DNA from: Aliiroseovarius sp. F47248L
GTDB lineage: Bacteria; Pseudomonadota; Alphaproteobacteria; Rhodobacterales; Rhodobacteraceae
Length of the DNA stretch: 64,000 nt
Assembly: GCF_023016085.1 (NCBI RefSeq)
Contig: NZ_JALKBF010000001.1
Coordinates: 372,001-436,000, forward strand
Direction of reading: 5' to 3'
Part shown: positions 1 to 64,000 of the stretch, piece by piece
How positions within the stretch are numbered: position 1 is the first letter of the stretch
Layout: each line of letters opens with the position of its first letter
Notes under the pieces: model-generated
Told to the model about the DNA's origin: nothing
The model's input: the letters and a program-made list of their open reading frames with translations, nothing else
Databases searched by the model: none
Translations under genes and position numbers: made by a program

Positions 1-123
1 TAGCTGACGTTCGAACTAAATGCAGCATAGGTCGAAGAGGGCTCAAATCTGCCATTCGCCGCGGCTTCCTGCAAGGAACCCAAGGCAATCCTGAGCGGCC
101 ATTTATTTCGTTTCTGCAATAGT

Positions 124-175
124 AATTCTCTGCCCGTTGCCGCGGAGATTACTCAGCGGCAACGGGCAGAGAATT
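124..175. repeat. Perfect 20-bp inverted repeat with 12-nt loop
   Basis: The arms AATTCTCTGCCCGTTGCCGC (124-143) and its exact complement (156-175) are separated by 12 nt. The repeat starts 8 bases past the stop of the DUF5681 gene, so on the minus strand it could act as its terminator. There is no U-tract, only ACTATTGC after the stem, and a perfect 20-bp stem is longer than usual. A recombination or attachment-type site is an alternative. I see no gene in bases 1-182. Confidence 0.6.
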
Positions 176-182
176 GAGTTCC

Positions 183-902
183 TCACGCATAGCCGATTGC
201 GTCGAGCACCTGATTGATCATGCCCAGTATCTTTTGCGCATGTGCCTTGTCGTCGAGCAGGAGTTTCCGGATGCCTTCGTCCTCTTCGGTTTCCAAATCG
301 TTGTCGATCTCGACAAGCTCTTGCGCCCACATGTCTCGTTTGTCCTGCCATTTTTCAAGCTCGACCACATCCTCTTTCATCATTGGCCCCTGTATCCGGG
401 CTTCGCCTGTTTTGAAGTTAATTCGGACCTGATCAGGGTGGGGCAGGGGGGCAGGCAAATGTGTGATGCCCAAGGCTTCTCTGCGTTGTAATTCCTCATT
501 CCACTCGACCTTGTAGGCAATCGCTGTCTGAACCCACTCATCCGACATTTGCTTGTTTTCGCGTTCCGTTGACCCCAAGAGTTCCGCGAACAAACGCTGA
601 GACCGGTGTTGACCCTTGACCGCATTGACAGCCAGAGCGCGCATCACAGCCTGCGCCATTGGTACGGTCACATTACGGTCGCCGTCGCGCACCGTGATAT
701 CGCGGTAGGCTTCGTCTAGAATAATGCCTTTGAGACGTTCTTCATTGAGTTTCGGTTGCTTGTTTTTCGACCCACGTGGCCGCCCCTTGGGATTGCCGGA
801 TTGTCCCGGCTTAAACCGTGTGTCGGTCGGAGGTTTGCCATATCCGACCTCATAGTCTGAGGCATGATTATTTGAGGGAAGAGGGTTTTTACCTGTCGTC
901 AT
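183..902 (-). CDS. DUF5681 domain protein (phage-associated)
   Basis: A protein of 239 residues. The N-terminal part (about residues 18-45) carries the signature of DUF5681: YEVGYGKPP, then FKPGQSGNPKGRPRG and a Lys/Asn-rich stretch. The rest is mainly charged helix. Proteins of this family usually sit beside phage terminase or methyltransferase genes; their biochemical function is not established. I chose the ATG at 902 because it overlaps the stop of the upstream methyltransferase gene as ATGA, a typical coupled start. A longer in-frame start at 983 would lie inside that gene. A perfect 20-bp inverted repeat follows its stop. No terminase, capsid or integrase gene is visible, so this looks like an isolated remnant. 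Confidence 0.75.
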   Translation of the reverse strand: MTTGKNPLPSNNHASDYEVGYGKPPTDTRFKPGQSGNPKGRPRGSKNKQPKLNEERLKGIILDEAYRDITVRDGDRNVTVPMAQAVMRALAVNAVKGQHRSQRLFAELLGSTERENKQMSDEWVQTAIAYKVEWNEELQRREALGITHLPAPLPHPDQVRINFKTGEARIQGPMMKEDVVELEKWQDKRDMWAQELVEIDNDLETEEDEGIRKLLLDDKAHAQKILGMINQVLDAIGYA

Positions 903-2200
903 TCGGCTGCCTCCTGAACCTGAACAGTGCGGGGCCATCCGCAAACAAGTTGTTCGGCCTCGTCCTTTGCGAAGATCTCCCACCGCGCTAGAATTCGATC
1001 ACAATAGATTTGATCCAACTCGCAAAGATAAGCCTTCCGGCCGGTCTTTTCTGCCGCAATGAGCGTTGAACCGGAACCGCCAAATATATCCAGAACGATA
1101 TCCCCACGGCCCGATACATCCCGGATTGCATCTGCAATCATCTGCACAGGTTTTACTGTCGGATGCAGGGCCAACTCTTCCATGCGATTGCCATGACGAC
1201 TGTTGACGCCGCGATATTCCCAGACATTGGTGCGGTATCGCCCATGTTGACCAAGTTCAAAATTGTTTATGTGCGCCGAAGTGCCTTTCTTGAACACGAA
1301 GATTAACTCATGTCGCGAGCGGTAGAACGTCCCCATGCCGCCATTGTCCTTGGCCCAGACAATCAAATTCTTCAATTCGTCATAGACTTTTTGCCCAGCA
1401 GCTAGGATTTCTGTCATGTGCCGCCAATCCATACAGACAAAGTGAATCGAGCCGTCTGCGCTATGATCTGCAAGATTGTGGAAGGCTGTCTCCAGAAACG
1501 CAGTAAACTCCTCCTGGCACATCTCGCCAGACGCCATGGCGAACTCGCGGTGCTGGATGCAGCCAGAGTTTCCGACATGGCCATCAATAGGCACGTTGTA
1601 TGGCGGGTCACTAAATATCATTTGTGCCACCTCGCCCTCCATGAGCAAGGACACCACATCTGTGTCCAAGGTGTCACCGCAAATCAGTCGATGTCGGCCC
1701 AGTTGCCAAATATCGCCTGGCTGAACCCGACCAGGTACATCCATTGGTATGATGTCATCATCAGGATCTCCGGGTTCTTCTGGTGCAACAGTATCCAGTA
1801 TCCCATCGATTTCGGGGATGGAGAAACCAGTCAACGAGACATCGAACTCAAGGTCACTCGACATCAACGCGCCGAGTTCTGCGGCCAGGAGATCGTCATC
1901 CCAACCCGCATTAAGCGCGAGTTTGTTATCTGCCAGCACATAGGCCCGCTTTTCGTCATCGTTCATGTAATCCAGTCGCAGACATGGTACTTCGCGCATA
2001 CCCAGCAGCTTTGCGCCTGCCACACGGCCGTGACCCGCTAGGATCGTGCGATGCTCGTCAACTAATACTGGATTGGTAAATCCGAACGCCTCAATGCTGT
2101 CAGCAATCTGACGTACCTGCTTTTTTGAGTGGGTCCGCGCATTCCGGACCCATGGTTGGAGATCGCAGATCGCGATCTGTTCTATATTCTTCCGGGTCAT
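899..2200 (-). CDS. ParB-domain DNA methyltransferase (beta-class N6-adenine/N4-cytosine type)
   Basis: A protein of 433 residues with two parts. Residues 1-95 form a ParB/Srx-like domain (ILAGHGRV near 53-60), and residues about 160-430 form a SAM-dependent DNA methyltransferase. The catalytic motif SDPPYN is at about 197-202. The SAM-binding FGGSGST is near 373, so the motif order DPPY before FxGxG indicates the beta class. HPTVKPV lies between them. Such fusions are typical of prophages and act as orphan modification enzymes; no cognate endonuclease is adjacent. The ATG at 2200 has GGAGGTCAAA directly upstream. The stop overlaps the start of the DUF5681 gene (ATGA), so the two are translationally coupled. 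Confidence 0.88.
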   Translation of the reverse strand: MTRKNIEQIAICDLQPWVRNARTHSKKQVRQIADSIEAFGFTNPVLVDEHRTILAGHGRVAGAKLLGMREVPCLRLDYMNDDEKRAYVLADNKLALNAGWDDDLLAAELGALMSSDLEFDVSLTGFSIPEIDGILDTVAPEEPGDPDDDIIPMDVPGRVQPGDIWQLGRHRLICGDTLDTDVVSLLMEGEVAQMIFSDPPYNVPIDGHVGNSGCIQHREFAMASGEMCQEEFTAFLETAFHNLADHSADGSIHFVCMDWRHMTEILAAGQKVYDELKNLIVWAKDNGGMGTFYRSRHELIFVFKKGTSAHINNFELGQHGRYRTNVWEYRGVNSRHGNRMEELALHPTVKPVQMIADAIRDVSGRGDIVLDIFGGSGSTLIAAEKTGRKAYLCELDQIYCDRILARWEIFAKDEAEQLVCGWPRTVQVQEAAE

Positions 2201-3097
2201 TTTGACCTCCTGCTCAACGCTGCGCCACTCGGTCGACAAAACCGCCACCGAAACAAAAAAAGGACGCCCGTGCAAACACGGCCATCCTTTATGGGTTAAA
2301 CTACCCGACGCGGACATAACATGAACATTCAAGAATTACAAGCTTGCAGACGTTGAGTCGAATGCCATGCCAAGGCAGCGACCTGGTTGCTTCTAGCAGT
2401 GCAGGCAAACTTGCCGTCTGTATTCAGCTGTGAACTCCATCTGAACTTATCCCTGTTATTGAAAGGCCTTTCCCTGAAACGGAATGATATTTCCCTGTTT
2501 TTTCAAAACAGGGAACATGATGCTAACCCATTGTACCCACTCCTTAAATCAGTGCTGGAACGCCATAAATGAGCTCAAGCAATGCCAAATTAAGCCAGTT
2601 TCCCTGTTATTTCCCTGTAAACAGGGAACAACGGCGAGAGACTGGCGCGCTCAAGACTGTACGCACAGCCAGTCAATTCTTCAAAAACAGCCGATGCGAT
2701 TGTCTCTTGAGGTTGTGGCAGTTTTTCAGCGAGTTATGGTTTCGCCCACTCAACTCAGGCCGTCCACATCCCGCAAATAACCTCTAGTAAACCAAAAAGC
2801 CTGAGGTCGAGCTGTTCGCGACACGACTATCAGGCGTCAAAGTTCAGGGAGTCTCGATCAGAGTGTCTTGATCTTGCCAATAACCCGAGAGTGTGTGTCG
2901 CACCTACCAGTCAGGTGTCTAGCCCAAGGGCAGTTTGCGTCGAGGACTTTGCGGATGATGCCCGGGGCAAGGAACGACAGATCGACCAGTGTCCGTCGCA
3001 GGTTTCCGGATGCATATTCTGCCTATGCTGAGGGAGAGTTTGGGCTGTTTGCGGGCAAGACTGTCGCACGTTTAAGCCCCGCTCGGTAAAAAGCTGT
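2201..3097. other. Gene-free stretch with repeat remnants
   Basis: I see no convincing gene in these roughly 900 bases. All open frames are short and lack family resemblance or a ribosome site. The left part holds the TTCCCTGT repeat cluster. The region separates a phage-type remnant from the chromosomal GntR gene, so it may be the scar of an integrated element. Confidence 0.5.
2447..2628. repeat. Cluster of TTCCCTGT direct and inverted repeats
   Basis: TTCCCTGT or its complement ACAGGGAA recurs within 180 bases. There is an inverted pair at 2491-2515 (arms TTCCCTGTTTT/AAAACAGGGAA). A direct copy lies at 2600-2607, followed by an 18-bp near-palindrome at 2611-2628 (TTCCCTGT-AA-ACAGGGAA). Related units, ATCCCTGT and TTCCCTGA, occur near 2448 and 2470. 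The arrangement suggests protein-binding sites or a decayed mobile-element end. I recall similar TTCCCTGT-rich stretches from other alphaproteobacterial intergenic regions but cannot name the element. Confidence 0.55.
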
Positions 3098-3826
3098 TCA
3101 ATCCAATCCAGCCGAACCAAGAATGGTCGCTAAATCGTCCTGACTCTGCTGGCGCGCGCCCATATCTAGGCCGCTTTGAATGTGTTCGAGGTGAGATATC
3201 AGCCGTCGCTCAGCCTGTTCCGGATTTTGGGACTGGATCGCGGCCAGAATTTTTCTGTGTTCATCATCCGGGCAACTTGCGCCTTCTGATGATCCAAAAA
3301 GGCCAACAATCAGTGAGGTGCGCGTGACCAGCTCTCGCATCATACGGGAGATGAACTTGTTTCCGGTCGCTTGGGCGAGTTTGGTGTGAAATTCGCCAGA
3401 CAGTCGAATGATCTCGGTCCGCTCATTCTTTTGACGGGCAGCATCTTCTAGTGCGATGTGATCGGTGAGAAGGGCCAGATCAATGTCACCGGAACTATGG
3501 GCCAACTGCCGAACGAGCGGCGGTTCAATCAACATACGGGCGGCAAAAACGTCATTCGCTTCTGACTTGTCCGGACAAGCGACATAGGCGCCGCGATTCG
3601 AATGCAGATGGATGATTCCTTGGCTTGAGAGCAGCAAAAGCGCCCTTCTGACGCGCATGCGTCCGACGCCAAAGGCTTCGCATAAGCGCGCTTCGCTTAA
3701 CTTGGTATTGGGCGCCAAACGTTGCTCCATGACGGCCCTATAGATGCGCTCGACGATCAAAGATTCATCGGGTGCCGACAGGGATTTTGTTGTGTTTTCA
3801 CTGCATTTCTGAGGGTTTGAGGGCAC
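3098..3826 (-). CDS. GntR-family regulator, FCD (FadR-like) type
   Basis: A protein of 242 residues with an N-terminal winged helix-turn-helix (about 22-88, including LSEARLCEAFGVGRMRVRRAL) and a C-terminal all-helical FCD ligand domain (about 95-225, with EFHTKLAQATGN and a final HLEHIQ). FCD regulators usually repress catabolic or transport genes and are released by a small carboxylate. It is divergent from the Liv-type ABC importer and racemase operon, and three TTGT-type palindromic sites lie in the shared intergenic region. Repression of that operon and of itself is the natural inference. The ligand is unknown; a hydantoin or amino-acid derivative would fit the neighbour genes. Confidence 0.88.
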   Translation of the reverse strand: MPSNPQKCSENTTKSLSAPDESLIVERIYRAVMEQRLAPNTKLSEARLCEAFGVGRMRVRRALLLLSSQGIIHLHSNRGAYVACPDKSEANDVFAARMLIEPPLVRQLAHSSGDIDLALLTDHIALEDAARQKNERTEIIRLSGEFHTKLAQATGNKFISRMMRELVTRTSLIVGLFGSSEGASCPDDEHRKILAAIQSQNPEQAERRLISHLEHIQSGLDMGARQQSQDDLATILGSAGLD

Positions 3827-3914
3827 AAGATGACTTTCGATACGGATTGATCAGGCAGCATATAGTAAATGACATGGTTTAACCTGAAGCAAGTGTAAGC
3901 CTAACTGTCGAAAC

Positions 3915-3958
3915 TTGTCGACCAATTAACAAAATTTGTTGACAAGAATTGTTAACAA
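3915..3958. promoter_or_regulatory. Candidate GntR operator triplet
   Basis: Three related decamers lie between the divergent GntR and ABC genes: TTGTCGACCA (3915-3924), TTGTTGACAA (3936-3945) and the perfect palindrome TTGTTAACAA (3949-3958). The shared form TTGT-NN-ACAA resembles operators of FCD-type GntR regulators. Control of both directions is inferred. Confidence 0.55.
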
Positions 3959-4055
3959 TCGTGAAGTGACCTAGCGGCATGCATGGGATCTCCATCTAAC
4001 TGCTGGCCAAGAATGGCGCCCAAGGCGCCGAAATAGAATTCAACGGGAGTTAAGA

Positions 4056-5243
4056 ATGCAACGTAGAACACTTATGAAGGCAGCCCTGACCGCTGTGACC
4101 TTTACGGCGCTTCAGGCCACAGCGGCCTTCGCTGAAAACCCAGTGTTGAAGATCGGCTTTGTTGGCGTGACCAGCGGGCCTGCTGCTGCCTGGGGTATAT
4201 CAAACCAGCGCTCAATGGAAACACGCGCGGCCTGGATCAATGAGACCGGCGGTTACACCATTGGCGACACGACCTATGACATCGAAATCGTGTCTTTTGA
4301 TGATCAGAAAGACCCCAAGCGCGCAATTGCGGGTATGGAAAAGATGGCTCAGGAAGGCATCCACTATGTCGTTGGACCGAATGTCGACGACGGTGCAGCG
4401 GCCGTCCGTCCAGTGGCTGAATCCAACGGGATCATGTATTTCCCGTACGCTTTCCCCAAGTCGCTGTATCAAGCACCGGCGTCCAATGCCATTTTGGGTA
4501 TGGTTGCCAACTATCAGTCCGGTCCCGCCATTTACAAACACCTGATGGAAAACGAGGGCGTCAAGACCGTTGCCTTCATCGCTGCGAATGAATCCGACCC
4601 ACTCAGCCAGCGGGATGGCGGCGCGGAAGCGGCCAAAGCGCTTGGGCTTGAGGTGGTATCGGACAACGTGACCTATCAGGTCGACACCACGGATTTCACG
4701 CCGGTCCTGACGCCGGTGATGCGCACACAACCTGACCTTCTGGTGCTGTCCGGTGTCTCGCCTGCGAACGCGCCACAGCTGATCCGCTCGGCTCGCGAAC
4801 TGGGTTTCCAGGGTCTGATCTCGACAGAAACCGCGCAGGACGCAGGTGTTCTGGCTGAGGGTGCCGGGGATCTGGCAAACGGGTTCATCTCGGTTGGCGG
4901 CGCTTCGACACCCGAGTTGGCCTCGCCCATGATGAATGAATTTGTGGAGCGCTACACCACGATGTTCGGCGAATACAACGACGAGTCCAACACCAAAGTC
5001 TATGCCCTAGAGTACATTCTGGAGACGCTGAAAGCCAATCCAGCAGCGATCGATGATGTCGAGGCGTTCAAGACGACCATGGACAGCTTTGAGGCACCGA
5101 ACCCCTATATGAATGTTGATGCGAAGCTGCGCTATGTCGGCACAACATCCTTTGGCCAGAAGCGCCAGGTCGCGGTGCCTTTGGTGGTGAATGTCTATCA
5201 GAACGGTGCATTCGAGACGCTGTTCGTCGCCGAAGTCGACTAG
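4056..5243 (+). CDS. Periplasmic substrate-binding protein, Liv/amide type
   Basis: A 395-residue type I periplasmic binding protein of the branched-chain amino acid/amide family (Peripla_BP_6). A signal peptide covers residues 1 to about 26 with likely cleavage after AFA. The mature part begins with PVLKIGFVGVTSGPAA and shows the two-lobe pattern (YVVGPNVDDGAAAVRP, LVLSGVSPANAPQLIRSARELG). It is the first gene of a five-transport-gene operon and should deliver substrate to the permeases downstream. The coupled racemase suggests a hydantoin-like, amide or amino-acid substrate rather than leucine. The family includes urea, amide and aromatic-acid binders, so the ligand is open. Confidence 0.85.
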   Translation: MQRRTLMKAALTAVTFTALQATAAFAENPVLKIGFVGVTSGPAAAWGISNQRSMETRAAWINETGGYTIGDTTYDIEIVSFDDQKDPKRAIAGMEKMAQEGIHYVVGPNVDDGAAAVRPVAESNGIMYFPYAFPKSLYQAPASNAILGMVANYQSGPAIYKHLMENEGVKTVAFIAANESDPLSQRDGGAEAAKALGLEVVSDNVTYQVDTTDFTPVLTPVMRTQPDLLVLSGVSPANAPQLIRSARELGFQGLISTETAQDAGVLAEGAGDLANGFISVGGASTPELASPMMNEFVERYTTMFGEYNDESNTKVYALEYILETLKANPAAIDDVEAFKTTMDSFEAPNPYMNVDAKLRYVGTTSFGQKRQVAVPLVVNVYQNGAFETLFVAEVD

Positions 5244-5330
5244 GCTTTCCTCCCTGCTGTCGGGCTTGTCCGGCGCAGAAACTTCCCGGGCCACAATTGG
5301 CCCGGGACCCTTCACTGAAAGAAAGCCTCG

Positions 5331-6200
5331 ATGGAACAGATACTGGCTAATGGCGTCTACCTGGGGTCACAATACGCGATGATCGCGCTTGGACTGACCC
5401 TGATCTTTGCCCTGATGAACGTCCTCAATTTTGCCCATGGGCAGATGTATGTGATTGGTGGTTTTGTTACCTACACGTTCTATGGCCAGTGGGGCGTTCC
5501 CTTCGTCCTGGCCCTTGTCATGTCATGCGTGACATTGGCGATCCTCGGAGCATTGATAGAAAAATACCTGTTTGCACCGGTGATCAGAGGTTCTGCACGT
5601 GAAGAAAGCACGATGCTTCTGGCCGCCGGCATAGCCTTTTTGCTGGATGCTTTGATCCTGATCATCTTCGGGGAAAAGCAGCGCGGTGTTCCGAAAATCG
5701 TCGATGGCGTCTTCAACTACGATTTCCGACTGATCATGCCCTATGATCGAATACTCATCTGCTTTCTCGCCATCTTGTCAATCGTCGCCTTTATCGGCCT
5801 GATGCAATACACCAAGACCGGGCGTGCCCTGCGTGCGCTGGCTCAGGATCGGACGGCGGCTCAGTTGATGGGGGTGAATGTCGACCGCTACTCGATGATC
5901 GGCTTTGCGCTTGGGGCGATGCTGGCGGGCCTTGTGGGCGGCTTGCTTGTCACCATTACCGGCGTGAACCTCGGCATGGGTGGACCCACATCCATCAAGG
6001 CGTTCATGATGGTGATGATCGGCGGGGCCGGAGTGATTTCCGGTGCGATCTGGGGCGGGGTCATCCTAGGTTTCATGGAGGCCATAGGCCTCGCTGTCCT
6101 GTCGCAATATGGCGACATCACCTATCTGCTGATCTTCGTCTCGCTGATGATCTTTCTCGCCATCCGGCCGCAGGGCCTGATGGGCAAACCGTGGGGTTGA
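5331..6200 (+). CDS. Liv-type ABC permease (LivH family)
   Basis: A 289-residue inner-membrane permease with about eight hydrophobic segments, starting MEQILANGVYLGSQYAMIAL, which is typical of LivH proteins. The motif ALRALAQDRTAAQLMGVN (about 166-183) is the cytoplasmic coupling loop that contacts the ATPase. The end, IRPQGLMGKPWG, is the usual LivH C-terminus. The start follows GAAAGAAAG. It would form a heteromeric channel with the next gene product, 4 bases downstream. Confidence 0.9.
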   Translation: MEQILANGVYLGSQYAMIALGLTLIFALMNVLNFAHGQMYVIGGFVTYTFYGQWGVPFVLALVMSCVTLAILGALIEKYLFAPVIRGSAREESTMLLAAGIAFLLDALILIIFGEKQRGVPKIVDGVFNYDFRLIMPYDRILICFLAILSIVAFIGLMQYTKTGRALRALAQDRTAAQLMGVNVDRYSMIGFALGAMLAGLVGGLLVTITGVNLGMGGPTSIKAFMMVMIGGAGVISGAIWGGVILGFMEAIGLAVLSQYGDITYLLIFVSLMIFLAIRPQGLMGKPWG

Positions 6201-6204
6201 TGGC

Positions 6205-7185
6205 ATGGCGAATTTCTCTGCAAAACAGCTGATCGGTGTTGGAATCTTTCTGTTTGCCATCTTCATCGGCGTACCACTTGTCATCGGCGCAACCGGTCGC
6301 TGGGACTTCTACTTCACGCTGACATCGGTCGCTCTTTTGGCCATTGCGAGCGCGGGGGTTTGGCTGACCTTCTACATTGGCCGGATCAATATCGGACAAG
6401 GTGCGTTTGCGCTGATGGGGGCCTATGTTTCGGCCATTCTTGTGGTCAAGGCCGGATGGTCGTTCTGGATATCGCTGCCATTGGCAGGCCTGTTCGCTGC
6501 GGTCGTGGCTATACTGATTGGCCTGCCCATTCTGCGGCTGCGCGGCGTGTATTTCGCAATGATAACACTGGTGTTGACCCAAGTTGTCACATTAACGGCG
6601 CTTGCCCTTCCAATTACCAATGGGGCCAAGGGGATTTCGAACATACCGCTGCCTTCTGGCCTGTCACTTTTCGGCATTCCGGTGATCCCGGACTTCAGCA
6701 CAATGGAAAGCACCAAACTAGCCTTCTACTATACCGCCTGCATACTGATGATCGTGACTTATGCAGCGCTGTACCGGTTGGTAAATTCCCGCCTTGGACA
6801 TCTTTGCCGCTCAATGCAACAAAACGAAGAATTGGCCAGCTCGATCGGCGTCAACATCGCCTATATACGCATTGTGATCTTCGCGATCTCCAGCTTCTTT
6901 GGAGGCATCGGGGGTGCAATGTTCGGGTCCATCGCGCAGTCGGTCTATCCGTCCAGTTTTCAGGTCGCAGATTCGGTGAATTTCATGCTCAACTGTTTCC
7001 TTGGCGGCCTAGGCTATGTCTTTGGTCCGATGCTCGGCACTTTGGTGCTGTATTTTGGCTGGGACCTGCTTTTTGAGTTCGGGAAATATCAATTGCTGGT
7101 CTACTCGATCATTTTGATCGCAGTGATCCGCTTCCTGCCCAACGGATTGCTCAGCGTGCGGTTCAGCAAGGGGGGCAAGAAATGA
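6205..7185 (+). CDS. Liv-type ABC permease (LivM family)
   Basis: A 326-residue inner-membrane permease of the LivM family. Hydrophobic segments alternate with INIGQGAFALMGAY (about 55-69) and the coupling loop region LCRSMQQNEELASSIGVN (about 200-217). The end, IRFLPNGLLSVRFSKGGKK, is characteristic of LivM. Its stop overlaps the start of the first ATPase gene as ATGA, so the two should be translated together. It pairs with the LivH-type permease just upstream. Confidence 0.9.
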   Translation: MANFSAKQLIGVGIFLFAIFIGVPLVIGATGRWDFYFTLTSVALLAIASAGVWLTFYIGRINIGQGAFALMGAYVSAILVVKAGWSFWISLPLAGLFAAVVAILIGLPILRLRGVYFAMITLVLTQVVTLTALALPITNGAKGISNIPLPSGLSLFGIPVIPDFSTMESTKLAFYYTACILMIVTYAALYRLVNSRLGHLCRSMQQNEELASSIGVNIAYIRIVIFAISSFFGGIGGAMFGSIAQSVYPSSFQVADSVNFMLNCFLGGLGYVFGPMLGTLVLYFGWDLLFEFGKYQLLVYSIILIAVIRFLPNGLLSVRFSKGGKK

Positions 7186-7964
7186 GCCCCCTTCTCCAAG
7201 TCAAGAACGTTACCAAAAAATACGGCGGGCTTGTCGCAAACAACGACATCACATTTGACGTGGCCGAGAACGAGATCCTCTCTGTGATCGGACCGAACGG
7301 CGCGGGAAAATCGACCCTGTTTAAGATGATCTCCTCCTTTACGCCAACCACGTCAGGCGAAGTGCTCTACCGCGGCGAGCGCATCTCCAATCTGAAACCT
7401 CATATCGTTGCCCGCAAAGGCATCGTGCGGACTTTTCAGGAGACGACAATCTTCAAGAGCATGACCGTCCGTGAAAGCGTGGTTGTGGCGCAGCACCTGC
7501 GGGCCAAGGCGTCACTTGCCGGGTATTTTTGGGGTACGAAGACGGCACGCGAGGATGTGGCCGCTTTTGGTAAATACGCCGATGAATTGCTGGAATTTCT
7601 CGGCATGTCCGGGATCGCCAGTGAACTGGCCAGCAACCTGCCGCAGGGTAATCTGCGGGCGCTTGGGATCGCCATCGGCCTGGCCACCGACCCCAAGATC
7701 TTGTTGCTGGATGAGCCCTTTGCCGGCATGAACCATGATGAAACCATGAACATGGTCAATCTCGTCCGTTCCGTGCGCGATGAACGTGGCGTAACCGTCA
7801 TGCTGGTTGAGCACGATATGCCAGCGGTCATGAAGATTTCTGACAGGATTGTGGTCCTGAATTTTGGCGAGAAGATCGCCGAAGGCACACCCTCTGAAAT
7901 CCAGAATGACGAAAATGTCATCGAAGCCTATCTGGGTAGCGCAGATGACGAGATCGGGATGTAA
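7182..7964 (+). CDS. Liv-type ABC ATPase (LivG family)
   Basis: A 260-residue cytoplasmic ATPase. The Walker A motif GPNGAGKS is at about 38-45, the Q-loop region is FQETTIF, Walker B with its catalytic Glu is LLLDEPFAGM, and the switch His is in VEHDM. The signature loop reads LPQGNLRALGIA rather than LSGGQ, a degenerate form tolerated in LivG-type subunits. It powers the importer together with the LivF-type ATPase. Its start overlaps the permease stop. Confidence 0.9.
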   Translation: MSPLLQVKNVTKKYGGLVANNDITFDVAENEILSVIGPNGAGKSTLFKMISSFTPTTSGEVLYRGERISNLKPHIVARKGIVRTFQETTIFKSMTVRESVVVAQHLRAKASLAGYFWGTKTAREDVAAFGKYADELLEFLGMSGIASELASNLPQGNLRALGIAIGLATDPKILLLDEPFAGMNHDETMNMVNLVRSVRDERGVTVMLVEHDMPAVMKISDRIVVLNFGEKIAEGTPSEIQNDENVIEAYLGSADDEIGM

Positions 7965-7967
7965 ACC

Positions 7968-8699
7968 ATGACCGCCATGTTAGATTTCAAAGACGTCGAG
8001 CTTTATTATGACCATGTCTATGCGCTGAAAGGTGTGTCCCTGCATGTCAATCAAGGCGAAACCGTTGCGCTGATCGGAGCAAATGGTGCAGGGAAATCGT
8101 CGATCTTGCGCGCGATCACCGGGTTGGCAAAGCCGGTGAAAGGCGCCGTGACGTTTGAAGGCGAACGCGTTGACGGCACCGATCCTTCAAGCATCGTCAA
8201 GCGCGGCATCGCAATGGTGCCAGAGGGGCGGCGGGTATTTCCTTTCATGTCAGTCAAAGACAACCTGATGATGGGCGCATTCACCCGCTCGGACAAGGCT
8301 GCCATTCAAGACACGCTGGACAGCATCCTGGCCCGTTTTCCGAGACTGAAAGAACGCTATGGTCAGGCAGCTGGAACGCTGTCTGGTGGTGAGCAACAGA
8401 TGATGGTGATTGGTCGTGCATTGATGGCCAAGCCCAAACTGCTGTTGCTGGATGAGCCCAGCCTTGGGATCGCACCAAAACTTGTGCAAGACATCGCCCG
8501 CTCAATCGTTGCGATCAATCGGGACGAAGGGGTGTCGGTACTGCTGGTAGAACAAAACTCACGTATGGCGCTGAGTATTTCGCATCGTGCCTACGCAATG
8601 GCGACCGGGAAAGTCGTGATCGAAGGCATTTCCAAAGAACTTTTGCACGACGATCGCATCAAGGCTGCATATCTGGGTGGCGAGGTCGATCAAGAATGA
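7968..8699 (+). CDS. Liv-type ABC ATPase (LivF family)
   Basis: A 243-residue ATPase with Walker A GANGAGKS (about 36-43), the canonical signature LSGGEQQMM, Walker B LLLDEPSLG and the LivF hallmark GIAPKLV. PEGRRVFPFMSVKDNL is also typical of LivF. It begins 3 bases after the previous gene. Its stop overlaps the start of the racemase gene (ATGA), which ties the racemase to the transporter at the level of translation. Confidence 0.9.
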   Translation: MTAMLDFKDVELYYDHVYALKGVSLHVNQGETVALIGANGAGKSSILRAITGLAKPVKGAVTFEGERVDGTDPSSIVKRGIAMVPEGRRVFPFMSVKDNLMMGAFTRSDKAAIQDTLDSILARFPRLKERYGQAAGTLSGGEQQMMVIGRALMAKPKLLLLDEPSLGIAPKLVQDIARSIVAINRDEGVSVLLVEQNSRMALSISHRAYAMATGKVVIEGISKELLHDDRIKAAYLGGEVDQE

Positions 8700-9376
8700 A
8701 AATCCTTGTCGTAAACCCGAATACAACCGCTTCAATGACGAAAAAAATCGGGGCCGCGGCCAATGCTGTCGCGCGTCCAGATACCGAGATCATAGCGACT
8801 AATTCTCAAAGCGGACCGGCAAGTATTCAGGGGTTTCTGGACATCGCCACATGTGTGCCGGGCCTTTTGGAAGAAGTGGCGCGGCATCCGGATGTTGACG
8901 CGATTGTCATCGCTTGTTTCGACGATACCGGGCTCGACGCGGTGCGTACGATGGTGTCAGTTCCTGTCTTGGGCATCGGTGAAGCTGCCTATCACGCAGC
9001 CAGCATGATCGCGACCAAGTTCAGCGTCATCACCACCTTGTCGCGCTCGGTTCCGGGGCTTGAAAACAATCTGATGCGCTATGGGCTTGCTGAAAAATGC
9101 ATGAGGGTCCGCGCGACAGATATTCCGGTGCTAAAGCTTGAAGAGGGCGATCCGGCGACCATGACCAAAATCCGGTCTGAGATCCGCGAGGCAATCGATC
9201 AGGACAACGCGGAGGCGATTGTTTTGGGATGCGCCGGAATGGCCGATCTTATGGCACAATTAAGCGAAGAGTTCGGACTTCCTGTTATTGACGGGGTTGC
9301 GGCTGGTGTCACCTTTGCTGAAGCTCTTGTTAACAACAAACTTAGCACATCAAAGATCGGCGCTTACTCAAGCTAG
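8696..9376 (+). CDS. Asp/Glu/hydantoin racemase family protein
   Basis: A 226-residue cytoplasmic protein of the Asp/Glu/hydantoin racemase superfamily. It opens with MKILVVNPNTTASMT, the N-terminus typical of hydantoin and allantoin racemases. The two cysteines expected for cofactor-independent racemisation are present: C74 in IACFDDTGLD and C179 in LGCAGMADL. The likely reaction is interconversion of D and L forms of a 5-substituted hydantoin or of allantoin. Coupling to the ABC importer (ATGA overlap) implies that it acts on the imported compound or a product of it. No hydantoinase or allantoinase is adjacent here; a dihydropyrimidinase lies 36 kb away in this window. Confidence 0.82.
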   Translation: MKILVVNPNTTASMTKKIGAAANAVARPDTEIIATNSQSGPASIQGFLDIATCVPGLLEEVARHPDVDAIVIACFDDTGLDAVRTMVSVPVLGIGEAAYHAASMIATKFSVITTLSRSVPGLENNLMRYGLAEKCMRVRATDIPVLKLEEGDPATMTKIRSEIREAIDQDNAEAIVLGCAGMADLMAQLSEEFGLPVIDGVAAGVTFAEALVNNKLSTSKIGAYSS

Positions 9377-9821
9377 GTGACATGCTGCTAAGCTGTGAAA
9401 TTTTTGATTTCGATGAGCAGTAAGTTTGACCGCTCGCTGTGATCTATGACGGCAGAAATTTGATGGCAGCGCAGCAAGTGCCTGATTTGTCTGCTTTGTG
9501 AGAGTGCCAGAACCAGAAAATGCTGCACATTGGATGAACTGCGACTTTAAGCCGTGGGCGGCCATTTGCGTCAAACATTCTATATGACCACTAAGGGGCA
9601 TACGCGGCGTTGCTGGTTTGAACGATCAAGGTCCGTTGTCTCCATTTCTGACACTCATTGAATGAGAAACGGGTGTTGGGGGCGTGCGACTTCTATGCCA
9701 TTTGCTAAAATTACTCCAATATCCGCCACCAGATTTTGCGAGTTGTAATATTTCTGCTTTTGCCGGTCTCAGATAAAGTGAAGGTGATCTTTGACCATTC
9801 AACAGTTGGCATGTTGCAGTG
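9377..9821. other. Intergenic stretch, nothing convincing
   Basis: These 445 bases separate the racemase gene from the convergent LysR gene. A 77-codon minus-strand frame (9368-9601) has no ribosome site and overlaps the racemase end. I see no convincing gene, hairpin with U-tract or repeat here. Confidence 0.4.
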
Positions 9822-10742
9822 TCAGCTTTCCCACGGAAGTCTTTTACACGTCGAAACCAAATGATCCACGAACAGCCGCTGTCGAGTTGACTGGAAGCGG
9901 TTGGGCTGGAACACCGCGTAGATATCGCGTTTGGGCGATGTCGCGTAATCAGGCAGCACCGCGTGCAATGCTTGGTTCTTGAGGTGCTCAGCCACGTAGA
10001 AAACGGGAAGAATGGCAATGCCAACGCCTTGCAGGGCCGCGCTGCACAAGATGTCACCGGAATCCGCCTTGAAATTGCCGCGCAGACTGACCTGACCGAT
10101 CTGGCCTGTCGCGTCCTGATAGCGCCAGTCGTGCAGCCCGGTGTTTCCCGTGAACGCCAGCATATTGTGATGTGCCAGATCGCCCGGTTCCTCGGGCGTG
10201 CCGTGGGTTTCAAGATAATTCGCGCTTGCACATACCACGAAGGGACAAGAGGCCATGCGCCGCGCGATAAGTGACGTGTCCTTAAGCGCCCCGATACGCA
10301 CCGCAAGGTCAAACCCCTCGTTGACGATATCGACGAAACGCTCATCCAAGCTCACGTCCAACTCCACCTCTGGGTACTTTGCTGCGAAAGACGCGATCGT
10401 TTCGCGGAAGTATTTGATGCCCAAGCTTTGCGGGAAACTGACCTTCAACGGCCCTCGGGGACGCGATTTCAACTCGTAGATTTGTTCCTGTGCTTCCTGC
10501 AAATCCTCCAACGCACGCGCCACGCGTTCATAATAAACCGCGCCCTTCTCGGTGACAGAGACATTCCGCGTGGTGCGGTTCAGCAGTTTGACCTGCAGGT
10601 CCTGTTCAAGGTTCTGCACCTGCTTGGACACGGCTGAACTGGTGATGCCCAACGCGCGCGCAGCACCTGCGAAACTTTCTGCTTTGACGACGGCAATGAA
10701 GACGCCGATGCGGGATATGTGATCCATGCTATTATCAACCAA
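9822..10742 (-). CDS. LysR-family transcriptional regulator
   Basis: A 306-residue LysR protein. The winged helix-turn-helix is at about 8-66 (FAGAARALGITSSAVSKQVQNLE), followed by a linker helix and the periplasmic-binding-like effector domain (about 95-300, with LDVSLDERFVDIVNEGFDLAVRIG). It belongs to the CrgA/DhcR-like group that often controls quinone or aldehyde defence genes. It is divergent from the DoxX, FMN reductase and pirin genes, only 96 bases away, and very probably regulates them. The start may be the ATG at 10742 or the one five codons later, at 10727. Confidence 0.88.
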   Translation of the reverse strand: MVDNSMDHISRIGVFIAVVKAESFAGAARALGITSSAVSKQVQNLEQDLQVKLLNRTTRNVSVTEKGAVYYERVARALEDLQEAQEQIYELKSRPRGPLKVSFPQSLGIKYFRETIASFAAKYPEVELDVSLDERFVDIVNEGFDLAVRIGALKDTSLIARRMASCPFVVCASANYLETHGTPEEPGDLAHHNMLAFTGNTGLHDWRYQDATGQIGQVSLRGNFKADSGDILCSAALQGVGIAILPVFYVAEHLKNQALHAVLPDYATSPKRDIYAVFQPNRFQSTRQRLFVDHLVSTCKRLPWES

Positions 10743-10838
10743 ATGGAATGAGTTATCTTCTAGATGTCAGTATTATCAAGTGAACTCTGAAATGCAATCT
10801 TAGTTCCAGCACAACGAATACCCATCTGGAGAAAGAAC

Positions 10839-11270
10839 ATGACACAGCTTACAAACCCGAACTACGGCGCATTCATCACTCGCGTTTCCCTTGGCGGCAT
10901 CCTTTTGGCCCACGGCCTTTTGAAGCTGCTGGTTTTCACCATCCCCGGAACCGTCGGCTATTTTGAAAGTCTTGGGCTGCCAGCAATCGCTGCCTATCTG
11001 ACCATTTTCGCCGAAATCGTCGGCGGCACCGCGATCATTCTGGGCCTGTACACCCGTTTGGCGGCGCTGCTGTCATTGCCGCTGTTGATCGGCTCGGTCT
11101 GGGCCCATGCAGGCAACGGCTGGCTGTTCAGCGCACCAAATGGCGGATGGGAATTCCCGGTGCTGCTGGTGCTTCTTGCCGTGGCAGTCGCCCTTCAGGG
11201 CGGTGGTGCATTTGCCCTGCGCAAACTGCCGATGATCGACGAATATATCCCACAGCTCTTGAAAGCTTAA
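10839..11270 (+). CDS. DoxX family membrane protein
   Basis: A 143-residue membrane protein with four predicted helices, matching the DoxX family (early LGGILLAHGLLKLL, then FAEIVGGTAIILGLYTRLAAL). DoxX-type proteins are linked to quinone or thiol redox and to defence against electrophiles. It is the first gene of a run of four same-strand genes behind a divergent LysR regulator, with AGGAGAA-like ribosome-site bases ahead of its ATG. The exact reaction is not defined for this subfamily. Confidence 0.82.
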   Translation: MTQLTNPNYGAFITRVSLGGILLAHGLLKLLVFTIPGTVGYFESLGLPAIAAYLTIFAEIVGGTAIILGLYTRLAALLSLPLLIGSVWAHAGNGWLFSAPNGGWEFPVLLVLLAVAVALQGGGAFALRKLPMIDEYIPQLLKA

Positions 11271-11305
11271 GACAAACCACTCGCTTCTAGCAGAAAGCCA
11301 AATCC

Positions 11306-11884
11306 ATGACCAAACTTCTTATGTTCGCCGGAAGCGCGCGCAAAGCGTCGACAAACAAGAAGCTCGCAGCCTTGGCTGCGAGCATTGCCCAAGACGCGGG
11401 CGCTGATGTCACCCTGATCGACCTGAAAGATTTCGAGATGCCTATCTACAATGGCGATATCGAAGCAGAGACCGGCCTGCCAGAAAATGCTAAGCGGCTG
11501 AAACAGCTTTTTGTCGATCATGACGGTCTGTTCATCGCCTCGCCGGAATACAACAGCTCGATTTCGCCTTTGTTGAAAAATGCTTTGGATTGGATATCAC
11601 GCAAGCATATTGAGGATGAACCACCCCTTTGGGCCTATAATGGCAAGGTCGCGGCCCTTGGGGCCGTTGCACCCGGCGCGCTGGGCGGCTTGCGGGGGCT
11701 TGTTCCGTTGCGCATGATGTTGGGGAACATTGGCGTGACGGTCGTACCAAATCAGGTGGCCGTATCGAATGGCGCCAGCGCATTTGATGCCTCTGAGACC
11801 CTGAATAACGAGCAGCAGGCGCAGTTTTTGAAAGCCACGGTCGACCAACTGATAATGACGACGCGTGCCATATCTGAAGCATGA
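11306..11884 (+). CDS. NAD(P)H-dependent FMN reductase
   Basis: A 192-residue flavodoxin-like protein of the FMN_red family. It starts with the FMN phosphate loop MFAGSARKASTNKKL (about 5-19), then has SPEYNSSISPLLKNALDW (about 75-93), the flavin-binding segment of chromate and quinone reductases, and GAVAPGALGGLRGL. It probably reduces quinones, azo compounds or free FMN with NAD(P)H. Its neighbours (DoxX, two pirins, LysR) point to a quinone or electrophile stress response. Confidence 0.88.
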   Translation: MTKLLMFAGSARKASTNKKLAALAASIAQDAGADVTLIDLKDFEMPIYNGDIEAETGLPENAKRLKQLFVDHDGLFIASPEYNSSISPLLKNALDWISRKHIEDEPPLWAYNGKVAALGAVAPGALGGLRGLVPLRMMLGNIGVTVVPNQVAVSNGASAFDASETLNNEQQAQFLKATVDQLIMTTRAISEA

Positions 11885-11907
11885 ACCGAGGATGAAAGGA
11901 ACACGTA

Positions 11908-12843
11908 ATGAGCTGGAACCCTTCAATTGAACCGACCTGTCCCAATGCGGATGGCGTCGATGCCATCGAAACACTGATCGTGCCACGTGCGCGTGACATC
12001 GGAGGGTTCGAAGTCCGCCGCGCCCTTCCGTCACCCAGACGCCAAATGGTCGGCCCGTTTATCTTCTTCGACCAAATGGGTCCGGCAGAGTTCATCACCG
12101 AACAAGGCATCGACGTGCGCCCGCACCCGCATATCGGCTTGGCAACGGTGACCTATCTTTACCAGGGAGAGTTCCAACATAGGGATTCACTTGGCACGGA
12201 CCAGATGATCTATCCCGGTGAAGTGAACTGGATGATCGCCGGGAACGGCGTCACCCATTCGGAACGCACAAGCGCGCAGACCCGCAAAGGGCCAAGCAGC
12301 CTGTTTGGCATTCAGACATGGGTGGCCTTGCCCGAGGAAGCCGAAGACATGGAGGCTGATTTTGAGCACCACAAAGAAGAGGCGCTGCCGTTCTTAGAAG
12401 GGGAAGGCAAACAGGTGCGGCTTATTGTTGGCAATGCTTGGGGTGAACGCGCGCCAACCAAGACATTTACAGAGATGTTCTATGCCGACGCCATCCTGGA
12501 AGCCGGTGCAATGCTGCCCATGCCCGACAACCATGAAGATCGCGGCATCTATGTCACTGACGGCTCAATCGAAGTCGCCGGCGACGTCTTTCAATCTGGT
12601 CAGATGATGGTGTTCCGTCCCGGCGACGCGATCACCGTTAAAGCTGGCCCGGCTGGTGCAAGATTGATGTTGCTTGGCGGCGAGACACTGAACGGCCCAC
12701 GCCACATCTGGTGGAACTTCGTCGCCTCTTCAAAAGAAAAGATCGACGCCGCCAAGGAAGCTTGGGCTGCGGGTGACTGGGAACACGGTCGTTTCCAATT
12801 GCCGCCAACAGACAACGACGAATTCATTCCCTTGCCGGACTAA
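11908..12843 (+). CDS. Pirin family protein
   Basis: A 311-residue bicupin of the pirin family. The conserved N-terminal cupin carries RPHPHIGLATVTYLYQGE (about 70-87) with metal-ligand histidines, then HRDSLG and the pirin motif MIAGNGVTHSER (about 109-120). The C-terminal pirin domain includes LLGGETLNGPRHIWWNFV. Bacterial pirins are iron-binding proteins, some with quercetin 2,3-dioxygenase activity; the native substrate is usually unknown. It lies 23 bases after the FMN reductase and is followed by a second pirin. Confidence 0.9.
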   Translation: MSWNPSIEPTCPNADGVDAIETLIVPRARDIGGFEVRRALPSPRRQMVGPFIFFDQMGPAEFITEQGIDVRPHPHIGLATVTYLYQGEFQHRDSLGTDQMIYPGEVNWMIAGNGVTHSERTSAQTRKGPSSLFGIQTWVALPEEAEDMEADFEHHKEEALPFLEGEGKQVRLIVGNAWGERAPTKTFTEMFYADAILEAGAMLPMPDNHEDRGIYVTDGSIEVAGDVFQSGQMMVFRPGDAITVKAGPAGARLMLLGGETLNGPRHIWWNFVASSKEKIDAAKEAWAAGDWEHGRFQLPPTDNDEFIPLPD

Positions 12844-12893
12844 GCGACTGTCGTGTCTGCGGCCGAGCAAGGAACTAACGAAGGACGAATAAA

Positions 12894-13634
12894 ATGATCA
12901 TCGATCAAAACACCACCCAACAAGGTGGCATAAGTTTCACCGTTCGCCCCGCCAGTGAAAGGGGGCGGGCAGATTTTGGCTGGCTGAAGTCAGCGCATAG
13001 TTTCAGCTTTGGAAACTACTATGATCCCAAGCACATGGGGTTTGGAAATTTGCGCGTCATCAACGATGACCTTGTCGCGGGTGGCAAAGGGTTTGGCCAG
13101 CATCCGCACCAAAACGCCGAGATCTTCTCGTACGTGTTAGGTGGCGCGCTGGAACACAAGGACTCGCTGGGCAACGGATCCGTCGTCAGCGCGGGCGGCG
13201 TTCAATATATGAGCGCCGGATCGGGCGTGACCCATTCCGAGTTCAATCCATCTGCGACCGATGAAATGCGGTTCTTGCAGGTCTGGTTGCTGCCAGAGGT
13301 GCAGAACACCAAGCCCGCATATGACACCATTGATCTGTCGTACGAGGACAAAAACGGGAAGCTGAAATTGTTCCTGTCCCGAGATGGGCGCGACGGGTCG
13401 ATGACAACCCAGGCAGACGCAAGTGTCTATGCAGCGACCTTGGACGGTGATCAGAGGATCAACACAGAGCTTCGTTCTGGTCGCAGAGGCTGGGTGCAGG
13501 TTGCTGATGGGTCATTGAATGTGAATGGGATCGCTTTGTCGAAGGGCGATGGGCTCGCCATTGACGGCAGCGGTGCGCTGACCTTTGACCAGGGCAAAGC
13601 CGCAGAGATCCTGTTCTTCGACCTTGCCCACTAG
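12894..13634 (+). CDS. Pirin-like bicupin (YhhW type)
   Basis: A 246-residue pirin of the shorter YhhW-like type. GWLKSAHSFSFGNYYDP (about 25-41) is the hallmark start, HPHQNAEIFSYVLGGALEH carries the metal ligands, and MSAGSGVTHSE follows. The protein is clearly a different subfamily from the 311-residue pirin just upstream, so the pair is not a recent duplication. Both probably act in the same oxidative response. A strong hairpin 16 bases after the stop ends the operon. Confidence 0.9.
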   Translation: MIIDQNTTQQGGISFTVRPASERGRADFGWLKSAHSFSFGNYYDPKHMGFGNLRVINDDLVAGGKGFGQHPHQNAEIFSYVLGGALEHKDSLGNGSVVSAGGVQYMSAGSGVTHSEFNPSATDEMRFLQVWLLPEVQNTKPAYDTIDLSYEDKNGKLKLFLSRDGRDGSMTTQADASVYAATLDGDQRINTELRSGRRGWVQVADGSLNVNGIALSKGDGLAIDGSGALTFDQGKAAEILFFDLAH

Positions 13635-14343
13635 GGCTGGCGAACGAGGCTGGCGGCACCTAAGTGCCGCCAGACCATTCACCACCAGAGATATCTCACG
13701 AGCAGAAGCTTTGCCTTCGAGCCACGATGCTTAGACCTAAATCTGTCATCAAACCCTTTACTCGCCAGTGGCGGAGGCAGACATTCTTCACATCGCGGCA
13801 TTGACGAAGTTTCGGCTCTAAACCGTCTTCGGATACAGCGCAGCTTGTTCTTGGCAATACGCACCGATGAAAAGTCCGCGATCGGATGCTCAATCAGTCA
13901 TGTCTTGATTGATCTTTGCTCAATCTACGATAATTCAGATTATGTAGAAGAAACAAGATATCGACACCATCTCGTTGATTCCTGATGGCATTCATGAGGC
14001 CGAATACTTGCCTCTAATCCGCGCCGTAGGAAAGCATGGATCACGGTTGTGTTGCGCTACTTTAGCGTGCTGGCCGCCATCAATGCTTTGAGCAATGGGT
14101 CGTCAACCGGCTGGCACGGAGGATATGCGATCTCGGGTTGGCGTATGAGCCGCAGGGCTTGACCAACTCGGGGTAAGCAACCCCCATAGACAAGCCTACC
14201 AAGATCCGAGCCTACAGGATGGAATAGCTAGGATGAAACCGTGCGGGTCATTTCAAATCTTTTGTTCGAACCTACTCCTGTCCCCGCGTTCAGTTATTGT
14301 TTTTGTTTCAAAGGCAGCATTGCATAGGCCAACCGACCAGCTT
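13635..14343. other. Gene-free stretch of about 700 bases
   Basis: After the terminator hairpin at 13650-13673 I find no supported gene. Short minus-strand frames at 13679-13893 are Arg/Lys-rich with no ribosome site or recognisable motif. Base composition drifts towards AT between 13890 and 14340. It may be a decayed gene or insertion; I cannot identify it. Confidence 0.4.
13650..13673 (+). terminator. Hairpin terminator after the pirin operon
   Basis: Perfect 10-bp stem CTGGCGGCAC / GTGCCGCCAG with the loop CTAA, 16 bases after the stop of the second pirin. The downstream tract (ACCATTC) is not U-rich, so termination strength is uncertain. Confidence 0.6.
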
Positions 14344-14559
14344 TCAATGATTGGAATCCGTTCTAAGAACTTGCAGGGCTATCTTGATCTTCCTTAGAAT
14401 GTCCGAGGGGTCGCCACCCTGCATGCCCTCATTTGCCGCGCGCAGGAGGGCTTTCTTATCGTCACGCCATTGTTGAAGCATTTCGATCTTTTCTTGGTGG
14501 CTCAAATCCTTTTCATTCATCAGATCGGTCGGTGAGTTGTAGGTTCCAAGATAAGCCAA
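14344..14559 (-). CDS. Small conserved-type hypothetical protein
   Basis: A 71-residue acidic/basic helical protein (LSHQEKIEMLQQWRDDKKAL, then EGMQGGDPSDILRKIKIAL). I recall similar small proteins, with a LSxEEKIxxLxxW pattern, as common in alphaproteobacteria near stress genes; no function is known to me. I chose the TTG at 14559 because AGGAGA lies seven bases upstream. The frame can be extended to 14586 but would then swallow that ribosome site. It lies just downstream of the universal stress protein gene on the same strand, with about 185 bases between them. Confidence 0.65.
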   Translation of the reverse strand: MAYLGTYNSPTDLMNEKDLSHQEKIEMLQQWRDDKKALLRAANEGMQGGDPSDILRKIKIALQVLRTDSNH

Positions 14560-14743
14560 GACATTTCTCCTGTTAGAAAATACCAAGTCTCGTGGTCGAA
14601 TGTGTCGTAGTCAGCGGCCAGCACACCCGCGTTGTCTCGGGTCACAGATCGCCACGGATTGCGAGCACAATCACACCCTTATTGCGGCAAAATCTGCTTC
14701 GAAATCCTTGTAACAAGGTCCAACTGCATATTTGGCGCCAATA

Positions 14744-15631
14744 TCAAGTTGTTGTGTCGATCGGCGTCGGTTTCCAGATCAATACATCGCAAGCCGCATC
14801 CCGCAGAAGGCGCCTTGAGACGCTGCCGATAAATGCGCGCCTGATCAGACTGGATCGCCCTTGGCCAAGAGCGATCAGATCGAAGTCTTGATGGCGGCAC
14901 AGGCGTGTCAGCGTCTTTACAGGGTCGCCTTTCAACACCTCCGACGTGACACCCAGCCCGCTCTTTTCCGACAGATCTTTCAAGTGACCCTCGGCGTTCT
15001 TCGCCAGGTTGCGCAGATAGGCCGCAAGTTCAGCCGTTTGGGACCCGGCGCGCAACATGGCTTCTTTGAGTTGGGGCGGGATTTGTACGACTTGGACCAC
15101 GTGCAACTGGTTTTCTGGTAGAAGGGTGGATACAAAATGAGACGCTTTCAATGCGTCGTCGTTGCCATTGGTGGCCAGCATGACCCCGCCATATCGACGT
15201 CCAACGGGCCTTTTCACCACGAGCACCGGTATCTGCGTTGCGGCAATAACTCTGTCCGTGGTTGAGCCAAGCAATCTTTCGGAGATTTTCACCCTTTGGT
15301 GAGCACGCATTACAATCAGGTCAGGCGATATCTCTCTACATACCTCGATCAGTCGAAAAGCATGCGTTCCCAACTCAATGTGTATCTGAACATCAGAAGG
15401 GTCTGTCCCCAGCTCGACTACGGCACCTGCGATAACGTCGCGCGCCGCAAAGGCTGCCTGACCCAGAAAGGTGGTAATGTCAGTCAGATCCGCGGCGTCT
15501 CCGGGAAGATCGAGAACGTGTACAAGGTGTAATTCAGACCGAGACGCCGTTGATATTTCAAGGGCGCGATGAAGGACAGCAACATCCTGCGGAAGTTGCC
15601 CAATGGCAGCGAGGATCGTCAAGCGTGTCAT
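14744..15631 (-). CDS. Tandem-domain universal stress protein
   Basis: A 295-residue cytoplasmic protein made of two UspA domains. The first domain ends with the ATP-loop-like GSTTDRVIAATQIPVLVVK (about 124-142), and the second with GSVSRRLLRDAACDVLIWK (near the end). These are the G-2x-G-9x-G type signatures in somewhat degenerate form. Fused dimers of this type are usually induced by starvation, heat or oxygen limitation. The start at 15631 has GGAGACA nine bases upstream; a start at 15646 would overlap that site. Neighbours include DUF1127, Rnk-like and Dps genes, all stress-linked. Confidence 0.85.
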   Translation of the reverse strand: MTRLTILAAIGQLPQDVAVLHRALEISTASRSELHLVHVLDLPGDAADLTDITTFLGQAAFAARDVIAGAVVELGTDPSDVQIHIELGTHAFRLIEVCREISPDLIVMRAHQRVKISERLLGSTTDRVIAATQIPVLVVKRPVGRRYGGVMLATNGNDDALKASHFVSTLLPENQLHVVQVVQIPPQLKEAMLRAGSQTAELAAYLRNLAKNAEGHLKDLSEKSGLGVTSEVLKGDPVKTLTRLCRHQDFDLIALGQGRSSLIRRAFIGSVSRRLLRDAACDVLIWKPTPIDTTT

Positions 15632-15785
15632 GGTCTTTGTCTCCATGTAGAGCGACTTTACTCCAACGCTGCAATCTGGCAAAGATCATCGTTTGTCACC
15701 GTGCGTATTTGGCAGAATCGGTCTGAATTGGTGGCCTTTTAGCTGAACAGCTGAGACTTGCGGGAAAGGCGTGCTGCCTCGGTTT

Positions 15786-16010
15786 TTATTTGGCACGCGC
15801 CCCTTTCGGTCCAGCCATGGACCCGAGACTGGCCAGCATGGACCATGCTGCCCACACCGGTGCATAAAGAACGGCGGCAGGCATCATCGCATTGGCGTTA
15901 CCCATAGAAGATGCTGGTACAGCCCTTGATGGACGGTCATCTGCCGGTCCTGACTTGGATGAGAACAAATGTGGAAACAGTTCTTCAAAGTCAACTTTAC
16001 TAATCATCAT
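15786..16010 (-). CDS. Small hypothetical protein, Ala/Pro/Met-rich
   Basis: A 74-residue predicted protein with an acidic start (KVDFEELFPHLFSS), a polar middle and a hydrophobic stretch (MMPAAVLYAPVWAAWSML, about 42-59) that could be one membrane helix or an amphipathic surface-binding segment. I do not recognise a family. Composition is consistent with coding. It lies on the same strand as the DUF1127 gene upstream and the stress protein downstream. It could be a small stress-related membrane protein; this is inference only. Confidence 0.5.
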   Translation of the reverse strand: MMISKVDFEELFPHLFSSKSGPADDRPSRAVPASSMGNANAMMPAAVLYAPVWAAWSMLASLGSMAGPKGARAK

Positions 16011-16115
16011 TGGATTGGCCCTTTCGGATTGATATGTATGTCGTTTTTGGTGGATTGGGTCACTCCTTGACAGGCGGAGAATGACCCGATCCGATGGCGT
16101 ACATCAAATCACTGA

Positions 16116-16421
16116 TCAAACGGCGCCTTGATATTCACCAGTTGAACTCTGATCCGCTGCCAGCGGAACCATTCCAAGTTCACGATCATCGAAAGCGTCT
16201 ACAATGCGTTCTATGTCTTGACGACAGATGCCCATGTCTCTGAGCACACGATCGTCCAACGCTTGCATCGCCGCGATCAGTTTGCGCCGTTTCCAGCTTC
16301 GGATGGTCGAACGCCACCAGCGGCGCAAAAACCCATCCTCTTCAGACACGGAAAGGGTGTTCGTTTCCGCCCAGTTCGGTCGCAGATCCAAGAAATTATG
16401 GTGAAACAATATGGGATGCAT
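16116..16421 (-). CDS. DUF1127 family protein (copy 1)
   Basis: A 101-residue protein whose C-terminal half carries DUF1127: FLRRWWRSTIRSWKRRKLIAAMQALDD (in part about 33-59), then RVLRDMGICRQDIERIV. The domain is short and Arg-rich, with the LxxLDDRxLxDIGxxRxDI pattern. DUF1127 proteins in Rhodobacter and Agrobacterium affect RNA turnover and stress physiology. The start at 16421 follows GGAGGATGAC; a longer frame to 16538 has no such site. The three-copy small element (16556-16671) lies 135 bases upstream on the same strand. Confidence 0.82.
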   Translation of the reverse strand: MHPILFHHNFLDLRPNWAETNTLSVSEEDGFLRRWWRSTIRSWKRRKLIAAMQALDDRVLRDMGICRQDIERIVDAFDDRELGMVPLAADQSSTGEYQGAV

Positions 16422-16555
16422 GTCATCCTCCAAGCATAAGGTAGCTGAAGCCGTGACGTCGGTATTGCTGTCGTAGGATTTCGAGAGGCGAAATATCGCA
16501 AGCGAAAGCGATGCGGTGCAAAACCTGCGTCTTCTCAATCAGATCTAGATGATCT

Positions 16556-16671
16556 GTAACAACCCCGAGGCGTGGAGCGGCAACATTTGCCAGCCCCGCC
16601 CGGGGCTACCGGCGGTTCAGTGTCTTTCCTGCGAAAGGCAGGAACCTCTTATGCGAGCGGGTTATCATCAT
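16556..16671 (-). ncRNA. Conserved small element, copy 1 (hairpin plus terminator)
   Basis: Reading the minus strand, the element begins ATGATG, contains a 7-bp hairpin (TTCCTGC/GCAGGAA) and then the core CTGAACCGCC. A 10-nt loop holding CCCC and then GGCGG follow, giving hairpin CCGCC/GGCGG. An internal stem GGCAA/TTGCC and finally CGGGGTTGTT come next. The loop CCCCG can pair with the distal CGGGG as a pseudoknot, or as the base of a terminator. Two further copies in this window (16842-16940, plus strand; 23136-23253, minus strand) share the core with the same stem and the same 10-nt loop. It is upstream of a DUF1127 gene. Whether it works as RNA, as a tiny gene or as an attenuator is open. 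Confidence 0.55.
16606..16671 (-). CDS. Candidate 21-residue small protein (element copy 1)
   Basis: An open frame of 22 codons from ATGATG to a TAG that lies in the loop of the conserved hairpin. Residues MM at 1-2, HKR at 7-9, AG at 14-15 and LNR at 18-20 are identical to the equally long frame in copy 2 (23188-23253). It is small and basic. There is no good Shine-Dalgarno site, and the predicted promoter would start the transcript at or next to the ATG, so translation would have to be leaderless. The conservation could instead reflect the RNA structure. Confidence 0.4.
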   Translation of the reverse strand: MMITRSHKRFLPFAGKTLNRR

Positions 16672-16677
16672 GGTTCA

Positions 16678-16706
16678 TATATGGGACGTATAAGCCGCGC
16701 TTTCAA
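16678..16706 (-). promoter_or_regulatory. Heat-shock-sigma-like promoter of element copy 1
   Basis: On the minus strand TTGAAA (16706-16701), a 17-base spacer and CATATA (16683-16678, preceded by C to give CCATAT) stand 6 bases before ATGATG. Copy 2 has TTGAAC, 17 bases, CATATG and 6 bases at exactly the same positions. The TTGAA / CCATAT form resembles alphaproteobacterial RpoH-type promoters. Confidence 0.5.
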
Positions 16707-16841
16707 TCCTGATAGACTTAATCAGTGGTAATCGACGCCGACCCACCAGATTGTGGGCCATTTGGGCCACAGAATGCCTAGAATGCCTATGTTTGCGTCT
16801 CTGGATTGACTATTGATCCATCAATACCTAGGTCCATTTAC

Positions 16842-16940
16842 ATGATGGTACATGCAGAACATTCTCGATTTCTATTGCTGAACCGCCCCTTTCCCCGGGC
16901 GGTCTAGGCGCGTCCGCGCCTGCCACACCCCCGGGGTCTC
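16842..16940 (+). ncRNA. Conserved small element, copy 3 (hairpin plus terminator)
   Basis: Plus-strand copy located 49 bases before the first Rnk-like gene. It starts ATGATG (16842-16847) and has the core CTGAACCGCC (16878-16887), a 10-nt loop with CCCC, GGCGG (16898-16902), an internal stem GGCGCG/CGCGCC and then CCCCGGGGTCTCC. The segment between ATGATG and the core is 15 bases shorter than in the other copies and lacks their first hairpin. The TAG present in the loop of copies 1 and 2 is TTT here, while the hairpin is kept. This argues that the RNA fold, not a fixed peptide, is under selection. A 22-codon open frame (16842-16907) still exists, with H at 7 and R at 9. Confidence 0.5.
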
Positions 16941-16989
16941 CTCACATTCCTGAAACGTGAACAAGGCGTCTGTCGCCGGAGGAGAAATA

Positions 16990-17442
16990 ATGTTCGATCT
17001 CAGTCAGCCTGACCGGGCAACCATCGCAGTCCATTCCCTTAGCAGCGCACTGCTGAACACACCATTGGCCTTGCCTAAAGCGGACCACCGGAAACTGCAG
17101 GAACATCTTGATGCATGTGATTGTGCTTTGCGCTCCAGCTCTAAACTTCTTGCGTATGTTCTGGCAAATAAGTTGATGAACACGCGGCCCGTGGAAGGGT
17201 TGCATTGTTCTGATCTGGCGATCGGTGGATCACGCGTCACCTATGCAATTGATGACGAAACGCCCCAGACTGGTTTGCTTGTCCACCGGGCCAGAGCAGG
17301 ATTGCCCAGCGGAGTTATCCCCGTTGCGTCGTTGCTTGGAGCCACCCTGATCGGGATGCGGGTCGGTCAACGTGCGCCGCTTCTGCGCGAAGACGGAACC
17401 ATCGGCAGGCTTGCCGTGGTCGACGTCTCAAGTCCGATCTAG
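16990..17442 (+). CDS. Rnk/GreA C-terminal-like protein (first of pair)
   Basis: A 150-residue protein with a helical N-terminal region and a C-terminal GreA/GreB-like FKBP-fold domain (GSRVTYAIDD, HRARAGLPSGVIPVASLLG, LIGMRVGQRAPL). That is the layout of the Rnk family, named as regulators of nucleoside diphosphate kinase, which bind RNA polymerase near the secondary channel. Start choice: GGAGGAGA stands six bases before the ATG at 16990, while an in-frame ATG at 16957 lacks a site. Copy 3 of the conserved small element, ending in a terminator-like hairpin, sits directly upstream and could act as a leader. Confidence 0.75.
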   Translation: MFDLSQPDRATIAVHSLSSALLNTPLALPKADHRKLQEHLDACDCALRSSSKLLAYVLANKLMNTRPVEGLHCSDLAIGGSRVTYAIDDETPQTGLLVHRARAGLPSGVIPVASLLGATLIGMRVGQRAPLLREDGTIGRLAVVDVSSPI

Positions 17443-17490
17443 GTCCTTGACCACGTCCCGCACTTACCCTTGAACGAAAAGAGACTATCT

Positions 17491-17922
17491 ATGTCTACCT
17501 CTATCCAAACACCGAAAACATCACGTAACCGAAACCCGAAAATCGTTATTAACGCGGATGATATTACGCATTTAGAAGGGCTGGTGGATGGCATGATGAG
17601 GCGTCATCCGGCACTCGCTGACCGCCTGCTTGATGAAATCAGCCGGGCGCGGATTGTTTCGCCTTCCAAGATGCCGAAAAATGTTGTGGGCATTGGCAGC
17701 ACCGTAACCTACCGTGATGAAAGCACGAGGCAAAATAAAACGGTGACGCTGGTCTATCCTGAAGATGCCGATATCACGCAGTTTCGAGTGTCGGTGATGA
17801 CACCCATCGGTGTGGCTTTGCTGGGGCTGGCCGAAGGCGCAAGCTTCTACTGGGATACACGGGAGAACCAGCGCCGCACGTTGACCATAATCGGTGTCGA
17901 GCAACCTGAAATCGATATTTGA
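17491..17922 (+). CDS. Rnk-type nucleoside diphosphate kinase regulator (second of pair)
   Basis: A 143-residue Rnk/GreA-like protein. The N-terminal helices (INADDITHLEGLVDGMM, HPALADRLLDEISRARIV) resemble Rnk. The C-terminal domain (VVGIGSTVTYRDE, VTLVYPEDADI, SVMTPIGVALLGLAEG) is the classical GreA_GreB C-terminal fold. It matches the family better than its upstream neighbour and may be the ancestral copy. I chose the ATG at 17491; an upstream in-frame TTG at 17470 is weaker. A strong hairpin follows 26 bases after the stop, so the two Rnk-like genes probably form one unit. Confidence 0.85.
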   Translation: MSTSIQTPKTSRNRNPKIVINADDITHLEGLVDGMMRRHPALADRLLDEISRARIVSPSKMPKNVVGIGSTVTYRDESTRQNKTVTLVYPEDADITQFRVSVMTPIGVALLGLAEGASFYWDTRENQRRTLTIIGVEQPEIDI

Positions 17923-17947
17923 AGTCAGCGGTGCGGAACAGACCATT

Positions 17948-17984
17948 CAGGCGAGCACCGCCCATGCGGCACGGTGCTCGCCTG
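17948..17984 (+). terminator. Hairpin after the Rnk-like pair
   Basis: Perfect 13-bp stem CAGGCGAGCACCG / CGGTGCTCGCCTG with an 11-nt loop. No U-tract follows (AGATCAG), so it may stabilise or partly terminate the transcript. Confidence 0.6.
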
Positions 17985-18048
17985 AGATCAGATATGTAAA
18001 AGATTTAGCGTAGTTCATACTGCGCACTGCAATCGAAAGGTGTTTGTG

Positions 18049-19308
18049 ATGAAAGTTGTCGTTATGGGCGCGGGTGTCATTGGCGTCACCACTGCATATT
18101 ATCTGGCAAAACAAGGCGCAGAAGTCGTGGTGATCGACCGTCAGACCGGGCCGGGTCTTGAGACGAGCTATGCCAACGCGGGGCAGTTGAGCTATGGCAT
18201 GACATCACCATGGGCAGCCCCCGGCATTCCGATGAAAGCCGTCAAGTGGATGTTTATGAAGCGCCGCCCTTTGTTTATCTGGCCTTTGATCAGCCCGACC
18301 ATGTGGAAATGGTGCGTGCAGATGGTGCGAAACTGCAACGAGGAAAGCTATCGCATCAACAAGGGGCGCATGGTGCGTATCTCAAGCTACTCGCGCGATG
18401 TCATGCCAGATCTGATTGCCGAAACAGGCATCGAATATGACGGGCGTCAGCAGGGCACATTGCAACTGTTTCGCACGGCCAAACAGATGAAGGCATCAAA
18501 GGCTGATCAGGATATTTTAACGGAATATGGATCGCCTTACGAAGTGCTGGGTCGCGACGCCTGTATCGCCGTCGAACCTGCGCTTACCGAGGTGCGCAAC
18601 AAGTTCGTTGGTGGCTTGCGTCTGACTGCAGATCGCACCGGCGATTGCCGCATGTTCACAATCGCCCTGACCGAAAAATGCAACGAGATGGGGGTTGAAT
18701 TCCACTATGGCCAATCCATCAAATCGATCGCTGTCGAGGGAGGCAAGGTTGTAGGTGTTGACACGGAAATCGCCGGTCGCATCAGTGGGGACGCTTATGT
18801 TTGTGCTATGGGCAGCTATGCTGTGAACGTGTTGACCCCAATCGGGATCAAGCTGCCGGTTTACCCGGTCAAGGGCTATTCGGTGACCTTGCCTGTCACC
18901 GACGATGCGTTCGCACCGCAATCCACGATCATGGACGAAACCCATAAAGTCGCGATCACGCGTTTGGGGGATCGCATCCGTGTTGCAGGACAAGCCGAGA
19001 TTGCGGGCTATTCCGATCGCCTAGGCCCACATGCCACGGATACCGTCAAGCACGTGATCAAAGATCTGTTTCCCAAAGGCGGAGATATTTCTAAGGCCGA
19101 AGGCTGGACCGGTCTGCGCCCGATGACGCCTGATGGAACGCCGGTTTTGGGCCCAACGCAGTATGACAACCTGTTTTTGAATACGGGGCATGGGACACTG
19201 GGCTGGACGATGGCCTGCGGCTCGGGTCGCGCAGTGGCCGACATCGTTCTGGGCAAGACACCAGAGATTTCTATGGACGGACTGACGGCGGCTCGATACG
19301 CCCGATAG
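18049..19308 (+). CDS. dadA: D-amino acid dehydrogenase small subunit
   Basis: A 419-residue FAD-dependent oxidoreductase of the DAO superfamily. The Rossmann motif VVMGAGVIGVTTAYYLA is at about 4-20, followed by GLETSYANAGQLSYG (about 40-54), the DadA hallmark. The C-terminal FAD site is GWTGLRPMTPDGTPVLG with TGHGTLGWTMACGSG. It oxidises D-amino acids to 2-oxo acids, passing electrons to the respiratory chain at the inner membrane. The length is typical of DadA. The ATG at 18049 sits eight bases after AAAGG. It is followed by a Cds1-like PLP lyase and an opposing MFS transporter, suggesting a D-cysteine or D-serine role; no alanine racemase is adjacent. Confidence 0.88.
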   Translation: MKVVVMGAGVIGVTTAYYLAKQGAEVVVIDRQTGPGLETSYANAGQLSYGMTSPWAAPGIPMKAVKWMFMKRRPLFIWPLISPTMWKWCVQMVRNCNEESYRINKGRMVRISSYSRDVMPDLIAETGIEYDGRQQGTLQLFRTAKQMKASKADQDILTEYGSPYEVLGRDACIAVEPALTEVRNKFVGGLRLTADRTGDCRMFTIALTEKCNEMGVEFHYGQSIKSIAVEGGKVVGVDTEIAGRISGDAYVCAMGSYAVNVLTPIGIKLPVYPVKGYSVTLPVTDDAFAPQSTIMDETHKVAITRLGDRIRVAGQAEIAGYSDRLGPHATDTVKHVIKDLFPKGGDISKAEGWTGLRPMTPDGTPVLGPTQYDNLFLNTGHGTLGWTMACGSGRAVADIVLGKTPEISMDGLTAARYAR

Positions 19309-19563
19309 CACGCGTGCCCCGCGGTCCGGAAAGAAGCGCAACCGTAGAAGGTTGACGAAACAGATTTCGGGCTCGCGAGCCAAGATATGCGGGCGACTTA
19401 CTTCAAAAGTCCGAGAACCATCTGGATCAGATGGGTTCATGGTCCGAAGGTGAAAGCACGGTCTGACGTGGTTCGGTGTTTGTCTGGGTGCATCTGGGAA
19501 GGTGAACCTGATAAGATGAGAGACAAAGTGCCGGATTGACACAACCGCCAGAAAGGACACTGG

Positions 19564-20607
19564 ATGAACAGCTGGGTTACTGACGCAATCGGAAAGATCA
19601 ACGCGGATGCGCATCGTTCAGCTGACACTCATCTTTTCAAGCTCCCTTTGCCGCGCCTTGGGGGCGTGGACATCTATCTGAAAGACGAAAGCACCCATCC
19701 GACGGGAAGCCTCAAGCATCGGCTAGCACGGTCGCTCTTCTTGTATGCGCTGTGCAACGGCAAAATTCGGGAAGGCACGACCATCGTTGAGGCGTCTTCT
19801 GGAAGCACAGCCGTGTCTGAAGCCTACTTCGCGCGCATGATTGGCGTGCCCTTCATTGCCGTTGTTCCCGAAAGCACCGCGCGCAGCAAGATCAAGCTGA
19901 TTGAATTCTATGGCGGTCAAATTCACTTTGTGGGTTCCGCTCCGCAAATGCACAGCGCATCGGTCGATTTGGCCGGCGCGATTGATGGCTATTTCATGGA
20001 TCAGTTCACCTATGCCGAGCGAGCGACAGATTGGCGTGGCAACAACAACATTGCTGAAAGCGTGTTCACGCAGATGGAACGCGAACCTCACCCGATCCCT
20101 TCGCATTTAATCATGGGCGCTGGCACGGGCGGCACGTCGGCGACTCTGGGTCGATATATCCGATACAAGGGCTATGACACCGAACTTACGGTCGTCGATC
20201 CGGAAAATTCAGTTTTCTATGACAGCTATATAAGCGGTGATCGCAGTCTGATTTCCGACAAATCCAGCCGGGTGGAAGGGATCGGCCGCCCAAAGGTAGA
20301 GCACTCGTTTCAACCCGGTGTGATCGACCACATGATACAAGTGCCTGATGCCGCCAGTATTGCCACCATGTTGTGGCTGGAAGAGCTGATCGGACGCAAG
20401 GCGGGCCCATCAACAGGCACAAACCTTTGGGGGGCTTTGCGGGTTGCTCAGGACATGGTCAAGGAAGGTCGCCAAGGCTCTATCGTCACGTTGTTGTGCG
20501 ACAGTGGGGAACGGTATCTAGACACCTATTACAATTCTGATTGGGTCAGTGACTGTATCGGTGATTGCCAAAGATATCACGAAGAGTTGGTGGCCGCCCA
20601 TGGTTGA
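19564..20607 (+). CDS. PLP-dependent cysteine synthase-family protein (Cds1-like L-cysteine desulfhydrase)
   Basis: A 347-residue fold-type II PLP enzyme. The Schiff-base lysine is in [11 protein letters not shown] (about 46-56), the substrate loop is [13 protein letters not shown], the phosphate loop is [13 protein letters not shown], and [11 protein letters not shown] lies near the C-terminus. The longer, divergent form with [11 protein letters not shown] at the end is that of Cds1-type cysteine desulfhydrases, which release H2S, pyruvate and ammonia, rather than of CysK/CysM. GAAAGGA precedes the ATG. It is downstream of dadA on the same strand, so both may act in degradation of cysteine-type substrates. 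A synthase role cannot be ruled out from sequence alone. Confidence 0.8.
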
Positions 20608-20637
20608 CCATTCACTGTAGCCTGATCAACAGAATGA

Positions 20638-21894
20638 TTATTTTGGTTTGACGGGGTCCGTGCGGGGATCAAGTGCCATAGCGATGGGCGTAACATCCGG
20701 AAGCGGTACATACCGTTCCTGTTGGTCTGCTGGAATGACTGGCCGTATGGCGACTTGGGTCAGCACGAAAACTGCATAGAGAATTGCGACGGCGCTTTCG
20801 AAGATAAAAAAGCTGGACGGACCGTAGGCTGACATAAGCGTTGCGGCGAGCACCGGGCCGATCGTCGCCCCGATTGAATATACCATAAGCAAGCGGCCAG
20901 ACGCTGCGATGTAGTATTTCCGTTCCAAACGGTCGAAGGTTTGCGCAACGCAGAGCGGATAGACGCTGCTCATCGCCCCCCCAAAGAATACGGCCATGGT
21001 CAGCAAAGTCGTAAAGGGCAGACCTGAGGCAACAAAAGTGGCCAGTATCCCCCATGCGGTGCCGACAGTGATCAATGCACCAGACATGACAATGCGCCTG
21101 TCAAACCTGTCTGCCACCACGCCCATGGGAAGTTGGAACACCAGCCCCCCAAGAACCACGGCGCTCATAAACATGGCAGCTTGCGACACGCCCAGACCGA
21201 TTTTAAGCGCAAACACCACGCCCATCGCATAGAAGGACCCGACCATCAGACCTGCCACGCCTGCACCGACCACGCCAACCTTCGACGCCGAATAAAGATC
21301 CCTGACGTTCAGCACACGGCTCTCGCTTAGATTGGGTTCGCCCAAGCTGGTCATTGCAACCGGGATCAGTGCAAGTCCGATCAGGGACGCCGCCAACATA
21401 AAGAGGTCAGGACCAGAGACATCTGTGATGTTGACCAGCGTCTGCCCCGTCGCAATCGCAAGATAAAAGGTTAACATGTAGAAACTGAGAACCCGTCCGC
21501 GCGTCTCGTTGCTGCTGCGGGTGTTAAGCCAGCTTTCAATCGTGGCTGTCAAACCAGCGATACAGAAGCCGTTGACAATGCGCAGGATCAGCCAGGCGAC
21601 GGGATGGAAAAAGGCCGCATATGCCAGCGTCGCAGCAGCGGTCAGCGCCGCGAAAACGGCGAAGGCCCGAATATGTCCGATGCGAAAAATCACGTGTTTG
21701 CCACGCAGACCACCCAATGCCAGACCAAGGTAATAGGCAGCCATAATCGCGCCGGTAAGGGCGACGGGATAGCCAGCACCCTCCATCCGAAGCGGCAATA
21801 TGACACCCAAAAGGCTGTTGCCGATCATGAAGGCTGCAGTGCCTCCCAGAAGGGCTTTTACCGAAACAAGAATTTCGCGAATGCTTTGTGCCAA
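20638..21894 (-). CDS. MFS transporter (YcaD-like)
   Basis: A 418-residue inner-membrane transporter with about 12 hydrophobic segments. The major facilitator pattern includes the mid-protein loop MGVVADRFDRRIVMSGA (motif A type) and GNSLLGVILPLRMEGAG near the N-terminus, close to the YcaD/YfkF group. The substrate is unknown. The start is uncertain: the frame opens at 21963, but a TTG at 21894 lies eight bases after CGGAGCACG and gives the normal length. It is convergent with the Cds1-like gene and may export or import an amino-acid-related compound. Confidence 0.82.
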   Translation of the reverse strand: MAQSIREILVSVKALLGGTAAFMIGNSLLGVILPLRMEGAGYPVALTGAIMAAYYLGLALGGLRGKHVIFRIGHIRAFAVFAALTAAATLAYAAFFHPVAWLILRIVNGFCIAGLTATIESWLNTRSSNETRGRVLSFYMLTFYLAIATGQTLVNITDVSGPDLFMLAASLIGLALIPVAMTSLGEPNLSESRVLNVRDLYSASKVGVVGAGVAGLMVGSFYAMGVVFALKIGLGVSQAAMFMSAVVLGGLVFQLPMGVVADRFDRRIVMSGALITVGTAWGILATFVASGLPFTTLLTMAVFFGGAMSSVYPLCVAQTFDRLERKYYIAASGRLLMVYSIGATIGPVLAATLMSAYGPSSFFIFESAVAILYAVFVLTQVAIRPVIPADQQERYVPLPDVTPIAMALDPRTDPVKPK

Positions 21895-22093
21895 GTTCGT
21901 GCTCCGGTCTTCGCCCTTGAGGTTGTGTTCAAGGAAGTGTGGGCAGGGGTATGCCTTCAACAACCCTGCCTAGAAACACCGATTTTGTCGACATTTAATG
22001 AATGGCTGTTTGCACTCCGATTCCTGCTTTGTCATCACAAGTGGGATCAATACCGGAACGGATGGCAAGCATGTCTGACGCGAACAGATGAAA

Positions 22094-22125
22094 CAAGCCC
22101 CGGGGATGCCGGGGCTCGTTGTTTG
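22094..22125 (-). terminator. Terminator between dps and MFS genes
   Basis: 8-bp GC stem AGCCCCGG / CCGGGGCT with a 5-nt loop. On the minus strand it is followed by TGTTTC and lies about 20-50 bases past the dps stop. It can also form in the plus direction (CGTTGTTTGT follows). Confidence 0.7.
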
Positions 22126-22144
22126 TCTAGATTATTTAATGAGG

Positions 22145-22624
22145 CTAGGCGGCCAGTGATCGTAGCATCCAGGCCGTCTTTTCATGAAAAGCTGCGCGTT
22201 CCGTTGCAAGGTCGGCGGTCGCCGGATCATTTTCCGCTTCCGCGATTTCAACCAAGGCACGCGCACGCTCTGTCAGCGTTTCGTGATCCGCCAGAAGGTC
22301 GTTGATCATCTGAACCGCGCTCAGTGCGTCGTTCGCGCTTTTGTCCGTGTCCGAGACCTTTACCGATGCGAGCTGACCCAGCGCCCTGATCCGTTCGGCA
22401 ATCACATCCGCCGCCGCGAACATCTCGTCGTATTGCTCTTCCGTCAGGCTGTGTACGGCAAAGAACAACGGACCCGTCACGTTCCAGTGGTAGGTATGGG
22501 TCTTGATGATAAGCGCATAGGTGTCGTTCAACACGTCAGCCAATGCATCGACAACCGGCTTGGCATTCCGAATATCGGATTTGGGGGTGTCGGTCATGGC
22601 AGTTTGTTTCGAAGTCGTGGTCAT
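22145..22624 (-). CDS. dps: Dps family DNA-binding ferritin-like protein
   Basis: A 159-residue Dps protein. The di-iron ferroxidase residues are in place: THTYHWNVTG (first His), AVHSLTEEQYDEM (second His plus Asp/Glu) and the adjacent ERIRALG. The N-terminal tail is Lys/Thr-rich, consistent with DNA contact. Dps dodecamers oxidise and store iron and coat DNA in stationary phase or oxidative stress. The ATG at 22624 follows GGAGAAGAC; an upstream extension to 22696 has no site. It shares the region with other stress genes and has a clear terminator after it. Confidence 0.9.
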   Translation of the reverse strand: MTTTSKQTAMTDTPKSDIRNAKPVVDALADVLNDTYALIIKTHTYHWNVTGPLFFAVHSLTEEQYDEMFAAADVIAERIRALGQLASVKVSDTDKSANDALSAVQMINDLLADHETLTERARALVEIAEAENDPATADLATERAAFHEKTAWMLRSLAA

Positions 22625-22753
22625 GTCTTCTCCAATTCTGAAAGTGGGGCTTTGCGGATGCGCATTCGTGCCGGGACAAGGGTGGTGGAGTTGCACGCTG
22701 TTCGCATGACATCAAGTGTCACAACAGCGCGCTGTTTCCAACTGCCATCCCGA

Positions 22754-23047
22754 TCACGACGGTCGCAACGCGCCCAGGTGATCGATGTTGTCGATACCGG
22801 CTTGACGCGGACTGATCCGTGCCTTTCGCTTGTGGCAGGCCGCCACAAAACTGGGAATCTCGTCTCGGAAAAGCCCAATATCAGCGAGCATTCGGTCATC
22901 AAGGTCCTGCAATTCGACGGTCATTTTGCGGCGTTGCCACTTGTCGACTAATGTATAGCGCAACCGTGCGAAAAGACCCATACCGTCGTCGGTCCGATCG
23001 TCGTGCATAGGAATGTTGATCATTTTTCTAGTCAGATAAATAGACAT
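22754..23047 (-). CDS. DUF1127 family protein (copy 2)
   Basis: A 97-residue protein with the DUF1127 core GLFARLRYTLVDKWQRRK, then LQDLDDRMLADIGLFRDEI (about residues 22-65), and an Arg/Lys-rich tail. It is distinct from copy 1 (16116-16421) but has the same overall plan. I chose the ATG at 23047 because GGAGGATAGC precedes it, as in copy 1 (GGAGGATGAC). The frame remains open to 23122. The conserved small element copy 2 lies upstream on the same strand. DUF1127 proteins in related bacteria are stress-induced RNA-metabolism factors. Confidence 0.82.
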   Translation of the reverse strand: MSIYLTRKMINIPMHDDRTDDGMGLFARLRYTLVDKWQRRKMTVELQDLDDRMLADIGLFRDEIPSFVAACHKRKARISPRQAGIDNIDHLGALRPS

Positions 23048-23135
23048 GCTATCCTCCGATTCTGATAAGATGGAACGTGGATCTTCCCGCACCAATGGCG
23101 GGTCATCTTCGTTCATTTTCATTTTTGGATGAGAG

Positions 23136-23253
23136 ATCAGAATAACCCCAGAGCAAGGACGCGCACGAACGCTGCGTCCGCCTGGGGCTACAGGCGGTTC
23201 AGTAGTCTTCCCGCGACAATCGGGGACCTTTTATGAAAACTGAACAACATCAT
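23136..23253 (-). ncRNA. Conserved small element, copy 2 (hairpin plus terminator)
   Basis: The minus-strand layout matches copy 1: ATGATG, a hairpin built from TCCCCG and CGCGGGA with one bulge, then CTGAACCGCC (23202-23193). A 10-nt loop with CCCC, GGCGG (23182-23178), internal stem GGACGC/GCGTCC and CTGGGGTTATTC follow. Loop CCCCAG pairs with distal CTGGGG; in copy 1 the same positions read CCCCG and CGGGG. The pairing is kept while a base changes, which is covariation. It ends about 90 bases before the DUF1127 start. The perfect stem plus U-rich tail make this the best terminator of the three. Confidence 0.58.
23188..23253 (-). CDS. Candidate 21-residue small protein (element copy 2)
   Basis: A 22-codon frame from ATGATG to TAG, the same length as in copy 1, sharing MM (1-2), HKR (7-9), AG (14-15) and LNR (18-20), with basic residue 16 (Arg here, Lys in copy 1). 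AGGAG stands just before ATGATG, but the predicted -10 is directly upstream, so that site may not be in the transcript. Translation is plausible, not shown. Confidence 0.42.
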   Translation of the reverse strand: MMLFSFHKRSPIVAGRLLNRL

Positions 23254-23721
23254 GCTCCTCATATGGGCTTCGGGATGTGGTTGTTCAAGACATCTATCAC
23301 CCCCTGTCACCCATTGGCATGAATGCGCTTATAGCGGGAAACACACCGCCCAGACGTGGAAGCTTTTCAGGGGGGATCAATATGGTTTGACAGGCCTGAC
23401 TGGTATTCCCTCAATCAGTTTGCCAGGCCGCACCTTCCTCTGCCGGGCTGACGCAACGGGTGCAAAAGAACGAGCCAAATGCTTCAGAACCGCATCGTTC
23501 AGGGGTTAGCCCACCTTGGATGGGGCTACTGCTAACCCCGAGCGCTTATTCAGCGCAAACTCTTTGCGTGTCCAATGCTGATTGGTCCGCTAGATTTAGT
23601 AGGCCTTTGTTTGACAACCTCTGAAGTGCAACGTGATCCGTCCCCATTGAGTTGGCCACCCTAGATTTAAGAAATATTGGAATGGAGCTCGCCTTTGGGC
23701 TCATCGTCTATGGCGCAGGTA
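23254..23721. other. Intergenic stretch with element promoter, otherwise nothing clear
   Basis: The left end holds the promoter of element copy 2: TTGAAC (23288-23283), a 17-base spacer and CATATG (23265-23260) on the minus strand. The remaining 430 bases carry no supported gene. One frame at 23360-23509 looks like a decayed fragment but I cannot identify it. Confidence 0.45.
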
Positions 23722-24702
23722 CTAAACAGCATGAGTTGGGGTGAAAATCTGCTGTTCGCCTTCTTGAAATTTTCGCAGGTCCAATCGCCAACGTGCTTTT
23801 GGCCAGTACACCTCCATTTCCCGTTTCCGCGGTCGGTAGACGGCCGTGTAAAGCGTGCCAAACCCGTGATCGAATGCAGACGAATAGAGGGGTGGTTTCA
23901 AAAACGCACCTATAAATTTTTCTTCGGGCTCAGTGTGCAGGGTAAGGCGTTGAAGCAAGAAACGTTCCCGCTCGACCGTGGCTGTTAGCCGCGCATGGCT
24001 CGCCCATTCGACCCTTTCCTGATGATTTGTTGCAACGGCGGCGTGGGTGATGAGCGTCGCCCGATCCGGCGCCATCAAAGCCGTTAGATAGCGGCGTTTG
24101 GCGTCCACAACGGTTACGTTATAGCTCATATGCGTTGGTACACGCGCCAGAACCTTGCCCGCGTCTTCCGCGGTCTCGCAAGTTTGCAAGACATAGCGCA
24201 GGATCAACGGCACACCAAAGCCGTCACCAACCACCCGACGCCCACCAAAAGTGAGAGAGATCGCAAGCCCTGCATCGTTTATGCCATCGACCAGCCCCCA
24301 CAGGCCATCACTGGTGCCCATTACGGTTCTGCCCTGCCATTTGGTGTGCAGGATCAGGCTGTCAAAAGCGTGTGGACTATAGTCATAGTTGCGGACCAGA
24401 ACCGGCTCTGCTCCCGGCCAGATAGCTTGAGAGCAGCCGGATAAGTAGGCAGGCGGGCAATAAAAGCTCAGAAACCGTGCAGCGTGGTCCGAGCCGCCAG
24501 CAAGTTCACAAAGCTGTTCATACAGCGGAACCATTTCTGGCATGTGCTTTCTAAGGGCTTGTTGACTGTCCCAATACCCGGGACGCGCTTCCGCGCCTTC
24601 GCTCATCCACCAACGATGATAGGCAGGCCAGTATTCGTCAAATAACCCGGCCCATCTAGGACCGGGTTCAGCTTCGGATATGGCACGCCAATTCAGTCGC
24701 AT
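23722..24702 (-). CDS. C45-type Ntn-hydrolase (acyl-CoA:6-APA acyltransferase-like)
   Basis: A 326-residue protein of the C45 / acyl-CoA:6-aminopenicillanate acyltransferase-like family. These are Ntn-hydrolases that mature by cutting before a cysteine. The candidate nucleophile is C90 in LSGCSQAIW, followed by VLVRNYDYSPHAFD (about 101-114) and the family-typical GLWGLVDGINDAGLAISLTFGGR. Members hydrolyse or transfer amides in secondary metabolites, conjugated amines and penicillins. It is the last gene of a four-gene unit, 14 bases after the ATP-grasp gene, so its substrate is likely the amide made by that ligase. It has no signal peptide and is probably cytoplasmic. Confidence 0.78.
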   Translation of the reverse strand: MRLNWRAISEAEPGPRWAGLFDEYWPAYHRWWMSEGAEARPGYWDSQQALRKHMPEMVPLYEQLCELAGGSDHAARFLSFYCPPAYLSGCSQAIWPGAEPVLVRNYDYSPHAFDSLILHTKWQGRTVMGTSDGLWGLVDGINDAGLAISLTFGGRRVVGDGFGVPLILRYVLQTCETAEDAGKVLARVPTHMSYNVTVVDAKRRYLTALMAPDRATLITHAAVATNHQERVEWASHARLTATVERERFLLQRLTLHTEPEEKFIGAFLKPPLYSSAFDHGFGTLYTAVYRPRKREMEVYWPKARWRLDLRKFQEGEQQIFTPTHAV

Positions 24703-24716
24703 GAGCTCACTAACAT

Positions 24717-26177
24717 CTACAGAATCTTGAACGCTGGGTCTGAGAGTTCCGGCCCTGCCACGGCAACGGGAAGCGGGCGACCAGATACACCCTGCTTGAT
24801 GCCATGGATCCAGCGCTTGCCACGTTCGTTCAACTGGAATCCAGGCGTCATCGAGCGGCCACGGGTCACCAGAATGCCGATATCGGCCCCCTCATAGCGA
24901 TAGTCACCCGGCTGGAGTATGCGCAGGAAAAATGCCTCATTCTCGCTCTCGACGGCACGACGGTGATAGTCGAAACGGTCAAAACTGATACTGCCGTCTT
25001 CGTGCATCTTGTAAATGCCGGTTTCGGGCACTTCGGTTGCGATATCAACATTGTCCTCGGTGTGTTTGATGACCATCTGCGACCAGCTGTCGATCATTGC
25101 AGGATCGGCCCAGCGATTGTTCAACTCGTTCACATCCAGTTCGAATTTCTTCTTCGAAAACTCAAGCAGATGGAACAAAAACAGCGGGGCGTCAGCATGG
25201 GCGAAAGCGGCATGGTTGGTCATTGAGGACGCGCCCGTAATGCGCGGGTTCAACTCTCCCAGCCAGATGTCACCGGTCTTTTTGTCGATCAGGAAATCCA
25301 GCTCGAAATAGCCGCGATAGCCTTCTTTGCGCAGTTGCTCGCCGAATTTAAAGGTCAGTTCGCGGGCTTTCTGGCGAACTTTGGGCGGGAACGCAGTGGA
25401 AAGGATTTCGTTGCCACACCAGCCGCCACGATATGGGGTCAGCTCTTTGAAGCCGACAAGTTCGGTCATCAGCGGGCCGACGATGGTGCCTTGCTTGGTG
25501 GCGCAGGCCTCGATCGCTGAACCGCGGCAGTCGATCCGCTTCATGATCTTGATCTCGCCTTCGCCCACAATCTCGTGTTCGTGGCGGCGGAAATCGGCTT
25601 CGGATTTGATGAAAAACGTCGTATGGCCGCTGTCCCCGAAGGCGGACTGCAAGACAAGATCGTGACCAATGCCTGCTTTCTCGCAGGTCTTGCGCAGATC
25701 GTCATAGTCTTTGACCTCGGCCAATACGTTGGGCACCGACGGGACCCCGGCCTTGTTGCCGATGCGCACGGTTTCGATCTTATTATCCATTTTGGTGCGC
25801 AATTTCGCCTTGGGAAACCAAACCTCTGCACCAAGCTCTTTGGCCAGCCGTTCGGTCTCTTCATCAAACATCAGGAAAACAAATTTCGGCTTGCCGCCCC
25901 GCCGTTTCACAAGGTCGATCACCTCCTTGTGCTGAAGAAGGTAGTTGTTGATATCTTCGATCGACTGGAATTCGGCATGTGGCTGTTCAGACGGGCAGAA
26001 CACGTTGGGATGTTTGCCATCGTAACAATCGATATAGCATATGTATTTAAAGTTCTTACACCATTCATCCAAACCCAGCAGGTTGAAATTGGTTGCCGAA
26101 ATGAAATAGATCGGATCCTCATTGCGGTGAAAATGGCGTCTGATCTCGGATATGTTTTTCAGAACAGCTGTTGGCAT
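24717..26177 (-). CDS. ATP-grasp ligase (biotin carboxylase-like)
   Basis: A 486-residue cytoplasmic protein with an ATP-grasp fold across about residues 120-360. The lid and substrate region is LVLQSAFGDSGHTTFF, and the metal/ATP site is FELDFLIDKKTGDIWLGELNPRITGAS in segments, with GELNPRITG carrying the Mg ligands Glu and Asn. Family members join a carboxylate to an amine through an acyl phosphate. Despite the usual label it lacks a biotin-carrier partner. GGGAGAAC precedes the ATG. It lies between a basic-amino-acid decarboxylase and a C45 hydrolase, suggesting amide formation between a polyamine-like product and an acid. Confidence 0.78.
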   Translation of the reverse strand: MPTAVLKNISEIRRHFHRNEDPIYFISATNFNLLGLDEWCKNFKYICYIDCYDGKHPNVFCPSEQPHAEFQSIEDINNYLLQHKEVIDLVKRRGGKPKFVFLMFDEETERLAKELGAEVWFPKAKLRTKMDNKIETVRIGNKAGVPSVPNVLAEVKDYDDLRKTCEKAGIGHDLVLQSAFGDSGHTTFFIKSEADFRRHEHEIVGEGEIKIMKRIDCRGSAIEACATKQGTIVGPLMTELVGFKELTPYRGGWCGNEILSTAFPPKVRQKARELTFKFGEQLRKEGYRGYFELDFLIDKKTGDIWLGELNPRITGASSMTNHAAFAHADAPLFLFHLLEFSKKKFELDVNELNNRWADPAMIDSWSQMVIKHTEDNVDIATEVPETGIYKMHEDGSISFDRFDYHRRAVESENEAFFLRILQPGDYRYEGADIGILVTRGRSMTPGFQLNERGKRWIHGIKQGVSGRPLPVAVAGPELSDPAFKIL

Positions 26178-26200
26178 TTTTTGTTCTCCCTATTCTTTTA

Positions 26201-28957
26201 TTATTTATTTCGCGCGGCATTCAGTTTCAGCCGAGCATTATTTGTTTTCATCTGCTGTTTCAGGGCGTCTTGGGTGAAGACACGCAGCCCTAAGTCTTCG
26301 CGGTATCCGTGGATCTCACTCACATCCAGCGCCCGCATGAAGGCCAGGATTTCGGGGCTGACCACCTGTCCGGGCACCAGGATCGGAAAACCCGGGGGAT
26401 AAGGAATGATAAACGAGGCCGAGACCACATCAGCGCCGCCTTCCTCTGCAGATTCTAGCGATCCTTCAAGCTCCAAATAATCGCAGTTCTTTTCGTCGTA
26501 GCTTAGAAAAAACGCCGAGCGGATATCGCCTTCGGATGTTGTCTGGTCAGTGCGGAAACTGTCGTGGAAACGGCTGAAATCGGGCAGCGGTGGCAGATCA
26601 TGCATCAGGTTGTTAACGCGCTTCTCAAAGCCGCGCCTTTCCATGATCGAGGCATCATCAAGCAGGTCATCAAGATCCGAGGCGATTTCGACCAGAACCT
26701 CGATGAGATAGGCGACCGATGAACGGGTTGTCCCGATATTGGTCATAAACAAAACTGTATTGCGTGAGGTTTTGTTGATCTGAATCCCGTACTTATCCAT
26801 CAGAATCTTGGTTTTAAACGTATCGCCATCCCAACCAGTGCCACCGACAGCAAGCGTCACACGGGTGGCATCAAGCACGAACTCGTCCTGTTCCCAACAA
26901 TCCCAGATGTCGGTCCAGCCCTGCTCGGAATCATAGTAGCTTTGAACGCCACTTTCGCGATGCTTTTGGGGGATCATGTCTCCTGCGGTCAAAACCTTGA
27001 AGTATTTTTGCAGTTTCGGATGGGTTGAGATCGCTCGACGCATAGACATTGCTGCCTCGACCTGTCTTTGGACAAACTCAAAGCCTTCAAGTTCGACCTG
27101 ACGTCGGCCTACATCCAACGACGCAATGATCTGATAGTTGGGTGAGGTTGACGTGTGGGTCATATAGGCTTCGCGGAAGCTGGCCTCGACCTCACCTTTG
27201 AAGTCTTGATCGTTGACATGGATCATCGAACCTTGCCGCAGCGACGTAAGGGTTTTGTGGGTTGAATGGGTGGCATAAACACGAATTCTGGCATCTGGCG
27301 GCGGGATGAGGCGCGTGTTCAGCAATGTCTCTTCGTCGGCTTTCTCAAGCTTTTTTTGCTGCTCTAGATAGGCCCGTTCGTGATCATCGGTTCGCAAGCG
27401 ATCACGTAAGTTGTTTGCCGCATTCATGGCTGTGCGCTGGCGATAGGTCGGACCAAACCGGGCAAAGGCAAACCAGGCTTCATCCCACAGAAAAACAAGG
27501 TCGGGCTTGATCGCCAGACATTCCTCCATCACCCGTTCGACATTGTAAACGATGCCGTCGAAGGTGCAGTTTGTCAGCAGCAGCATCCGCACGCGATCCA
27601 GCTTGCCCTCGGCCTTTAGTTCGAGCAGTTGATGCTTGATCTCACGCAGGGGCACTGCGCCATACATCGAGTATTCATTCAACGGATAGCTGTCGAGATA
27701 GACAACCTGTGCACCCGCCAGAACCATGCCGTAATGGTGCGATTTGTGGCAATCCCGATCCACCAATACAATGTCGCCCGGCCGAACCAAACCCTGAACC
27801 ACGATCTTGTTGCATGTCGACGTGCCATTGGTGGCAAAAAAAGTCTGCTTGGAGCCGAACGCGCGGCTTGCCAGTTCCTGTGCTTCTTTAATTGGGCCGT
27901 GGGGTTCCAACAGGCTGTCCAGCCCCCCCGACGTTGCCGACGTTTCGGCCATGAAGATGTTGGGGCCGTAAAAGGCGCCCATATCCTGAATCCAGTGGCT
28001 ACGAGAAATGGATTTTCCGCGGCTGATCGGCAGGGCATGGAAAACACCCGTGGGTTGCTTTGAATACTCGACCAAAGCGGTGAAGAACGGAGTTTTGAAA
28101 CGCGCCTGAACGCCGCGCAATATATTCAGATGCAGTTCAAGAAAGTCCTCCTGATTATAGAACACGCGGCGGCAGATCCCCAGATCCAGACCGGCAATAT
28201 CCTCGACCGAGCGATCCGTGACCAGATAGGCATCAAGTTCAGGGCGGACTTTTGCGACCAGACGGCACAGTTCGGGGCCGTAGCTTTCAGGCTCTAACGC
28301 CTCGATATCCTCGATCCCGCCTGCGCGGTTCAAGTAACGTGTCAAAATGGCCAGCTCGACCTGCGAATCCATCTTCAATCCGGGTCGCACAACGATGGCT
28401 TGAATGTTGTGGTTGAACAAAACCCCGATCAGAGCATCCTGTAAACTGGGGACTACCACGATTTCATAGTGAAATGGATCTTCGTCGCGCCGCATGCGCG
28501 AGAAGCTGTTTTTAAGCCAGCGTTCCTGATGCTCGTTCAGATCATCGACAACCAGAACCTCGAAATAAGGCTTGGTCAGCGCCCGTGCTTCCAATGACTG
28601 GACGACTTCGTCCTCATGTTCGTCCGCGTCAACACTGTCGCGCTCCAGCGGAACATGCCTGCGCCGATACGCGCCTGTGGTAAGGGCCCGGGTAATTCGC
28701 TGAACCGAAAAGGCAACGTCGTCATATTTGCCATGTTCGAATTGGCGACGAACGAGGTCAAACGCCTGCATACCGGGAAAGGCCCAATAGGCTTCGATCA
28801 ATGACAGCGAGTTGAAAAGTTGGTTAATCTTTTCGATCGAATGTTTTGCTTTGTCACTGCCTGCATCCCTCGAAAGGGCTGCAGTGGCGTCGCGCAAAGC
28901 GCTCCAACGGTCAGACCTTAGTTGGAGAGCGGAATAGTAGTCGCTCACTGATTGCAT
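26201..28957 (-). CDS. Orn/Lys/Arg decarboxylase class I, unusually long
   Basis: A 918-residue PLP-dependent decarboxylase of the prokaryotic Orn/Lys/Arg type, normally about 710-760 residues. After an extra helical N-terminus of about 130 residues comes the wing/receiver-like domain (VLVVDDLNEHQERW). The aminotransferase-fold core follows with DRDCHKSHHYG, FLWDEAWFAFA (PLP-ring Asp) and ATHSTHKTLTSLRQG, whose Lys (near residue 569) forms the Schiff base. The C-terminal domain has PYPPGFPILVPGQ. It should decarboxylate arginine, ornithine or lysine. The ATG at 28957 follows GGGGAGA. Its gene is second in the four-gene operon and lies 23 bases before the ATP-grasp gene. Confidence 0.88.
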   Translation of the reverse strand: MQSVSDYYSALQLRSDRWSALRDATAALSRDAGSDKAKHSIEKINQLFNSLSLIEAYWAFPGMQAFDLVRRQFEHGKYDDVAFSVQRITRALTTGAYRRRHVPLERDSVDADEHEDEVVQSLEARALTKPYFEVLVVDDLNEHQERWLKNSFSRMRRDEDPFHYEIVVVPSLQDALIGVLFNHNIQAIVVRPGLKMDSQVELAILTRYLNRAGGIEDIEALEPESYGPELCRLVAKVRPELDAYLVTDRSVEDIAGLDLGICRRVFYNQEDFLELHLNILRGVQARFKTPFFTALVEYSKQPTGVFHALPISRGKSISRSHWIQDMGAFYGPNIFMAETSATSGGLDSLLEPHGPIKEAQELASRAFGSKQTFFATNGTSTCNKIVVQGLVRPGDIVLVDRDCHKSHHYGMVLAGAQVVYLDSYPLNEYSMYGAVPLREIKHQLLELKAEGKLDRVRMLLLTNCTFDGIVYNVERVMEECLAIKPDLVFLWDEAWFAFARFGPTYRQRTAMNAANNLRDRLRTDDHERAYLEQQKKLEKADEETLLNTRLIPPPDARIRVYATHSTHKTLTSLRQGSMIHVNDQDFKGEVEASFREAYMTHTSTSPNYQIIASLDVGRRQVELEGFEFVQRQVEAAMSMRRAISTHPKLQKYFKVLTAGDMIPQKHRESGVQSYYDSEQGWTDIWDCWEQDEFVLDATRVTLAVGGTGWDGDTFKTKILMDKYGIQINKTSRNTVLFMTNIGTTRSSVAYLIEVLVEIASDLDDLLDDASIMERRGFEKRVNNLMHDLPPLPDFSRFHDSFRTDQTTSEGDIRSAFFLSYDEKNCDYLELEGSLESAEEGGADVVSASFIIPYPPGFPILVPGQVVSPEILAFMRALDVSEIHGYREDLGLRVFTQDALKQQMKTNNARLKLNAARNK

Positions 28958-29029
28958 CGAACGTCTCCCCCTTCTTAATCGGATGCAGAGCAGACTGAAG
29001 CGCAATCGTTAGTGATCGGGGCGCCTGTC

Positions 29030-30001
29030 TTAGCTGCTATAAATCTTTGCAGGATGTTGCAGTGGTGTAACCTGCGTTGGTGCAGTGTCTTCGCCCAAGG
29101 CAGGCGTCGTTTGGCCGGGAACGTCAACATGCAGGCCGGCACGGGAACCTTGCGTCGGAATTTCCAAAGGCCCGAGATTTTTCAAATAGGCGTCAGTACC
29201 GCTGTCACGGTCATAAACAGAAAAGTCGACGGATCTGTCGCGGAAACTTTTCAAAACCTGACCCAGTCCTTTCATTCCAGTTTCGCGTTGTCGGCGAACC
29301 TGGTCTAGGTCCAATTCAATCGGGAACATGTCCTCTTGTCCAGCGGACTGATGCAAAACCATAGACGAAGGGTCGATGATGCAGGATTTACCAACCCCGC
29401 CGGCTCCTAGTCCGTTAACGTCGATCACATAACACTGAAACTGGGCCGCAGTGGCGCGCGCAATCGCAAGCTCCGCGTCGCGGTCAGTGGTGCCTGTCAG
29501 AACCGGGTGCAACAAGACTTCGACACCCTGACTGGTAAGCTGACGGGTCGTTTCCGGGAACCAGATGTCATAACAGATCGACAGACCAAACCGACCGACT
29601 TCAGGCACGTCGAACACACAAAATCCTGTTCCGGCTTCAACGCCTGCTTCATATGGGCGGAAAGGAAACATTTTGCGGTATGTCGCGACTGTTTCGCCCT
29701 GCGGATTGATGACGGTTGACGTGTTGTAGATCTTGCCGTCTTCGGTTTTTTCAAACATTGACCCTGGTATAAGCCAAATCTTGTGTTTGATTGCAGCTTC
29801 GCGAAAGCGGTGGATCGTATCATTTTCAAGCGGTAGGGCGAACCTGCTCAACGGCCCAAAGGCTGCCAACTCGCTGAACAATACCATCTGAGTCCAAGGG
29901 AAGCGCGCCATGAGAACGTCGAGACGATGGATCATTCCATCCACGTTTGGCTGCAGTGCATTTACATACATTTGCACACCGGCAATTGCGAATGGCGTCA
30001 T
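29030..30001 (-). CDS. Nitrilase-superfamily carbon-nitrogen hydrolase
   Basis: A 323-residue protein of the carbon-nitrogen hydrolase superfamily with an intact catalytic triad: E44 (LFSELAAFG), K110 (ATYRKMFPF) and C143 (LSICYDIWFPE). The family cleaves or forms non-peptide C-N bonds; N-carbamoylputrescine amidase is one member that would fit a decarboxylase operon. The proline-rich C-terminal extension (about 275-323) is unusual. It is the first gene of the nitrilase, decarboxylase, ATP-grasp, C45 unit, 72 bases from the next start. No agmatine deiminase is present, so a standard arginine-to-putrescine route is incomplete here. Confidence 0.85.
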   Translation of the reverse strand: MTPFAIAGVQMYVNALQPNVDGMIHRLDVLMARFPWTQMVLFSELAAFGPLSRFALPLENDTIHRFREAAIKHKIWLIPGSMFEKTEDGKIYNTSTVINPQGETVATYRKMFPFRPYEAGVEAGTGFCVFDVPEVGRFGLSICYDIWFPETTRQLTSQGVEVLLHPVLTGTTDRDAELAIARATAAQFQCYVIDVNGLGAGGVGKSCIIDPSSMVLHQSAGQEDMFPIELDLDQVRRQRETGMKGLGQVLKSFRDRSVDFSVYDRDSGTDAYLKNLGPLEIPTQGSRAGLHVDVPGQTTPALGEDTAPTQVTPLQHPAKIYSS

Positions 30002-30245
30002 TCAGGTCGTTCTCCGTCAAAAAATTTCCACATCGGTCCAGACTACTCTGCTTTTGAAGGGAAGAACAGTTAAGTATCTAAGACAAGTATACTTACCAAA
30101 TTTGAATATGCACAGCGAATGCATTTCCGCAAATTCGACACGTGACCATTCTAAGCACGGGCGAGCTTGTCTGAAAACGTGCTTCTGACTAGAAATTTCC
30201 TCCGAAATCTGCATCCTGTCAGGTAAATGATCGGGGGGGGTCGAC

Positions 30246-33011
30246 ATGCGTTATCTTGCTGCTTTTATCCTATTTCTCGGATTTGTACTTCCAGCCACTG
30301 CTCAGGATCGCGCCTCTACGGTGCTTGTTCTGGATGGATCCGGTTCGATGTGGGGGCAAGTTGATGGAACCGCCAAGATCACCATTGCACAGGAAGTGAT
30401 CGACGATCTGTTGCAAACACTTCCGACGGATCAAGCCCTTGGTCTGACCGTCTATGGGCATCGTCGCAAAGGAGACTGCACGGATATCGAAACGCTGGTC
30501 GCACCGAGGTCAGGAACTCAGTCAGCGATCTCGACGGCGGTAAATGCGATCAAGCCTAAGGGCAAGACACCGATGACGGATGCGGTCATCGCGGCCGCGC
30601 AATCGCTTCGATATACCGAAGAAAAGGCGACTGTGATCCTTGTGTCGGACGGAATCGAAACCTGCAACCCAGATCCTTGTGCGGCCGCCCGCGCGCTTGA
30701 GGCGGCGGGCGTGGATTTCACCGCCCACGTGATCGGATTCGATATCAATGACCCCGAAGCCATGGCGCAAATGCAATGTCTGGCAGCGGAAACCGGGGGC
30801 ACTTTCCGGTCGGCCGCTGACGCAAGCGAACTTGGGGCCGCGTTGGTCGAAATTGCATCGACACCCAAGCCGGAGCCCGAACCGGTCACCATTTCGTTTC
30901 GTGCGACATTGGGCAAAGGCGGCCCGGTGATCGGTGAAGGACTGGTCTGGGGCTTCACACCTGAAGGCACCGGCGGTCAGACTGCACCCACCGGCACCAC
31001 GCAGCTTGATTTGTTGCCCGGTGACTATACCGTTTCCGTTTTGCGACTTGAAGATGAGGCGGCAACTGAAACTGGCTTCAGCGTCACCGATCAGGCAAAG
31101 ACTGTCACGCTTGAATTGCCAGAAATCACCCATCGGGCGTCATTGGAAGCAGTCGACACAGCCCCTATCGGATCGACGATTGAGGTCGCTTGGGATGCCG
31201 AGATCGGCGAGAATGATTATGTCACGGTCGTGCCCCCAGATGCAGAACCCGGAACCTATCGCAATTACACCTATATCTCGAAAGGCAATCCCTTGCCTCT
31301 GACACTGCCGCTGACGCCCGGCACGTATGAACTGCGTTACATCCGAAGCGGCAAAGGCAGGCCGGCAGTTACAGCAACTCGTCCGATAGATGTTTCCGAT
31401 CTGACCGTCACTCTGGAGGCCGCTAATGACGTGGCGGCAGGGGCAGTTCTGGATGTCAAATGGGATGGTCCGGGTTATAAAAATGATTACATAGCAATCA
31501 CAGTGCCAGACGCGGACGATAACGCCTACGAGAAGTATGCCTATACCAACCGCGGCAATCCTGCCGAAGTCACAAGCCCGATCGAGCCGGGAACCTACGA
31601 GCTTCGCTATGTCGCCCAAGGTAATCCCGTGCGTGTTCTGGCCCGTCGTCCAGTCGAAGTCTTGCCAGTCAGCGCATCACTGACAGCCCCAGATCAAGTT
31701 GTCGCTGGGGCTGCTGTCGATGTTGAATGGGTGGGGCCGGACAACAAGAATGACTATATCTCGGTTGCCGCGCCGGATCAGGACCCAAATAAATACCTCA
31801 ACTATACCTATGCGAACCGCGGCAACCCGCTATCGGTAACGATGCCACTTGATCCGGGCACGTATGAACTGCGCTATATCGCCCATGGTAACCCCGCCAA
31901 AATCATCGCGACTCGACCGGTCACGGTCGTAGCAGCGCAAGTCACGCTTGAGGCGCAACCTGATGCCATCGCCGGGTCGCATATCGATGTTACTTGGGAT
32001 GGCCCCGACAACAAGAACGACTACATCTCAGTGGCGTCAGCCGATCAGGCGCCGAACAAGTATGTGGCTTATGCCTATACTCAGCGGGGCAATCCGGCAT
32101 CGGTGAAGATGCCGCTTGATCCGGGCACTTATCAGCTTCGTTACATCGCTCATGGCAATCCAGCGAAGGTGTTGGCCACGCGTGAGATCACGATCAATGC
32201 AGCTCAGGTTGCGCTTGAAGCTGCTGACAGTGCCGAAGCCGGGGCCACAATAGACGTCACTTGGGAAGGGCCGGATAACAGGAACGACTATGTCTCGGTG
32301 GCGGCGCCGGACCAGCCGGTCAATAAATATACGTCTTATGCCTATACCAGCCGTGGCAATCCATCGAAGGTCAAACTGCCACTTGAGCCGGGGACCTATC
32401 AGTTGCGATATATTGCACACGGAAACCCGCAACGTATTCTCGCAACGCGTGAGATCGGCATTGTTGGTGCCACTGTGGTGCTTGATGCGCCTGAAACAGC
32501 AGTCTTGGGGACCGAGATTGATGTGTCCTTTGTTGGCCCTGCCAACAAAAATGATTTCGTATCAGTGGCAGTCATCGGGTCAGAACTTGGCAAACATTTG
32601 CACTATCAATATGCCAATCGCAGCAATCCCGTTCGTTTGAAGGTTCCAGTTGAAACCGGCACTTACCTGATCCGCTATGTCGCCCATGGCAACCCGCAGA
32701 AGGTACTCGCACGACGCATGTTGAAAGTCGTCGAAGCCAGCGCGGCTGTTGTCGAAGAAGCCGTGCTTGAGGCCGCAGACTCTGCCGCATCCAGCGAGCA
32801 GATCGAGGTGTTCTGGGTTGGGCCGGACGGTGAAGCCGATTTGATCGCGATCAAGAAGATCGGATCAGATGCGGTTGAAGCTTCGGTGGCGACGGCCAGC
32901 GGCAATCCAGCAATGTTGCAATTGCCGAGCGAGCCGGGCGACTACATGCTGCATTATATTTCAGGACAGGGCCAAAACTCGATCGGCAGACGCCCACTGA
33001 CCGTAAACTGA
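30246..33011 (+). CDS. Secreted vWA-domain protein with seven internal repeats
   Basis: A 921-residue exported protein. The signal peptide is residues 1-19 (LGFVLPATAQ), and the von Willebrand factor A domain covers about 23-205 with a complete MIDAS (D30-S32-S34 in DGSGSM, T in GKTPMTDAV, and SDGIETC). A linker domain with PGDYTVSVLRLEDE spans about 215-295. Seven tandem repeats of about 89 residues follow (starting near 298, 388, 477, 567, 656, 744 and 839). Each has an ENDY/KNDY core, NKYxxYxYxxRGNP and PGTYxLRYIAHGNPxKxLATR. The last repeat is degenerate. The repeats look like beta-sandwich modules. Periplasmic or surface adhesion or scaffolding is likely; no anchor is visible. Confidence 0.82.
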   Translation: MRYLAAFILFLGFVLPATAQDRASTVLVLDGSGSMWGQVDGTAKITIAQEVIDDLLQTLPTDQALGLTVYGHRRKGDCTDIETLVAPRSGTQSAISTAVNAIKPKGKTPMTDAVIAAAQSLRYTEEKATVILVSDGIETCNPDPCAAARALEAAGVDFTAHVIGFDINDPEAMAQMQCLAAETGGTFRSAADASELGAALVEIASTPKPEPEPVTISFRATLGKGGPVIGEGLVWGFTPEGTGGQTAPTGTTQLDLLPGDYTVSVLRLEDEAATETGFSVTDQAKTVTLELPEITHRASLEAVDTAPIGSTIEVAWDAEIGENDYVTVVPPDAEPGTYRNYTYISKGNPLPLTLPLTPGTYELRYIRSGKGRPAVTATRPIDVSDLTVTLEAANDVAAGAVLDVKWDGPGYKNDYIAITVPDADDNAYEKYAYTNRGNPAEVTSPIEPGTYELRYVAQGNPVRVLARRPVEVLPVSASLTAPDQVVAGAAVDVEWVGPDNKNDYISVAAPDQDPNKYLNYTYANRGNPLSVTMPLDPGTYELRYIAHGNPAKIIATRPVTVVAAQVTLEAQPDAIAGSHIDVTWDGPDNKNDYISVASADQAPNKYVAYAYTQRGNPASVKMPLDPGTYQLRYIAHGNPAKVLATREITINAAQVALEAADSAEAGATIDVTWEGPDNRNDYVSVAAPDQPVNKYTSYAYTSRGNPSKVKLPLEPGTYQLRYIAHGNPQRILATREIGIVGATVVLDAPETAVLGTEIDVSFVGPANKNDFVSVAVIGSELGKHLHYQYANRSNPVRLKVPVETGTYLIRYVAHGNPQKVLARRMLKVVEASAAVVEEAVLEAADSAASSEQIEVFWVGPDGEADLIAIKKIGSDAVEASVATASGNPAMLQLPSEPGDYMLHYISGQGQNSIGRRPLTVN

Positions 33012-33060
33012 CGCCTGCGGTATGCATGGACAAGAAAGTTAAGAACCGAAGACCTGCCGT

Positions 33061-33822
33061 TTATCCAGACGAGCGCGGTGTCCGATCGCTTGCGGGTTTT
33101 CTGGGATGACGCGGCGGACCGGCACGCCGGATTAACCAAGCAGCCCCCAAAAGGTCGGGAATGCCGACCAATGCGCGTCGCAAGTTCGAGTATTTTGACT
33201 GCCCACCTTGGCGTGCCTGATGGGATACCGACACAGTCTGCACCTCCCACCCTTCGCGCAACATCATGGCGGGCATGAACCGGTGGATGTGATTAAACCA
33301 TGGCAGGTCGAAATATGCCTCGCGGCGGAACGCTTTCAGTCCGCACCCGGAATCGCGCACACCATCCTTCAACAGCGCCACGCGGATCGCATTGGCAGCC
33401 CGTGATGCCCAACGTTTCGCCGATGTGTCCTGGCGCCCAACGCGCTGCCCCTGCACCAGCCCCAATGCCTCGCAGTCTTCTACCAGAAACGGGGCCAGCA
33501 AGATCGGTATCTGATCGGGCGGGTTTTGCCCGTCACCATCCAGTGTCACGATGATCGTACCACGCGCAGCGCGCACGCCCCGCCGGATCGATGCCGACTG
33601 TCCGACGCTTTGATCGTTTTGCAACCAGGTGAGCCAGTCATGGGCAGATGCCAGTCGCATCAGGGCATGATGGGTGCCGTCTGTTGATCCGTCGTCAACT
33701 ACAATGACTTCGAAAGCCTGACCATGCAGAACTTGCCCAACCTGTTCGACAAGCGGGCTGATCGCAACAACTTCATCACGTGCCGGGATGACGACACTGA
33801 TCTCTGGGTTGGGTCTGGTCAT
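33061..33822 (-). CDS. Glycosyltransferase family 2 (DPM1/ArnC-like)
   Basis: A 253-residue GT-A glycosyltransferase with ISVVIPARDEVVAI (about 9-22), VVDDGSTDGT (nucleotide-sugar binding), LDGDGQNPPDQ (DxD-type metal site) and SGCGLKAFRREAYFDLPWF. It probably transfers a sugar or amino sugar from a nucleotide donor to undecaprenyl phosphate on the cytoplasmic face, supplying the ArnT-like enzyme encoded next to it. There are no transmembrane helices at the C-terminus, unlike full ArnC. Its start overlaps the stop of the GT39 gene (ATGA), so the operon order is LpxB-N protein, GT39, GT2. Confidence 0.87.
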   Translation of the reverse strand: MTRPNPEISVVIPARDEVVAISPLVEQVGQVLHGQAFEVIVVDDGSTDGTHHALMRLASAHDWLTWLQNDQSVGQSASIRRGVRAARGTIIVTLDGDGQNPPDQIPILLAPFLVEDCEALGLVQGQRVGRQDTSAKRWASRAANAIRVALLKDGVRDSGCGLKAFRREAYFDLPWFNHIHRFMPAMMLREGWEVQTVSVSHQARQGGQSKYSNLRRALVGIPDLLGAAWLIRRAGPPRHPRKPASDRTPRSSG

Positions 33823-35390
33823 GAGGATGACTCCGATTTGGGGGCGTCAGCGACCCGCCAGATGGCGTGCGGCGCGTTGCGGAACAGTATTTCACGATAA
33901 GGCGGCCAGATTGGTCCCACCTCGCCCGGGCGGCCAATGATGACCCCGTCCGGGTGATTGGCCTGCCAGACGGGTAAGTCAGCAGGGTCAATGATTTCGG
34001 CGACCGGAGAAGTCAGGCGACCAGCAAAGTTAAACTCGGCGTTATACTGACGACCAACATAGGCAATACCTGCCTCCTGATAGGGGGTGACGATGCTGGC
34101 GATCTTCTTGGTGTCAAACACATCGTGAATGGCGCTGACGCCAATTAGAATGTTTAGCGACAAGATAGTGCCAAGGGACAGGATAACCGGACCAGACAGG
34201 CCCCCTTTGTGCACAGCCAGCCAGCAAACTGCCAGCATGAACAATCCCCAGGCCAACAGGTTGGTCGTTGGCTCTAACAACAGTGCTGCCGATCCCAGAT
34301 CAATCAACCCCGCACCGGATAGAACTGCGACGATGGCGGCCATCAGCAAAGGTATTATAGCGACCACCGGACGGGTTGAGGTGCCTTGAGGCAGCAACCG
34401 AGCCACGATCAAGGCGACAGCAGGAAGGTCGGGTACAAGGTAGTGCACCTGTTTTCCGCTGATCAAACTGAACAGCACCAACGCCGATGTTGCCCAGATT
34501 GCAGCCAGACTCAGCCCAGCGTCGCGCCATCGCGCTTTGACAGCGGCTTGCCAAACCGCTGGCACGAAGAACCAAGGAAACAAAAGCAGTGGAAGAAGGG
34601 CAGTGAACCACCACCACGGACGGGCATGGGCAAATGAACTGCTGATCCGCCCTGCGCTTTGCGTCCAAAGAATTTCGTCACGATAAGCTGGACCACCGGT
34701 CAGGATCGCAGGCACCAGCCAAAGCGCCACAACTCCAAGTGCGGTGGCCAAGGCGATACCAACGCCAGATGCCGTCCACCGCCAACTGCAATCACGCCAT
34801 GATCTTGCCCAAAAGGGCACCAGAACCATTGCTGGGCCGACGTGAACAAGTATAACCGGCCCTTTCGCAAGCACACCCATCGCCAACGCAGCCCCAACGC
34901 CCACCCACCAGCGGCGATCCCCGGTATCAACCGCATTCACCAAGGCCAGCATCCCGGCAAGTGCCGCAGTCGCTAACAAGGCGTCGAACATTGTCAATCC
35001 ACCCGATACGGAGAAGATGGTCATCGCAGCCAGCACCATGATAGTGCGCGACCCGATGGATGGGTCATCGGGCCAAAGTTTGGTTGCCAACCGTCCTGTC
35101 AACAAGATGGCAAGCACAGCAAACAGCGGTCCGACCAATCGCGCCGTCAATTCGGAAACTCCACTGAACATCCAGATCAGATTGATGGCCCAGAACAGAA
35201 GGGGGGGTTTATGTGTGTAAATGTCGTAGTTTTTGGTTGGAACAAAGTAATTGCCGCTTTGCCACATCTCCCATGCAACGGCGACATAGCGTGTCTCGTC
35301 AATCGGGGTCAGGGGGCGCAGCAACGTTCCAGCCACTGCGACCAGAAAAAAGGCGATAAGGGTCCAGCGCGCGGCTATAATCGGTCTCAT
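33819..35390 (-). CDS. ArnT-like membrane glycosyltransferase (GT39/GT83)
   Basis: A 523-residue integral membrane protein with about 11-12 hydrophobic segments. The first periplasmic loop contains TPIDETRYVAVAWEMWQSGN (about 28-47) with the acidic residues typical of ArnT/PMT enzymes, then NYDIYTHKPPLLFW. It would transfer a lipid-linked sugar to lipid A or another periplasmic acceptor. It is translationally coupled on both sides (ATGA with the LpxB-N gene and with the GT2 gene). The divergent two-component system suggests regulated envelope modification, as in polymyxin-resistance systems. The sugar is unknown. Confidence 0.86.
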   Translation of the reverse strand: MRPIIAARWTLIAFFLVAVAGTLLRPLTPIDETRYVAVAWEMWQSGNYFVPTKNYDIYTHKPPLLFWAINLIWMFSGVSELTARLVGPLFAVLAILLTGRLATKLWPDDPSIGSRTIMVLAAMTIFSVSGGLTMFDALLATAALAGMLALVNAVDTGDRRWWVGVGAALAMGVLAKGPVILVHVGPAMVLVPFWARSWRDCSWRWTASGVGIALATALGVVALWLVPAILTGGPAYRDEILWTQSAGRISSSFAHARPWWWFTALLPLLLFPWFFVPAVWQAAVKARWRDAGLSLAAIWATSALVLFSLISGKQVHYLVPDLPAVALIVARLLPQGTSTRPVVAIIPLLMAAIVAVLSGAGLIDLGSAALLLEPTTNLLAWGLFMLAVCWLAVHKGGLSGPVILSLGTILSLNILIGVSAIHDVFDTKKIASIVTPYQEAGIAYVGRQYNAEFNFAGRLTSPVAEIIDPADLPVWQANHPDGVIIGRPGEVGPIWPPYREILFRNAPHAIWRVADAPKSESSS

Positions 35391-35662
35391 GACGAGGCCA
35401 TTCCGCGTCGGCGTCTGATCAGGATCAGGTTTCGCACATAGACGATCAAACCGGTTGCCTGGCCAAGTATGAATACAGGATCTTGGCGCCAGATGGCATA
35501 GGACAGCAAGGTCAGGCCACCGGCGAGACTAAACCACCAGAATGCTAGCGGCACAACGCTTTCGCCCCGCCGCTCACTGACGATCCACTGAACCAGAAAT
35601 CTGGATGTAAAAAGCGCTTGTCCCAGAAAACCGATCCCAAGCCATATTGTGCTGACTGACAT
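35387..35662 (-). CDS. Lipid-A-disaccharide synthase N-terminal domain protein
   Basis: A 91-residue protein with three hydrophobic segments that matches the stand-alone LpxB N-terminal (LAB_N) domain: GFLGQALFTSRFLVQWIVSE (about 9-28), LAFWWFSLAGGLTLLSYA and LGQATGLIVYVRNLILI. This small membrane module is widespread next to GT2 and ArnT-like genes and is thought to help lipid or lipid-sugar handling (SWEET/flippase-like fold). The ATG at 35662 is preceded by GGTGAG. The longer frame to 35935 is antisense to the response regulator and lacks homology. Confidence 0.85.
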   Translation of the reverse strand: MSVSTIWLGIGFLGQALFTSRFLVQWIVSERRGESVVPLAFWWFSLAGGLTLLSYAIWRQDPVFILGQATGLIVYVRNLILIRRRRGMASS

Positions 35663-35776
35663 GAAAATCTCACCTTTGCCAACCGGCGGGCATTGCCGGC
35701 GGCAGGCTGATCGCATCACCACCTTACCGATTGCTGACGGATGCCCTATTGTGGCGAAAAATGGATGAAGATCTGA

Positions 35777-36436
35777 ATGCGATTGTTGGTTGTCGAAGAT
35801 GAGCGCGATTTGGCTGGCGCCGTGGCCGATCATTTGAGGGCCGCGGGCCACGCCGTGGATACGACCGGGGTCCTGCAAGACGCGCTGGCCGCAGTGCGCA
35901 CCACGGCTTATGATCTTGTGCTTCTTGATTTGCACTTGCCCGATGGTGACGGCTTGTCGTTGGTACGTGATTTGCGCAACCGGTCTGTCGAGACACCCGT
36001 TCTGATCGCCACCGCACGTGATCGTATCATGGAGCGTATCGCGGGGTTGGAAGCAGGGGCCGATGATTACCTTGTCAAACCTTATGATCTGGACGAAATG
36101 GTTGCGCGTATCGCCGCCATCCTACGCCGGGCAGACAGCAGCCGGGCAGCCCTGCGTCAGTTCGGGCCGATCAGCGTGGTTCCTGCGACTAAAACCGTAC
36201 TTAAGGATGGTCTGCCGGTGGGACTGACTGCGAAGGAGTGGGAAATACTGGACAGGCTCAGCCGACGTCCGGGCGTCACCGTCGCGAAAACCGAATTCGA
36301 AGACGCACTCTATGGGTTTGGCAACGAAGTCGAAAGCAATGCAATCGAGGCCCATATCAGTCGTATGCGTGCAAAACTCGGGCGTGGTGCAATCGAGACT
36401 GTGCGGGGTTTTGGGTATCGGATGGGGCAGGGATGA
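35777..36436 (+). CDS. OmpR-family response regulator
   Basis: A 219-residue two-component regulator. The receiver domain (about 1-115) has the acidic pocket EDERD, phospho-acceptor Asp in LVLLDLHLPDG (about 51), Thr in VLIATAR and Lys in DDYLVKPYDLDE. The winged-helix DNA-binding domain (about 125-217) ends GAIETVRGFGYRMGQG. It resembles the QseB/PmrA group. It is divergent from the lipid A modification operon with 114 bases between starts, and overlaps the kinase gene start (ATGA). It probably controls that operon. Confidence 0.92.
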   Translation: MRLLVVEDERDLAGAVADHLRAAGHAVDTTGVLQDALAAVRTTAYDLVLLDLHLPDGDGLSLVRDLRNRSVETPVLIATARDRIMERIAGLEAGADDYLVKPYDLDEMVARIAAILRRADSSRAALRQFGPISVVPATKTVLKDGLPVGLTAKEWEILDRLSRRPGVTVAKTEFEDALYGFGNEVESNAIEAHISRMRAKLGRGAIETVRGFGYRMGQG

Positions 36437-37815
36437 GCGCGCGCAAAAGTCTGGCGCGACGCTTGTCGCGCTTTGTAATATTGGGGTTTGCCGCGATTTG
36501 GCTGCTTGCGCTTGTTGCCACAGCTGTGGTGCTGCGCCATGAGCAGCAGGAACTTGCAGACACAATTATTCGGGAAACTGCGCAGATATACCTGCCGGCC
36601 ATGGTCGCAGATTACCGGGTTGCGCAAGACGCGGGGGCTACTTTTCCAGTCGAAATTGGGCATAATCCCCGGTTTGACAAACGCAATGTAATTGAAGCGG
36701 ACGATGCCGGTTTGGTCTACCGCCTGCTTGACCGGTCGGGGGCGGTTCTGATGATTTCGTTAGGCGGAGGGGAAGTCGAATTTCCTCCATTGGGTACAAC
36801 TGGCTTTTCGGATGTCGTCAGCCACAAGTTTTATACGACATCACAGAACAGCGAAGGCTTTGTGATGCAAGTGGGTGATCCGCTGAGGGAACGATCGGCT
36901 GCCTATCTTGAAAGTTTGACGACGCTGTTCATTCCGATGGTCGCCATTCTTCCTTTGGCATATCTGACTGTGATGTGGATTGCGCAGCGCGCGCTAGCCC
37001 CGCTTGAACGGATGCGCGACGAAATTGAAGCGCGCAATGATGCTCGCCTTGATCCGATTGATGCAGGTGATCAGCCTGCCGAGTTGCGTGCGATTACTGC
37101 CACCTTGAACGGCTTTATGATCCGACTGTCACAAGCGCTGGACGGTGAACGCGCCTTCGCGACCAATGCTGCGCACGAATTGCGCACACCAGTTGCTGTC
37201 GCGCTGGCTCAAACCCAGAGAATGCGCGCCGAGGTTGGGGAAGACGATGCAGGCAGGCTGGCGGCAATTGAAGAGGCGCTTAAGCGGATGAGCCGTCTGG
37301 TTGAGCGGCTACTGCAGCTTGCACGTGCAGAGGCTGGGATCGGACTGTCTGAGGACGCCCATGACCTTGGCAAATTGATGGATGTTGTTCTGAGCGAAAG
37401 TCAAAGAAATCCCGATCGTCAGACCCGTCTGAGGGTCGTGCGGCCTGATCAGCCAGTGCTTTCAAAACTCGACCCTGACGCATTTGCGATGATCGCGGGT
37501 AACCTGATTGATAATGCTTTTCAACACGCGCCACCGGACACTTTGATCGAAGTTGAATTGACACAATCCGGTATGCTGCGGATTGCAAATGACGGGCCTG
37601 TTTTTTCGCAAGCCGAACTTGAGCTTTTGCCACGCCGCTTTCAGCGAGGGACGAAAGGTTCGGACGGATTTGGGCTGGGCCTTTATATCGCCAACAAGAT
37701 CGCGCGTCATTCGGGTGGCCGACTGATCCTTAAATCACCGGCCAGTGGAAAGGGTAGGGGATTTGAAGCAAGTTTCGTCGCACCATTAGATAATCCGAAA
37801 ACCACGTACAGTTGA
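36433..37815 (+). CDS. Sensor histidine kinase
   Basis: A 460-residue membrane kinase. The first transmembrane helix is about 14-36, followed by a periplasmic sensor of about 125 residues and a second helix about 160-182 (FIPMVAILPLAYLTVMWI). A HAMP-like region (LAPLERMRDEIEARND) comes next, then the H-box ATNAAHELRTPVAVALAQT with the phospho-accepting His. N-box NLIDNAFQHAP and G-box GFGLGLYIANKIARHSGG complete the ATPase domain. It starts inside the response regulator stop and forms the cognate pair. The periplasmic sensor resembles no domain I can name; its role beside lipid A genes suggests envelope or cation sensing. Confidence 0.92.
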   Translation: MSARKSLARRLSRFVILGFAAIWLLALVATAVVLRHEQQELADTIIRETAQIYLPAMVADYRVAQDAGATFPVEIGHNPRFDKRNVIEADDAGLVYRLLDRSGAVLMISLGGGEVEFPPLGTTGFSDVVSHKFYTTSQNSEGFVMQVGDPLRERSAAYLESLTTLFIPMVAILPLAYLTVMWIAQRALAPLERMRDEIEARNDARLDPIDAGDQPAELRAITATLNGFMIRLSQALDGERAFATNAAHELRTPVAVALAQTQRMRAEVGEDDAGRLAAIEEALKRMSRLVERLLQLARAEAGIGLSEDAHDLGKLMDVVLSESQRNPDRQTRLRVVRPDQPVLSKLDPDAFAMIAGNLIDNAFQHAPPDTLIEVELTQSGMLRIANDGPVFSQAELELLPRRFQRGTKGSDGFGLGLYIANKIARHSGGRLILKSPASGKGRGFEASFVAPLDNPKTTYS

Positions 37816-38147
37816 CCCAGCGCGAACGCCGAAAGTGAGCGAGAGAAATGGTGGTGCCATAGGCCCAGTGCGCTGCAGGTAGGTGGACCGACCGGGGCAG
37901 TAGCTGAAAAAAGTTTCATCGTTCAGTATCGGTGCAGCCTGGTGAGCTGAGAACCGTGTGGTTAGAAAATATTTTTGAATAACAACGGTATATGCGTCTC
38001 GTTCCACAACGCATTCAAACAATGCACTTTTCCTGTGAAGCAAGAGCGCGGGCAAATCACTGCTTTCTTTGATCCAAGTCAATAGGTCGCACACTTGTCG
38101 GGTTTAAACACGATGTCAGAGCCAGCAACCAGCGAGCGAGTCGTCAT
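37816..38147. other. Intergenic stretch before the nap remnant
   Basis: These 332 bases hold no supported gene. They separate the kinase gene from napF and contain the FNR-type site described separately. A 102-codon minus-strand frame here has no ribosome site and no family resemblance. Confidence 0.5.
38069..38082 (+). promoter_or_regulatory. FNR/FnrL-type box upstream of napF
   Basis: TTGAT-CCAA-GTCAA fits the alphaproteobacterial FnrL consensus TTGAY-N4-RTCAA. It lies 66 bases before the napF start, a plausible distance for oxygen-responsive activation of a nitrate reductase operon. It survives although most of the operon is broken. Confidence 0.65.
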
Positions 38148-38648
38148 ATGTCTGCATCACCCACCAGACGCGCCTTCCTGAAAGGCAAGGTTCAAGAGGC
38201 CCCTCGCCAGCGGCCCCCTGGCGCGGGTCCAGAGGCAGAGTTCCATGACGCCTGCACCCAGTGTGGTGAATGCGCGACGGCCTGCCCCGAAGGCATCATT
38301 ATGAAAGACGCGGGCGAACGCCCGTTCCTGGATTTCAACGCCGGGGCTTGCACGTTCTGCCATGCCTGCACCGATGCCTGTGACTTTGGCGCGCTGACGC
38401 CAGAGAACGAATGGCTGTGGCGCGGGGATGTGGGCAGCGACTGCCTGTCGATGAACGGCGTAAACTGCCGCTCTTGCGAAGACCTTTGCGACCAACGCGC
38501 GATCGGATTTCAGTTGCAATCCGAAGGCCGCGCCCAGCCGGTGCTGGACGAAGCCCTGTGCAATGGCTGTGGGGGCTGTTCGACGGCCTGCCCCGTCGGG
38601 GCCATTTCCTTCAAGAAGATCAAATCAGAAACGGAAGTTCGCCCATGA
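38148..38648 (+). CDS. napF: NapF-type ferredoxin (intact)
   Basis: A 166-residue iron-sulfur protein with the NapF layout. The N-terminus carries TRRAFLKGK, and clusters CTQCGECATAC and CTFCHACTDAC follow. A third, partly altered group is NCRSCEDLCDQ, and a last full group is CNGCGGCSTACPVGAI. NapF is a cytoplasmic partner in maturation or electron supply of the periplasmic nitrate reductase NapA. It is the only open, full-length member of the cluster here. All following nap genes are broken, so the protein has probably lost its partner. The stop overlaps the napD start as ATGA. Confidence 0.85.
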   Translation: MSASPTRRAFLKGKVQEAPRQRPPGAGPEAEFHDACTQCGECATACPEGIIMKDAGERPFLDFNAGACTFCHACTDACDFGALTPENEWLWRGDVGSDCLSMNGVNCRSCEDLCDQRAIGFQLQSEGRAQPVLDEALCNGCGGCSTACPVGAISFKKIKSETEVRP

Positions 38649-38913
38649 TGAACGTCTGTGGCTATCTGGTACACACGATGCCAGATTTGGCCGAGACAGT
38701 CATAACCGCGATTGACGCCACCCAGCGAGTGAAGTGCATGCCTACAAAGACGGTCGCGTCGTTTTGAACTTAGAAGACACGCCAGATATGCGTGCATCCG
38801 ACCAGATCAGGGAGATGCACCAGATCCCCGGCGTTTTGACCATCACCCTGATAAATCACCATTTCGAAGAACACGACGGCGTCTCTGCCGCCGCTTCGAC
38901 GACCAAGTACTAA
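38645..38913 (+). pseudogene. napD: Frameshifted napD (NapA signal-peptide chaperone)
   Basis: The first part reads MMNVCGYLVHTMPDLAETVI and matches NapD. Near 38732 the frame breaks. In the second frame EVHAYKDGRVVLNLEDTPD and then IPGVLTITLINHHFEE complete the expected protein to the TAA at 38911-38913. One indel therefore inactivates the gene. NapD normally binds the twin-arginine signal of NapA. Confidence 0.82.
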
Positions 38914-38939
38914 TCGGCAGACAAACCATCTAGATGACT

Positions 38940-39480
38940 TTATCCTGCGACCTTAATTGAAGGCCGGCGCCGCCGCCGCGACCGCCTCGGCCGCAGGTAA
39001 TCACGCTGCCCAATGGCGCTATGGCGCAACCCAATTCTCCCGATATCCGGTGGGACAAGGCGGCGTGTCGGTTCTGCCGCACAAGCTGTTCGGTGCTTGT
39101 GGACGTCAAACACGGCCGCGCCGTGGCCACGTAAGGCAACACGGAAACCTCGGTGAACCGTGGTCTAAACTACATCAAGGGCTATTTCCTGTCCAAAAAC
39201 ATGCTTGGCGCCGACCGCCTAACCACGCCGCTACTGCGCAAGTCGAAAGGCGTTTACGACAAGAGGGGCCAATTTGAGCCGGTCAGCTAGGAGGAAGTCT
39301 TCTACGTGGTGGCCGATAAGTGGAAAGCCTGCCTGAGGGAAAAAAGCCCGACCATCTGCCCAGACCAGGCACCGAAAACCTTGCCGCCCCCGGTGGCTAT
39401 CTGCCGGGCACGGAAGGCTTGAAGGGCCCTTCGATGGATGGCGGCTTCACGCCCTCTTTCAACCTGCCCGGTATAGGAGG
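38940..39480 (+). pseudogene. napA: napA remnant, large internal deletion, fused to a probable napG tail
   Basis: Across frames and stops one reads KAACRFC, then [14 protein letters not shown], stop, then [21 protein letters not shown] and [17 protein letters not shown]. This is the N-terminal [4Fe-4S] and molybdopterin-binding part of NapA, with the expected Gly/Cys positions partly changed. After VADKWKACLREKSPT the similarity ends, leaving less than a fifth of the usual 830 residues. The segment GYLPGTEGLKGPSMDGGF before the napH start may be the end of napG. The catalytic subunit is gone. Confidence 0.75.
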
Positions 39481-39489
39481 GTCAGGACA

Positions 39490-40286
39490 ATGAGCGAGAA
39501 AGCCGCCCTTTCTGTTGGGCAAGAGGCCATTCAGGACCAAGGCTAGTGGCTGGCCAATCGGTTCTTGATCCTACGTCGCCTGTCACAGGCTTCCTTCCTT
39601 GGTCTGTACTTTCTTGCCCGTGGTTCGGGGTCTGGTCGGTGAAAGGCAATTTGGCCGGGTCGTAGACCCTTGATTTCCTGCCGTTGACCGACCCGTCTGT
39701 CCTGCTGCGAGGGATGGTCGCCCAACACTGGCCCGAGATGACGGCCATCATTGGTGCGCTGATTGTTGGCGTGACCTATGCGCTGATTGGCGGGCACGTC
39801 AATTGTAGTTGGGTCTGCCCGATCAACCTGGTGACCGACAGCGCCCACTGGCTGCACGACAAGCTGGGCTTTGCCAAAGGCTGGCAACCCAAACGGTATA
39901 CGCGTTACTGGGTGTTGGGTATGGTGCTGATCGTGTCCGCCCTGACTGGCACCAATGCCTGGGAGTTTGTGAACCCGATTTCCATTCTGCATCGTGGTCT
40001 GATTTTCGGGATGGGTTTTGCCTGGACCTTTGTTCTTGCCGTCTTGCCGTTCGATGTGTTCGTGTCGCGCCGAGGATGGTGCGGACAGCTGTGCCCGGTC
40101 GGCACGTTCTAGGGTCTGCTGGATCACGGATCAGTCCTCAGAGTCAGTGCGGTGAACCGCGCCGAATGCGACGACTGTATGGACTGTCTTGCGGTCTGCC
40201 CCGAAATGCAAGTGATCACCCCTGCGCCAGCCCGCGCGGCACGCCGGCCTAAACAACGTCAATCCGACGCCAATCGCGTGGCCTGA
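39490..40286 (+). pseudogene. napH: napH with several stops and a frameshift
   Basis: The reading MSEKAALSVGQEAIQDQG, TAG, WLANRFLILRRLSQASFLGL begins a NapH-type membrane ferredoxin. A frameshift near 39612 and more stops follow. A long open piece (about 39684-40112) covers ALIGGHVNCSWVCPINLVTD and RRGWCGQLCPVGTF, then TAG replaces a residue before GLLDH. The ferredoxin end, NRAECDDCMDCLAVCPEMQV, is still readable. NapH would pass quinol electrons to NapC/NapG. It is clearly decaying but recent enough to align over its full length. Confidence 0.82.
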
Positions 40287-40312
40287 GACACAAGAATACG
40301 GGAGATGCCCAA

Positions 40313-40740
40313 ATGAAAAAGCATCCCTTGATCAGCGTGATCGTCGTCCCGACGCTTCTGGCCTCCGTTGCCGTCGCGCAAATTACCGGTGGCGTCAGAT
40401 ACTGCGTGGGGCTGATGTATCTGCCCCTGTTGTTGTCAAGGACGTGTTACACCAGAAAGAAATCCGATTTGCACGCAATTATCGCCAGCAACCACCTTTG
40501 GTGCCGCACTCGATCGACCAGTATCAGATCGACCTAAGAGCCAACCGATGCCCGTCTTGCCATGACTGGACCGTGGCTGATGTTCATCGGGCGCCGACGC
40601 CTTCCATGACCCATTATCTGGATCGGGAAGGCAATCAGATGGACACAATCGCTGGCACACGTTGGTGCTGCAAACAGTGTCACGTGCCAGAGGCCGACAC
40701 ACCCGAACTGGTCGACAACACATTCAAACCGTCGAACTGA
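40313..40740 (+). pseudogene. napB: Frameshifted napB (diheme cytochrome c)
   Basis: A signal-peptide-like start (MKKHPLISVIVVPTLLASVA) is followed by a frame change near 40395. The second frame gives LRGADVSAPVVVKDVLHQKE and then two heme sites, CPSCH and CKQCH, ending FKPSN. Both CXXCH motifs survive, but the start and body are in different frames, so a functional NapB cannot be made without recoding. Confidence 0.82.
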
Positions 40741-40772
40741 AACCGGATTAACATCGAAGAGGATAAGGGGCA

Positions 40773-41360
40773 TGTCTAATACAAACCCCGGTTTCATCCG
40801 CTGAACATGGCGTAAATTCTGGTCGCCAGCAGGGGCAGTTTCCTTTGGTGTCATTCTGGTTGCAGGCTTTGCCGCCGGAGTTCTTTTCTGGGGCGACTTT
40901 CACTGGACGCTTGAAATGACCAATACCGAGAAGCTCTGCATCTGGTGCCATGAGATGGAATTTAACGTCTATGCCGAGTATCAGGGCACAGTTCACCAAA
41001 ACAACAGCTCTGGCGTGCGGGCGACCTGCCTAGATTGTCAGGTGCCCAAGGATTGGGGCCCGAAGATCGTGCGCAAGATACAAGCGTTGAAAAAGCTTTA
41101 CGGCCACTTCATCGCCAGATCCATCTGAACGCGCGAGAAGTTCGAAGATCACCGGTTTGTCACGGCGACGCGTGAGTGGCATCGCATGAAGACGACTGAC
41201 TCCAAGGCGTTGCGCATGAGTTGTCGGAAAACTGGGAAAAAAGCTGTCAGGAATTGTCGAACCAGCTAGCGGCTGAAGGCGGCTTGAGTTTTCCCAATGG
41301 GCGCGTTGTGGCCGATGCGAAGGAAGTGTTGGACGGATATCTGTCAGGGAGGTCGAACTA
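40773..41360 (+). pseudogene. napC: napC remnant (tetraheme cytochrome), stops and lost heme sites
   Basis: It opens MSNTNPGFIR, then TGA, then AVSFGVILVAGFAAGVLFWG (membrane anchor). CIWCHEM is heme site 1. The second site reads CLDCQ instead of CxxCH, so its histidine ligand is lost. A stop follows in FIARSI and the last sites are eroded (MSCRKTG). NapC normally delivers electrons from menaquinol or ubiquinol to NapAB. Confidence 0.82.
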
Positions 41361-41386
41361 GGACTTCTCGCACCCACCAATAACAA

Positions 41387-41414
41387 AACGGCGCGCTGAT
41401 CTCAGCGCGCCGTT
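41387..41414 (-). terminator. Strong hairpin terminator after the ABC operon
   Basis: The 13-bp perfect stem AACGGCGCGCTGA / TCAGCGCGCCGTT is followed on the minus strand by TTGTTATT. It ends the pyrimidine-type ABC operon, about 20 bases past the binding-protein stop. It can also serve the opposing nap remnant. Confidence 0.8.
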
Positions 41415-41433
41415 CTTCATTTATATGATTTTA

Positions 41434-42423
41434 TCAGTTCAAAACCGCATCCGTAATTGCGCTGGTCCAAGCACCTTCTGGCTCTTTGGTGATCACCGGA
41501 TCAGAACCGCCGGTCAACAATGTCTCGACCGTCCGCTCATACGCGGCGGGGTCCAGCGCGCCGTTTGATCCTGCGGTCAGTTTGGCAATCTCGCCCATCA
41601 TGCGCACCTGATGCTTTTCGGTCTGCGCACCGGTTTCGTCATATTCCAGAACGATCATCGCAGCATCTTCCGGGTTTTCCTCGGCCCATTTCCAGCCTTT
41701 CATCGACGCGCGCACAAAGCGTTCCATCTTGTCGACAAAGGCCTCGTCGCTCAAGTTTTCTTCCATGACGTAAAGACCATCTTCCAGCGTTGCGACGCCT
41801 TGGTCTTCGTATTTGAAGGTGATCAACTCTTCTGGCGTGACACCCGCGTCGATAACCTGCCAGTATTCGTTATAGGTCATCGTCGAGATGCAATCGGCCT
41901 GACGTTGCAGAAGGGGATCGACGTTGAAGCCTTGCTTCAGAACTTCGACGCCATTCTCGCTGGCTCCATCAGTCGCGACGCCCATTTTGGACATCCAGCT
42001 CATGAACGGGAACTCGTTACCGAAGAACCAGACGCCAAGCGTGCGGTTGGTCAGATCATCGGGGCTTTCGATGCCGACGTCACCCCAGCAGGTCAGCATC
42101 ATGCCGGACGAAGCGAAAGGCTGTGCAATATTGACAAGCGGCAGACCTTTTTCACGCGCGGCAAGTGCGGCAGGCATCCATTCAACAATTACATCTGCGC
42201 CGCCACCAGCAATAACCTGCGTGGGGGCGATGTCAGGCCCACCGGGCAGGACGGTGACGTTCAAATCTTCTTCGGTATAGAACCCTTGGTCCAACGCGAC
42301 ATAATAGCCCGCGAACTGGGATTGTGTGACCCATTTAAGCTGCAAAGTGACGTCATCTGCCGCCATTGCGGTGCCCGACGCAAGCGCCAGGGTTGTGGCC
42401 CCGATCACTGTTTTGATATTCAT
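41434..42423 (-). CDS. ABC substrate-binding protein, NMT1/THI5-like
   Basis: A 329-residue periplasmic protein with a signal peptide (about 1-21, ending AMAAD) and an NMT1/THI5-like fold. It has LQLKWVTQSQFAGYYVALDQ near the N-terminus, then VTVLPGGPDIAPTQVIAGGGADVIV. Family members bind pyrimidine-like ligands such as HMP. It is the last gene of an operon that begins with a ureidopropionase-type hydrolase and dihydropyrimidinase. Uptake of uracil, thymine, dihydropyrimidines or a related base is therefore likely. The specific ligand is inference. Confidence 0.85.
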   Translation of the reverse strand: MNIKTVIGATTLALASGTAMAADDVTLQLKWVTQSQFAGYYVALDQGFYTEEDLNVTVLPGGPDIAPTQVIAGGGADVIVEWMPAALAAREKGLPLVNIAQPFASSGMMLTCWGDVGIESPDDLTNRTLGVWFFGNEFPFMSWMSKMGVATDGASENGVEVLKQGFNVDPLLQRQADCISTMTYNEYWQVIDAGVTPEELITFKYEDQGVATLEDGLYVMEENLSDEAFVDKMERFVRASMKGWKWAEENPEDAAMIVLEYDETGAQTEKHQVRMMGEIAKLTAGSNGALDPAAYERTVETLLTGGSDPVITKEPEGAWTSAITDAVLN

Positions 42424-42462
42424 GTCTCTCTCCTTGTTGAACTTATGTTTTTTAGTCTTAGC

Positions 42463-43314
42463 TCAGCCTCGTTGGGATGGGTGCCAGAATGTCACCTTCT
42501 TTTCGAACCATGCAACCACACCATAGAAAAGCGTGCCTGCCAATGCTGCGACAACGATCTCGGCCCAAACCAGATCAATTGACAAGCTGCCGACTCCGGT
42601 TGAGATGCGAAATCCCATTCCGCGGGTGGGCGACCCAAAGTACTCGGCCACAATTGCACCGATCAGGGCGAGCGTGGCACCGACCTTCAAACCGTTGAAG
42701 ATAAAGGGCATAGCGGCCGGAATGCGCAGCTTCCACAGAGTTTTGAAATACCCAGCGGCATATGTCTTCATCAGGTCGCGCAGCATTGCATCAGTTTCGC
42801 GCAACCCCTGAACCGTGTTCACGAGCACGGGGAAGAACACCATAACAACCACGACGGCGGCTTTCGAATGCCAGTCAAAACCGAACCAGCTGACCAGGAT
42901 CGGAGCCACACCCACAATTGGCAGCGCCGCAACAAAGTTGCCGATGGGTAGAAGACCGCGCGTCAAAAACGGCGATCGGTCTATCAGGACGGCCACGACG
43001 AACGCAGCAGCTGCGCCGATGAAATACCCACGCAATGCACCTTTCAGAACGGTTTGAGTGAAATCTTCCCACAACATCCCGGTTGATTTGGCAAATGTGT
43101 CCGCGACAGCTGAGGGTGGGGGTAGAATTGCAGCCGAGACGTTGAAGGCATGGACCAGGGCTTCCCATGCCACCACGATGGTCAGACCGAAGATCACGGG
43201 CACCACAAACCGCACAAGCCTTGTCTCGGACCACTTCGACCGAACCATCGCGACATTTGCGGCCCAAGCTGCCAGCCAGAAGATGACGGCAATCATCAAC
43301 CAATTCATGAGCAC
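42463..43314 (-). CDS. ABC permease (SsuC/ThiX type)
   Basis: A 283-residue inner-membrane permease with about six helices and the binding-protein-dependent transport motif (LMKTYAAGYFKTLWKLRIPAAMPFIFNGLKVG in segments, the EAA-type loop). LPIVGVAPILVSWFGFDW precedes it. It overlaps the other permease gene by 10 bases. With that permease and the adjacent ATPase it would form the importer. Confidence 0.87.
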   Translation of the reverse strand: MLMNWLMIAVIFWLAAWAANVAMVRSKWSETRLVRFVVPVIFGLTIVVAWEALVHAFNVSAAILPPPSAVADTFAKSTGMLWEDFTQTVLKGALRGYFIGAAAAFVVAVLIDRSPFLTRGLLPIGNFVAALPIVGVAPILVSWFGFDWHSKAAVVVVMVFFPVLVNTVQGLRETDAMLRDLMKTYAAGYFKTLWKLRIPAAMPFIFNGLKVGATLALIGAIVAEYFGSPTRGMGFRISTGVGSLSIDLVWAEIVVAALAGTLFYGVVAWFEKKVTFWHPSQRG

Positions 43315-44240
43315 ATCCCCATCCGTCGCAACAGTATTTGTTGCGTTCGGTCAACTAGGGTGACAAGCACACCTGCCAGAATAGCCGCGGCAAACAGTGC
43401 CGCCCAGATTGCCAGAGGTGTACCAAACTGATCGCCGATCAGGATGCGGGCACCAAGGCCGCTGATTGCACCCGTCGGAAGTTCACCGACGATAGCGCCG
43501 ACAAGGGCGGCGGCAATACCGATCTTGAGCGATGTAAACAGATAGGGCAGGGAGGCAGGCACCCTCAATTTCATGAAACGCTGCACGCCCGACGCGCTGT
43601 AGGTTTTCAACAAATCCATCTGTTCGGCGGTGGGGGATCGCAGACCTTTTACCATACCGACCAGGACCGGAAAGAAGCACAGGTAAGACGAGATCAGCGC
43701 CTTTGGAAAGCCGCGCCCCTCGATCCCCACTTGCGACGACAGGACGATGATCATCGGGGCCAGCGCCACGATGGGAATGGCCTGGGATATGATGGCCCAG
43801 GGCATCACCGACATCTCGATCACACGCGACTGTACAATGGCAACCGCGCCAACTATTCCGATCGTCGTGCCAAGAAGAAACCCCCAGAAGGTTGATTGCA
43901 GCGTAATCCAACCGTGATAGATCAGCGATCGTTTCGACCATGTGCGGCCTTTAAAGACCATCGCGCCTGTGGTTTTCCACAGCTCTTGACCGACCTGTGT
44001 CGGGGTGGGAAGGCGTGGTCGCTCTAGGCTGTAGCCGTCGGAAATGTGATCCCTGTTCTTTACCATCAACACCCAGCTTGACATGTCGCGCCGTTCGACC
44101 GCCGAAGGGGGATCTATCGTGGCGCCCGAGCGTTCGGCCTGATCCAGCGCGACACGAATGTTCATGGGGGCGACGGCCAAATACCAGATGACGACCATGG
44201 CGGCCAATACGGTCAGAACGGAAAGTGCAGTTTTAGTCAT
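43305..44240 (-). CDS. ABC permease (SsuC/ThiX type), second copy
   Basis: A 311-residue permease with an extra periplasmic stretch after the first helix (about 25-90). The EAA-type loop LLKTYSASGVQRFMKLRVPASL is present in segments, with the family pattern QAIPIVALAPMIIVL. It is paralogous to the adjacent 283-residue permease; together they form a heterodimer. The start at 44240 has AGGACACTC upstream. The gene overlaps the ATPase stop by 8 bases. Confidence 0.86.
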   Translation of the reverse strand: MTKTALSVLTVLAAMVVIWYLAVAPMNIRVALDQAERSGATIDPPSAVERRDMSSWVLMVKNRDHISDGYSLERPRLPTPTQVGQELWKTTGAMVFKGRTWSKRSLIYHGWITLQSTFWGFLLGTTIGIVGAVAIVQSRVIEMSVMPWAIISQAIPIVALAPMIIVLSSQVGIEGRGFPKALISSYLCFFPVLVGMVKGLRSPTAEQMDLLKTYSASGVQRFMKLRVPASLPYLFTSLKIGIAAALVGAIVGELPTGAISGLGARILIGDQFGTPLAIWAALFAAAILAGVLVTLVDRTQQILLRRMGMCS

Positions 44241-45015
44241 AAGAGTGTCCTGCCCGCAGCCCTTCGCGCACCCGGTGGGCCACATCCAGAAACGCCTGCG
44301 TGTCGCGAATATCGAGTGGGCGAACCGCAGGCAGCGGATTCTCGATCACATCCGATATCCGACCAGGACGAGGCGACATGACGACGATTTTGGTTGATAG
44401 ATATACCGCTTCGGGGATCGAGTGGGTGACGAAAGCAATCGTCTTCTGCGTCTTGGCCCACAGCTTCAAAAGCTGTTCGTTCAAGTGGTCGCGCACAATC
44501 TCGTCCAGCGCGCCAAAGGGTTCGTCCATCAACAGAATGTCCGCGTCAAACGCCAGCGCACGCGCGATCGAGGCGCGTTGTTGCATCCCACCAGACAGCT
44601 GCCACGGGAATTTCTTCTCAAACCCGTCCAGTTCGACCAGTTCGAGAACGCGTTTGATGCGCGCATCCTGATCGGCTTTGGCATAGCCCATGATCTCAAG
44701 CGGCAAGCGGATGTTCTTGCCGATTGTGCGCCACGGGTAAAGTCCGGCATGCTGGAAAACATAGCCATAGGCGCGCGATTTACGCGCCTCGCGTGCCGAC
44801 ACACCATTCACCGTGATCGAGCCACCTGTGGGCTCCTCCAAGTCAGCCATGCAGCGCAGGAACGTTGTCTTTCCACAGCCCGACGGGCCGATGAAGCTGA
44901 CGAAATCGCCCTTGTTGATATCCAGCGATACGTCTTTGAGCGCATGAACCGGGCCGTCATTGGTCTGAAAGGTCAGTGAGAGATTCTCGGCCTTAATCGC
45001 CGTTTCTGTGTTCAA
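44233..45015 (-). CDS. ABC ATPase for the pyrimidine-type importer
   Basis: A 260-residue ATPase of the nitrate/taurine/thiamine-precursor type. Walker A GPSGCGKTT is at about 43-51, signature LSGGMQQRASIARAL, Walker B LLMDEPFGALDE, and the switch His lies in FVTHSIPEA. It begins with a TTG directly after the dihydropyrimidinase stop (one base between), with GGGGTC as a weak ribosome site; no better start exists. The position ties transport to pyrimidine ring opening. Confidence 0.9.
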   Translation of the reverse strand: MNTETAIKAENLSLTFQTNDGPVHALKDVSLDINKGDFVSFIGPSGCGKTTFLRCMADLEEPTGGSITVNGVSAREARKSRAYGYVFQHAGLYPWRTIGKNIRLPLEIMGYAKADQDARIKRVLELVELDGFEKKFPWQLSGGMQQRASIARALAFDADILLMDEPFGALDEIVRDHLNEQLLKLWAKTQKTIAFVTHSIPEAVYLSTKIVVMSPRPGRISDVIENPLPAVRPLDIRDTQAFLDVAHRVREGLRAGHSYD

Positions 45016-45016
45016 C

Positions 45017-46471
45017 TTAGACCCCAGTCGCCGGAATGCCGGTGCGCTTGACCGGCTGTGGCGCGGTCAGTTCTTTCCATTTGCTGAGTGCGGTGTTGAC
45101 CGTCGCATTCGGTTCGCGTTCGACAAACTTGCCGTGGCCTTCCTGCGTCTTGATCTCGCCGTCATGCACAGCAACCTGTCCGCGTGTCAGCGTGAAGCGG
45201 GGCAGGCCTTTGACCTTGTGACCTTCGAACACGTTATAGTCGATAGCCGATTGTTGGTTGCCTGCCGTGATGGTCTTTTCTTTCTCGGGATCCCAGACAA
45301 CAAGATCGGCATCCGCCCCCACCAGAACAGCGCCTTTCTTGGGATAGCAATTCAGGATTTTGGCGATGTTGGTCGAGGTGACGGCGACAAATTCGTTCAT
45401 CGTCAGGCGCCCCGTGGCCACGCCGTTTGTCCAAAGCATCGGCATCCGATCCTCAAGCCCGCCGGTGCCGTTTGGGATTTTGGTGAAATCCCCAACGCCA
45501 TATCGTTTCTGCTCCGTTGTAAACGCGCAGTGGTCCGTCGCAACAACCGACAAGCTGCCCGATTGCAGACCGGCCCACAGGCTGTCTTGGTGTTGTTTGT
45601 TGCGGAAGGGCGGCGACATCACGCGACGCGCGGCATGGTCCCAATCTTTGTTGAAATACTCGCTTTCATCCAGTGTCAGGTGCTGGATCAGCGGCTCACC
45701 CCAAACGCGTTTGCCCTGCATGCGGGCGCGGCGGATCGCTTCGTGGCTTTCCTCGCAGGACACATGCACGACATAGAGCGGTGCACCGGCCATGTCGGCA
45801 ATCATGATCGCGCGGTTGGTGGCCTCCCCTTCGACCTGAGAGGGGCGGGAATAGGCATGTGCTTCAGGCCCCGTGTTGCCCTCGGCCAGCAGCTTGGCGG
45901 AGAGTTCCGCGACCACATCGCCGTTTTCAGCATGGACCATCGGGGTCGCGCCCAGCTCGGCCAGACGGTTGAACGAGGCGAAGAGCTCGTCGTCATTCAC
46001 CATCAGCGCGCCCTTATAGGCAAGGAAGTGCTTGAACGTGTTGATGCCGCGTTCCTGAACGACGGTTTTCATGTCGTCGAACACTTGCTCGCCCCACCAC
46101 GTGACCGCCATATGGAACGAGTAGTCGCAGTTCGCGCGGGTCGATTTATTGTCCCAGCGTTTCAACGCGTCCAGCAGGCTTTCCCCTTGGTTTGGCAGAG
46201 CGAAATCGACAACCATCGTGGTGCCACCGGCCAGCGCCGCCCGCGTGCCGCTTTCGAAATCATCCGAGGAATAGGTGCCCATGAACGGCATTTCGAGGTG
46301 CGTGTGCGGGTCGATCCCGCCGGGCATGACGTAACAACCGGTGGCGTCGAGCGTCTCGTCGCCCTTCAGGTCCGGCCCGATCTCGATGATCTTGCCACTG
46401 TCGATCAGGACGTCTGCTTTGTAAGTGAGGTCCGCTGTTACGACAGTGCCGTTTTTGATGACTTTGGTCAT
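45017..46471 (-). CDS. hydA: Dihydropyrimidinase
   Basis: A 484-residue cyclic amidohydrolase. Metal ligands are in GGIDPHTHLEMPF (about 52-64), the carboxylated Lys is in FKHFLAYKGALMV (about 140-152), and the His ligands lie in MVHAENGD and VVHVSCEES. The Asp is in VVATDHCAFT. The sequence matches dihydropyrimidinases (PydB/HydA): it opens 5,6-dihydrouracil or dihydrothymine to N-carbamoyl-beta-alanine or its methyl form. GGAG is nine bases before the ATG. It follows the ureidopropionase gene and an 80-codon gene, and precedes the importer genes. A hydantoinase activity is common in this family. Confidence 0.92.
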   Translation of the reverse strand: MTKVIKNGTVVTADLTYKADVLIDSGKIIEIGPDLKGDETLDATGCYVMPGGIDPHTHLEMPFMGTYSSDDFESGTRAALAGGTTMVVDFALPNQGESLLDALKRWDNKSTRANCDYSFHMAVTWWGEQVFDDMKTVVQERGINTFKHFLAYKGALMVNDDELFASFNRLAELGATPMVHAENGDVVAELSAKLLAEGNTGPEAHAYSRPSQVEGEATNRAIMIADMAGAPLYVVHVSCEESHEAIRRARMQGKRVWGEPLIQHLTLDESEYFNKDWDHAARRVMSPPFRNKQHQDSLWAGLQSGSLSVVATDHCAFTTEQKRYGVGDFTKIPNGTGGLEDRMPMLWTNGVATGRLTMNEFVAVTSTNIAKILNCYPKKGAVLVGADADLVVWDPEKEKTITAGNQQSAIDYNVFEGHKVKGLPRFTLTRGQVAVHDGEIKTQEGHGKFVEREPNATVNTALSKWKELTAPQPVKRTGIPATGV

Positions 46472-46486
46472 TTGGGGACTCCTTGT

Positions 46487-46729
46487 TTATTCATCGCGCG
46501 CAATAATCACGTTCTCGCTGATTATTGCTGTTCCAGGGTTCATCCGGATTCCCGATCCAGGATTGTCGATTAGAAACCGGGCTGCTTCTTCAATGGTATC
46601 AAAAGAAATGGCATGGGTTTTCTCGTTGTTTGGTCGGTTTTTTAGATAGCAGTCATACTGAGCTTTCCCTGTCGAGCGAGATTTAACTTTGTATGCAACC
46701 TGACCTGTGTCAGCGCTATATATTTTCAC
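46487..46729 (-). CDS. Small hypothetical protein nested in the pyrimidine operon
   Basis: An 80-residue predicted protein (VKIYSADTGQVAYKVKSR, then ISFDTIEEAARFLIDNPG) ending in an acidic/basic tail. The pattern of short beta strands followed by a helix resembles single-domain DUF2188-like or DNA-binding mini-proteins, but I do not recognise a family. The GTG at 46729 overlaps the stop of the upstream hydrolase gene (GTGA), so it is translationally coupled. It ends 15 bases before dihydropyrimidinase. Its A+T content is higher than that of its neighbours, so it may be a recent insertion into the operon. Confidence 0.6.
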   Translation of the reverse strand: MKIYSADTGQVAYKVKSRSTGKAQYDCYLKNRPNNEKTHAISFDTIEEAARFLIDNPGSGIRMNPGTAIISENVIIARDE

Positions 46730-47973
46730 TCCACAATCTCCGCCGTTTCCAACACCGCGTGCATCAGCACATCCGTGCCAGCCGCCGCCCATTCCTTGGA
46801 AATGTCCTCTGCCTCGTTATGGGATAGTCCGTCCACACAGGGGCACATGATCATAGCGGTGGGATAAATCTCGTTGATCCAGCAGGCGTCGTGGCCTGCA
46901 CCCGAGACGATATCCATGTGGCTATAGCCCAGTTCTTTCGCGGCATTGCGCACGGCTTTCACGCAGCCTTCGTCAAAGGCGGGCGGGTCGAAGGTGCCGA
47001 CCATCTCCCAGCTCATTTCCACGCCGATATCCGCACAGAGCTTCGGCGCACGTTCGTCAAACTCGGCGATCATCGCGTCGATCACCTCTTGCAGGTGCGA
47101 GCGGAAATCGACGGTGCAGACGACCTTGCCGGGGATGATGTTGCGCGAGTTCGGGTAGACGTCGATATGGCCAATCGCCCCCACCGCGTTGGGCTGGTGT
47201 TTCATCGCGATCTCATGGACCAGCTCGGTGATCAGCGCCAAACCACGTCCTGCGTTGATCCGCATGGGCATGGGGGTCGAGCCTGTGTGGCTTTCCTTGC
47301 CGATGATGGTCACTTCCAGCCAGTTCAGACCTTGGCCGTGGGTAACGACACCGATGTCTTTGCCCTCTGCTTCCAGAATGGGGCCTTGTTCAATGTGCAG
47401 CTCGAACATCGCGTGCATTTTGCGTGCGCCGACTTGCTCGTCGCCGACCCAACCGATGCGCTTCAGTTCATCTCCGAATTTCTTGCCCTCGGCATCCTCC
47501 CGGTCATAGGCCCAGTCTTGCGCGTGCTTTCCGGCAAACACGCCAGAGGCCAGCATGGCAGGGGCAAAGCGCGTGCCTTCTTCGTTGGTCCAGTTGGTCA
47601 GAACAATCGGGTGTTTGGTTTTGACGCTCAGGTCATTCATCGTCCGGATGGCCTCAAGCCCACCCAACACGCCCAGCACCCCGTCATACTTGCCGCCGGT
47701 CGGTTGGGTGTCGAGGTGCGAGCCCATATAGACGGGCAGGGCGTCGGGGTCTTCGCCGGGGCGGGTGGCAAACATGTTGCCCATCGTATCGACGCCCATG
47801 GTGCAGCCCGCAGCCTCGCACCAGCTTTGAAACAGAGCGCGGCCTTCGGCGTCTTCGTCGGTCAGGGTCTGGCGATTGTTACCGCCCGCGACGCCCGGCC
47901 CGATCTTGGCCATCTCCATAATGCTGTCCCAAAGACGGTCAGGATTGATGCGCAGGTTTTTCCCGTGGCTCAT
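46726..47973 (-). CDS. hyuC: N-carbamoyl-beta-alanine/amino acid amidohydrolase (M20 type)
   Basis: A 415-residue M20-type Zn hydrolase. Metal ligands are in YMGSHLDTQPTGGKYDGVLG (about 82-101), NEEGTRFAPAMLASGV and HIEQGP. The substrate-binding region GAIGHIDVYPNSRNIIPG is typical of HyuC, PydC and allantoate amidohydrolase. Beside dihydropyrimidinase it most likely cuts N-carbamoyl-beta-alanine to beta-alanine, CO2 and ammonia. The ATG at 47973 has GGGAG at a proper distance; an ATG two codons earlier touches that site. It is the first gene of the operon, divergent from the tandem TetR genes. Confidence 0.9.
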   Translation of the reverse strand: MSHGKNLRINPDRLWDSIMEMAKIGPGVAGGNNRQTLTDEDAEGRALFQSWCEAAGCTMGVDTMGNMFATRPGEDPDALPVYMGSHLDTQPTGGKYDGVLGVLGGLEAIRTMNDLSVKTKHPIVLTNWTNEEGTRFAPAMLASGVFAGKHAQDWAYDREDAEGKKFGDELKRIGWVGDEQVGARKMHAMFELHIEQGPILEAEGKDIGVVTHGQGLNWLEVTIIGKESHTGSTPMPMRINAGRGLALITELVHEIAMKHQPNAVGAIGHIDVYPNSRNIIPGKVVCTVDFRSHLQEVIDAMIAEFDERAPKLCADIGVEMSWEMVGTFDPPAFDEGCVKAVRNAAKELGYSHMDIVSGAGHDACWINEIYPTAMIMCPCVDGLSHNEAEDISKEWAAAGTDVLMHAVLETAEIVE

Positions 47974-48047
47974 AGTCATCTCCCATTTGGTCGGCCTTGC
48001 GGCGTGCGGAAATTAGATTCCGTCGTTACCCACAGGCTGGCGGATTT

Positions 48048-48086
48048 CTGCACGATCGGTCAATCTTTTTCTGACCGATCGTGCAG
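48048..48086. promoter_or_regulatory. Perfect 15-bp inverted repeat, TetR-type operator candidate
   Basis: Arms CTGCACGATCGGTCA (48048-48062) and TGACCGATCGTGCAG (48072-48086) are separated by nine bases in the divergent promoter region of hyuC and the first TetR gene. Each arm is itself nearly palindromic around CGATCG, so two operator sites in opposite orientation are possible. Confidence 0.7.
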
Positions 48087-48162
48087 ACAACACCTGTTTT
48101 TTGCGCAAAACTCGTGCCACAAGATGAAACCCTGTGCAGATTTTGCGCAAGCAACGAGTGTG

Positions 48163-48822
48163 ATGAGCGACGTGAACAAGACGACAAGAGGCATCCAAAG
48201 CCGCAATCGCGAAGAGGTGACAGCCCGCATTCTGGTTGCCGCCGAAAAAGTGTTTGCCGAGTTTGGTTATGCCGGCGCTTCGATCAGTCGGATCGCGGCG
48301 GTGGCGGGGCTGCCCAAGTCGAACGTGGTTTATTACTTTGAGACGAAAGAGGCGCTGTATCGCCGTGTCGTGGGCGAGATTTTTGACATCTGGCGTGCGG
48401 CGGCGGACAGTATCAGGGTCGACAATGACCCGATTCAAGCGCTGGGCGAATATATCGACACCAAACTGGATCTTGCGCGGACGCGGCCCTATGGCTCGAA
48501 AGTCTGGGCGAACGAGATCATCCAGCGCGCGCCCATCGTGCAGGACTATCTGGAAGACGAGCTGCGATCCTGGACCGAAAACCGGATCGTGGTGATCGAG
48601 ACCTGGATCAAAAATGAACAGATCCGACCGATCAGCGCGCGCCATTTGCTTTATGCGATTTGGGCAACAACGCAGCATTACGCAGATTTCATTCACCAGA
48701 TCACGACACTGAACGAAGGCGAAGAGCTCACCGATGTGCAGTGGGACGAAACCAAGACAGCCGTGAAAGATCTGCTGCTCTGTGGGGTTGCTCTGCCAAA
48801 CCGGATCAGGGCTGAGGGTTGA
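48163..48822 (+). CDS. RutR-like TetR regulator (first of tandem pair)
   Basis: A 219-residue TetR protein. The helix-turn-helix is at about 20-65 (RILVAAEKVFAEFGYAGASI, then AAVAGLPKSNVVYYF), and the ligand domain has WANEIIQRAPIVQDYLEDEL and YAIWATTQHYADFIHQI, the pattern of the RutR C-terminal domain, which binds uracil or thymine. It is divergent from the hyuC-hydA-ABC operon and very probably senses a pyrimidine or its breakdown product. I chose the ATG at 48163; a much longer in-frame extension upstream is antisense to hyuC and rejected. A second, related regulator begins seven bases after its stop. Confidence 0.88.
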   Translation: MSDVNKTTRGIQSRNREEVTARILVAAEKVFAEFGYAGASISRIAAVAGLPKSNVVYYFETKEALYRRVVGEIFDIWRAAADSIRVDNDPIQALGEYIDTKLDLARTRPYGSKVWANEIIQRAPIVQDYLEDELRSWTENRIVVIETWIKNEQIRPISARHLLYAIWATTQHYADFIHQITTLNEGEELTDVQWDETKTAVKDLLLCGVALPNRIRAEG

Positions 48823-48828
48823 TATTGG

Positions 48829-49455
48829 ATGGCTAAAGCAGGCTCGACATCCCGCCCCACCCGCATCCAGCGCGAGAAACGGCGGGCGATATTCGAGGCC
48901 GCGCTGGACGTGTTCTCGGAAAAAGGACTGCGCGGAGCGACTTTGGACCAAATCGCCGATGCAGCAGGTCTATCCAAGCAGAACATCGTTTATTATTTTA
49001 ATGGCAAGGAAGCTATCTACTCCGAACTTCTTGAAAGCTTGCTTGAAGAGTGGGTCAGCCCCCTTCGCGATCTGTCCGAGGATGGGGATCCGCTGGACGA
49101 GATCCTGACCTATGTTGGTCGCAAGATGGAGATGTCACGCGAGATGCAGCGCGAAAGTCGACTATTTGCGACTGAGATCCTGCACGGTGCCCCTAGGTTG
49201 GGGAACATGCTGACGAAAGACCTTAAATCGTTGGTCGATGAAAAGGCTGCTGTCATTGCCAATTGGATGGTTGAAGGTCAGCTAGCCACCATTGACCCGC
49301 ATCACCTCATCTTCTCGATTTGGGCGATGACCCAGCATTATGCCGATTTTGACCTTCAGGTGCAGGCGGTGTTGGGGCCGGTGCGCAGTGACACACGGTT
49401 CGAAGACGCAGAAGCGTTTATCAAGCACATGTTGGTCAGGGCGCTTCACCCCTGA
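48829..49455 (+). CDS. RutR-like TetR regulator (second of tandem pair)
   Basis: A 208-residue TetR protein, clearly paralogous to its upstream neighbour. The DNA-binding part is RRAIFEAALDVFSEKGLRGA, then ADAAGLSKQNIVYYF, and the ligand part contains RLFATEILHGAPRLGNML and FSIWAMTQHYADFDLQV. The shared WAxTQHYADF motif marks the RutR-type ligand domain. The two may form homo- or heterodimers on the nearby operators. The last 20 bases overlap the convergent EamA gene. Confidence 0.87.
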   Translation: MAKAGSTSRPTRIQREKRRAIFEAALDVFSEKGLRGATLDQIADAAGLSKQNIVYYFNGKEAIYSELLESLLEEWVSPLRDLSEDGDPLDEILTYVGRKMEMSREMQRESRLFATEILHGAPRLGNMLTKDLKSLVDEKAAVIANWMVEGQLATIDPHHLIFSIWAMTQHYADFDLQVQAVLGPVRSDTRFEDAEAFIKHMLVRALHP

Positions 49456-50326
49456 GCAGCATCGCAAGTGCCAGAAGCGTTGCAGCTACACCGGCCAGCA
49501 AAAGGGCAGGGGGGGTGGTGCCGTAAAACAGGAAATCCCAAAGCACGACCCAGCTTGGTACAAGATATGTGTATGCCATGACCTTGCCTGCCGGCAGGCG
49601 CTGGGCGGCATATTGAACCAAAAAGAACGTGCCAGCGGTGGTGACCACGGCAAGATAGGCAATGACCATCCAAACTGCCGGGCGCAAGGCCGAGAAGTCA
49701 GTGTGAACGAGGTCGCCAAAACCATAGAGTCCAGTGACGATCAAAGCACCCAGCACAGTCCCAAGTGATGTTTGCAAAGGTTTGACGTCGCTTGCCAATT
49801 TCCGAGCAAGTGCTGGCACCAACGCGTGGGCCAGCGCACCAACAGAAAACAGCGCCTCGCCACGACCAAGCTCAAACCGCATGAGCGCGCCGATATCCGC
49901 GCGAAAAATGACCCACACCGCCCCCACCGCACCGATTGTCAGCGCGATCAGCGTCCAGCGCCCTGACCTCTGCCCTGCGATCAACAGCCCACAGCCTGCC
50001 GCCATCAAAGGCGTCAACGTAAAGACCGCCGCAGTCGATACAGCGGTTGTGACGCGAAGCGCCTCGAACATGGTGATGAAATATACGGCCATCAACCCGC
50101 CCATCAGCCCAAAGCGCCAAAAGCCGGTGAAGACCGGGCGCACAGAAATACGCAAGACCCGCGCAAGTCCAAACAGGACCAGCGCCGCCAACGCAAACCG
50201 CACTGTGTTCAGGGCGGTGGGTGTAATTTCTTTCGCGACGATGTGGCCAAAACTGAAAGACAACGAGACCAGTGCCGAAAAGGATAACATCGCCAGATGG
50301 CCCTGCCGAGAGGAGGACAGGGCCAT
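49436..50326 (-). CDS. EamA/DMT-family transporter
   Basis: A 296-residue membrane protein with about ten helices in two EamA repeats (FALAALVLFGLARVL; then VMAYTYLVPSWVVLWDFLFYG near the end). Members export amino acids and small metabolites. The start at 50326 stands eight bases after the preA stop; longer frames run into preA. Position suggests export of a pyrimidine product such as beta-alanine or 3-aminoisobutyrate. That is inference only. Confidence 0.82.
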   Translation of the reverse strand: MALSSSRQGHLAMLSFSALVSLSFSFGHIVAKEITPTALNTVRFALAALVLFGLARVLRISVRPVFTGFWRFGLMGGLMAVYFITMFEALRVTTAVSTAAVFTLTPLMAAGCGLLIAGQRSGRWTLIALTIGAVGAVWVIFRADIGALMRFELGRGEALFSVGALAHALVPALARKLASDVKPLQTSLGTVLGALIVTGLYGFGDLVHTDFSALRPAVWMVIAYLAVVTTAGTFFLVQYAAQRLPAGKVMAYTYLVPSWVVLWDFLFYGTTPPALLLAGVAATLLALAMLLRGEAP

Positions 50327-50333
50327 CCCAGCC

Positions 50334-51638
50334 TTACTCGGCGGCTGTGGCGCTTGGGTTGTTGGGGTGGGTTGTCCAGTTGGCATATTCTTTCTCAACA
50401 ACCTTTCCGGTTCGTTCGTCCATGGCACCCGCTACGATGGTTTCCATGGTGATGCAGCCATCGACTGGGCAGACATTCACACACAGATTACACGCCACGC
50501 ATTCGTCGTCCTTCACGTCGAAAACGCGATCCTCGGACATGCTGATCGCCTGGTGCGAGGTGTCTTCACAGGCTGCATAGCAGCGCCCGCATTGGATGCA
50601 AGCGTCTTGGTCAATGCGCGCCTTGGTGACGTGGTTCAGGTTCAGATATTGCCAGTCAGTGACATTGGGCACCGCACGGCCGACCACTTCTTCGATTGAG
50701 GTGTAGCCCTTTTCATCCATCCACTGGCTGAGGCCCGAGATCATTTCCTGCACCACCTTGAACCCATAGGTCATCGCCGCCGTGCAAACCTGCACGTTGC
50801 CCGCGCCAAGCGCCATGAATTCGGCTGCATCGCGCCAGGTGGTCACACCGCCAATGCCCGAAATGGGCAGGCCGCGCGTGCCGGGGTTGCGGGCAATCTC
50901 GGCGACCATGTTCAGGGCGATGGGTTTCACCGCCGGGCCGCAATAGCCGCCATGGGTGCCTTTGCCGTCGATCATCGGCTCGGGAGCCATCACGTCCAGA
51001 TTGACGTTGGTGATCGAGTTGATCGTGTTGATCAGGCTGACCGCATCCGCCCCACCATCCTTTGCGGCCTGTGCGGGCAGAAGGATGTTGGTGATGTTGG
51101 GCGTCAGCTTCACGATGACGGGCAGGTCGGTGGCTTCCTTGCACCAGCGCGTGACCATCTCGATATATTCCGGCACCTGCCCGACAGCCGATCCCATGCC
51201 GCGTTCGGCCATCCCGTGCGGACAGCCGAAGTTCAGTTCGAACCCGTCACAGCCGGTTTCGGCGATGCGCGGGATGATGCGTTTCCACTCGTCTTCCTCG
51301 CAGGGCACCATCACGGATGCGATCAGCGCGTGGTCGGGATAGTCCTTCTTCACGCGGGCCATTTCCTCAAGGTTGACCTCAAGCGGGCGGTCGGTGATCA
51401 GTTCGATGTTGTTCAAACCCAACAGGCGACGGTCTGCGCCGTGGATCGCGCCATAGCGCGGGCCGTTCACGTTAACGACGGGCGGTCCTTCGGCCCCCAG
51501 CGTCTTCCAAACCACGCCGCCCCAACCGGCTTCGAACGCGCGGCGCACGTTGTATTCCTTGTCGGTGGGTGGGGCCGAGGCCAGCCAGAACGGGTTGGGT
51601 GACTTAATTCCAAGAAAGTTCGATGTCAGGTCGGCCAT
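50334..51638 (-). CDS. preA: NAD-dependent dihydropyrimidine dehydrogenase subunit PreA
   Basis: A 434-residue FMN and iron-sulfur protein. The dihydroorotate-dehydrogenase-like barrel has LASAPPTDKEYNV, the catalytic Cys in LNFGCPHGMAERGMG, KLTPNITNI and ISGIGGVTTWRDA. The C-terminal ferredoxin part has CIQCGRCYAAC and CVACNLCVNVCPVDGC. With PreT it reduces uracil and thymine to dihydropyrimidines, the first step of reductive pyrimidine breakdown. The start at 51638 overlaps the preT stop (TAATG), so the subunits are coupled. Confidence 0.93.
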   Translation of the reverse strand: MADLTSNFLGIKSPNPFWLASAPPTDKEYNVRRAFEAGWGGVVWKTLGAEGPPVVNVNGPRYGAIHGADRRLLGLNNIELITDRPLEVNLEEMARVKKDYPDHALIASVMVPCEEDEWKRIIPRIAETGCDGFELNFGCPHGMAERGMGSAVGQVPEYIEMVTRWCKEATDLPVIVKLTPNITNILLPAQAAKDGGADAVSLINTINSITNVNLDVMAPEPMIDGKGTHGGYCGPAVKPIALNMVAEIARNPGTRGLPISGIGGVTTWRDAAEFMALGAGNVQVCTAAMTYGFKVVQEMISGLSQWMDEKGYTSIEEVVGRAVPNVTDWQYLNLNHVTKARIDQDACIQCGRCYAACEDTSHQAISMSEDRVFDVKDDECVACNLCVNVCPVDGCITMETIVAGAMDERTGKVVEKEYANWTTHPNNPSATAAE

Positions 51639-52978
51639 TAGCTTGCTCCTGTCAGAGTGGCGTGGATGTCCATGGCCGCATCGCGACCTTCGGCAACGGC
51701 GGTGACGGTCAGATCGTCCCCGCCCGAGGCACAATCGCCCCCGGCCCAGACATTCGCCAAGTTGGTTTTCTGCGCGTCGTTGACGGTGATCTTGCCGCCG
51801 TCCAGCGTCAACCCGTCCGGCGTCTCGCCCAGTTTCTGGCCGATGGCTTTGAACAGTTGATCGGCGGGCAGGGTGAAGGTCTCGTCCAGCGTCTCCAACT
51901 TGCCAACACGCGTTTCGGTATAAGCGAAGGTCACGGCAGTCAGCGATCCGTTGCCCTCGATCCCCACTGGGGTTGCATTGCAGATCAACCTGACGCCTTT
52001 CTGCCGCGCCAAGTCCTGTTCGAACTTTGACGCCGCCATGGCCCCTTGCCCGCGACGGTAAACGATTGTCACGTCCTCGGCGCCCAGCAGTTTGGCTTGC
52101 ACGCCCGCGTCAATCGCGGTCATGCCGCCGCCGATGACGACGACGCGTCGGCCAACGGGCAGGGCGGTCAGGTCGCTTGCCTGACGCAGATCGGCGATGA
52201 AGTCGACGGCATCCGCGACGTTGGTTTTGTCTTCACCGTCAAGACGCAATGCGTTGACGGCGGTCAGGCCCATGCCAAGAAACACCGCGTCGAAATCATC
52301 TTGCAGCCTGTCCAATGTGATGGACTGACCCAAAGCCTGCTGATAGCGGATTTCGATCCCGCCAATGGCCATGAGCCAATCCAGTTCCTTCTGCGCGAAA
52401 TCATTGGTGGATTTGTAAGCAGCAATGCCGAATTCATTCAGACCGCCCCCTTTGGACCGCGCTTCGAACACCACAACGTTGTGGCCCAGCATCGCCAAGC
52501 GGTGCGCGCAGGCAAGGCCGGACGGGCCGGCGCCCACGACGGCGACCTGCTTGCCGGTCTCAGGTGCACGCACGAACGGGTGCACCCCCTTGGCCATCAA
52601 TGTGTCGGTGGCAAAGCGTTGCAGACGGCCGATTTCGACCGGCTTGCCCTCGGCAACCTCGCGCACACACACTTCTTCGCAGAGTGTCTCGGTCGGACAG
52701 ACCCGCGCGCACATGCCGCCCAGAATGTTCTGGTCAAGGATGGTCTTGGCCGCCGCTTCCGCCGTGCCGGTGGCAATCTGGCGGATGAACAGCGGTATGT
52801 CGATCGAGGTCGGGCACGCCGTCATACACGGCGCATCGTGGCAAAAATAGCAACGATCCGCGGCCACAAGAGCCTCGTGTTCATCATATGCTGGGTGAAG
52901 GTCCGAAAAATTGGCTTGCACGTCGGCTGGCGCTAATCGGGCCGGAGAAACTCCGTTTTCCCTGTTGGTTTGGGGCAT
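51638..52978 (-). CDS. preT: NAD-dependent dihydropyrimidine dehydrogenase subunit PreT
   Basis: A 446-residue flavoprotein of the glutamate-synthase-beta-like type. The N-terminal part binds [4Fe-4S] clusters (CYFCHDAPCMTAC, then CARVCPTETLCEEVC). The FAD motif VAVVGAGPSGLACAHRLA (about 144-161) and the NAD motif VVVIGGGMTAIDAGVQA (about 284-300) follow. AGGDCASGGDDLTVTAVAEGR is the C-terminal FAD site. It passes electrons from NADH to PreA. It is the first gene of preT-preA-eamA. A RutR-like palindrome lies 54 bases upstream. Confidence 0.92.
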   Translation of the reverse strand: MPQTNRENGVSPARLAPADVQANFSDLHPAYDEHEALVAADRCYFCHDAPCMTACPTSIDIPLFIRQIATGTAEAAAKTILDQNILGGMCARVCPTETLCEEVCVREVAEGKPVEIGRLQRFATDTLMAKGVHPFVRAPETGKQVAVVGAGPSGLACAHRLAMLGHNVVVFEARSKGGGLNEFGIAAYKSTNDFAQKELDWLMAIGGIEIRYQQALGQSITLDRLQDDFDAVFLGMGLTAVNALRLDGEDKTNVADAVDFIADLRQASDLTALPVGRRVVVIGGGMTAIDAGVQAKLLGAEDVTIVYRRGQGAMAASKFEQDLARQKGVRLICNATPVGIEGNGSLTAVTFAYTETRVGKLETLDETFTLPADQLFKAIGQKLGETPDGLTLDGGKITVNDAQKTNLANVWAGGDCASGGDDLTVTAVAEGRDAAMDIHATLTGAS

Positions 52979-53031
52979 TTTTTGATTCCCATTCTTGTTT
53001 TGATCCTTCTATGAAGGCATAAAATCAATAA

Positions 53032-53049
53032 TTTTACCAGATGGTAAAA
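53032..53049 (-). promoter_or_regulatory. RutR-like operator upstream of preT
   Basis: The perfect palindrome TTTTACCA-GA-TGGTAAAA shares the ACCA-NN-TGGT core with the known RutR consensus TTGACCA-NN-TGGTCAA. It lies about 54 bases before the preT start, where a repressor would cover the promoter. Confidence 0.65.
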
Positions 53050-53306
53050 AATAAAATGACTGGGTGCCCTCATGATCAGTGCATCGTGATCGATGCCAAT
53101 GTGCTGAGCGCATACATGCTGTTTAACACATGCCTGAACTGAACAACGTCGCGAACGTCACTCCGCTGGAAGTGGCGTCCTCTCGATGTCTGGTTCAAGC
53201 GTGACCAGCCAGTCGCGCCCTGTCGCGCACTGCGTTCTTGATCAACCGATTGGATGGCATATTTAAATCACAGTTGCTTAACACGCTATTCTATGGTCAC
53301 TATTAC

Positions 53307-53321
53307 ATGACCAGCGGTCAT
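53307..53321 (+). promoter_or_regulatory. Small inverted repeat upstream of iorAB
   Basis: ATGACC-AGC-GGTCAT, 56 bases before the iorA-like start. The TGACC arms echo the TGACC in the operator near hyuC, so a shared TetR regulator is possible. Function unproven. Confidence 0.4.
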
Positions 53322-53376
53322 TTATGCGCTGGTAAGATGAGCAAAGCGGCAGAATCTGCGATTAGGGGGCTGATCG

Positions 53377-53835
53377 TTGCAACTTACGGTGAACGGAGTA
53401 GTTCATGACGTGGATGTCGAAGATGACATGCCGTTGTTGTGGGTTCTTCGCGATGAAATTGGGCTGAACGGGCCGAAATACGGTTGTGGCGTGGCTGCCT
53501 GTGGCGCCTGCACGGTGCACATCAACGGTGTTTCCGTTCGTTCCTGTCAGACATTTGTTTCCGATGTAGACGGTCCCGTCACAACGATCGAGGGTTTGGG
53601 AACGCCCGAAGAATTACACGCTGTTCAAGCTGCATGGCTGGAACATCAGGTTGCGCAATGTGGGTACTGCCAAGGCGGTCAAATGATGCAGGCCGCCGAG
53701 TTGCTTTCGCATACGCCGCAGCCGTCGGATGCTGATATCGACGAGGTGATGTCTGGCAATCTGTGCCGGTGTGGCACCTATCCCCGCATTCGCGCAGCTG
53801 TGAAAACGGCTGCCAAGACTTTGCAGGACACTTGA
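53377..53835 (+). CDS. [2Fe-2S] subunit, isoquinoline 1-oxidoreductase alpha-like
   Basis: A 152-residue small subunit of the xanthine-oxidase family. The plant-type cluster is [18 protein letters not shown] with a distal Cys (VRSCQ), and the second cluster is [10 protein letters not shown] and [10 protein letters not shown]. It relays electrons from the molybdenum subunit to a membrane or cytochrome acceptor. The start is a TTG with GGGGG eight bases ahead. The stop lies two bases before the large subunit start. Confidence 0.88.
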
Positions 53836-53837
53836 TC

Positions 53838-56072
53838 ATGGGCAGCGCGGGAACCATCGCACGTCGCACGTTCATTGTGGGTTCGGTCGCCATTCTGGGC
53901 GGTGTCGCTTTTGGGTACTATCAGTATAAACGCCCTGCGAAGAACCCATTGCTGGACGGATTGACGGATGGCACTGCGGCACTGACGCCCTATGTCTTGA
54001 TCAACGCAGAGGGTATCACGCTGATCACGCCGCGTGCGGATATGGGGCAAGGCACCTATTCGGTTCAGGCAGCTCTGATCGCGGAAGAACTGGATGTCGA
54101 ACTTGACCAGATCCAGGTCGATCCCGGCCCGCCGTCAAAAGCTTATTATAACACAGCGTTGGCGAACGACGCGGTGCCATTTCCAAGCACTGATCAAAGC
54201 GCAGCCGCTAAGGTTATGCGCGGGACCGTTGATGCGGTAATGAAATTTATGGGCATGCAATTGACGGGCGGGTCGACAACTGTGCCCGATGGGTATGAAA
54301 AGCTACGTGTCGCGGGGGCCGTCGCCCGCGAAACGCTGAAAGCAGCTGCGGCCCAACAAAGCGGTTTGGACATCTCGCAACTGAAAACACAGCGTGGTTC
54401 GGTTGTTCTGCCAAATGGAAAGCGAATCTCCTATCAGGCACTGGCCACGACGGCTGCCCAGATTGATCCCATCACCGACGTGACACTGCGCCCGTCAACC
54501 CAGTGGCGACTTGTTGGTAAACCCATGCAACGGGTTGATATGATCGCGAAATCAACCGGCACTCAAACGTACGGGATTGATGTGCGGATGGAGGGGATGG
54601 TGCATGCCGCCATTCGTCTGAACCCACGCAAAGGGGGAGAGGTTGTTAGCTATGATGCTGCAACCGCCAAAACCATGCGTGGCGTGCAACATGTCATCCC
54701 GGTGACGGGTGGGATTGGGGTGATCGCCAACAATACGTGGCGTGCATTTCAAGCGGCGGACGCCATCGAAATTGAATGGGGTGCAGCTCCTTATCCTGCC
54801 TCGCAGGATGATCATTGGCAGGCATTGGCAGATACGCTTAAAGGCGGTTCGCAGGACGCCCAGCCGCGCGATGATGGTGATGTAGACAGCATTCCGATGA
54901 CGGTTGAGGCTGAATATCGTGCGCCTTATCTGGCTCATGCGCCACTTGAGCCGTTAAATGCTACCGTTCTGGTAACAGACAGCCGCGTGGATGTATGGAC
55001 CGGCAACCAGATCCCGCGCATGACGCAGGCGAGTGTTGCCAGCATGACGGGTGTGCCCGTTGAAGACGTGTATGTGCATATCTTGATGATGGGCGGCAGT
55101 TTCGGGCACCGGCTGGAGGACGAGGTCGTCAAGCGCTGCACTGAACTGGCGATAGCCCTGCCGGGCACGCCGGTCAAGCTGACCTATAAACGTGAAGAAG
55201 ATACGGCACAGGACTACACCCGCCCGATTGCGATGATGCGAGGGCGTGGCGCTGTCGAAGATGGCAGGGTTACGGCGATAGAGATCCGGGTGGCCAGCCC
55301 CTCGATCCTCGACAGCCAGATGGGGGAACGACAGGGGTTGGGCTTGCCCGGTCCGGACAGCACGATCACCCAAGCCCTGTGGGATCAGCCCTACGCCATT
55401 CCGCATTATCGTGTAACGGGTTACCGCGCGCCGAAATTGGGGCCGGTCAGCTCGTGGCGGTCCGTCGGCGCGTCGCAAAACGGGTTTTTTCACGAAAACT
55501 TCCTGAACCAGCTGATCCATGCAGCAGGTGCCGATCCAGTCGAGGAACGCCTGCGCCTGATGACGGACATTCCATCGCGCAAGGTGTTGGAAGCCGTGGC
55601 CGAGATGTCGGGTTGGGGTGGATCACTTGATGGGAACAAGGCTCGTGGCGTGGCGTTCAGCCTGTCTTTTGGCACCCCGGTGGCCGAAGTGATCGAGATC
55701 AGCAATACAGAAAACGGGATCGAACTGGACAAGGTCTGGGTCGCTGCCGAAGTGGGGCGCGTGGTGGATCCAGTCAACTTTGAAAATCTTGTGCAAGGCG
55801 GCGTGATCTGGGCATTGGGCCATGCGATCAACAGCCAGATCACCTATGCCGACGGAATTGTGGAACAGGAAAACTTTTTCGATTTCGAAGGGTTGCGAAA
55901 CTCTCAAACGCCGGAAATTTTCGTGCGCGGATTGGAAAACCGTGACCACGTCACCGGGATCGGAGAGCCCCCCGTACCGCCCGCTGCCCCCGCATTGGCT
56001 GAGGCGATATTTCAAGCGACCGGAGAACGCCCGACCGAAATGCCCTTCGCCAACAGGTTCACATTCGTCTGA
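53838..56072 (+). CDS. Molybdopterin large subunit, isoquinoline 1-oxidoreductase beta-like
   Basis: A 744-residue protein of the IorB type (two-subunit, without an FAD subunit). An N-terminal RRTFIVGSVAILGG (about 10-23) looks like a twin-arginine signal. Mo-cofactor contacts include ADMGQGTYSVQAALIAEELD, GGSFGHRLEDEVVKR and the end GEPPVPPAAPALAEAI. Enzymes of this group hydroxylate N-heterocycles or oxidise aldehydes in the periplasm. The immediate neighbourhood lacks the XdhC-type maturation gene often seen with it. The substrate is unknown; proximity to pyrimidine genes may be chance. Confidence 0.85.
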   Translation: MGSAGTIARRTFIVGSVAILGGVAFGYYQYKRPAKNPLLDGLTDGTAALTPYVLINAEGITLITPRADMGQGTYSVQAALIAEELDVELDQIQVDPGPPSKAYYNTALANDAVPFPSTDQSAAAKVMRGTVDAVMKFMGMQLTGGSTTVPDGYEKLRVAGAVARETLKAAAAQQSGLDISQLKTQRGSVVLPNGKRISYQALATTAAQIDPITDVTLRPSTQWRLVGKPMQRVDMIAKSTGTQTYGIDVRMEGMVHAAIRLNPRKGGEVVSYDAATAKTMRGVQHVIPVTGGIGVIANNTWRAFQAADAIEIEWGAAPYPASQDDHWQALADTLKGGSQDAQPRDDGDVDSIPMTVEAEYRAPYLAHAPLEPLNATVLVTDSRVDVWTGNQIPRMTQASVASMTGVPVEDVYVHILMMGGSFGHRLEDEVVKRCTELAIALPGTPVKLTYKREEDTAQDYTRPIAMMRGRGAVEDGRVTAIEIRVASPSILDSQMGERQGLGLPGPDSTITQALWDQPYAIPHYRVTGYRAPKLGPVSSWRSVGASQNGFFHENFLNQLIHAAGADPVEERLRLMTDIPSRKVLEAVAEMSGWGGSLDGNKARGVAFSLSFGTPVAEVIEISNTENGIELDKVWVAAEVGRVVDPVNFENLVQGGVIWALGHAINSQITYADGIVEQENFFDFEGLRNSQTPEIFVRGLENRDHVTGIGEPPVPPAAPALAEAIFQATGERPTEMPFANRFTFV

Positions 56073-56256
56073 CCGATCTTCCACCACTCACGGGGTCAGA
56101 CATCAAGGCGCGCTCGTCAGAAATGGCGGGCGCGTTTGAATTGGGGGGGGGTGACCCTCTGTGCATACGCGCATGTTTCATAGGATATTTTGGGCCAGAA
56201 GAACGGCAGAGGAAACGAGGCAAGACTGAGAAATCAGACACTCAAAGAGCCGTAGC

Positions 56257-58431
56257 TTAGCGACCCCGTCCTTTGCGACCTGCCCGTTGCCCGGGCTTCC
56301 CAGCCGTTGACCGCCCCTTCGTTTTTTGTGCCGCATCTCCTGCCGCTTCAATCGCTGATTGCCGCGCCAGCGGATCGTCGGCGATGGCAAGTTCGACGGC
56401 TTCTAGCCGGTGCACTTCGTCGCGCAGTCGGGCGGCTTCCTCAAACTCAAGGTTCTCAGCCGCTTTGCGCATTTGGGCTTTCAGCCCTTCCAGATGAGCG
56501 ATCAGATTGTCGCCGATCATCGGTTTGTCGATGGTTGCGGTGACACGAGACATGTCGGTGTCGCCTTCGTAAAGACCAGACAGCACGTCATCGACGTTTT
56601 TCTTGACAGTTTCGGGCGTGATGCCGTGCAGGTCGTTATAGGCCTTCTGCTTCTCGCGTCGGCGGTTGGTTTCATTCAGCGCGCGTTCCATCGAGCCGGT
56701 GATGCGATCAGCGTACATGATGACGCGGCCTTCGGCGTTTCGCGCAGCGCGACCTATGGTTTGCACAAGCGAGGTTTCCGAACGCAGGAAGCCCTCTTTG
56801 TCGGCGTCCAGAATGGCGACCAAACCACATTCGGGGATGTCCAGGCCTTCGCGCAGCAGGTTGATCCCCACCAGCACGTCGAAGGCGCCAAGACGCAGGT
56901 CGCGCAGGATCTCGATCCGCTCGATCGTATCGATGTCCGAATGCATGTAACGCACGCGAATGCCTTGTTCATGCAGGTATTCAGTCAGGTCTTCGGCCAT
57001 CCGTTTTGTCAGGGTCGTGACCAAAGTTCGCATACCGCGGTCGGCCACCTTGCGCACCTCGTCGAGAAGATCGTCCACCTGCATGTCCACGGGGCGAATT
57101 TCGACTTCTGGGTCCAGAAGGCCCGTTGGACGGATGACCTGTTCAGCAAAGACACCGCCGGTTTGTTCCAGTTCCCAACTGGAAGGGGTCGCGGACACGA
57201 AGATGGATTGCGGACGCATAGCGTCCCATTCTTCGAATTTGAGTGGACGGTTGTCCATGCACGACGGTAGGCGGAATCCATGCTCAGCCAAAGTGAATTT
57301 GCGACGGTAGTCACCGCGATACATGCCGCCGATTTGGGGCACCGACACGTGGCTTTCATCCGCAAAGACAATCGCATTGTCAGGGATGTATTCAAAGAGC
57401 GTGGGGGGCGGTTCACCTGGGGCGCGTCCCGTCAAATAGCGCGAGTAATTCTCGATCCCGTTGCAGAAACCAGCAGCTTCGAGCATTTCAAGGTCGAACT
57501 TGGTGCGCTGCTCAAGGCGCTGGGCTTCCAGCAGTTTGCCTTCGTCTTCGAATTGCTTCAGCCGCAGGACCAGTTCCTGTTTGATGCTCTGGATCGCCTG
57601 CTTCAGCGTGGGCGTCGGCGTCACATAGTGCGAGTTGGCATAGATGCGCACCTTTTCCAGCGTATCGGTCTTGGCGCCGGTCAACGTGTCAAACTCGGTG
57701 ATGCTTTCCAACTCCTCGCCAAAGAACGAAAAGCGCCAACCGCGGTCTTCAAGGTGGCTGGGCCAGACTTCCAGGCTGTCGCCGCGCACCCGGAACGACC
57801 CCCGCTGAAATGCGTTGTCATTGCGTTTGTATTGCTGGGCGACCAGGTCGCGCATCATCGCGCGTTGGTCATAATCTTCGCCGACCGTGATATCCTGCGT
57901 CATGGCGGTATAGGTTTCGGGCGATCCGATACCGTAGATACAGCTGACCGACGCCACGATGATCACATCATCGCGTTCCAACAATGCCCGTGTGGCCGAG
58001 TGGCGCATCCGGTCAATCTGTTCGTTAATCTGGCTTTCCTTCTCAATGAAGGTGTCAGACCGGGCGACATAGGCTTCAGGCTGGTAGTAGTCGTAGTAGC
58101 TGACGAAATACTCGACTGAATTGTCGGGGAAGTATCCTTTCATTTCGCCGTAAAGTTGGGCAGCAAGTGTCTTGTTTGGCGCGAGAATGATCGCAGGGCG
58201 TTGGGTCTCTTCAATGATCTTGGCCATGGTGAAGGTTTTGCCGGTGCCGGTTGCGCCCAATAGCACTTGATCGCGGTCCCCTGCGTCAATACCGCCGACC
58301 AATTCCGCGATGGCAGTGGGTTGGTCACCGGCGGGTTTAAAAGGGGTGCTCATCTCAAATCGCTTGCCACCTTCAAGTTTGGGACGCGCGGTTGGGGCGA
58401 GTGTTGGGTTGGTCAGCGGGCTATGGGTCAT
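56257..58431 (-). CDS. uvrB: Excinuclease ABC subunit B
   Basis: A 724-residue UvrB. Walker [16 protein letters not shown] is near 55-69, beta-hairpin [16 protein letters not shown]-like motif FADESHV, helicase motif [11 protein letters not shown], and QTIGRAARN. The C-terminal UVR domain is [22 protein letters not shown], shown in segments. It loads on damaged DNA with UvrA and positions UvrC in nucleotide excision repair. The ATG at 58431 has GGAAGGA upstream. The C-terminus carries a Lys/Arg/Gly-rich tail longer than in enteric UvrB. It is a housekeeping gene and is convergent with iorB. Confidence 0.96.
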
Positions 58432-58999
58432 GCGAATCCTTCCGCCGTTTAGAATGGTCACATTTTGTTCTTCTTCAAGGGGTAAGGATTACTTTACCTC
58501 TCCCTCCCCATAATTAGCGAATTGAGCGGACAGCGCGTATTTCGGATTATGAAATCCAGATAGTGGCTTTCAAGGCTGTGAAAGCATTTACCAGTAAGCA
58601 ACCAATGGTTGCATGTGTGCAAAGAGGAGCGAAAGCCACCTTTTTGTTTTGTGCTATCTAACTACCTGAAAAATAAAATAAAAAATAGAATTTTTTTTGT
58701 GAAATATGCAACTAAAAGTGTTTTTGCACTTGTCTCAGCTATGGCGTCACGCTAGGTTTGTGTGGCAAGCAGCAGAACGGACTGCCGGTGGCGACGATAC
58801 ACCCACCCCACCCCACCCCTCGCTCCCTCGGAGCTACCGGCAGCCACTCTGATTTCTCAAAACCACCACTCACGATGCGCTTCCAGCCCGCAGCTGGGTT
58901 GGAAGCCGCATGTGAAGCTGTCGCGATCAAGTGCCAATTTTGCTTGAATTACATTCACGCATGCCGGATAAACCGCTCAGGCTTTCAAGGAGATCCCGG
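58432..58999. other. Intergenic stretch, AT-rich part and C-rich part
   Basis: About 570 bases without a supported gene. 58655-58725 is strongly AT-rich (runs of A and T). 58797-58820 is a run of CCCCACC units. No convincing RNA gene or operator was found. Frames crossing 58758-59039 have no family resemblance upstream of the NDUFS4-like start. Confidence 0.45.
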
Positions 59000-59311
59000 A
59001 TGCGTGCACGTATCTACCAACCCGCTCGTAATGCCATGACATCAGGGCAGGCTAGGACCAAGGTTTGGCTGCTGGAATATGCAGCAGACGAGGCGCGCGA
59101 CGTGGATCCGTTGATGGGCTGGACCAGTTCATCGGATACTCAAAGCCAGGTACGTCTGAAATTCGACACCAAAGAAGCAGCGTTGAGCTATGCCCGTGAG
59201 CGCGGCATCGAAGCGATTGTGCAAGAACCGCACAAACGCCGGGTGAATATTCGGTCTGGTGGCTATGGTGAAAATTTTGCCACCAACCGGCGCGGCCCCT
59301 GGACGCACTGA
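59000..59311 (+). CDS. NDUFS4-like complex I accessory protein
   Basis: A 103-residue protein of the ETC complex I NDUFS4 family. It has [16 protein letters not shown] at the start, KVWLLEYA, the conserved [31 protein letters not shown] in segments, and a C-terminal [21 protein letters not shown] in segments. The bacterial form is typical of alphaproteobacteria and stabilises NADH dehydrogenase. GGAG lies upstream of the ATG at 59000; a longer frame to 58931 is not supported. A terminator-like hairpin follows about 115 bases later. Confidence 0.9.
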
Positions 59312-59426
59312 AGCGATGTAAATCGGGGCAAAGTTGTCTCGAAATCGGGGTAAGGATCCCGCGAACCACCGCCCGGATCAATAGGTTGGTCTCGTGACCG
59401 AAGCGCACACAACATTTAGAGTCATG

Positions 59427-59455
59427 GGCGACCGACCAGGTCGCCTTCTTTGTTT
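59427..59455 (+). terminator. Rho-independent terminator
   Basis: 7-bp stem GGCGACC / GGTCGCC with a 5-nt loop, followed by TTCTTTGTTTG. It lies about 115 bases after the NDUFS4-like gene. Confidence 0.8.
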
Positions 59456-59884
59456 GTGTTGAACAGAAAGCTATTCTGATCGGTCTCACACGATCCATCA
59501 TTCGCAGCGAATGTTTCGAGGAACGGAGAGGGGCGAGGGCGGCGACAAGGCACCATTAAACGAGGAGCGTGTTTCTCTCGGCGCGCGTAGGTTGTTTCGC
59601 GTAACCTGCAGATCGGGGACTATCGCGTGCAGACAGTTTGGTGCATCGGGATGGCCAGCGGATAATGGGGAAGCTCTACGCTTCTTGCAGCTTGATCGTT
59701 TGTGAGCCGACCCGCCCCGGGTCACCAGTGAAAGAATTTAGTCGAGTCCGACGCCTCCCAAGACGCGCATCCCCTTTGCGGCGCGCATCGTTGCGGCCTT
59801 TGAGCGATATCTCGTCGTGCAATATCTAACCGGCTCGTCAGGACAACAAAGATGCACTTTGACTTTATCGTCCGGTGACTTGTT
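59456..59884. other. Intergenic stretch, nothing convincing
   Basis: About 430 bases at the junction between the NDUFS4-like gene and the accessory operon. Short frames on both strands lack ribosome sites and family resemblance. It may mark the edge of a transferred segment. Confidence 0.4.
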
Positions 59885-60772
59885 TCAGACTAAGAATTTC
59901 TTAACCGCAGAAATCTGAACTTGGGCCGCGCCGTGTTGAGACCGGAAGTGTGCAAAGGCCAATTGCGGCCGATATGCGGCACCGATATCGAGCGCGATGG
60001 TGCGATAGTCTTCGATTCCGTCGCAAACCTTCAGATCGTCGGGCGTGACAATATCGCGCCGAAGAGCGGGCGTGTGACCATGAACGATAACGGTCGGTTT
60101 ATGGTAACGCCGTTTTGGGTTTGGATCTCGCAAATCCCAACCCTCCCGATGTGACAGAAAAGGGTAACGCATTGTCGCCCAGTGGTCCTCGATCGCGACA
60201 AAGAACCGATCCTGCGCCAGAAACTCGGCGATATCACCGTAAGGATGAACGCCGGCATGAACAAAGAGTATTTCTCCGAGGTACTTATGGGTTGGTCCTT
60301 CGGCCATCCTATGCAGATATTCAGGATGCAACACCCGCTTGAGTTCTTCGGTGATCTCGCCCGAGGAGTGCTTGCTTTCTGACATACCGATCTCAGCCAA
60401 GACGCTACCACCACCATCTGAGACCCAGCGAGAGAGCAGTCTGGGTGAAGACAGCGCGAAGATCAGAGACAGATCATGGTTGCCGGGCAGGACGTGCAAT
60501 TCGTCCGCACTGGCGAACTGGCTTGCCCCCATCGCTATATCAACGGCGCGGACCGATTCAGGTCCGCGATCAATCAGGTCTCCGAGAAAGACCAGATGCC
60601 GCGTGCGCGCCTGTCTTGGCGTGATTTTGATCTCGTCCAACACTTGTACAAGCAGGTCAGCCTGCCCGTGGACGTCACCGATCGCGAATACTTCCATCTC
60701 TTCTGGCAGGTCGCTGGGCAGGCCTCGCCATGGCAAGCTATAAGAAGCATAGGGCTGCGGGTCATCAGGCAT
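59885..60772 (-). CDS. PPP-family metallophosphoesterase
   Basis: A 295-residue calcineurin-like phosphoesterase of the Ser/Thr phosphatase (PPP) type. Its metal motifs are FAIGDVHGQADLL (about 29-41), LGDLIDRGPES (about 63-73), LPGNHD (about 94-99), FVHAGVHP and VIVHGHTPA. Relatives dephosphorylate proteins, 5-prime-phosphorylated nucleic acids or diadenosine tetraphosphate (ApaH-like). It is the last gene of a four-gene minus-strand unit whose first gene is another, unrelated phosphoesterase. The gap to the HAD-like gene is 114 bases, so it may have its own promoter. Confidence 0.85.
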   Translation of the reverse strand: MPDDPQPYASYSLPWRGLPSDLPEEMEVFAIGDVHGQADLLVQVLDEIKITPRQARTRHLVFLGDLIDRGPESVRAVDIAMGASQFASADELHVLPGNHDLSLIFALSSPRLLSRWVSDGGGSVLAEIGMSESKHSSGEITEELKRVLHPEYLHRMAEGPTHKYLGEILFVHAGVHPYGDIAEFLAQDRFFVAIEDHWATMRYPFLSHREGWDLRDPNPKRRYHKPTVIVHGHTPALRRDIVTPDDLKVCDGIEDYRTIALDIGAAYRPQLAFAHFRSQHGAAQVQISAVKKFLV

Positions 60773-60886
60773 GGCTCTCCAATCTGTTCAGGTTGGGTTT
60801 GCGTGGCGACATTGGGCAAAATCAGCGCTGCGCCATTCGTTACTGAGATGCTGGTGAGCGGCTTGGCAATTTGCCGTCAGCGCGTT

Positions 60887-61813
60887 TCAAACGTCCAATA
60901 TGGGATTCTGATCGAACTGCGACATCAGAGTTTTCCAAGTCCTTAATTCGACGTCATAACCAAGGTCTTCCGCGATCCCTGCGATGTTAAGTCGATCGAC
61001 CGCTTTGGGGTTTTCAGTGTGAACAAGGATGAGTTTTTCGCCTCCCCCATACTTAATGCGGTGCAGTCTTTCATGCACGATCTCGCTGACATCAGACGCT
61101 TCACCAATGCCAGCCGCGCCGAAGACAATCACGGCGTGACCTGCGACATTTTTTTCTATGGCTTTAAGGCCAAAACCTGAGGTCGCGACAAGACCTTCTA
61201 TAATCAAGACTGTATCGAAGACGAAGTGACACCGCTTCCTGAAAAGCTCGGTGTCCCCCATGTCATAGATGTTCAGATCGAGCGGCAAAAGGACCGTATG
61301 TGCAAGCTCAGCGTCGTCTCCATGTCTGCCAGAAGCCAGAGTGCCGCGCCGTCGGTTATCAAGCGATTGCACCTGTTGCACTGCGTCATCGCCAAAACAG
61401 ACGCGCATCCCAAATGAGGCTGGGGCTTCAATGTCGCAGCCTTCCGCATCACCTATGTACAGAATGTCGTTCGCCTTCATGCCAAAGCCCCTTGCCGCGC
61501 TTTCGAGCAGGACGGACCTGCCACCACGCGTTTCGGTAGCTTCCGATACGATGACCAGATCGGCATCAGAGGGTAAGGCGTCGATTGCAGATCTTACTTG
61601 AGCCTTTGGAAGCTCGGTTAGGACCACGATAGGCAAACCCGCGTCGTGTGCGGCCTGCCAGATTTCGGCCCCCCTTCGCGAAATATGAAATCCTAGATTG
61701 GCGTTGAGTTCTCGTGCAATCCGAACGTTTTCAGGCAGGGCCTGGTGTTCAGTCAAAAGTGATCTGACAAGATCAATGCAAATAGCGCGCGGTCTGCTGC
61801 GATGCGTTGTCAT
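60887..61813 (-). CDS. HAD-like protein with C-terminal extension
   Basis: A 308-residue protein with HAD-like features: ICIDLVRSLL near the N-terminus in place of DxDxT, LPIVVLTELPKAQV (motif II type) and DILYIGDAEGCDIEAPASFGMRV (motif IV). Motif I lacks the second Asp expected of a phosphatase, so it may be inactive or act differently. The C-terminal half (about 180-308, with SGFGLKAIEKN and AVIVFGAAGIGEASDV) resembles no domain I know. The ATG at 61813 has GGAGACC upstream. It lies between two phosphoesterase genes and one unknown gene. Confidence 0.65.
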   Translation of the reverse strand: MTTHRSRPRAICIDLVRSLLTEHQALPENVRIARELNANLGFHISRRGAEIWQAAHDAGLPIVVLTELPKAQVRSAIDALPSDADLVIVSEATETRGGRSVLLESAARGFGMKANDILYIGDAEGCDIEAPASFGMRVCFGDDAVQQVQSLDNRRRGTLASGRHGDDAELAHTVLLPLDLNIYDMGDTELFRKRCHFVFDTVLIIEGLVATSGFGLKAIEKNVAGHAVIVFGAAGIGEASDVSEIVHERLHRIKYGGGEKLILVHTENPKAVDRLNIAGIAEDLGYDVELRTWKTLMSQFDQNPILDV

Positions 61814-61888
61814 AATGGTCTCCACATACAATATAGCGGCCGGAACTGATTGTAGAATTCAAACAGCCCCCGGAAAGCTGCGGCGCTT

Positions 61889-62509
61889 TCAGACATCCTT
61901 GAGCCCCTCGCGGACCAAGTCTTCCGCAATGAGGGCTTGAAGCTCCGAGAATTCCAGCGCGCGGGCTCTCAACCCCGCCGCTTTCCGGCCCAATCGTTCG
62001 GTCAGATTGTCCGCCGTCGCTGGGTCGTTCAGCCGGTACCACCGCGACACTGTTCGCGCCCATGTTCTGCTGGCATCGATCCCGCAAAGCCGCGAAGTAC
62101 TTATCAAAGGTCCTCTCAAGGTAGGGTGACCGGTCTGCATTCCCACAAGTATCGCCCCACCATATTCAGGATCACGGATTGCTATCCAGGGTGATATAGT
62201 CGGCGCATTTTTTAGATCATCAGATGTGGGGCCACTGATACCGAGTTCAAATGAACGACTTGTCATGCGTCTCATCAACTTCGAAATCAACCGCTCCCTG
62301 CAAGACAACCAATCACCTATTGGAACACACCGCGCTGGACCCACCTTAACGTATCGTACCGATGGGGTCAGGGCCTCGAATGCCTTAAGAACCTCAAGCG
62401 GAATCGAACCCGTCACCACATAAGAATCACCGCCCGAAGCCACAGAAATAACGGGGTCTGCTTGCTTCAGAGTTTCCAGAAGAATGAGGTCATAAGCATT
62501 CGGGTCCAA
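61889..62509 (-). CDS. Unrecognised protein, GHPxL/WARTVSRWYRL type
   Basis: A 206-residue protein I cannot assign with confidence. Its second half contains VGMQTGHPTLRGPLISTSRLCGID and then WARTVSRWYRLND, a pattern I recall, weakly, from a DUF found in Rhodobacteraceae accessory regions (possibly DUF6634). The C-terminal part is helical. It starts one base after the upstream phosphoesterase stop and precedes the HAD-like gene by 75 bases, so it belongs to the same operon. Confidence 0.6.
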   Translation of the reverse strand: MDPNAYDLILLETLKQADPVISVASGGDSYVVTGSIPLEVLKAFEALTPSVRYVKVGPARCVPIGDWLSCRERLISKLMRRMTSRSFELGISGPTSDDLKNAPTISPWIAIRDPEYGGAILVGMQTGHPTLRGPLISTSRLCGIDASRTWARTVSRWYRLNDPATADNLTERLGRKAAGLRARALEFSELQALIAEDLVREGLKDV

Positions 62510-62510
62510 C

Positions 62511-63392
62511 TCAGCTCTCCCACACGCATGCGTCGATTAGATAATCGCTTTCCGACCGGTGAAACTCGCGCGCGTAACCGACGCTCACGTTGCGCACATC
62601 CGTCTTGCCGACTATTGCGCGCAACCTTCTGTGGGAGTGACCGAAGAACCAAGCGTCGGGTTCAAACCTTTCGATCAGGTCCGTCATGTCAGAGTGAAAA
62701 GCTGGCGTGAGATCGTCGATCGGTCCGGCGACGGACAAATGCGGTCCGTGATGGGTCACAACAACAGTGCGGCCAGCATCGCCGGCAGGATGAGGTGTCA
62801 TCAACCCGCGCTCAAGCCAATCTCGATGGTCACGGTGAAGTGCCAGAATATCTTCGGGTTCTATTTCACTGACCGACGGCTGCCAACCAATCCCGTCCCC
62901 GGTGGCCAGCGGTTTAACAGGGATCTCCTTCCAAATCTGTGAGTAATCCCGCATGATACGACCAGCGACACCCATGGCTTTCTCCGCGTCCCCGACCAGA
63001 TCGAAATCGGTCCAGAGTGTGCAGCACAGGAGCCGTGTATCGCCATGGCGCAACTCCGCCTGCTGAACGAAATGCGCTCCAATCGACCGTGCGTGTTCGG
63101 CGAGAAGATGTTCGTCGGTCAATGCCGCGCCATAATAATCATGGTTTCCCGGAATGACGTAGATGCGCTCTGGCGCAATATGGTGTGTCAGATAGGAGAG
63201 GCCTCTGATCCACCGTGTCGGCGGCCCGTTTGTCAAATCTCCAGCAATGAGAAGCGCATCGAGTGAGCCGTCGAAGAGACGTTCAAGCCCGCTCGCAGTC
63301 ACGACATTTTCACCAGCCCGTTCATAGCTGTCGATATGAAAATCCGCCAGGATTGCGATCCGGCCGCTCTCGTACGGTATTGTGTGATCCAC
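62511..63392 (-). CDS. Calcineurin-like metallophosphoesterase
   Basis: A 293-residue metallophosphoesterase with IAILADFHIDSYE (about 12-24), LLIAGDLTNGPPTR, VIPGNHDYYGAAL, VTHHGPH and FGHSHRRLRAIVG. The Asp/Asn/His ligands are all present. It differs from the PPP-type protein at the other end of the operon: here the first motif is DFHID and the last GHSH. Substrates in this broad family range from cyclic nucleotides to DNA ends. It is the first gene of the unit; TTTGCGAA repeats lie upstream of it. Confidence 0.82.
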   Translation of the reverse strand: MDHTIPYESGRIAILADFHIDSYERAGENVVTASGLERLFDGSLDALLIAGDLTNGPPTRWIRGLSYLTHHIAPERIYVIPGNHDYYGAALTDEHLLAEHARSIGAHFVQQAELRHGDTRLLCCTLWTDFDLVGDAEKAMGVAGRIMRDYSQIWKEIPVKPLATGDGIGWQPSVSEIEPEDILALHRDHRDWLERGLMTPHPAGDAGRTVVVTHHGPHLSVAGPIDDLTPAFHSDMTDLIERFEPDAWFFGHSHRRLRAIVGKTDVRNVSVGYAREFHRSESDYLIDACVWES

Positions 63393-63816
63393 GTTAATTT
63401 CCCTCGATCGGTCGGCAGAGCTTTGCCGTTACCTGACAGCGGAGCAAGATGCGTGTCAACTCATTAAATAACTGTTTTTAAAAGATTATTTGCGAATAGT
63501 GAAGCCCTCACTTTTTTCGCGCATCTTGGGATATGGCGATGCCCTGTAAGGCAAGGCCGGACGCATCTTTTCCCTGCGTTATTCGCAAGTATAGTCATTT
63601 GCGAAAAATCGTACGGATGGCACCAACGGCCCATTCCGGTCATTGATCGTCTAACAAAGCACCGCTGGGTAGCATCCGGAAGCAGGCATTGTTGACAACA
63701 CAAAGCACCCTATAATGCGTCGAGTAGCTGAGGAGGGGATCTTGCTGGAAGGTGAATCAAATTTGATAGCGTACCAAGTGACGCGTAGATATTGATCAAA
63801 TAGAAAAGGCGGCACT
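63393..63816. promoter_or_regulatory. Promoter region with TTTGCGAA repeats
   Basis: TTTGCGAA occurs at 63489-63496 and 63598-63605, and its complement TTCGCAA at 63582-63588; the last two form an inverted repeat with a 9-nt gap. The region is divergent between the phosphoesterase operon and the gene at the right edge. A repressor binding these sites could control both. No other gene is visible in these 424 bases. Confidence 0.45.
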
Positions 63817-64000
63817 ATGACCCACGTCACATCATCTGCTACCCAGTCTGGCCGTATCGCGGCTCTTCTCGGTCTCAAGAATGCCGCCAAAATGGACGAT
63901 GTCGCGCTCGCGGACAAGATCGCTGAGGGCCTTGAAGCACAGGCAGCCATCGCTATGGAAGCCGCCTTAGGACCGACGATCAATGTCGTCGGGCATATCA
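63817..64000 (+). CDS. Partial gene at window edge, helical antitoxin-like start
   Basis: The first 61 codons of an open frame (GRIAALLGLKNAAKMDDVAL, then ADKIAEGLEAQAAIAMEAAL) that runs off the window. The start resembles the N-terminus of some Xre/ParS-type antitoxins, but I cannot confirm it. AAAAGG precedes the ATG at 63817. Confidence 0.5.
   Translation, partial: MTHVTSSATQSGRIAALLGLKNAAKMDDVALADKIAEGLEAQAAIAMEAALGPTINVVGHI

Follow-up and report, generated by a model that had tools for sequence, protein, structure and literature searches.

In Rhodobacter sphaeroides, CcsR and CcaF1 (RSP_6037) bring together a DUF1127 gene, an RpoH-linked stress response, and C-rich RNA loops, with the CcsR RNAs sitting downstream of the DUF1127 gene. 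Translational attenuators of the ermC type place competing stems over an upstream open reading frame (uORF). A DUF1127 member from R. sphaeroides is described, in the accessible part of the literature, as binding RNA. In Sinorhizobium meliloti, the duf1127_1 leader, whose uORF is sORF26, is subject to uORF-dependent attenuation and was proposed to report translation status (PMC12218461). According to the available portion of that report, the uORF has a Shine-Dalgarno sequence, and the sensor consists of codons 3-10, which are rich in C and are masked through a hairpin formed with the ribosome binding site (PMC12218461).

The locus considered here lies within 64 kb of contig NZ_JALKBF010000001.1 from Aliiroseovarius sp. 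F47248L; this whole stretch of 64,000 nt is hereafter the window. An original prediction, made from the DNA letters, described three copies of a small RNA element, each ahead of a stress gene. The positions and common parts of the copies are borne out by the sequence: all three contain ATGATG, CTGAACCGCC, a 10-nt loop with CCCC, GGCGG, an inner stem, and a distal GGGG. The associations with DUF1127 or Rnk-like genes, and the distances to them, were likewise correct. Treating the whole element as non-coding RNA was mistaken: an ORF, conserved and apparently leaderless, makes up its 5' half and ends in or just past the hairpin. In each copy this is an in-frame ORF of 21 codons, close to the end of which CTGAACCGCC encodes Leu-Asn-Arg. 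Two related element types can be distinguished. Type A (copies 1 and 3) encodes the peptide ...FSFHxRFLxxAGxLLNRR up to its stop codon, has an RpoH-like promoter, and is followed by DUF1127 genes; type B (copy 2) encodes ...HFRFLLLNRPxPRAV up to its stop, has a sigma70-like promoter, and is followed by a Rnk/GreA-like gene. Promoter classes and start sites here and below are putative assignments from consensus and spacing. The features of the three copies are as follows.

16606..16671, minus strand: copy 1 uORF, type A, MMITRSHKRFLPFAGKTLNRR, with a TAG stop inside the P1 loop; predicted leaderless
16672..16706, minus strand: copy 1 RpoH-like promoter, TTGAAA with its first T 35 nt 5' of the ATG, and a CCATAT-type -10
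16626..16644, minus strand: copy 1 hairpin P0 (TTCCTGC/GCAGGAA), within the uORF
16596..16615, minus strand: copy 1 hairpin P1 (CCGCC/GGCGG), with the stop codon and strand 1 (CCCC) in its loop
16563..16571, minus strand: copy 1 strand 2 (GCCTCGGGG), the complement of loop strand 1
16116..16421, minus strand: DUF1127 gene downstream of copy 1
16842..16907, plus strand: copy 2 uORF, type B, MMVHAEHSRFLLLNRPFPRAV, with a TAG stop directly past P1; predicted leaderless
16806..16834, plus strand: copy 2 sigma70-like promoter, TTGAC ... TAGGTC
16883..16902, plus strand: copy 2 hairpin P1 (CCGCC/GGCGG), with strand 1 in its loop
16906..16921, plus strand: copy 2 inner hairpin P3 (AGGCGC/GCGCCT), from sequence and alignment; covariation not in excess
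16930..16936, plus strand: copy 2 strand 2 (CCCGGGG)
16938..16943, plus strand: CTCCTC, complement of the Rnk-like gene's Shine-Dalgarno; unsupported by covariation
16978..16984, plus strand: Shine-Dalgarno of the Rnk-like gene, from sequence
16990..17442, plus strand: Rnk/GreA-like gene downstream of copy 2; its GreA_GreB match is weak, under the Pfam cut-off
23188..23253, minus strand: copy 3 uORF, type A, MMLFSFHKRSPIVAGRLLNRL, with a TAG stop inside the P1 loop; predicted leaderless
23254..23288, minus strand: copy 3 RpoH-like promoter, CTTGAAC ... CCCATAT
23208..23226, minus strand: copy 3 hairpin P0, within the uORF
23178..23197, minus strand: copy 3 hairpin P1, with the stop codon and CCCC in its loop
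23147..23155, minus strand: copy 3 strand 2 (GCTCTGGGG), which compensates the CCCCAG of the loop
22754..23047, minus strand: DUF1127 gene downstream of copy 3

The pattern CTGAACCGCCNNNNNCCCCNGGCGG has exactly three matches genome-wide, one more when up to two mismatches are allowed, and none in the backward control; covariance models, at E ≤ 0.001, also recovered only the three known copies in the window's genome. An Rfam 15 scan of the window returned no match at the gathering threshold and three sub-threshold matches, none overlapping the copies. The claim that the element was undescribed stands with respect to Rfam (for the window) and to searches of open-access papers, which returned no description of it; the principle of uORF attenuation at a DUF1127 gene, as set out in the accessible part of the report, was published in 2025 (PMC12218461). 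Further copies, which the original prediction proposed seeking in relatives, proved numerous: at least 138 elements (61 A, 77 B), at least 125 of them distinct over 81 nt (55 A, 70 B), occur in dozens of Alphaproteobacterial genera, mostly Rhodobacterales with some Hyphomicrobiales, and some lie on plasmids; a plasmid of Sulfitobacter indolifex DSM 14862, for instance, bears one A and two B elements. These counts derive from at least 149 pattern matches, of which four with less than 60 nt upstream were dropped to leave 145, and seven more (L076, L077, L084, L100, L102, L112, and L113) were discarded as chance matches. Ten B leaders reached via the Rnk-like protein were added manually (giving 87 B), and removal of near-duplicates left 51 A and 64 B. 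Alignment A3 holds 60 of the 64 B leaders, the R1 alignment 32 of the 34 listed, and R2 all 26 listed.

Across 289 genomes of the class, covariance models R1, R2, and R3, run with stricter Infernal filters at the cost of weak matches, gave one accepted match outside the window's genome (G401, the leader L194), which had been used to train R3 but not R2. This leader, from another family of the class, carries a uORF (...ASAGRLLNRSPPRGR) ahead of a DUF1127 gene (Pfam E 4.6e-12). Three other candidates from the wider class (L195, L250, and L251) and one from within the family (L239) were examined and taken as chance matches; another from the family, L240, is an ambiguous candidate.

Several observations indicate that the uORF is a coding sequence. 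Across the elements it spans approximately 16-30 codons, with ...LLNR close to its end, and in all 51 non-redundant A leaders the stop codon occupies a single position in the P1 loop while its identity varies (TAG 26, TAA 19, TGA 6). Among codons differing by a single base, the synonymous share in type B is 0.587, against 0.263 for permuted columns (sd 0.074, highest 0.480); the corresponding values for type A are 0.432 and 0.278 (sd 0.064, highest 0.426), and without the P0 hairpin region the A signal is weak (0.292 versus 0.250, sd 0.087). The evidence from stop codons and synonymous sites makes it extremely improbable that the element is a metabolite-binding riboswitch overlapping an ORF by coincidence: the core is compact and possibly pseudoknotted, as a riboswitch might be, but the two target families are unrelated and share no evident metabolic link, and the window has no Rfam match. 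Conservation at the peptide level, strongest in B, could instead mean that a small basic peptide is the trans-acting product and that the downstream gene is merely co-transcribed. Consistent with this, L194 retains AGxLLNR even though visual inspection suggests a different pairing around it. However, the type B stop falls in or past the hairpin at an offset from the core that varies from 12 to 45 while the RNA core stays constant, and uORF codons double as stem strands in P0 and in P1, whose 5' arm is formed by the LNR codons; we regard this alternative as very unlikely. One leader, L210, retains the A uORF and has lost both LNR and P1.

The promoter occupies a fixed place relative to the uORF. 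In type A, the -35 box begins at -35 from the ATG in 49/49 leaders, and TTG at -35 to -33, A(-11), and T(-8) are invariant; in type B, TTGAC begins at -34 to -36 in 59/61, and the -10 is loose ([CT]ANNNT in 38/61). Shine-Dalgarno-like 4-mers ahead of the uORF occur in 0/49 A and 2/61 B leaders. Because promoter-to-ATG spacing is fixed and Shine-Dalgarno sequences are nearly absent, the uORF is predicted to be leaderless, with transcription starting at or beside the A of its conserved ATG.

The fixed promoter, the compact fold, and the C-rich loop would also suit a stand-alone small RNA, either 5'-UTR derived or with a gene of its own, acting in trans via the loop, and the S. meliloti counterpart, sORF26, was counted among sORFs inside earlier-annotated ncRNAs in the accessible part of another report (PMC10117765). 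Against this stand the conserved reading frame, the lack of a terminator, the absence of an Rfam match in the window, and a gene association that follows element type: the proteins downstream of 58 A elements fall in one cluster and those of 72 B elements in another, with 5/135 in neither, and 47/48 scanned proteins of the A cluster are DUF1127. From the opposite direction, 19/20 Rnk-like genes collected by protein search, without use of the element pattern, carry the leader, and inspection of the sequence of L264 revealed a type B leader. An acceptable main gene was missing for 15/64 B and 3/51 A leaders, some of which are at contig ends and some of which may precede pseudogenes. A small RNA is thus distinctly unlikely, and of the two options offered by the original prediction, a leader or attenuator is the better one, since downstream gene type tracks element type almost one to one.

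The leaders are predicted to fold stably, with mean z-scores of -2.57 (A) and -2.39 (B) for the first 40 of each type. Strand 1 in the loop, CCCC(G/A)GG, is complementary to the distal ..CGGGG of strand 2; P1 and the resulting 1:2 stem therefore compete in the nested folding model, in which pseudoknots are not represented, and a switch between them is predicted. Once strand 2 has been made, the 1:2 stem outscores P1 in 51/51 A leaders and in 49 of the 57 scorable B leaders (of 64). The covariation noted earlier between loop and distal bases (CCCCG/CGGGG versus CCCCAG/CTGGGG) holds in the window and is seen again in relatives (GC 41, GU 7, AU 3; n = 51). Swapping strand 2 partners among leaders did not significantly worsen duplex energy, either overall (own -20.60 versus -20.51, fraction 0.26) or within A (0.72) or B (0.97). 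The case for the 1:2 stem thus rests on near-invariance and on a few compensated variants. Strand 1 departs from CCCCGGGC in 10 leaders, in eight of which the duplex energy with its own partner beats the mean with the others, the exceptions being L194 and L209.

Covariation in P1 cannot be judged from leaders collected with a pattern that fixes P1. The mixed B alignment contains only one-sided changes and misses in this hairpin, and the sole two-sided change (CCGCU/AGCGG) is in a plasmid leader, L261, found by blastn. For the whole B structure (P1, P2, and P3), the covariation score did not exceed shuffles (reached by 206/500). B pairings P4 and P5 did exceed them (1/500), yet scored alike when slid by one column (0.216 versus 0.213), leaving their support ambiguous.

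How the fold might control the downstream gene was considered at two levels. The copies had been said to end like terminators; a GC stem is indeed present, but at least six U within the 8 nt past the distal GGGG were found in only 4/51 A and 0/61 B leaders (B being counted where the distal GGGG was located, 61 of 64). With the U-tract absent after strand 2 in 47/51 A and 61/61 B, an intrinsic terminator was rejected. A Rut-like excess of C over G downstream was not seen either (A 0.294/0.299, B 0.292/0.352); thus, direct support is lacking for both kinds of termination.

The alternative is a translational switch, in which the region past strand 2 (CTCCTC or CCCGGGG) or other leader parts would hide the main Shine-Dalgarno depending on the state of the uORF. 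In type B, CTCCTC lies opposite GAGGAG, or CCCGGGG opposite CCCCGGGAG, with 80% of cells pairing, and the main ATG is at a near-constant distance from the core (median +113 in 49 B leaders). Nonetheless, covariation of this pairing was not above shuffles (score reached by 477/500), the Shine-Dalgarno was barely less open than in shuffles (0.187 versus 0.203, lower in 27/49), and masking a ribosome onto the uORF stop opened it by more than 0.15 in 6/49 and closed it in two. Sequestration as the main mechanism is thereby weakened for B. The same does not apply to A, where shuffling the upstream part gives a more open Shine-Dalgarno (0.251, against 0.179 in the native leader; native lower in 36/48) and ribosome masking raises its mean opening from 0.18 to 0.27 (more open in 13/47, more closed in 6/47), although inspection by eye showed no conserved anti-Shine-Dalgarno in type A. 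This masking result would favor the translated state as on, counter to the direction proposed below. Taken together, we consider such a switch unlikely.

The explanation we favor, and hold to be somewhat probable, is a leaderless, structured attenuator that senses translation through its uORF and is common to two gene families. The mRNA of each downstream gene would begin with one of these elements, and the leaderless uORF would be its first product. After initiating at the leaderless ATG, a ribosome that arrives at the LNR-stop region would cover strand 1 and block the 1:2 stem; should initiation or early elongation not succeed, as under stress, ribosome inhibition, or scarcity of competent ribosomes, the RNA would fold into 1:2. 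The fold would then determine whether RNA polymerase proceeds as far as the main gene, DUF1127 or Rnk-like. If the system behaves like S. meliloti duf1127_1, translation of the uORF may turn the gene off, by premature, probably Rho-dependent termination, and lack of translation may leave it on; this direction is drawn from analogy only.

A broader and more tentative reading is that of a translation-status regulon, in which one cassette, a promoter fused to a leaderless LLNR uORF over the P1 versus 1:2 switch, would be deployed with two promoter classes before two unrelated gene families, both reporting leaderless initiation under stress. If so, this would be a natural sensor with leaderless initiation as its input. 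An anonymous repeat has become a defined, testable regulatory cassette with no Rfam match in the window, offering a simple natural system in which to study what is sensed through leaderless initiation when cells are under stress. Control of DUF1127 genes by a uORF, found for one species in the papers retrieved, would thereby extend to a different structured design that also serves a Rnk-like gene.

Comparison with known systems places the element among uORF-dependent leaders. The his/trp-type leader-peptide attenuators are not matched: the peptides examined contain no stretch of regulatory codons specifying a single amino acid, save LLL in B, and no U-tract follows strand 2. Competing stems are shared with the ermC type, although the Shine-Dalgarno pairing here lacks covariation support. 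The CcsR/CcaF1 system is similar in its DUF1127 gene, its RpoH link, and its C-rich loops. Unlike the CcsR RNAs of that system, which lie downstream of the DUF1127 gene, the elements described here are upstream, and the window has no Rfam match. As described in the available part of the source, uORFC-8-2 (cysS leader, Rhodobacterales, the same order) and uORFC-6-1 (hflX leader, mostly Bacillales) likewise combine a conserved uORF with RNA structure; both are set apart by description, as their genes differ and uORFC-8-2 is described only before cysS (PMC8632094). In the Rho-dependent attenuators tnaC and B. pertussis bp2923, translation of a short uORF also decides downstream transcription, in the portion of the report at hand (PMC12218461); no arrest ligand or motif is known here, and a role for Rho would be by analogy. 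As in S. meliloti duf1127_1, judged from the accessible description of that leader, a uORF lies in a DUF1127 leader (type A, 47/48) and the sequence after strand 2 holds no intrinsic terminator. Unlike that system, again as far as its available description goes, the uORF here is almost always without a Shine-Dalgarno sequence (SD-like 4-mers in 0/49 A, 2/61 B) and predicted to be leaderless, conservation is centered on the 3' end, comprising LLNR, P1, and strands 1 and 2, and a Rnk-like gene is served as well.

Each of the three copies of the element in the window carries an open reading frame starting at its ATGATG, which the first reading of the element had overlooked. The copies themselves, with their shared parts, lie and are laid out as described there; the features concerned are as follows.

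15786-16010 (-), small protein MMxSKxDFEELFPxLF, behind a DUF1127 gene
16556-16671 (-), copy 1, leader before a DUF1127 gene (type A), open frame MMITRSHKRFLPFAGKTLNRR
16842-16940 (+), copy 2, leader before a Rnk/GreA-like gene (type B), open frame MMVHAEHSRFLLLNRPFPRAV
17470-17922, next gene after the Rnk-like gene, a clear Rnk
23136-23253 (-), copy 3, type A, open frame MMLFSFHKRSPIVAGRLLNRL

In copies 1, 2 and 3 alike, CTGAACCGC codes for Leu-Asn-Arg. A whole-genome search with the core pattern returned exactly these three copies (backward control, 0 matches), covariance models revealed no further ones in this genome, and Rfam gave 0 matches within the window. Only two of the genome's five DUF1127 genes (L254-L258) carry the element, both in the window.

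Further copies were found in relatives. A scan of named genomes, together with 20 regions from other family genomes, yielded at least 149 pattern matches with different flanks; with four at contig edges and seven chance matches left out, at least 138 elements remained (61 type A and 77 type B; at least 55 and 70, respectively, distinct over 81 nt). Among the genomes scanned, A and B elements recur as divergent pairs separated by about 280 bp. The analysed set comprised 51 A and 64 B leaders, from which near-duplicates had been removed and to which ten B leaders found without the pattern had been added.

Sequence comparison shows the frame of this short upstream ORF (uORF) to be under selection. 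All 51 A leaders have a stop codon at loop positions 3-5 (TAG 26, TAA 19, TGA 6). Where codons differ by a single base, the synonymous fraction was 0.587 in B (n = 62) versus 0.263 (sd 0.074) for permuted columns, and 0.432 in A (n = 51) versus 0.278 (sd 0.064). With P0, a hairpin within the uORF, set aside, the remaining A codons gave just 0.292 versus 0.250 (sd 0.087). The start codon is ATG at -51 in 48/51 A leaders and at -48 in two, and at -36 in 61/64 B leaders.

The uORF is also predicted to be leaderless. Ahead of type A uORFs, the -35 box begins with a T exactly 35 nt 5' of the ATG, and its TTG, like A(-11) and T(-8) of the -10 box, is invariant in 49/49; the motif, CTTGAAA...CCCATAT, is one that we take to be RpoH-like by its consensus. 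In type B, TTGAC begins at -34, -35 or -36 in 59/61, with a looser -10 box ([CT]ANNNT in 38/61). Shine-Dalgarno-like 4-mers precede the uORF ATG in none of the 49 A and 2 of the 61 B regions. Farther upstream, GTCGCA occurs at about -57 to -47 relative to the uORF ATG in 21/49 A regions versus 0.6 expected in shuffles, possibly as a regulator site, and GTTCC-type partial palindromes occur at about -61 to -52 in 9/64 B regions versus 1.6 expected.

Covariation between loop and distal bases had been claimed for stem 1:2, which joins strand 1 (CCCC, in the loop of the CCGCC/GGCGG hairpin P1) to the distal strand 2 (GGGG). The outer 1:2 pair does vary in A (GC 41, GU 7, AU 3). A general partner-swap test was not significant. 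Individual compensated variants include CCCCGAGGC/GCCUUGGGG (L208), CCCGG/CCGGG (L176) and CCCCAGG/CCUGGGG (L266) in 1:2, and CCGCU/AGCGG (L261) in P1. In A, P0, P1 and P2 together gave 18 double-changed cells, of which P0, within the uORF, accounts for 15; shuffles gave 9.8 (sd 3.6). The P1 bases of A were set by the search pattern. In B, strand 1 can pair with strand 2 in 98.8% of cells, and P1 changes are one-sided only; the structure as a whole scored no covariation above shuffles, and the downstream P4/P5 exceeded shuffles yet scored equally when slid one column. In a nested energy model, P1 before strand 2 exists reaches 0.97 in B and 0.30 in A; once strand 2 exists, 1:2 prevails in 51/51 A and 49/57 scorable B leaders.

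An ORF follows at least 135 of the elements; the products behind 58 A elements fall into one protein cluster, those behind 72 B elements into another and five into neither. DUF1127 was recognised in 47/48 proteins downstream of A. "Rnk-like" proved a weak label for B, because few proteins match GreA_GreB (10/49) or Rnk_N (2/49) at E <= 0.05. In L067 and L141, the Rnk-like protein and Rnk are apparently fused in a single 307-aa ORF. The small protein at 15786-16010 has no match in Pfam; its [KR]xDFE[ED]LFP motif occurs within 1.1 kb downstream in 14/47 A loci.

Spread was also followed without the pattern. The Rnk-like product as a protein query against 198 family genomes gave 20 matches in 15 genomes, 19 preceded by the leader (L188 included; L177 lacks it), among them forms invisible to the exact pattern. 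Covariance models R1 and R2 matched in 17 and 18 of these genomes; of the R2 matches, L239 was judged chance, and L240 (G096) is a doubtful distant member. Its frame ends in RFFRIIFQNRPFSRTA and its strand 1, GTTTTCCCG, has a full complement in the distal CGGGAAAAC, but it lacks both a clear leaderless start and a suitable gene downstream. Among 289 genomes of the class, the sole accepted model match outside the window's genome was L194, from another family, with uORF MMIKAQHWLIASAGRLLNRSPPRGR before a DUF1127 gene (Pfam E 4.6e-12). By blastn, plasmid records contained B (8) and A (9); all ten plasmid loci inspected, L264 included, have the uORF leader, Hyphomicrobiales (Roseibium, Mesorhizobium) are represented, and S. 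indolifex DSM 14862 carries three elements on one plasmid. Type B elements in L088, L111 (JAFKDC010000002) and L098 (JAHVJD010000005) come from records that bear the names Enemella evansiae TN21-6 and Nocardioides marinus DP1N28-1 (Actinomycetes); these look mislabelled or contaminated because JAFKDC010000002 (148,527 nt) equals in size contig 2 of G002, which belongs to the same family as the window. L184/L213, L189/L214 and L223 are possible intermediates between the types: an A-like part, F[SP]GSLL[NT]R, is joined in their peptides to a B-like one, xLPRA, and the hairpin is shifted (e.g. to CTCTGCC/GGCAGAG).

The terminator-like ending originally proposed was not upheld, no U-tract being seen, and no downstream C-over-G excess was found. 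Predicted opening of the main gene's Shine-Dalgarno was 0.179 in A versus 0.251 with shuffled upstream sequence (lower in 36/48), and 0.187 versus 0.203 in B (lower in 27/49). Masking a ribosome at the uORF stop tends to open this site in A (predicted; 13 more open, 6 more closed, n = 47) and barely shifts it in B (6 more open, 2 more closed, n = 49). The target of the switch and its sign are therefore inferred.

No description of this element was found in the open-access papers searched; PMC8632094 and PMC2864571 describe other Rhodobacterales motifs, and neither main text contains the word DUF1127. The closest parallel comes from S. meliloti, where tetracycline induces a DUF1127 gene more strongly than any other gene. 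This gene is repressed by a premature transcription stop that needs uORF translation and is relieved by tetracycline; chloramphenicol is a further inducer, and a candidate intrinsic terminator was ruled out (PMC12218461). We take this control logic as most likely for the present elements too; by analogy alone, uORF translation would lead to a premature transcription stop before the main gene. The proposed sensor, a leaderless uORF combined with a P1/1:2 switch, would differ from that of the S. meliloti leader.
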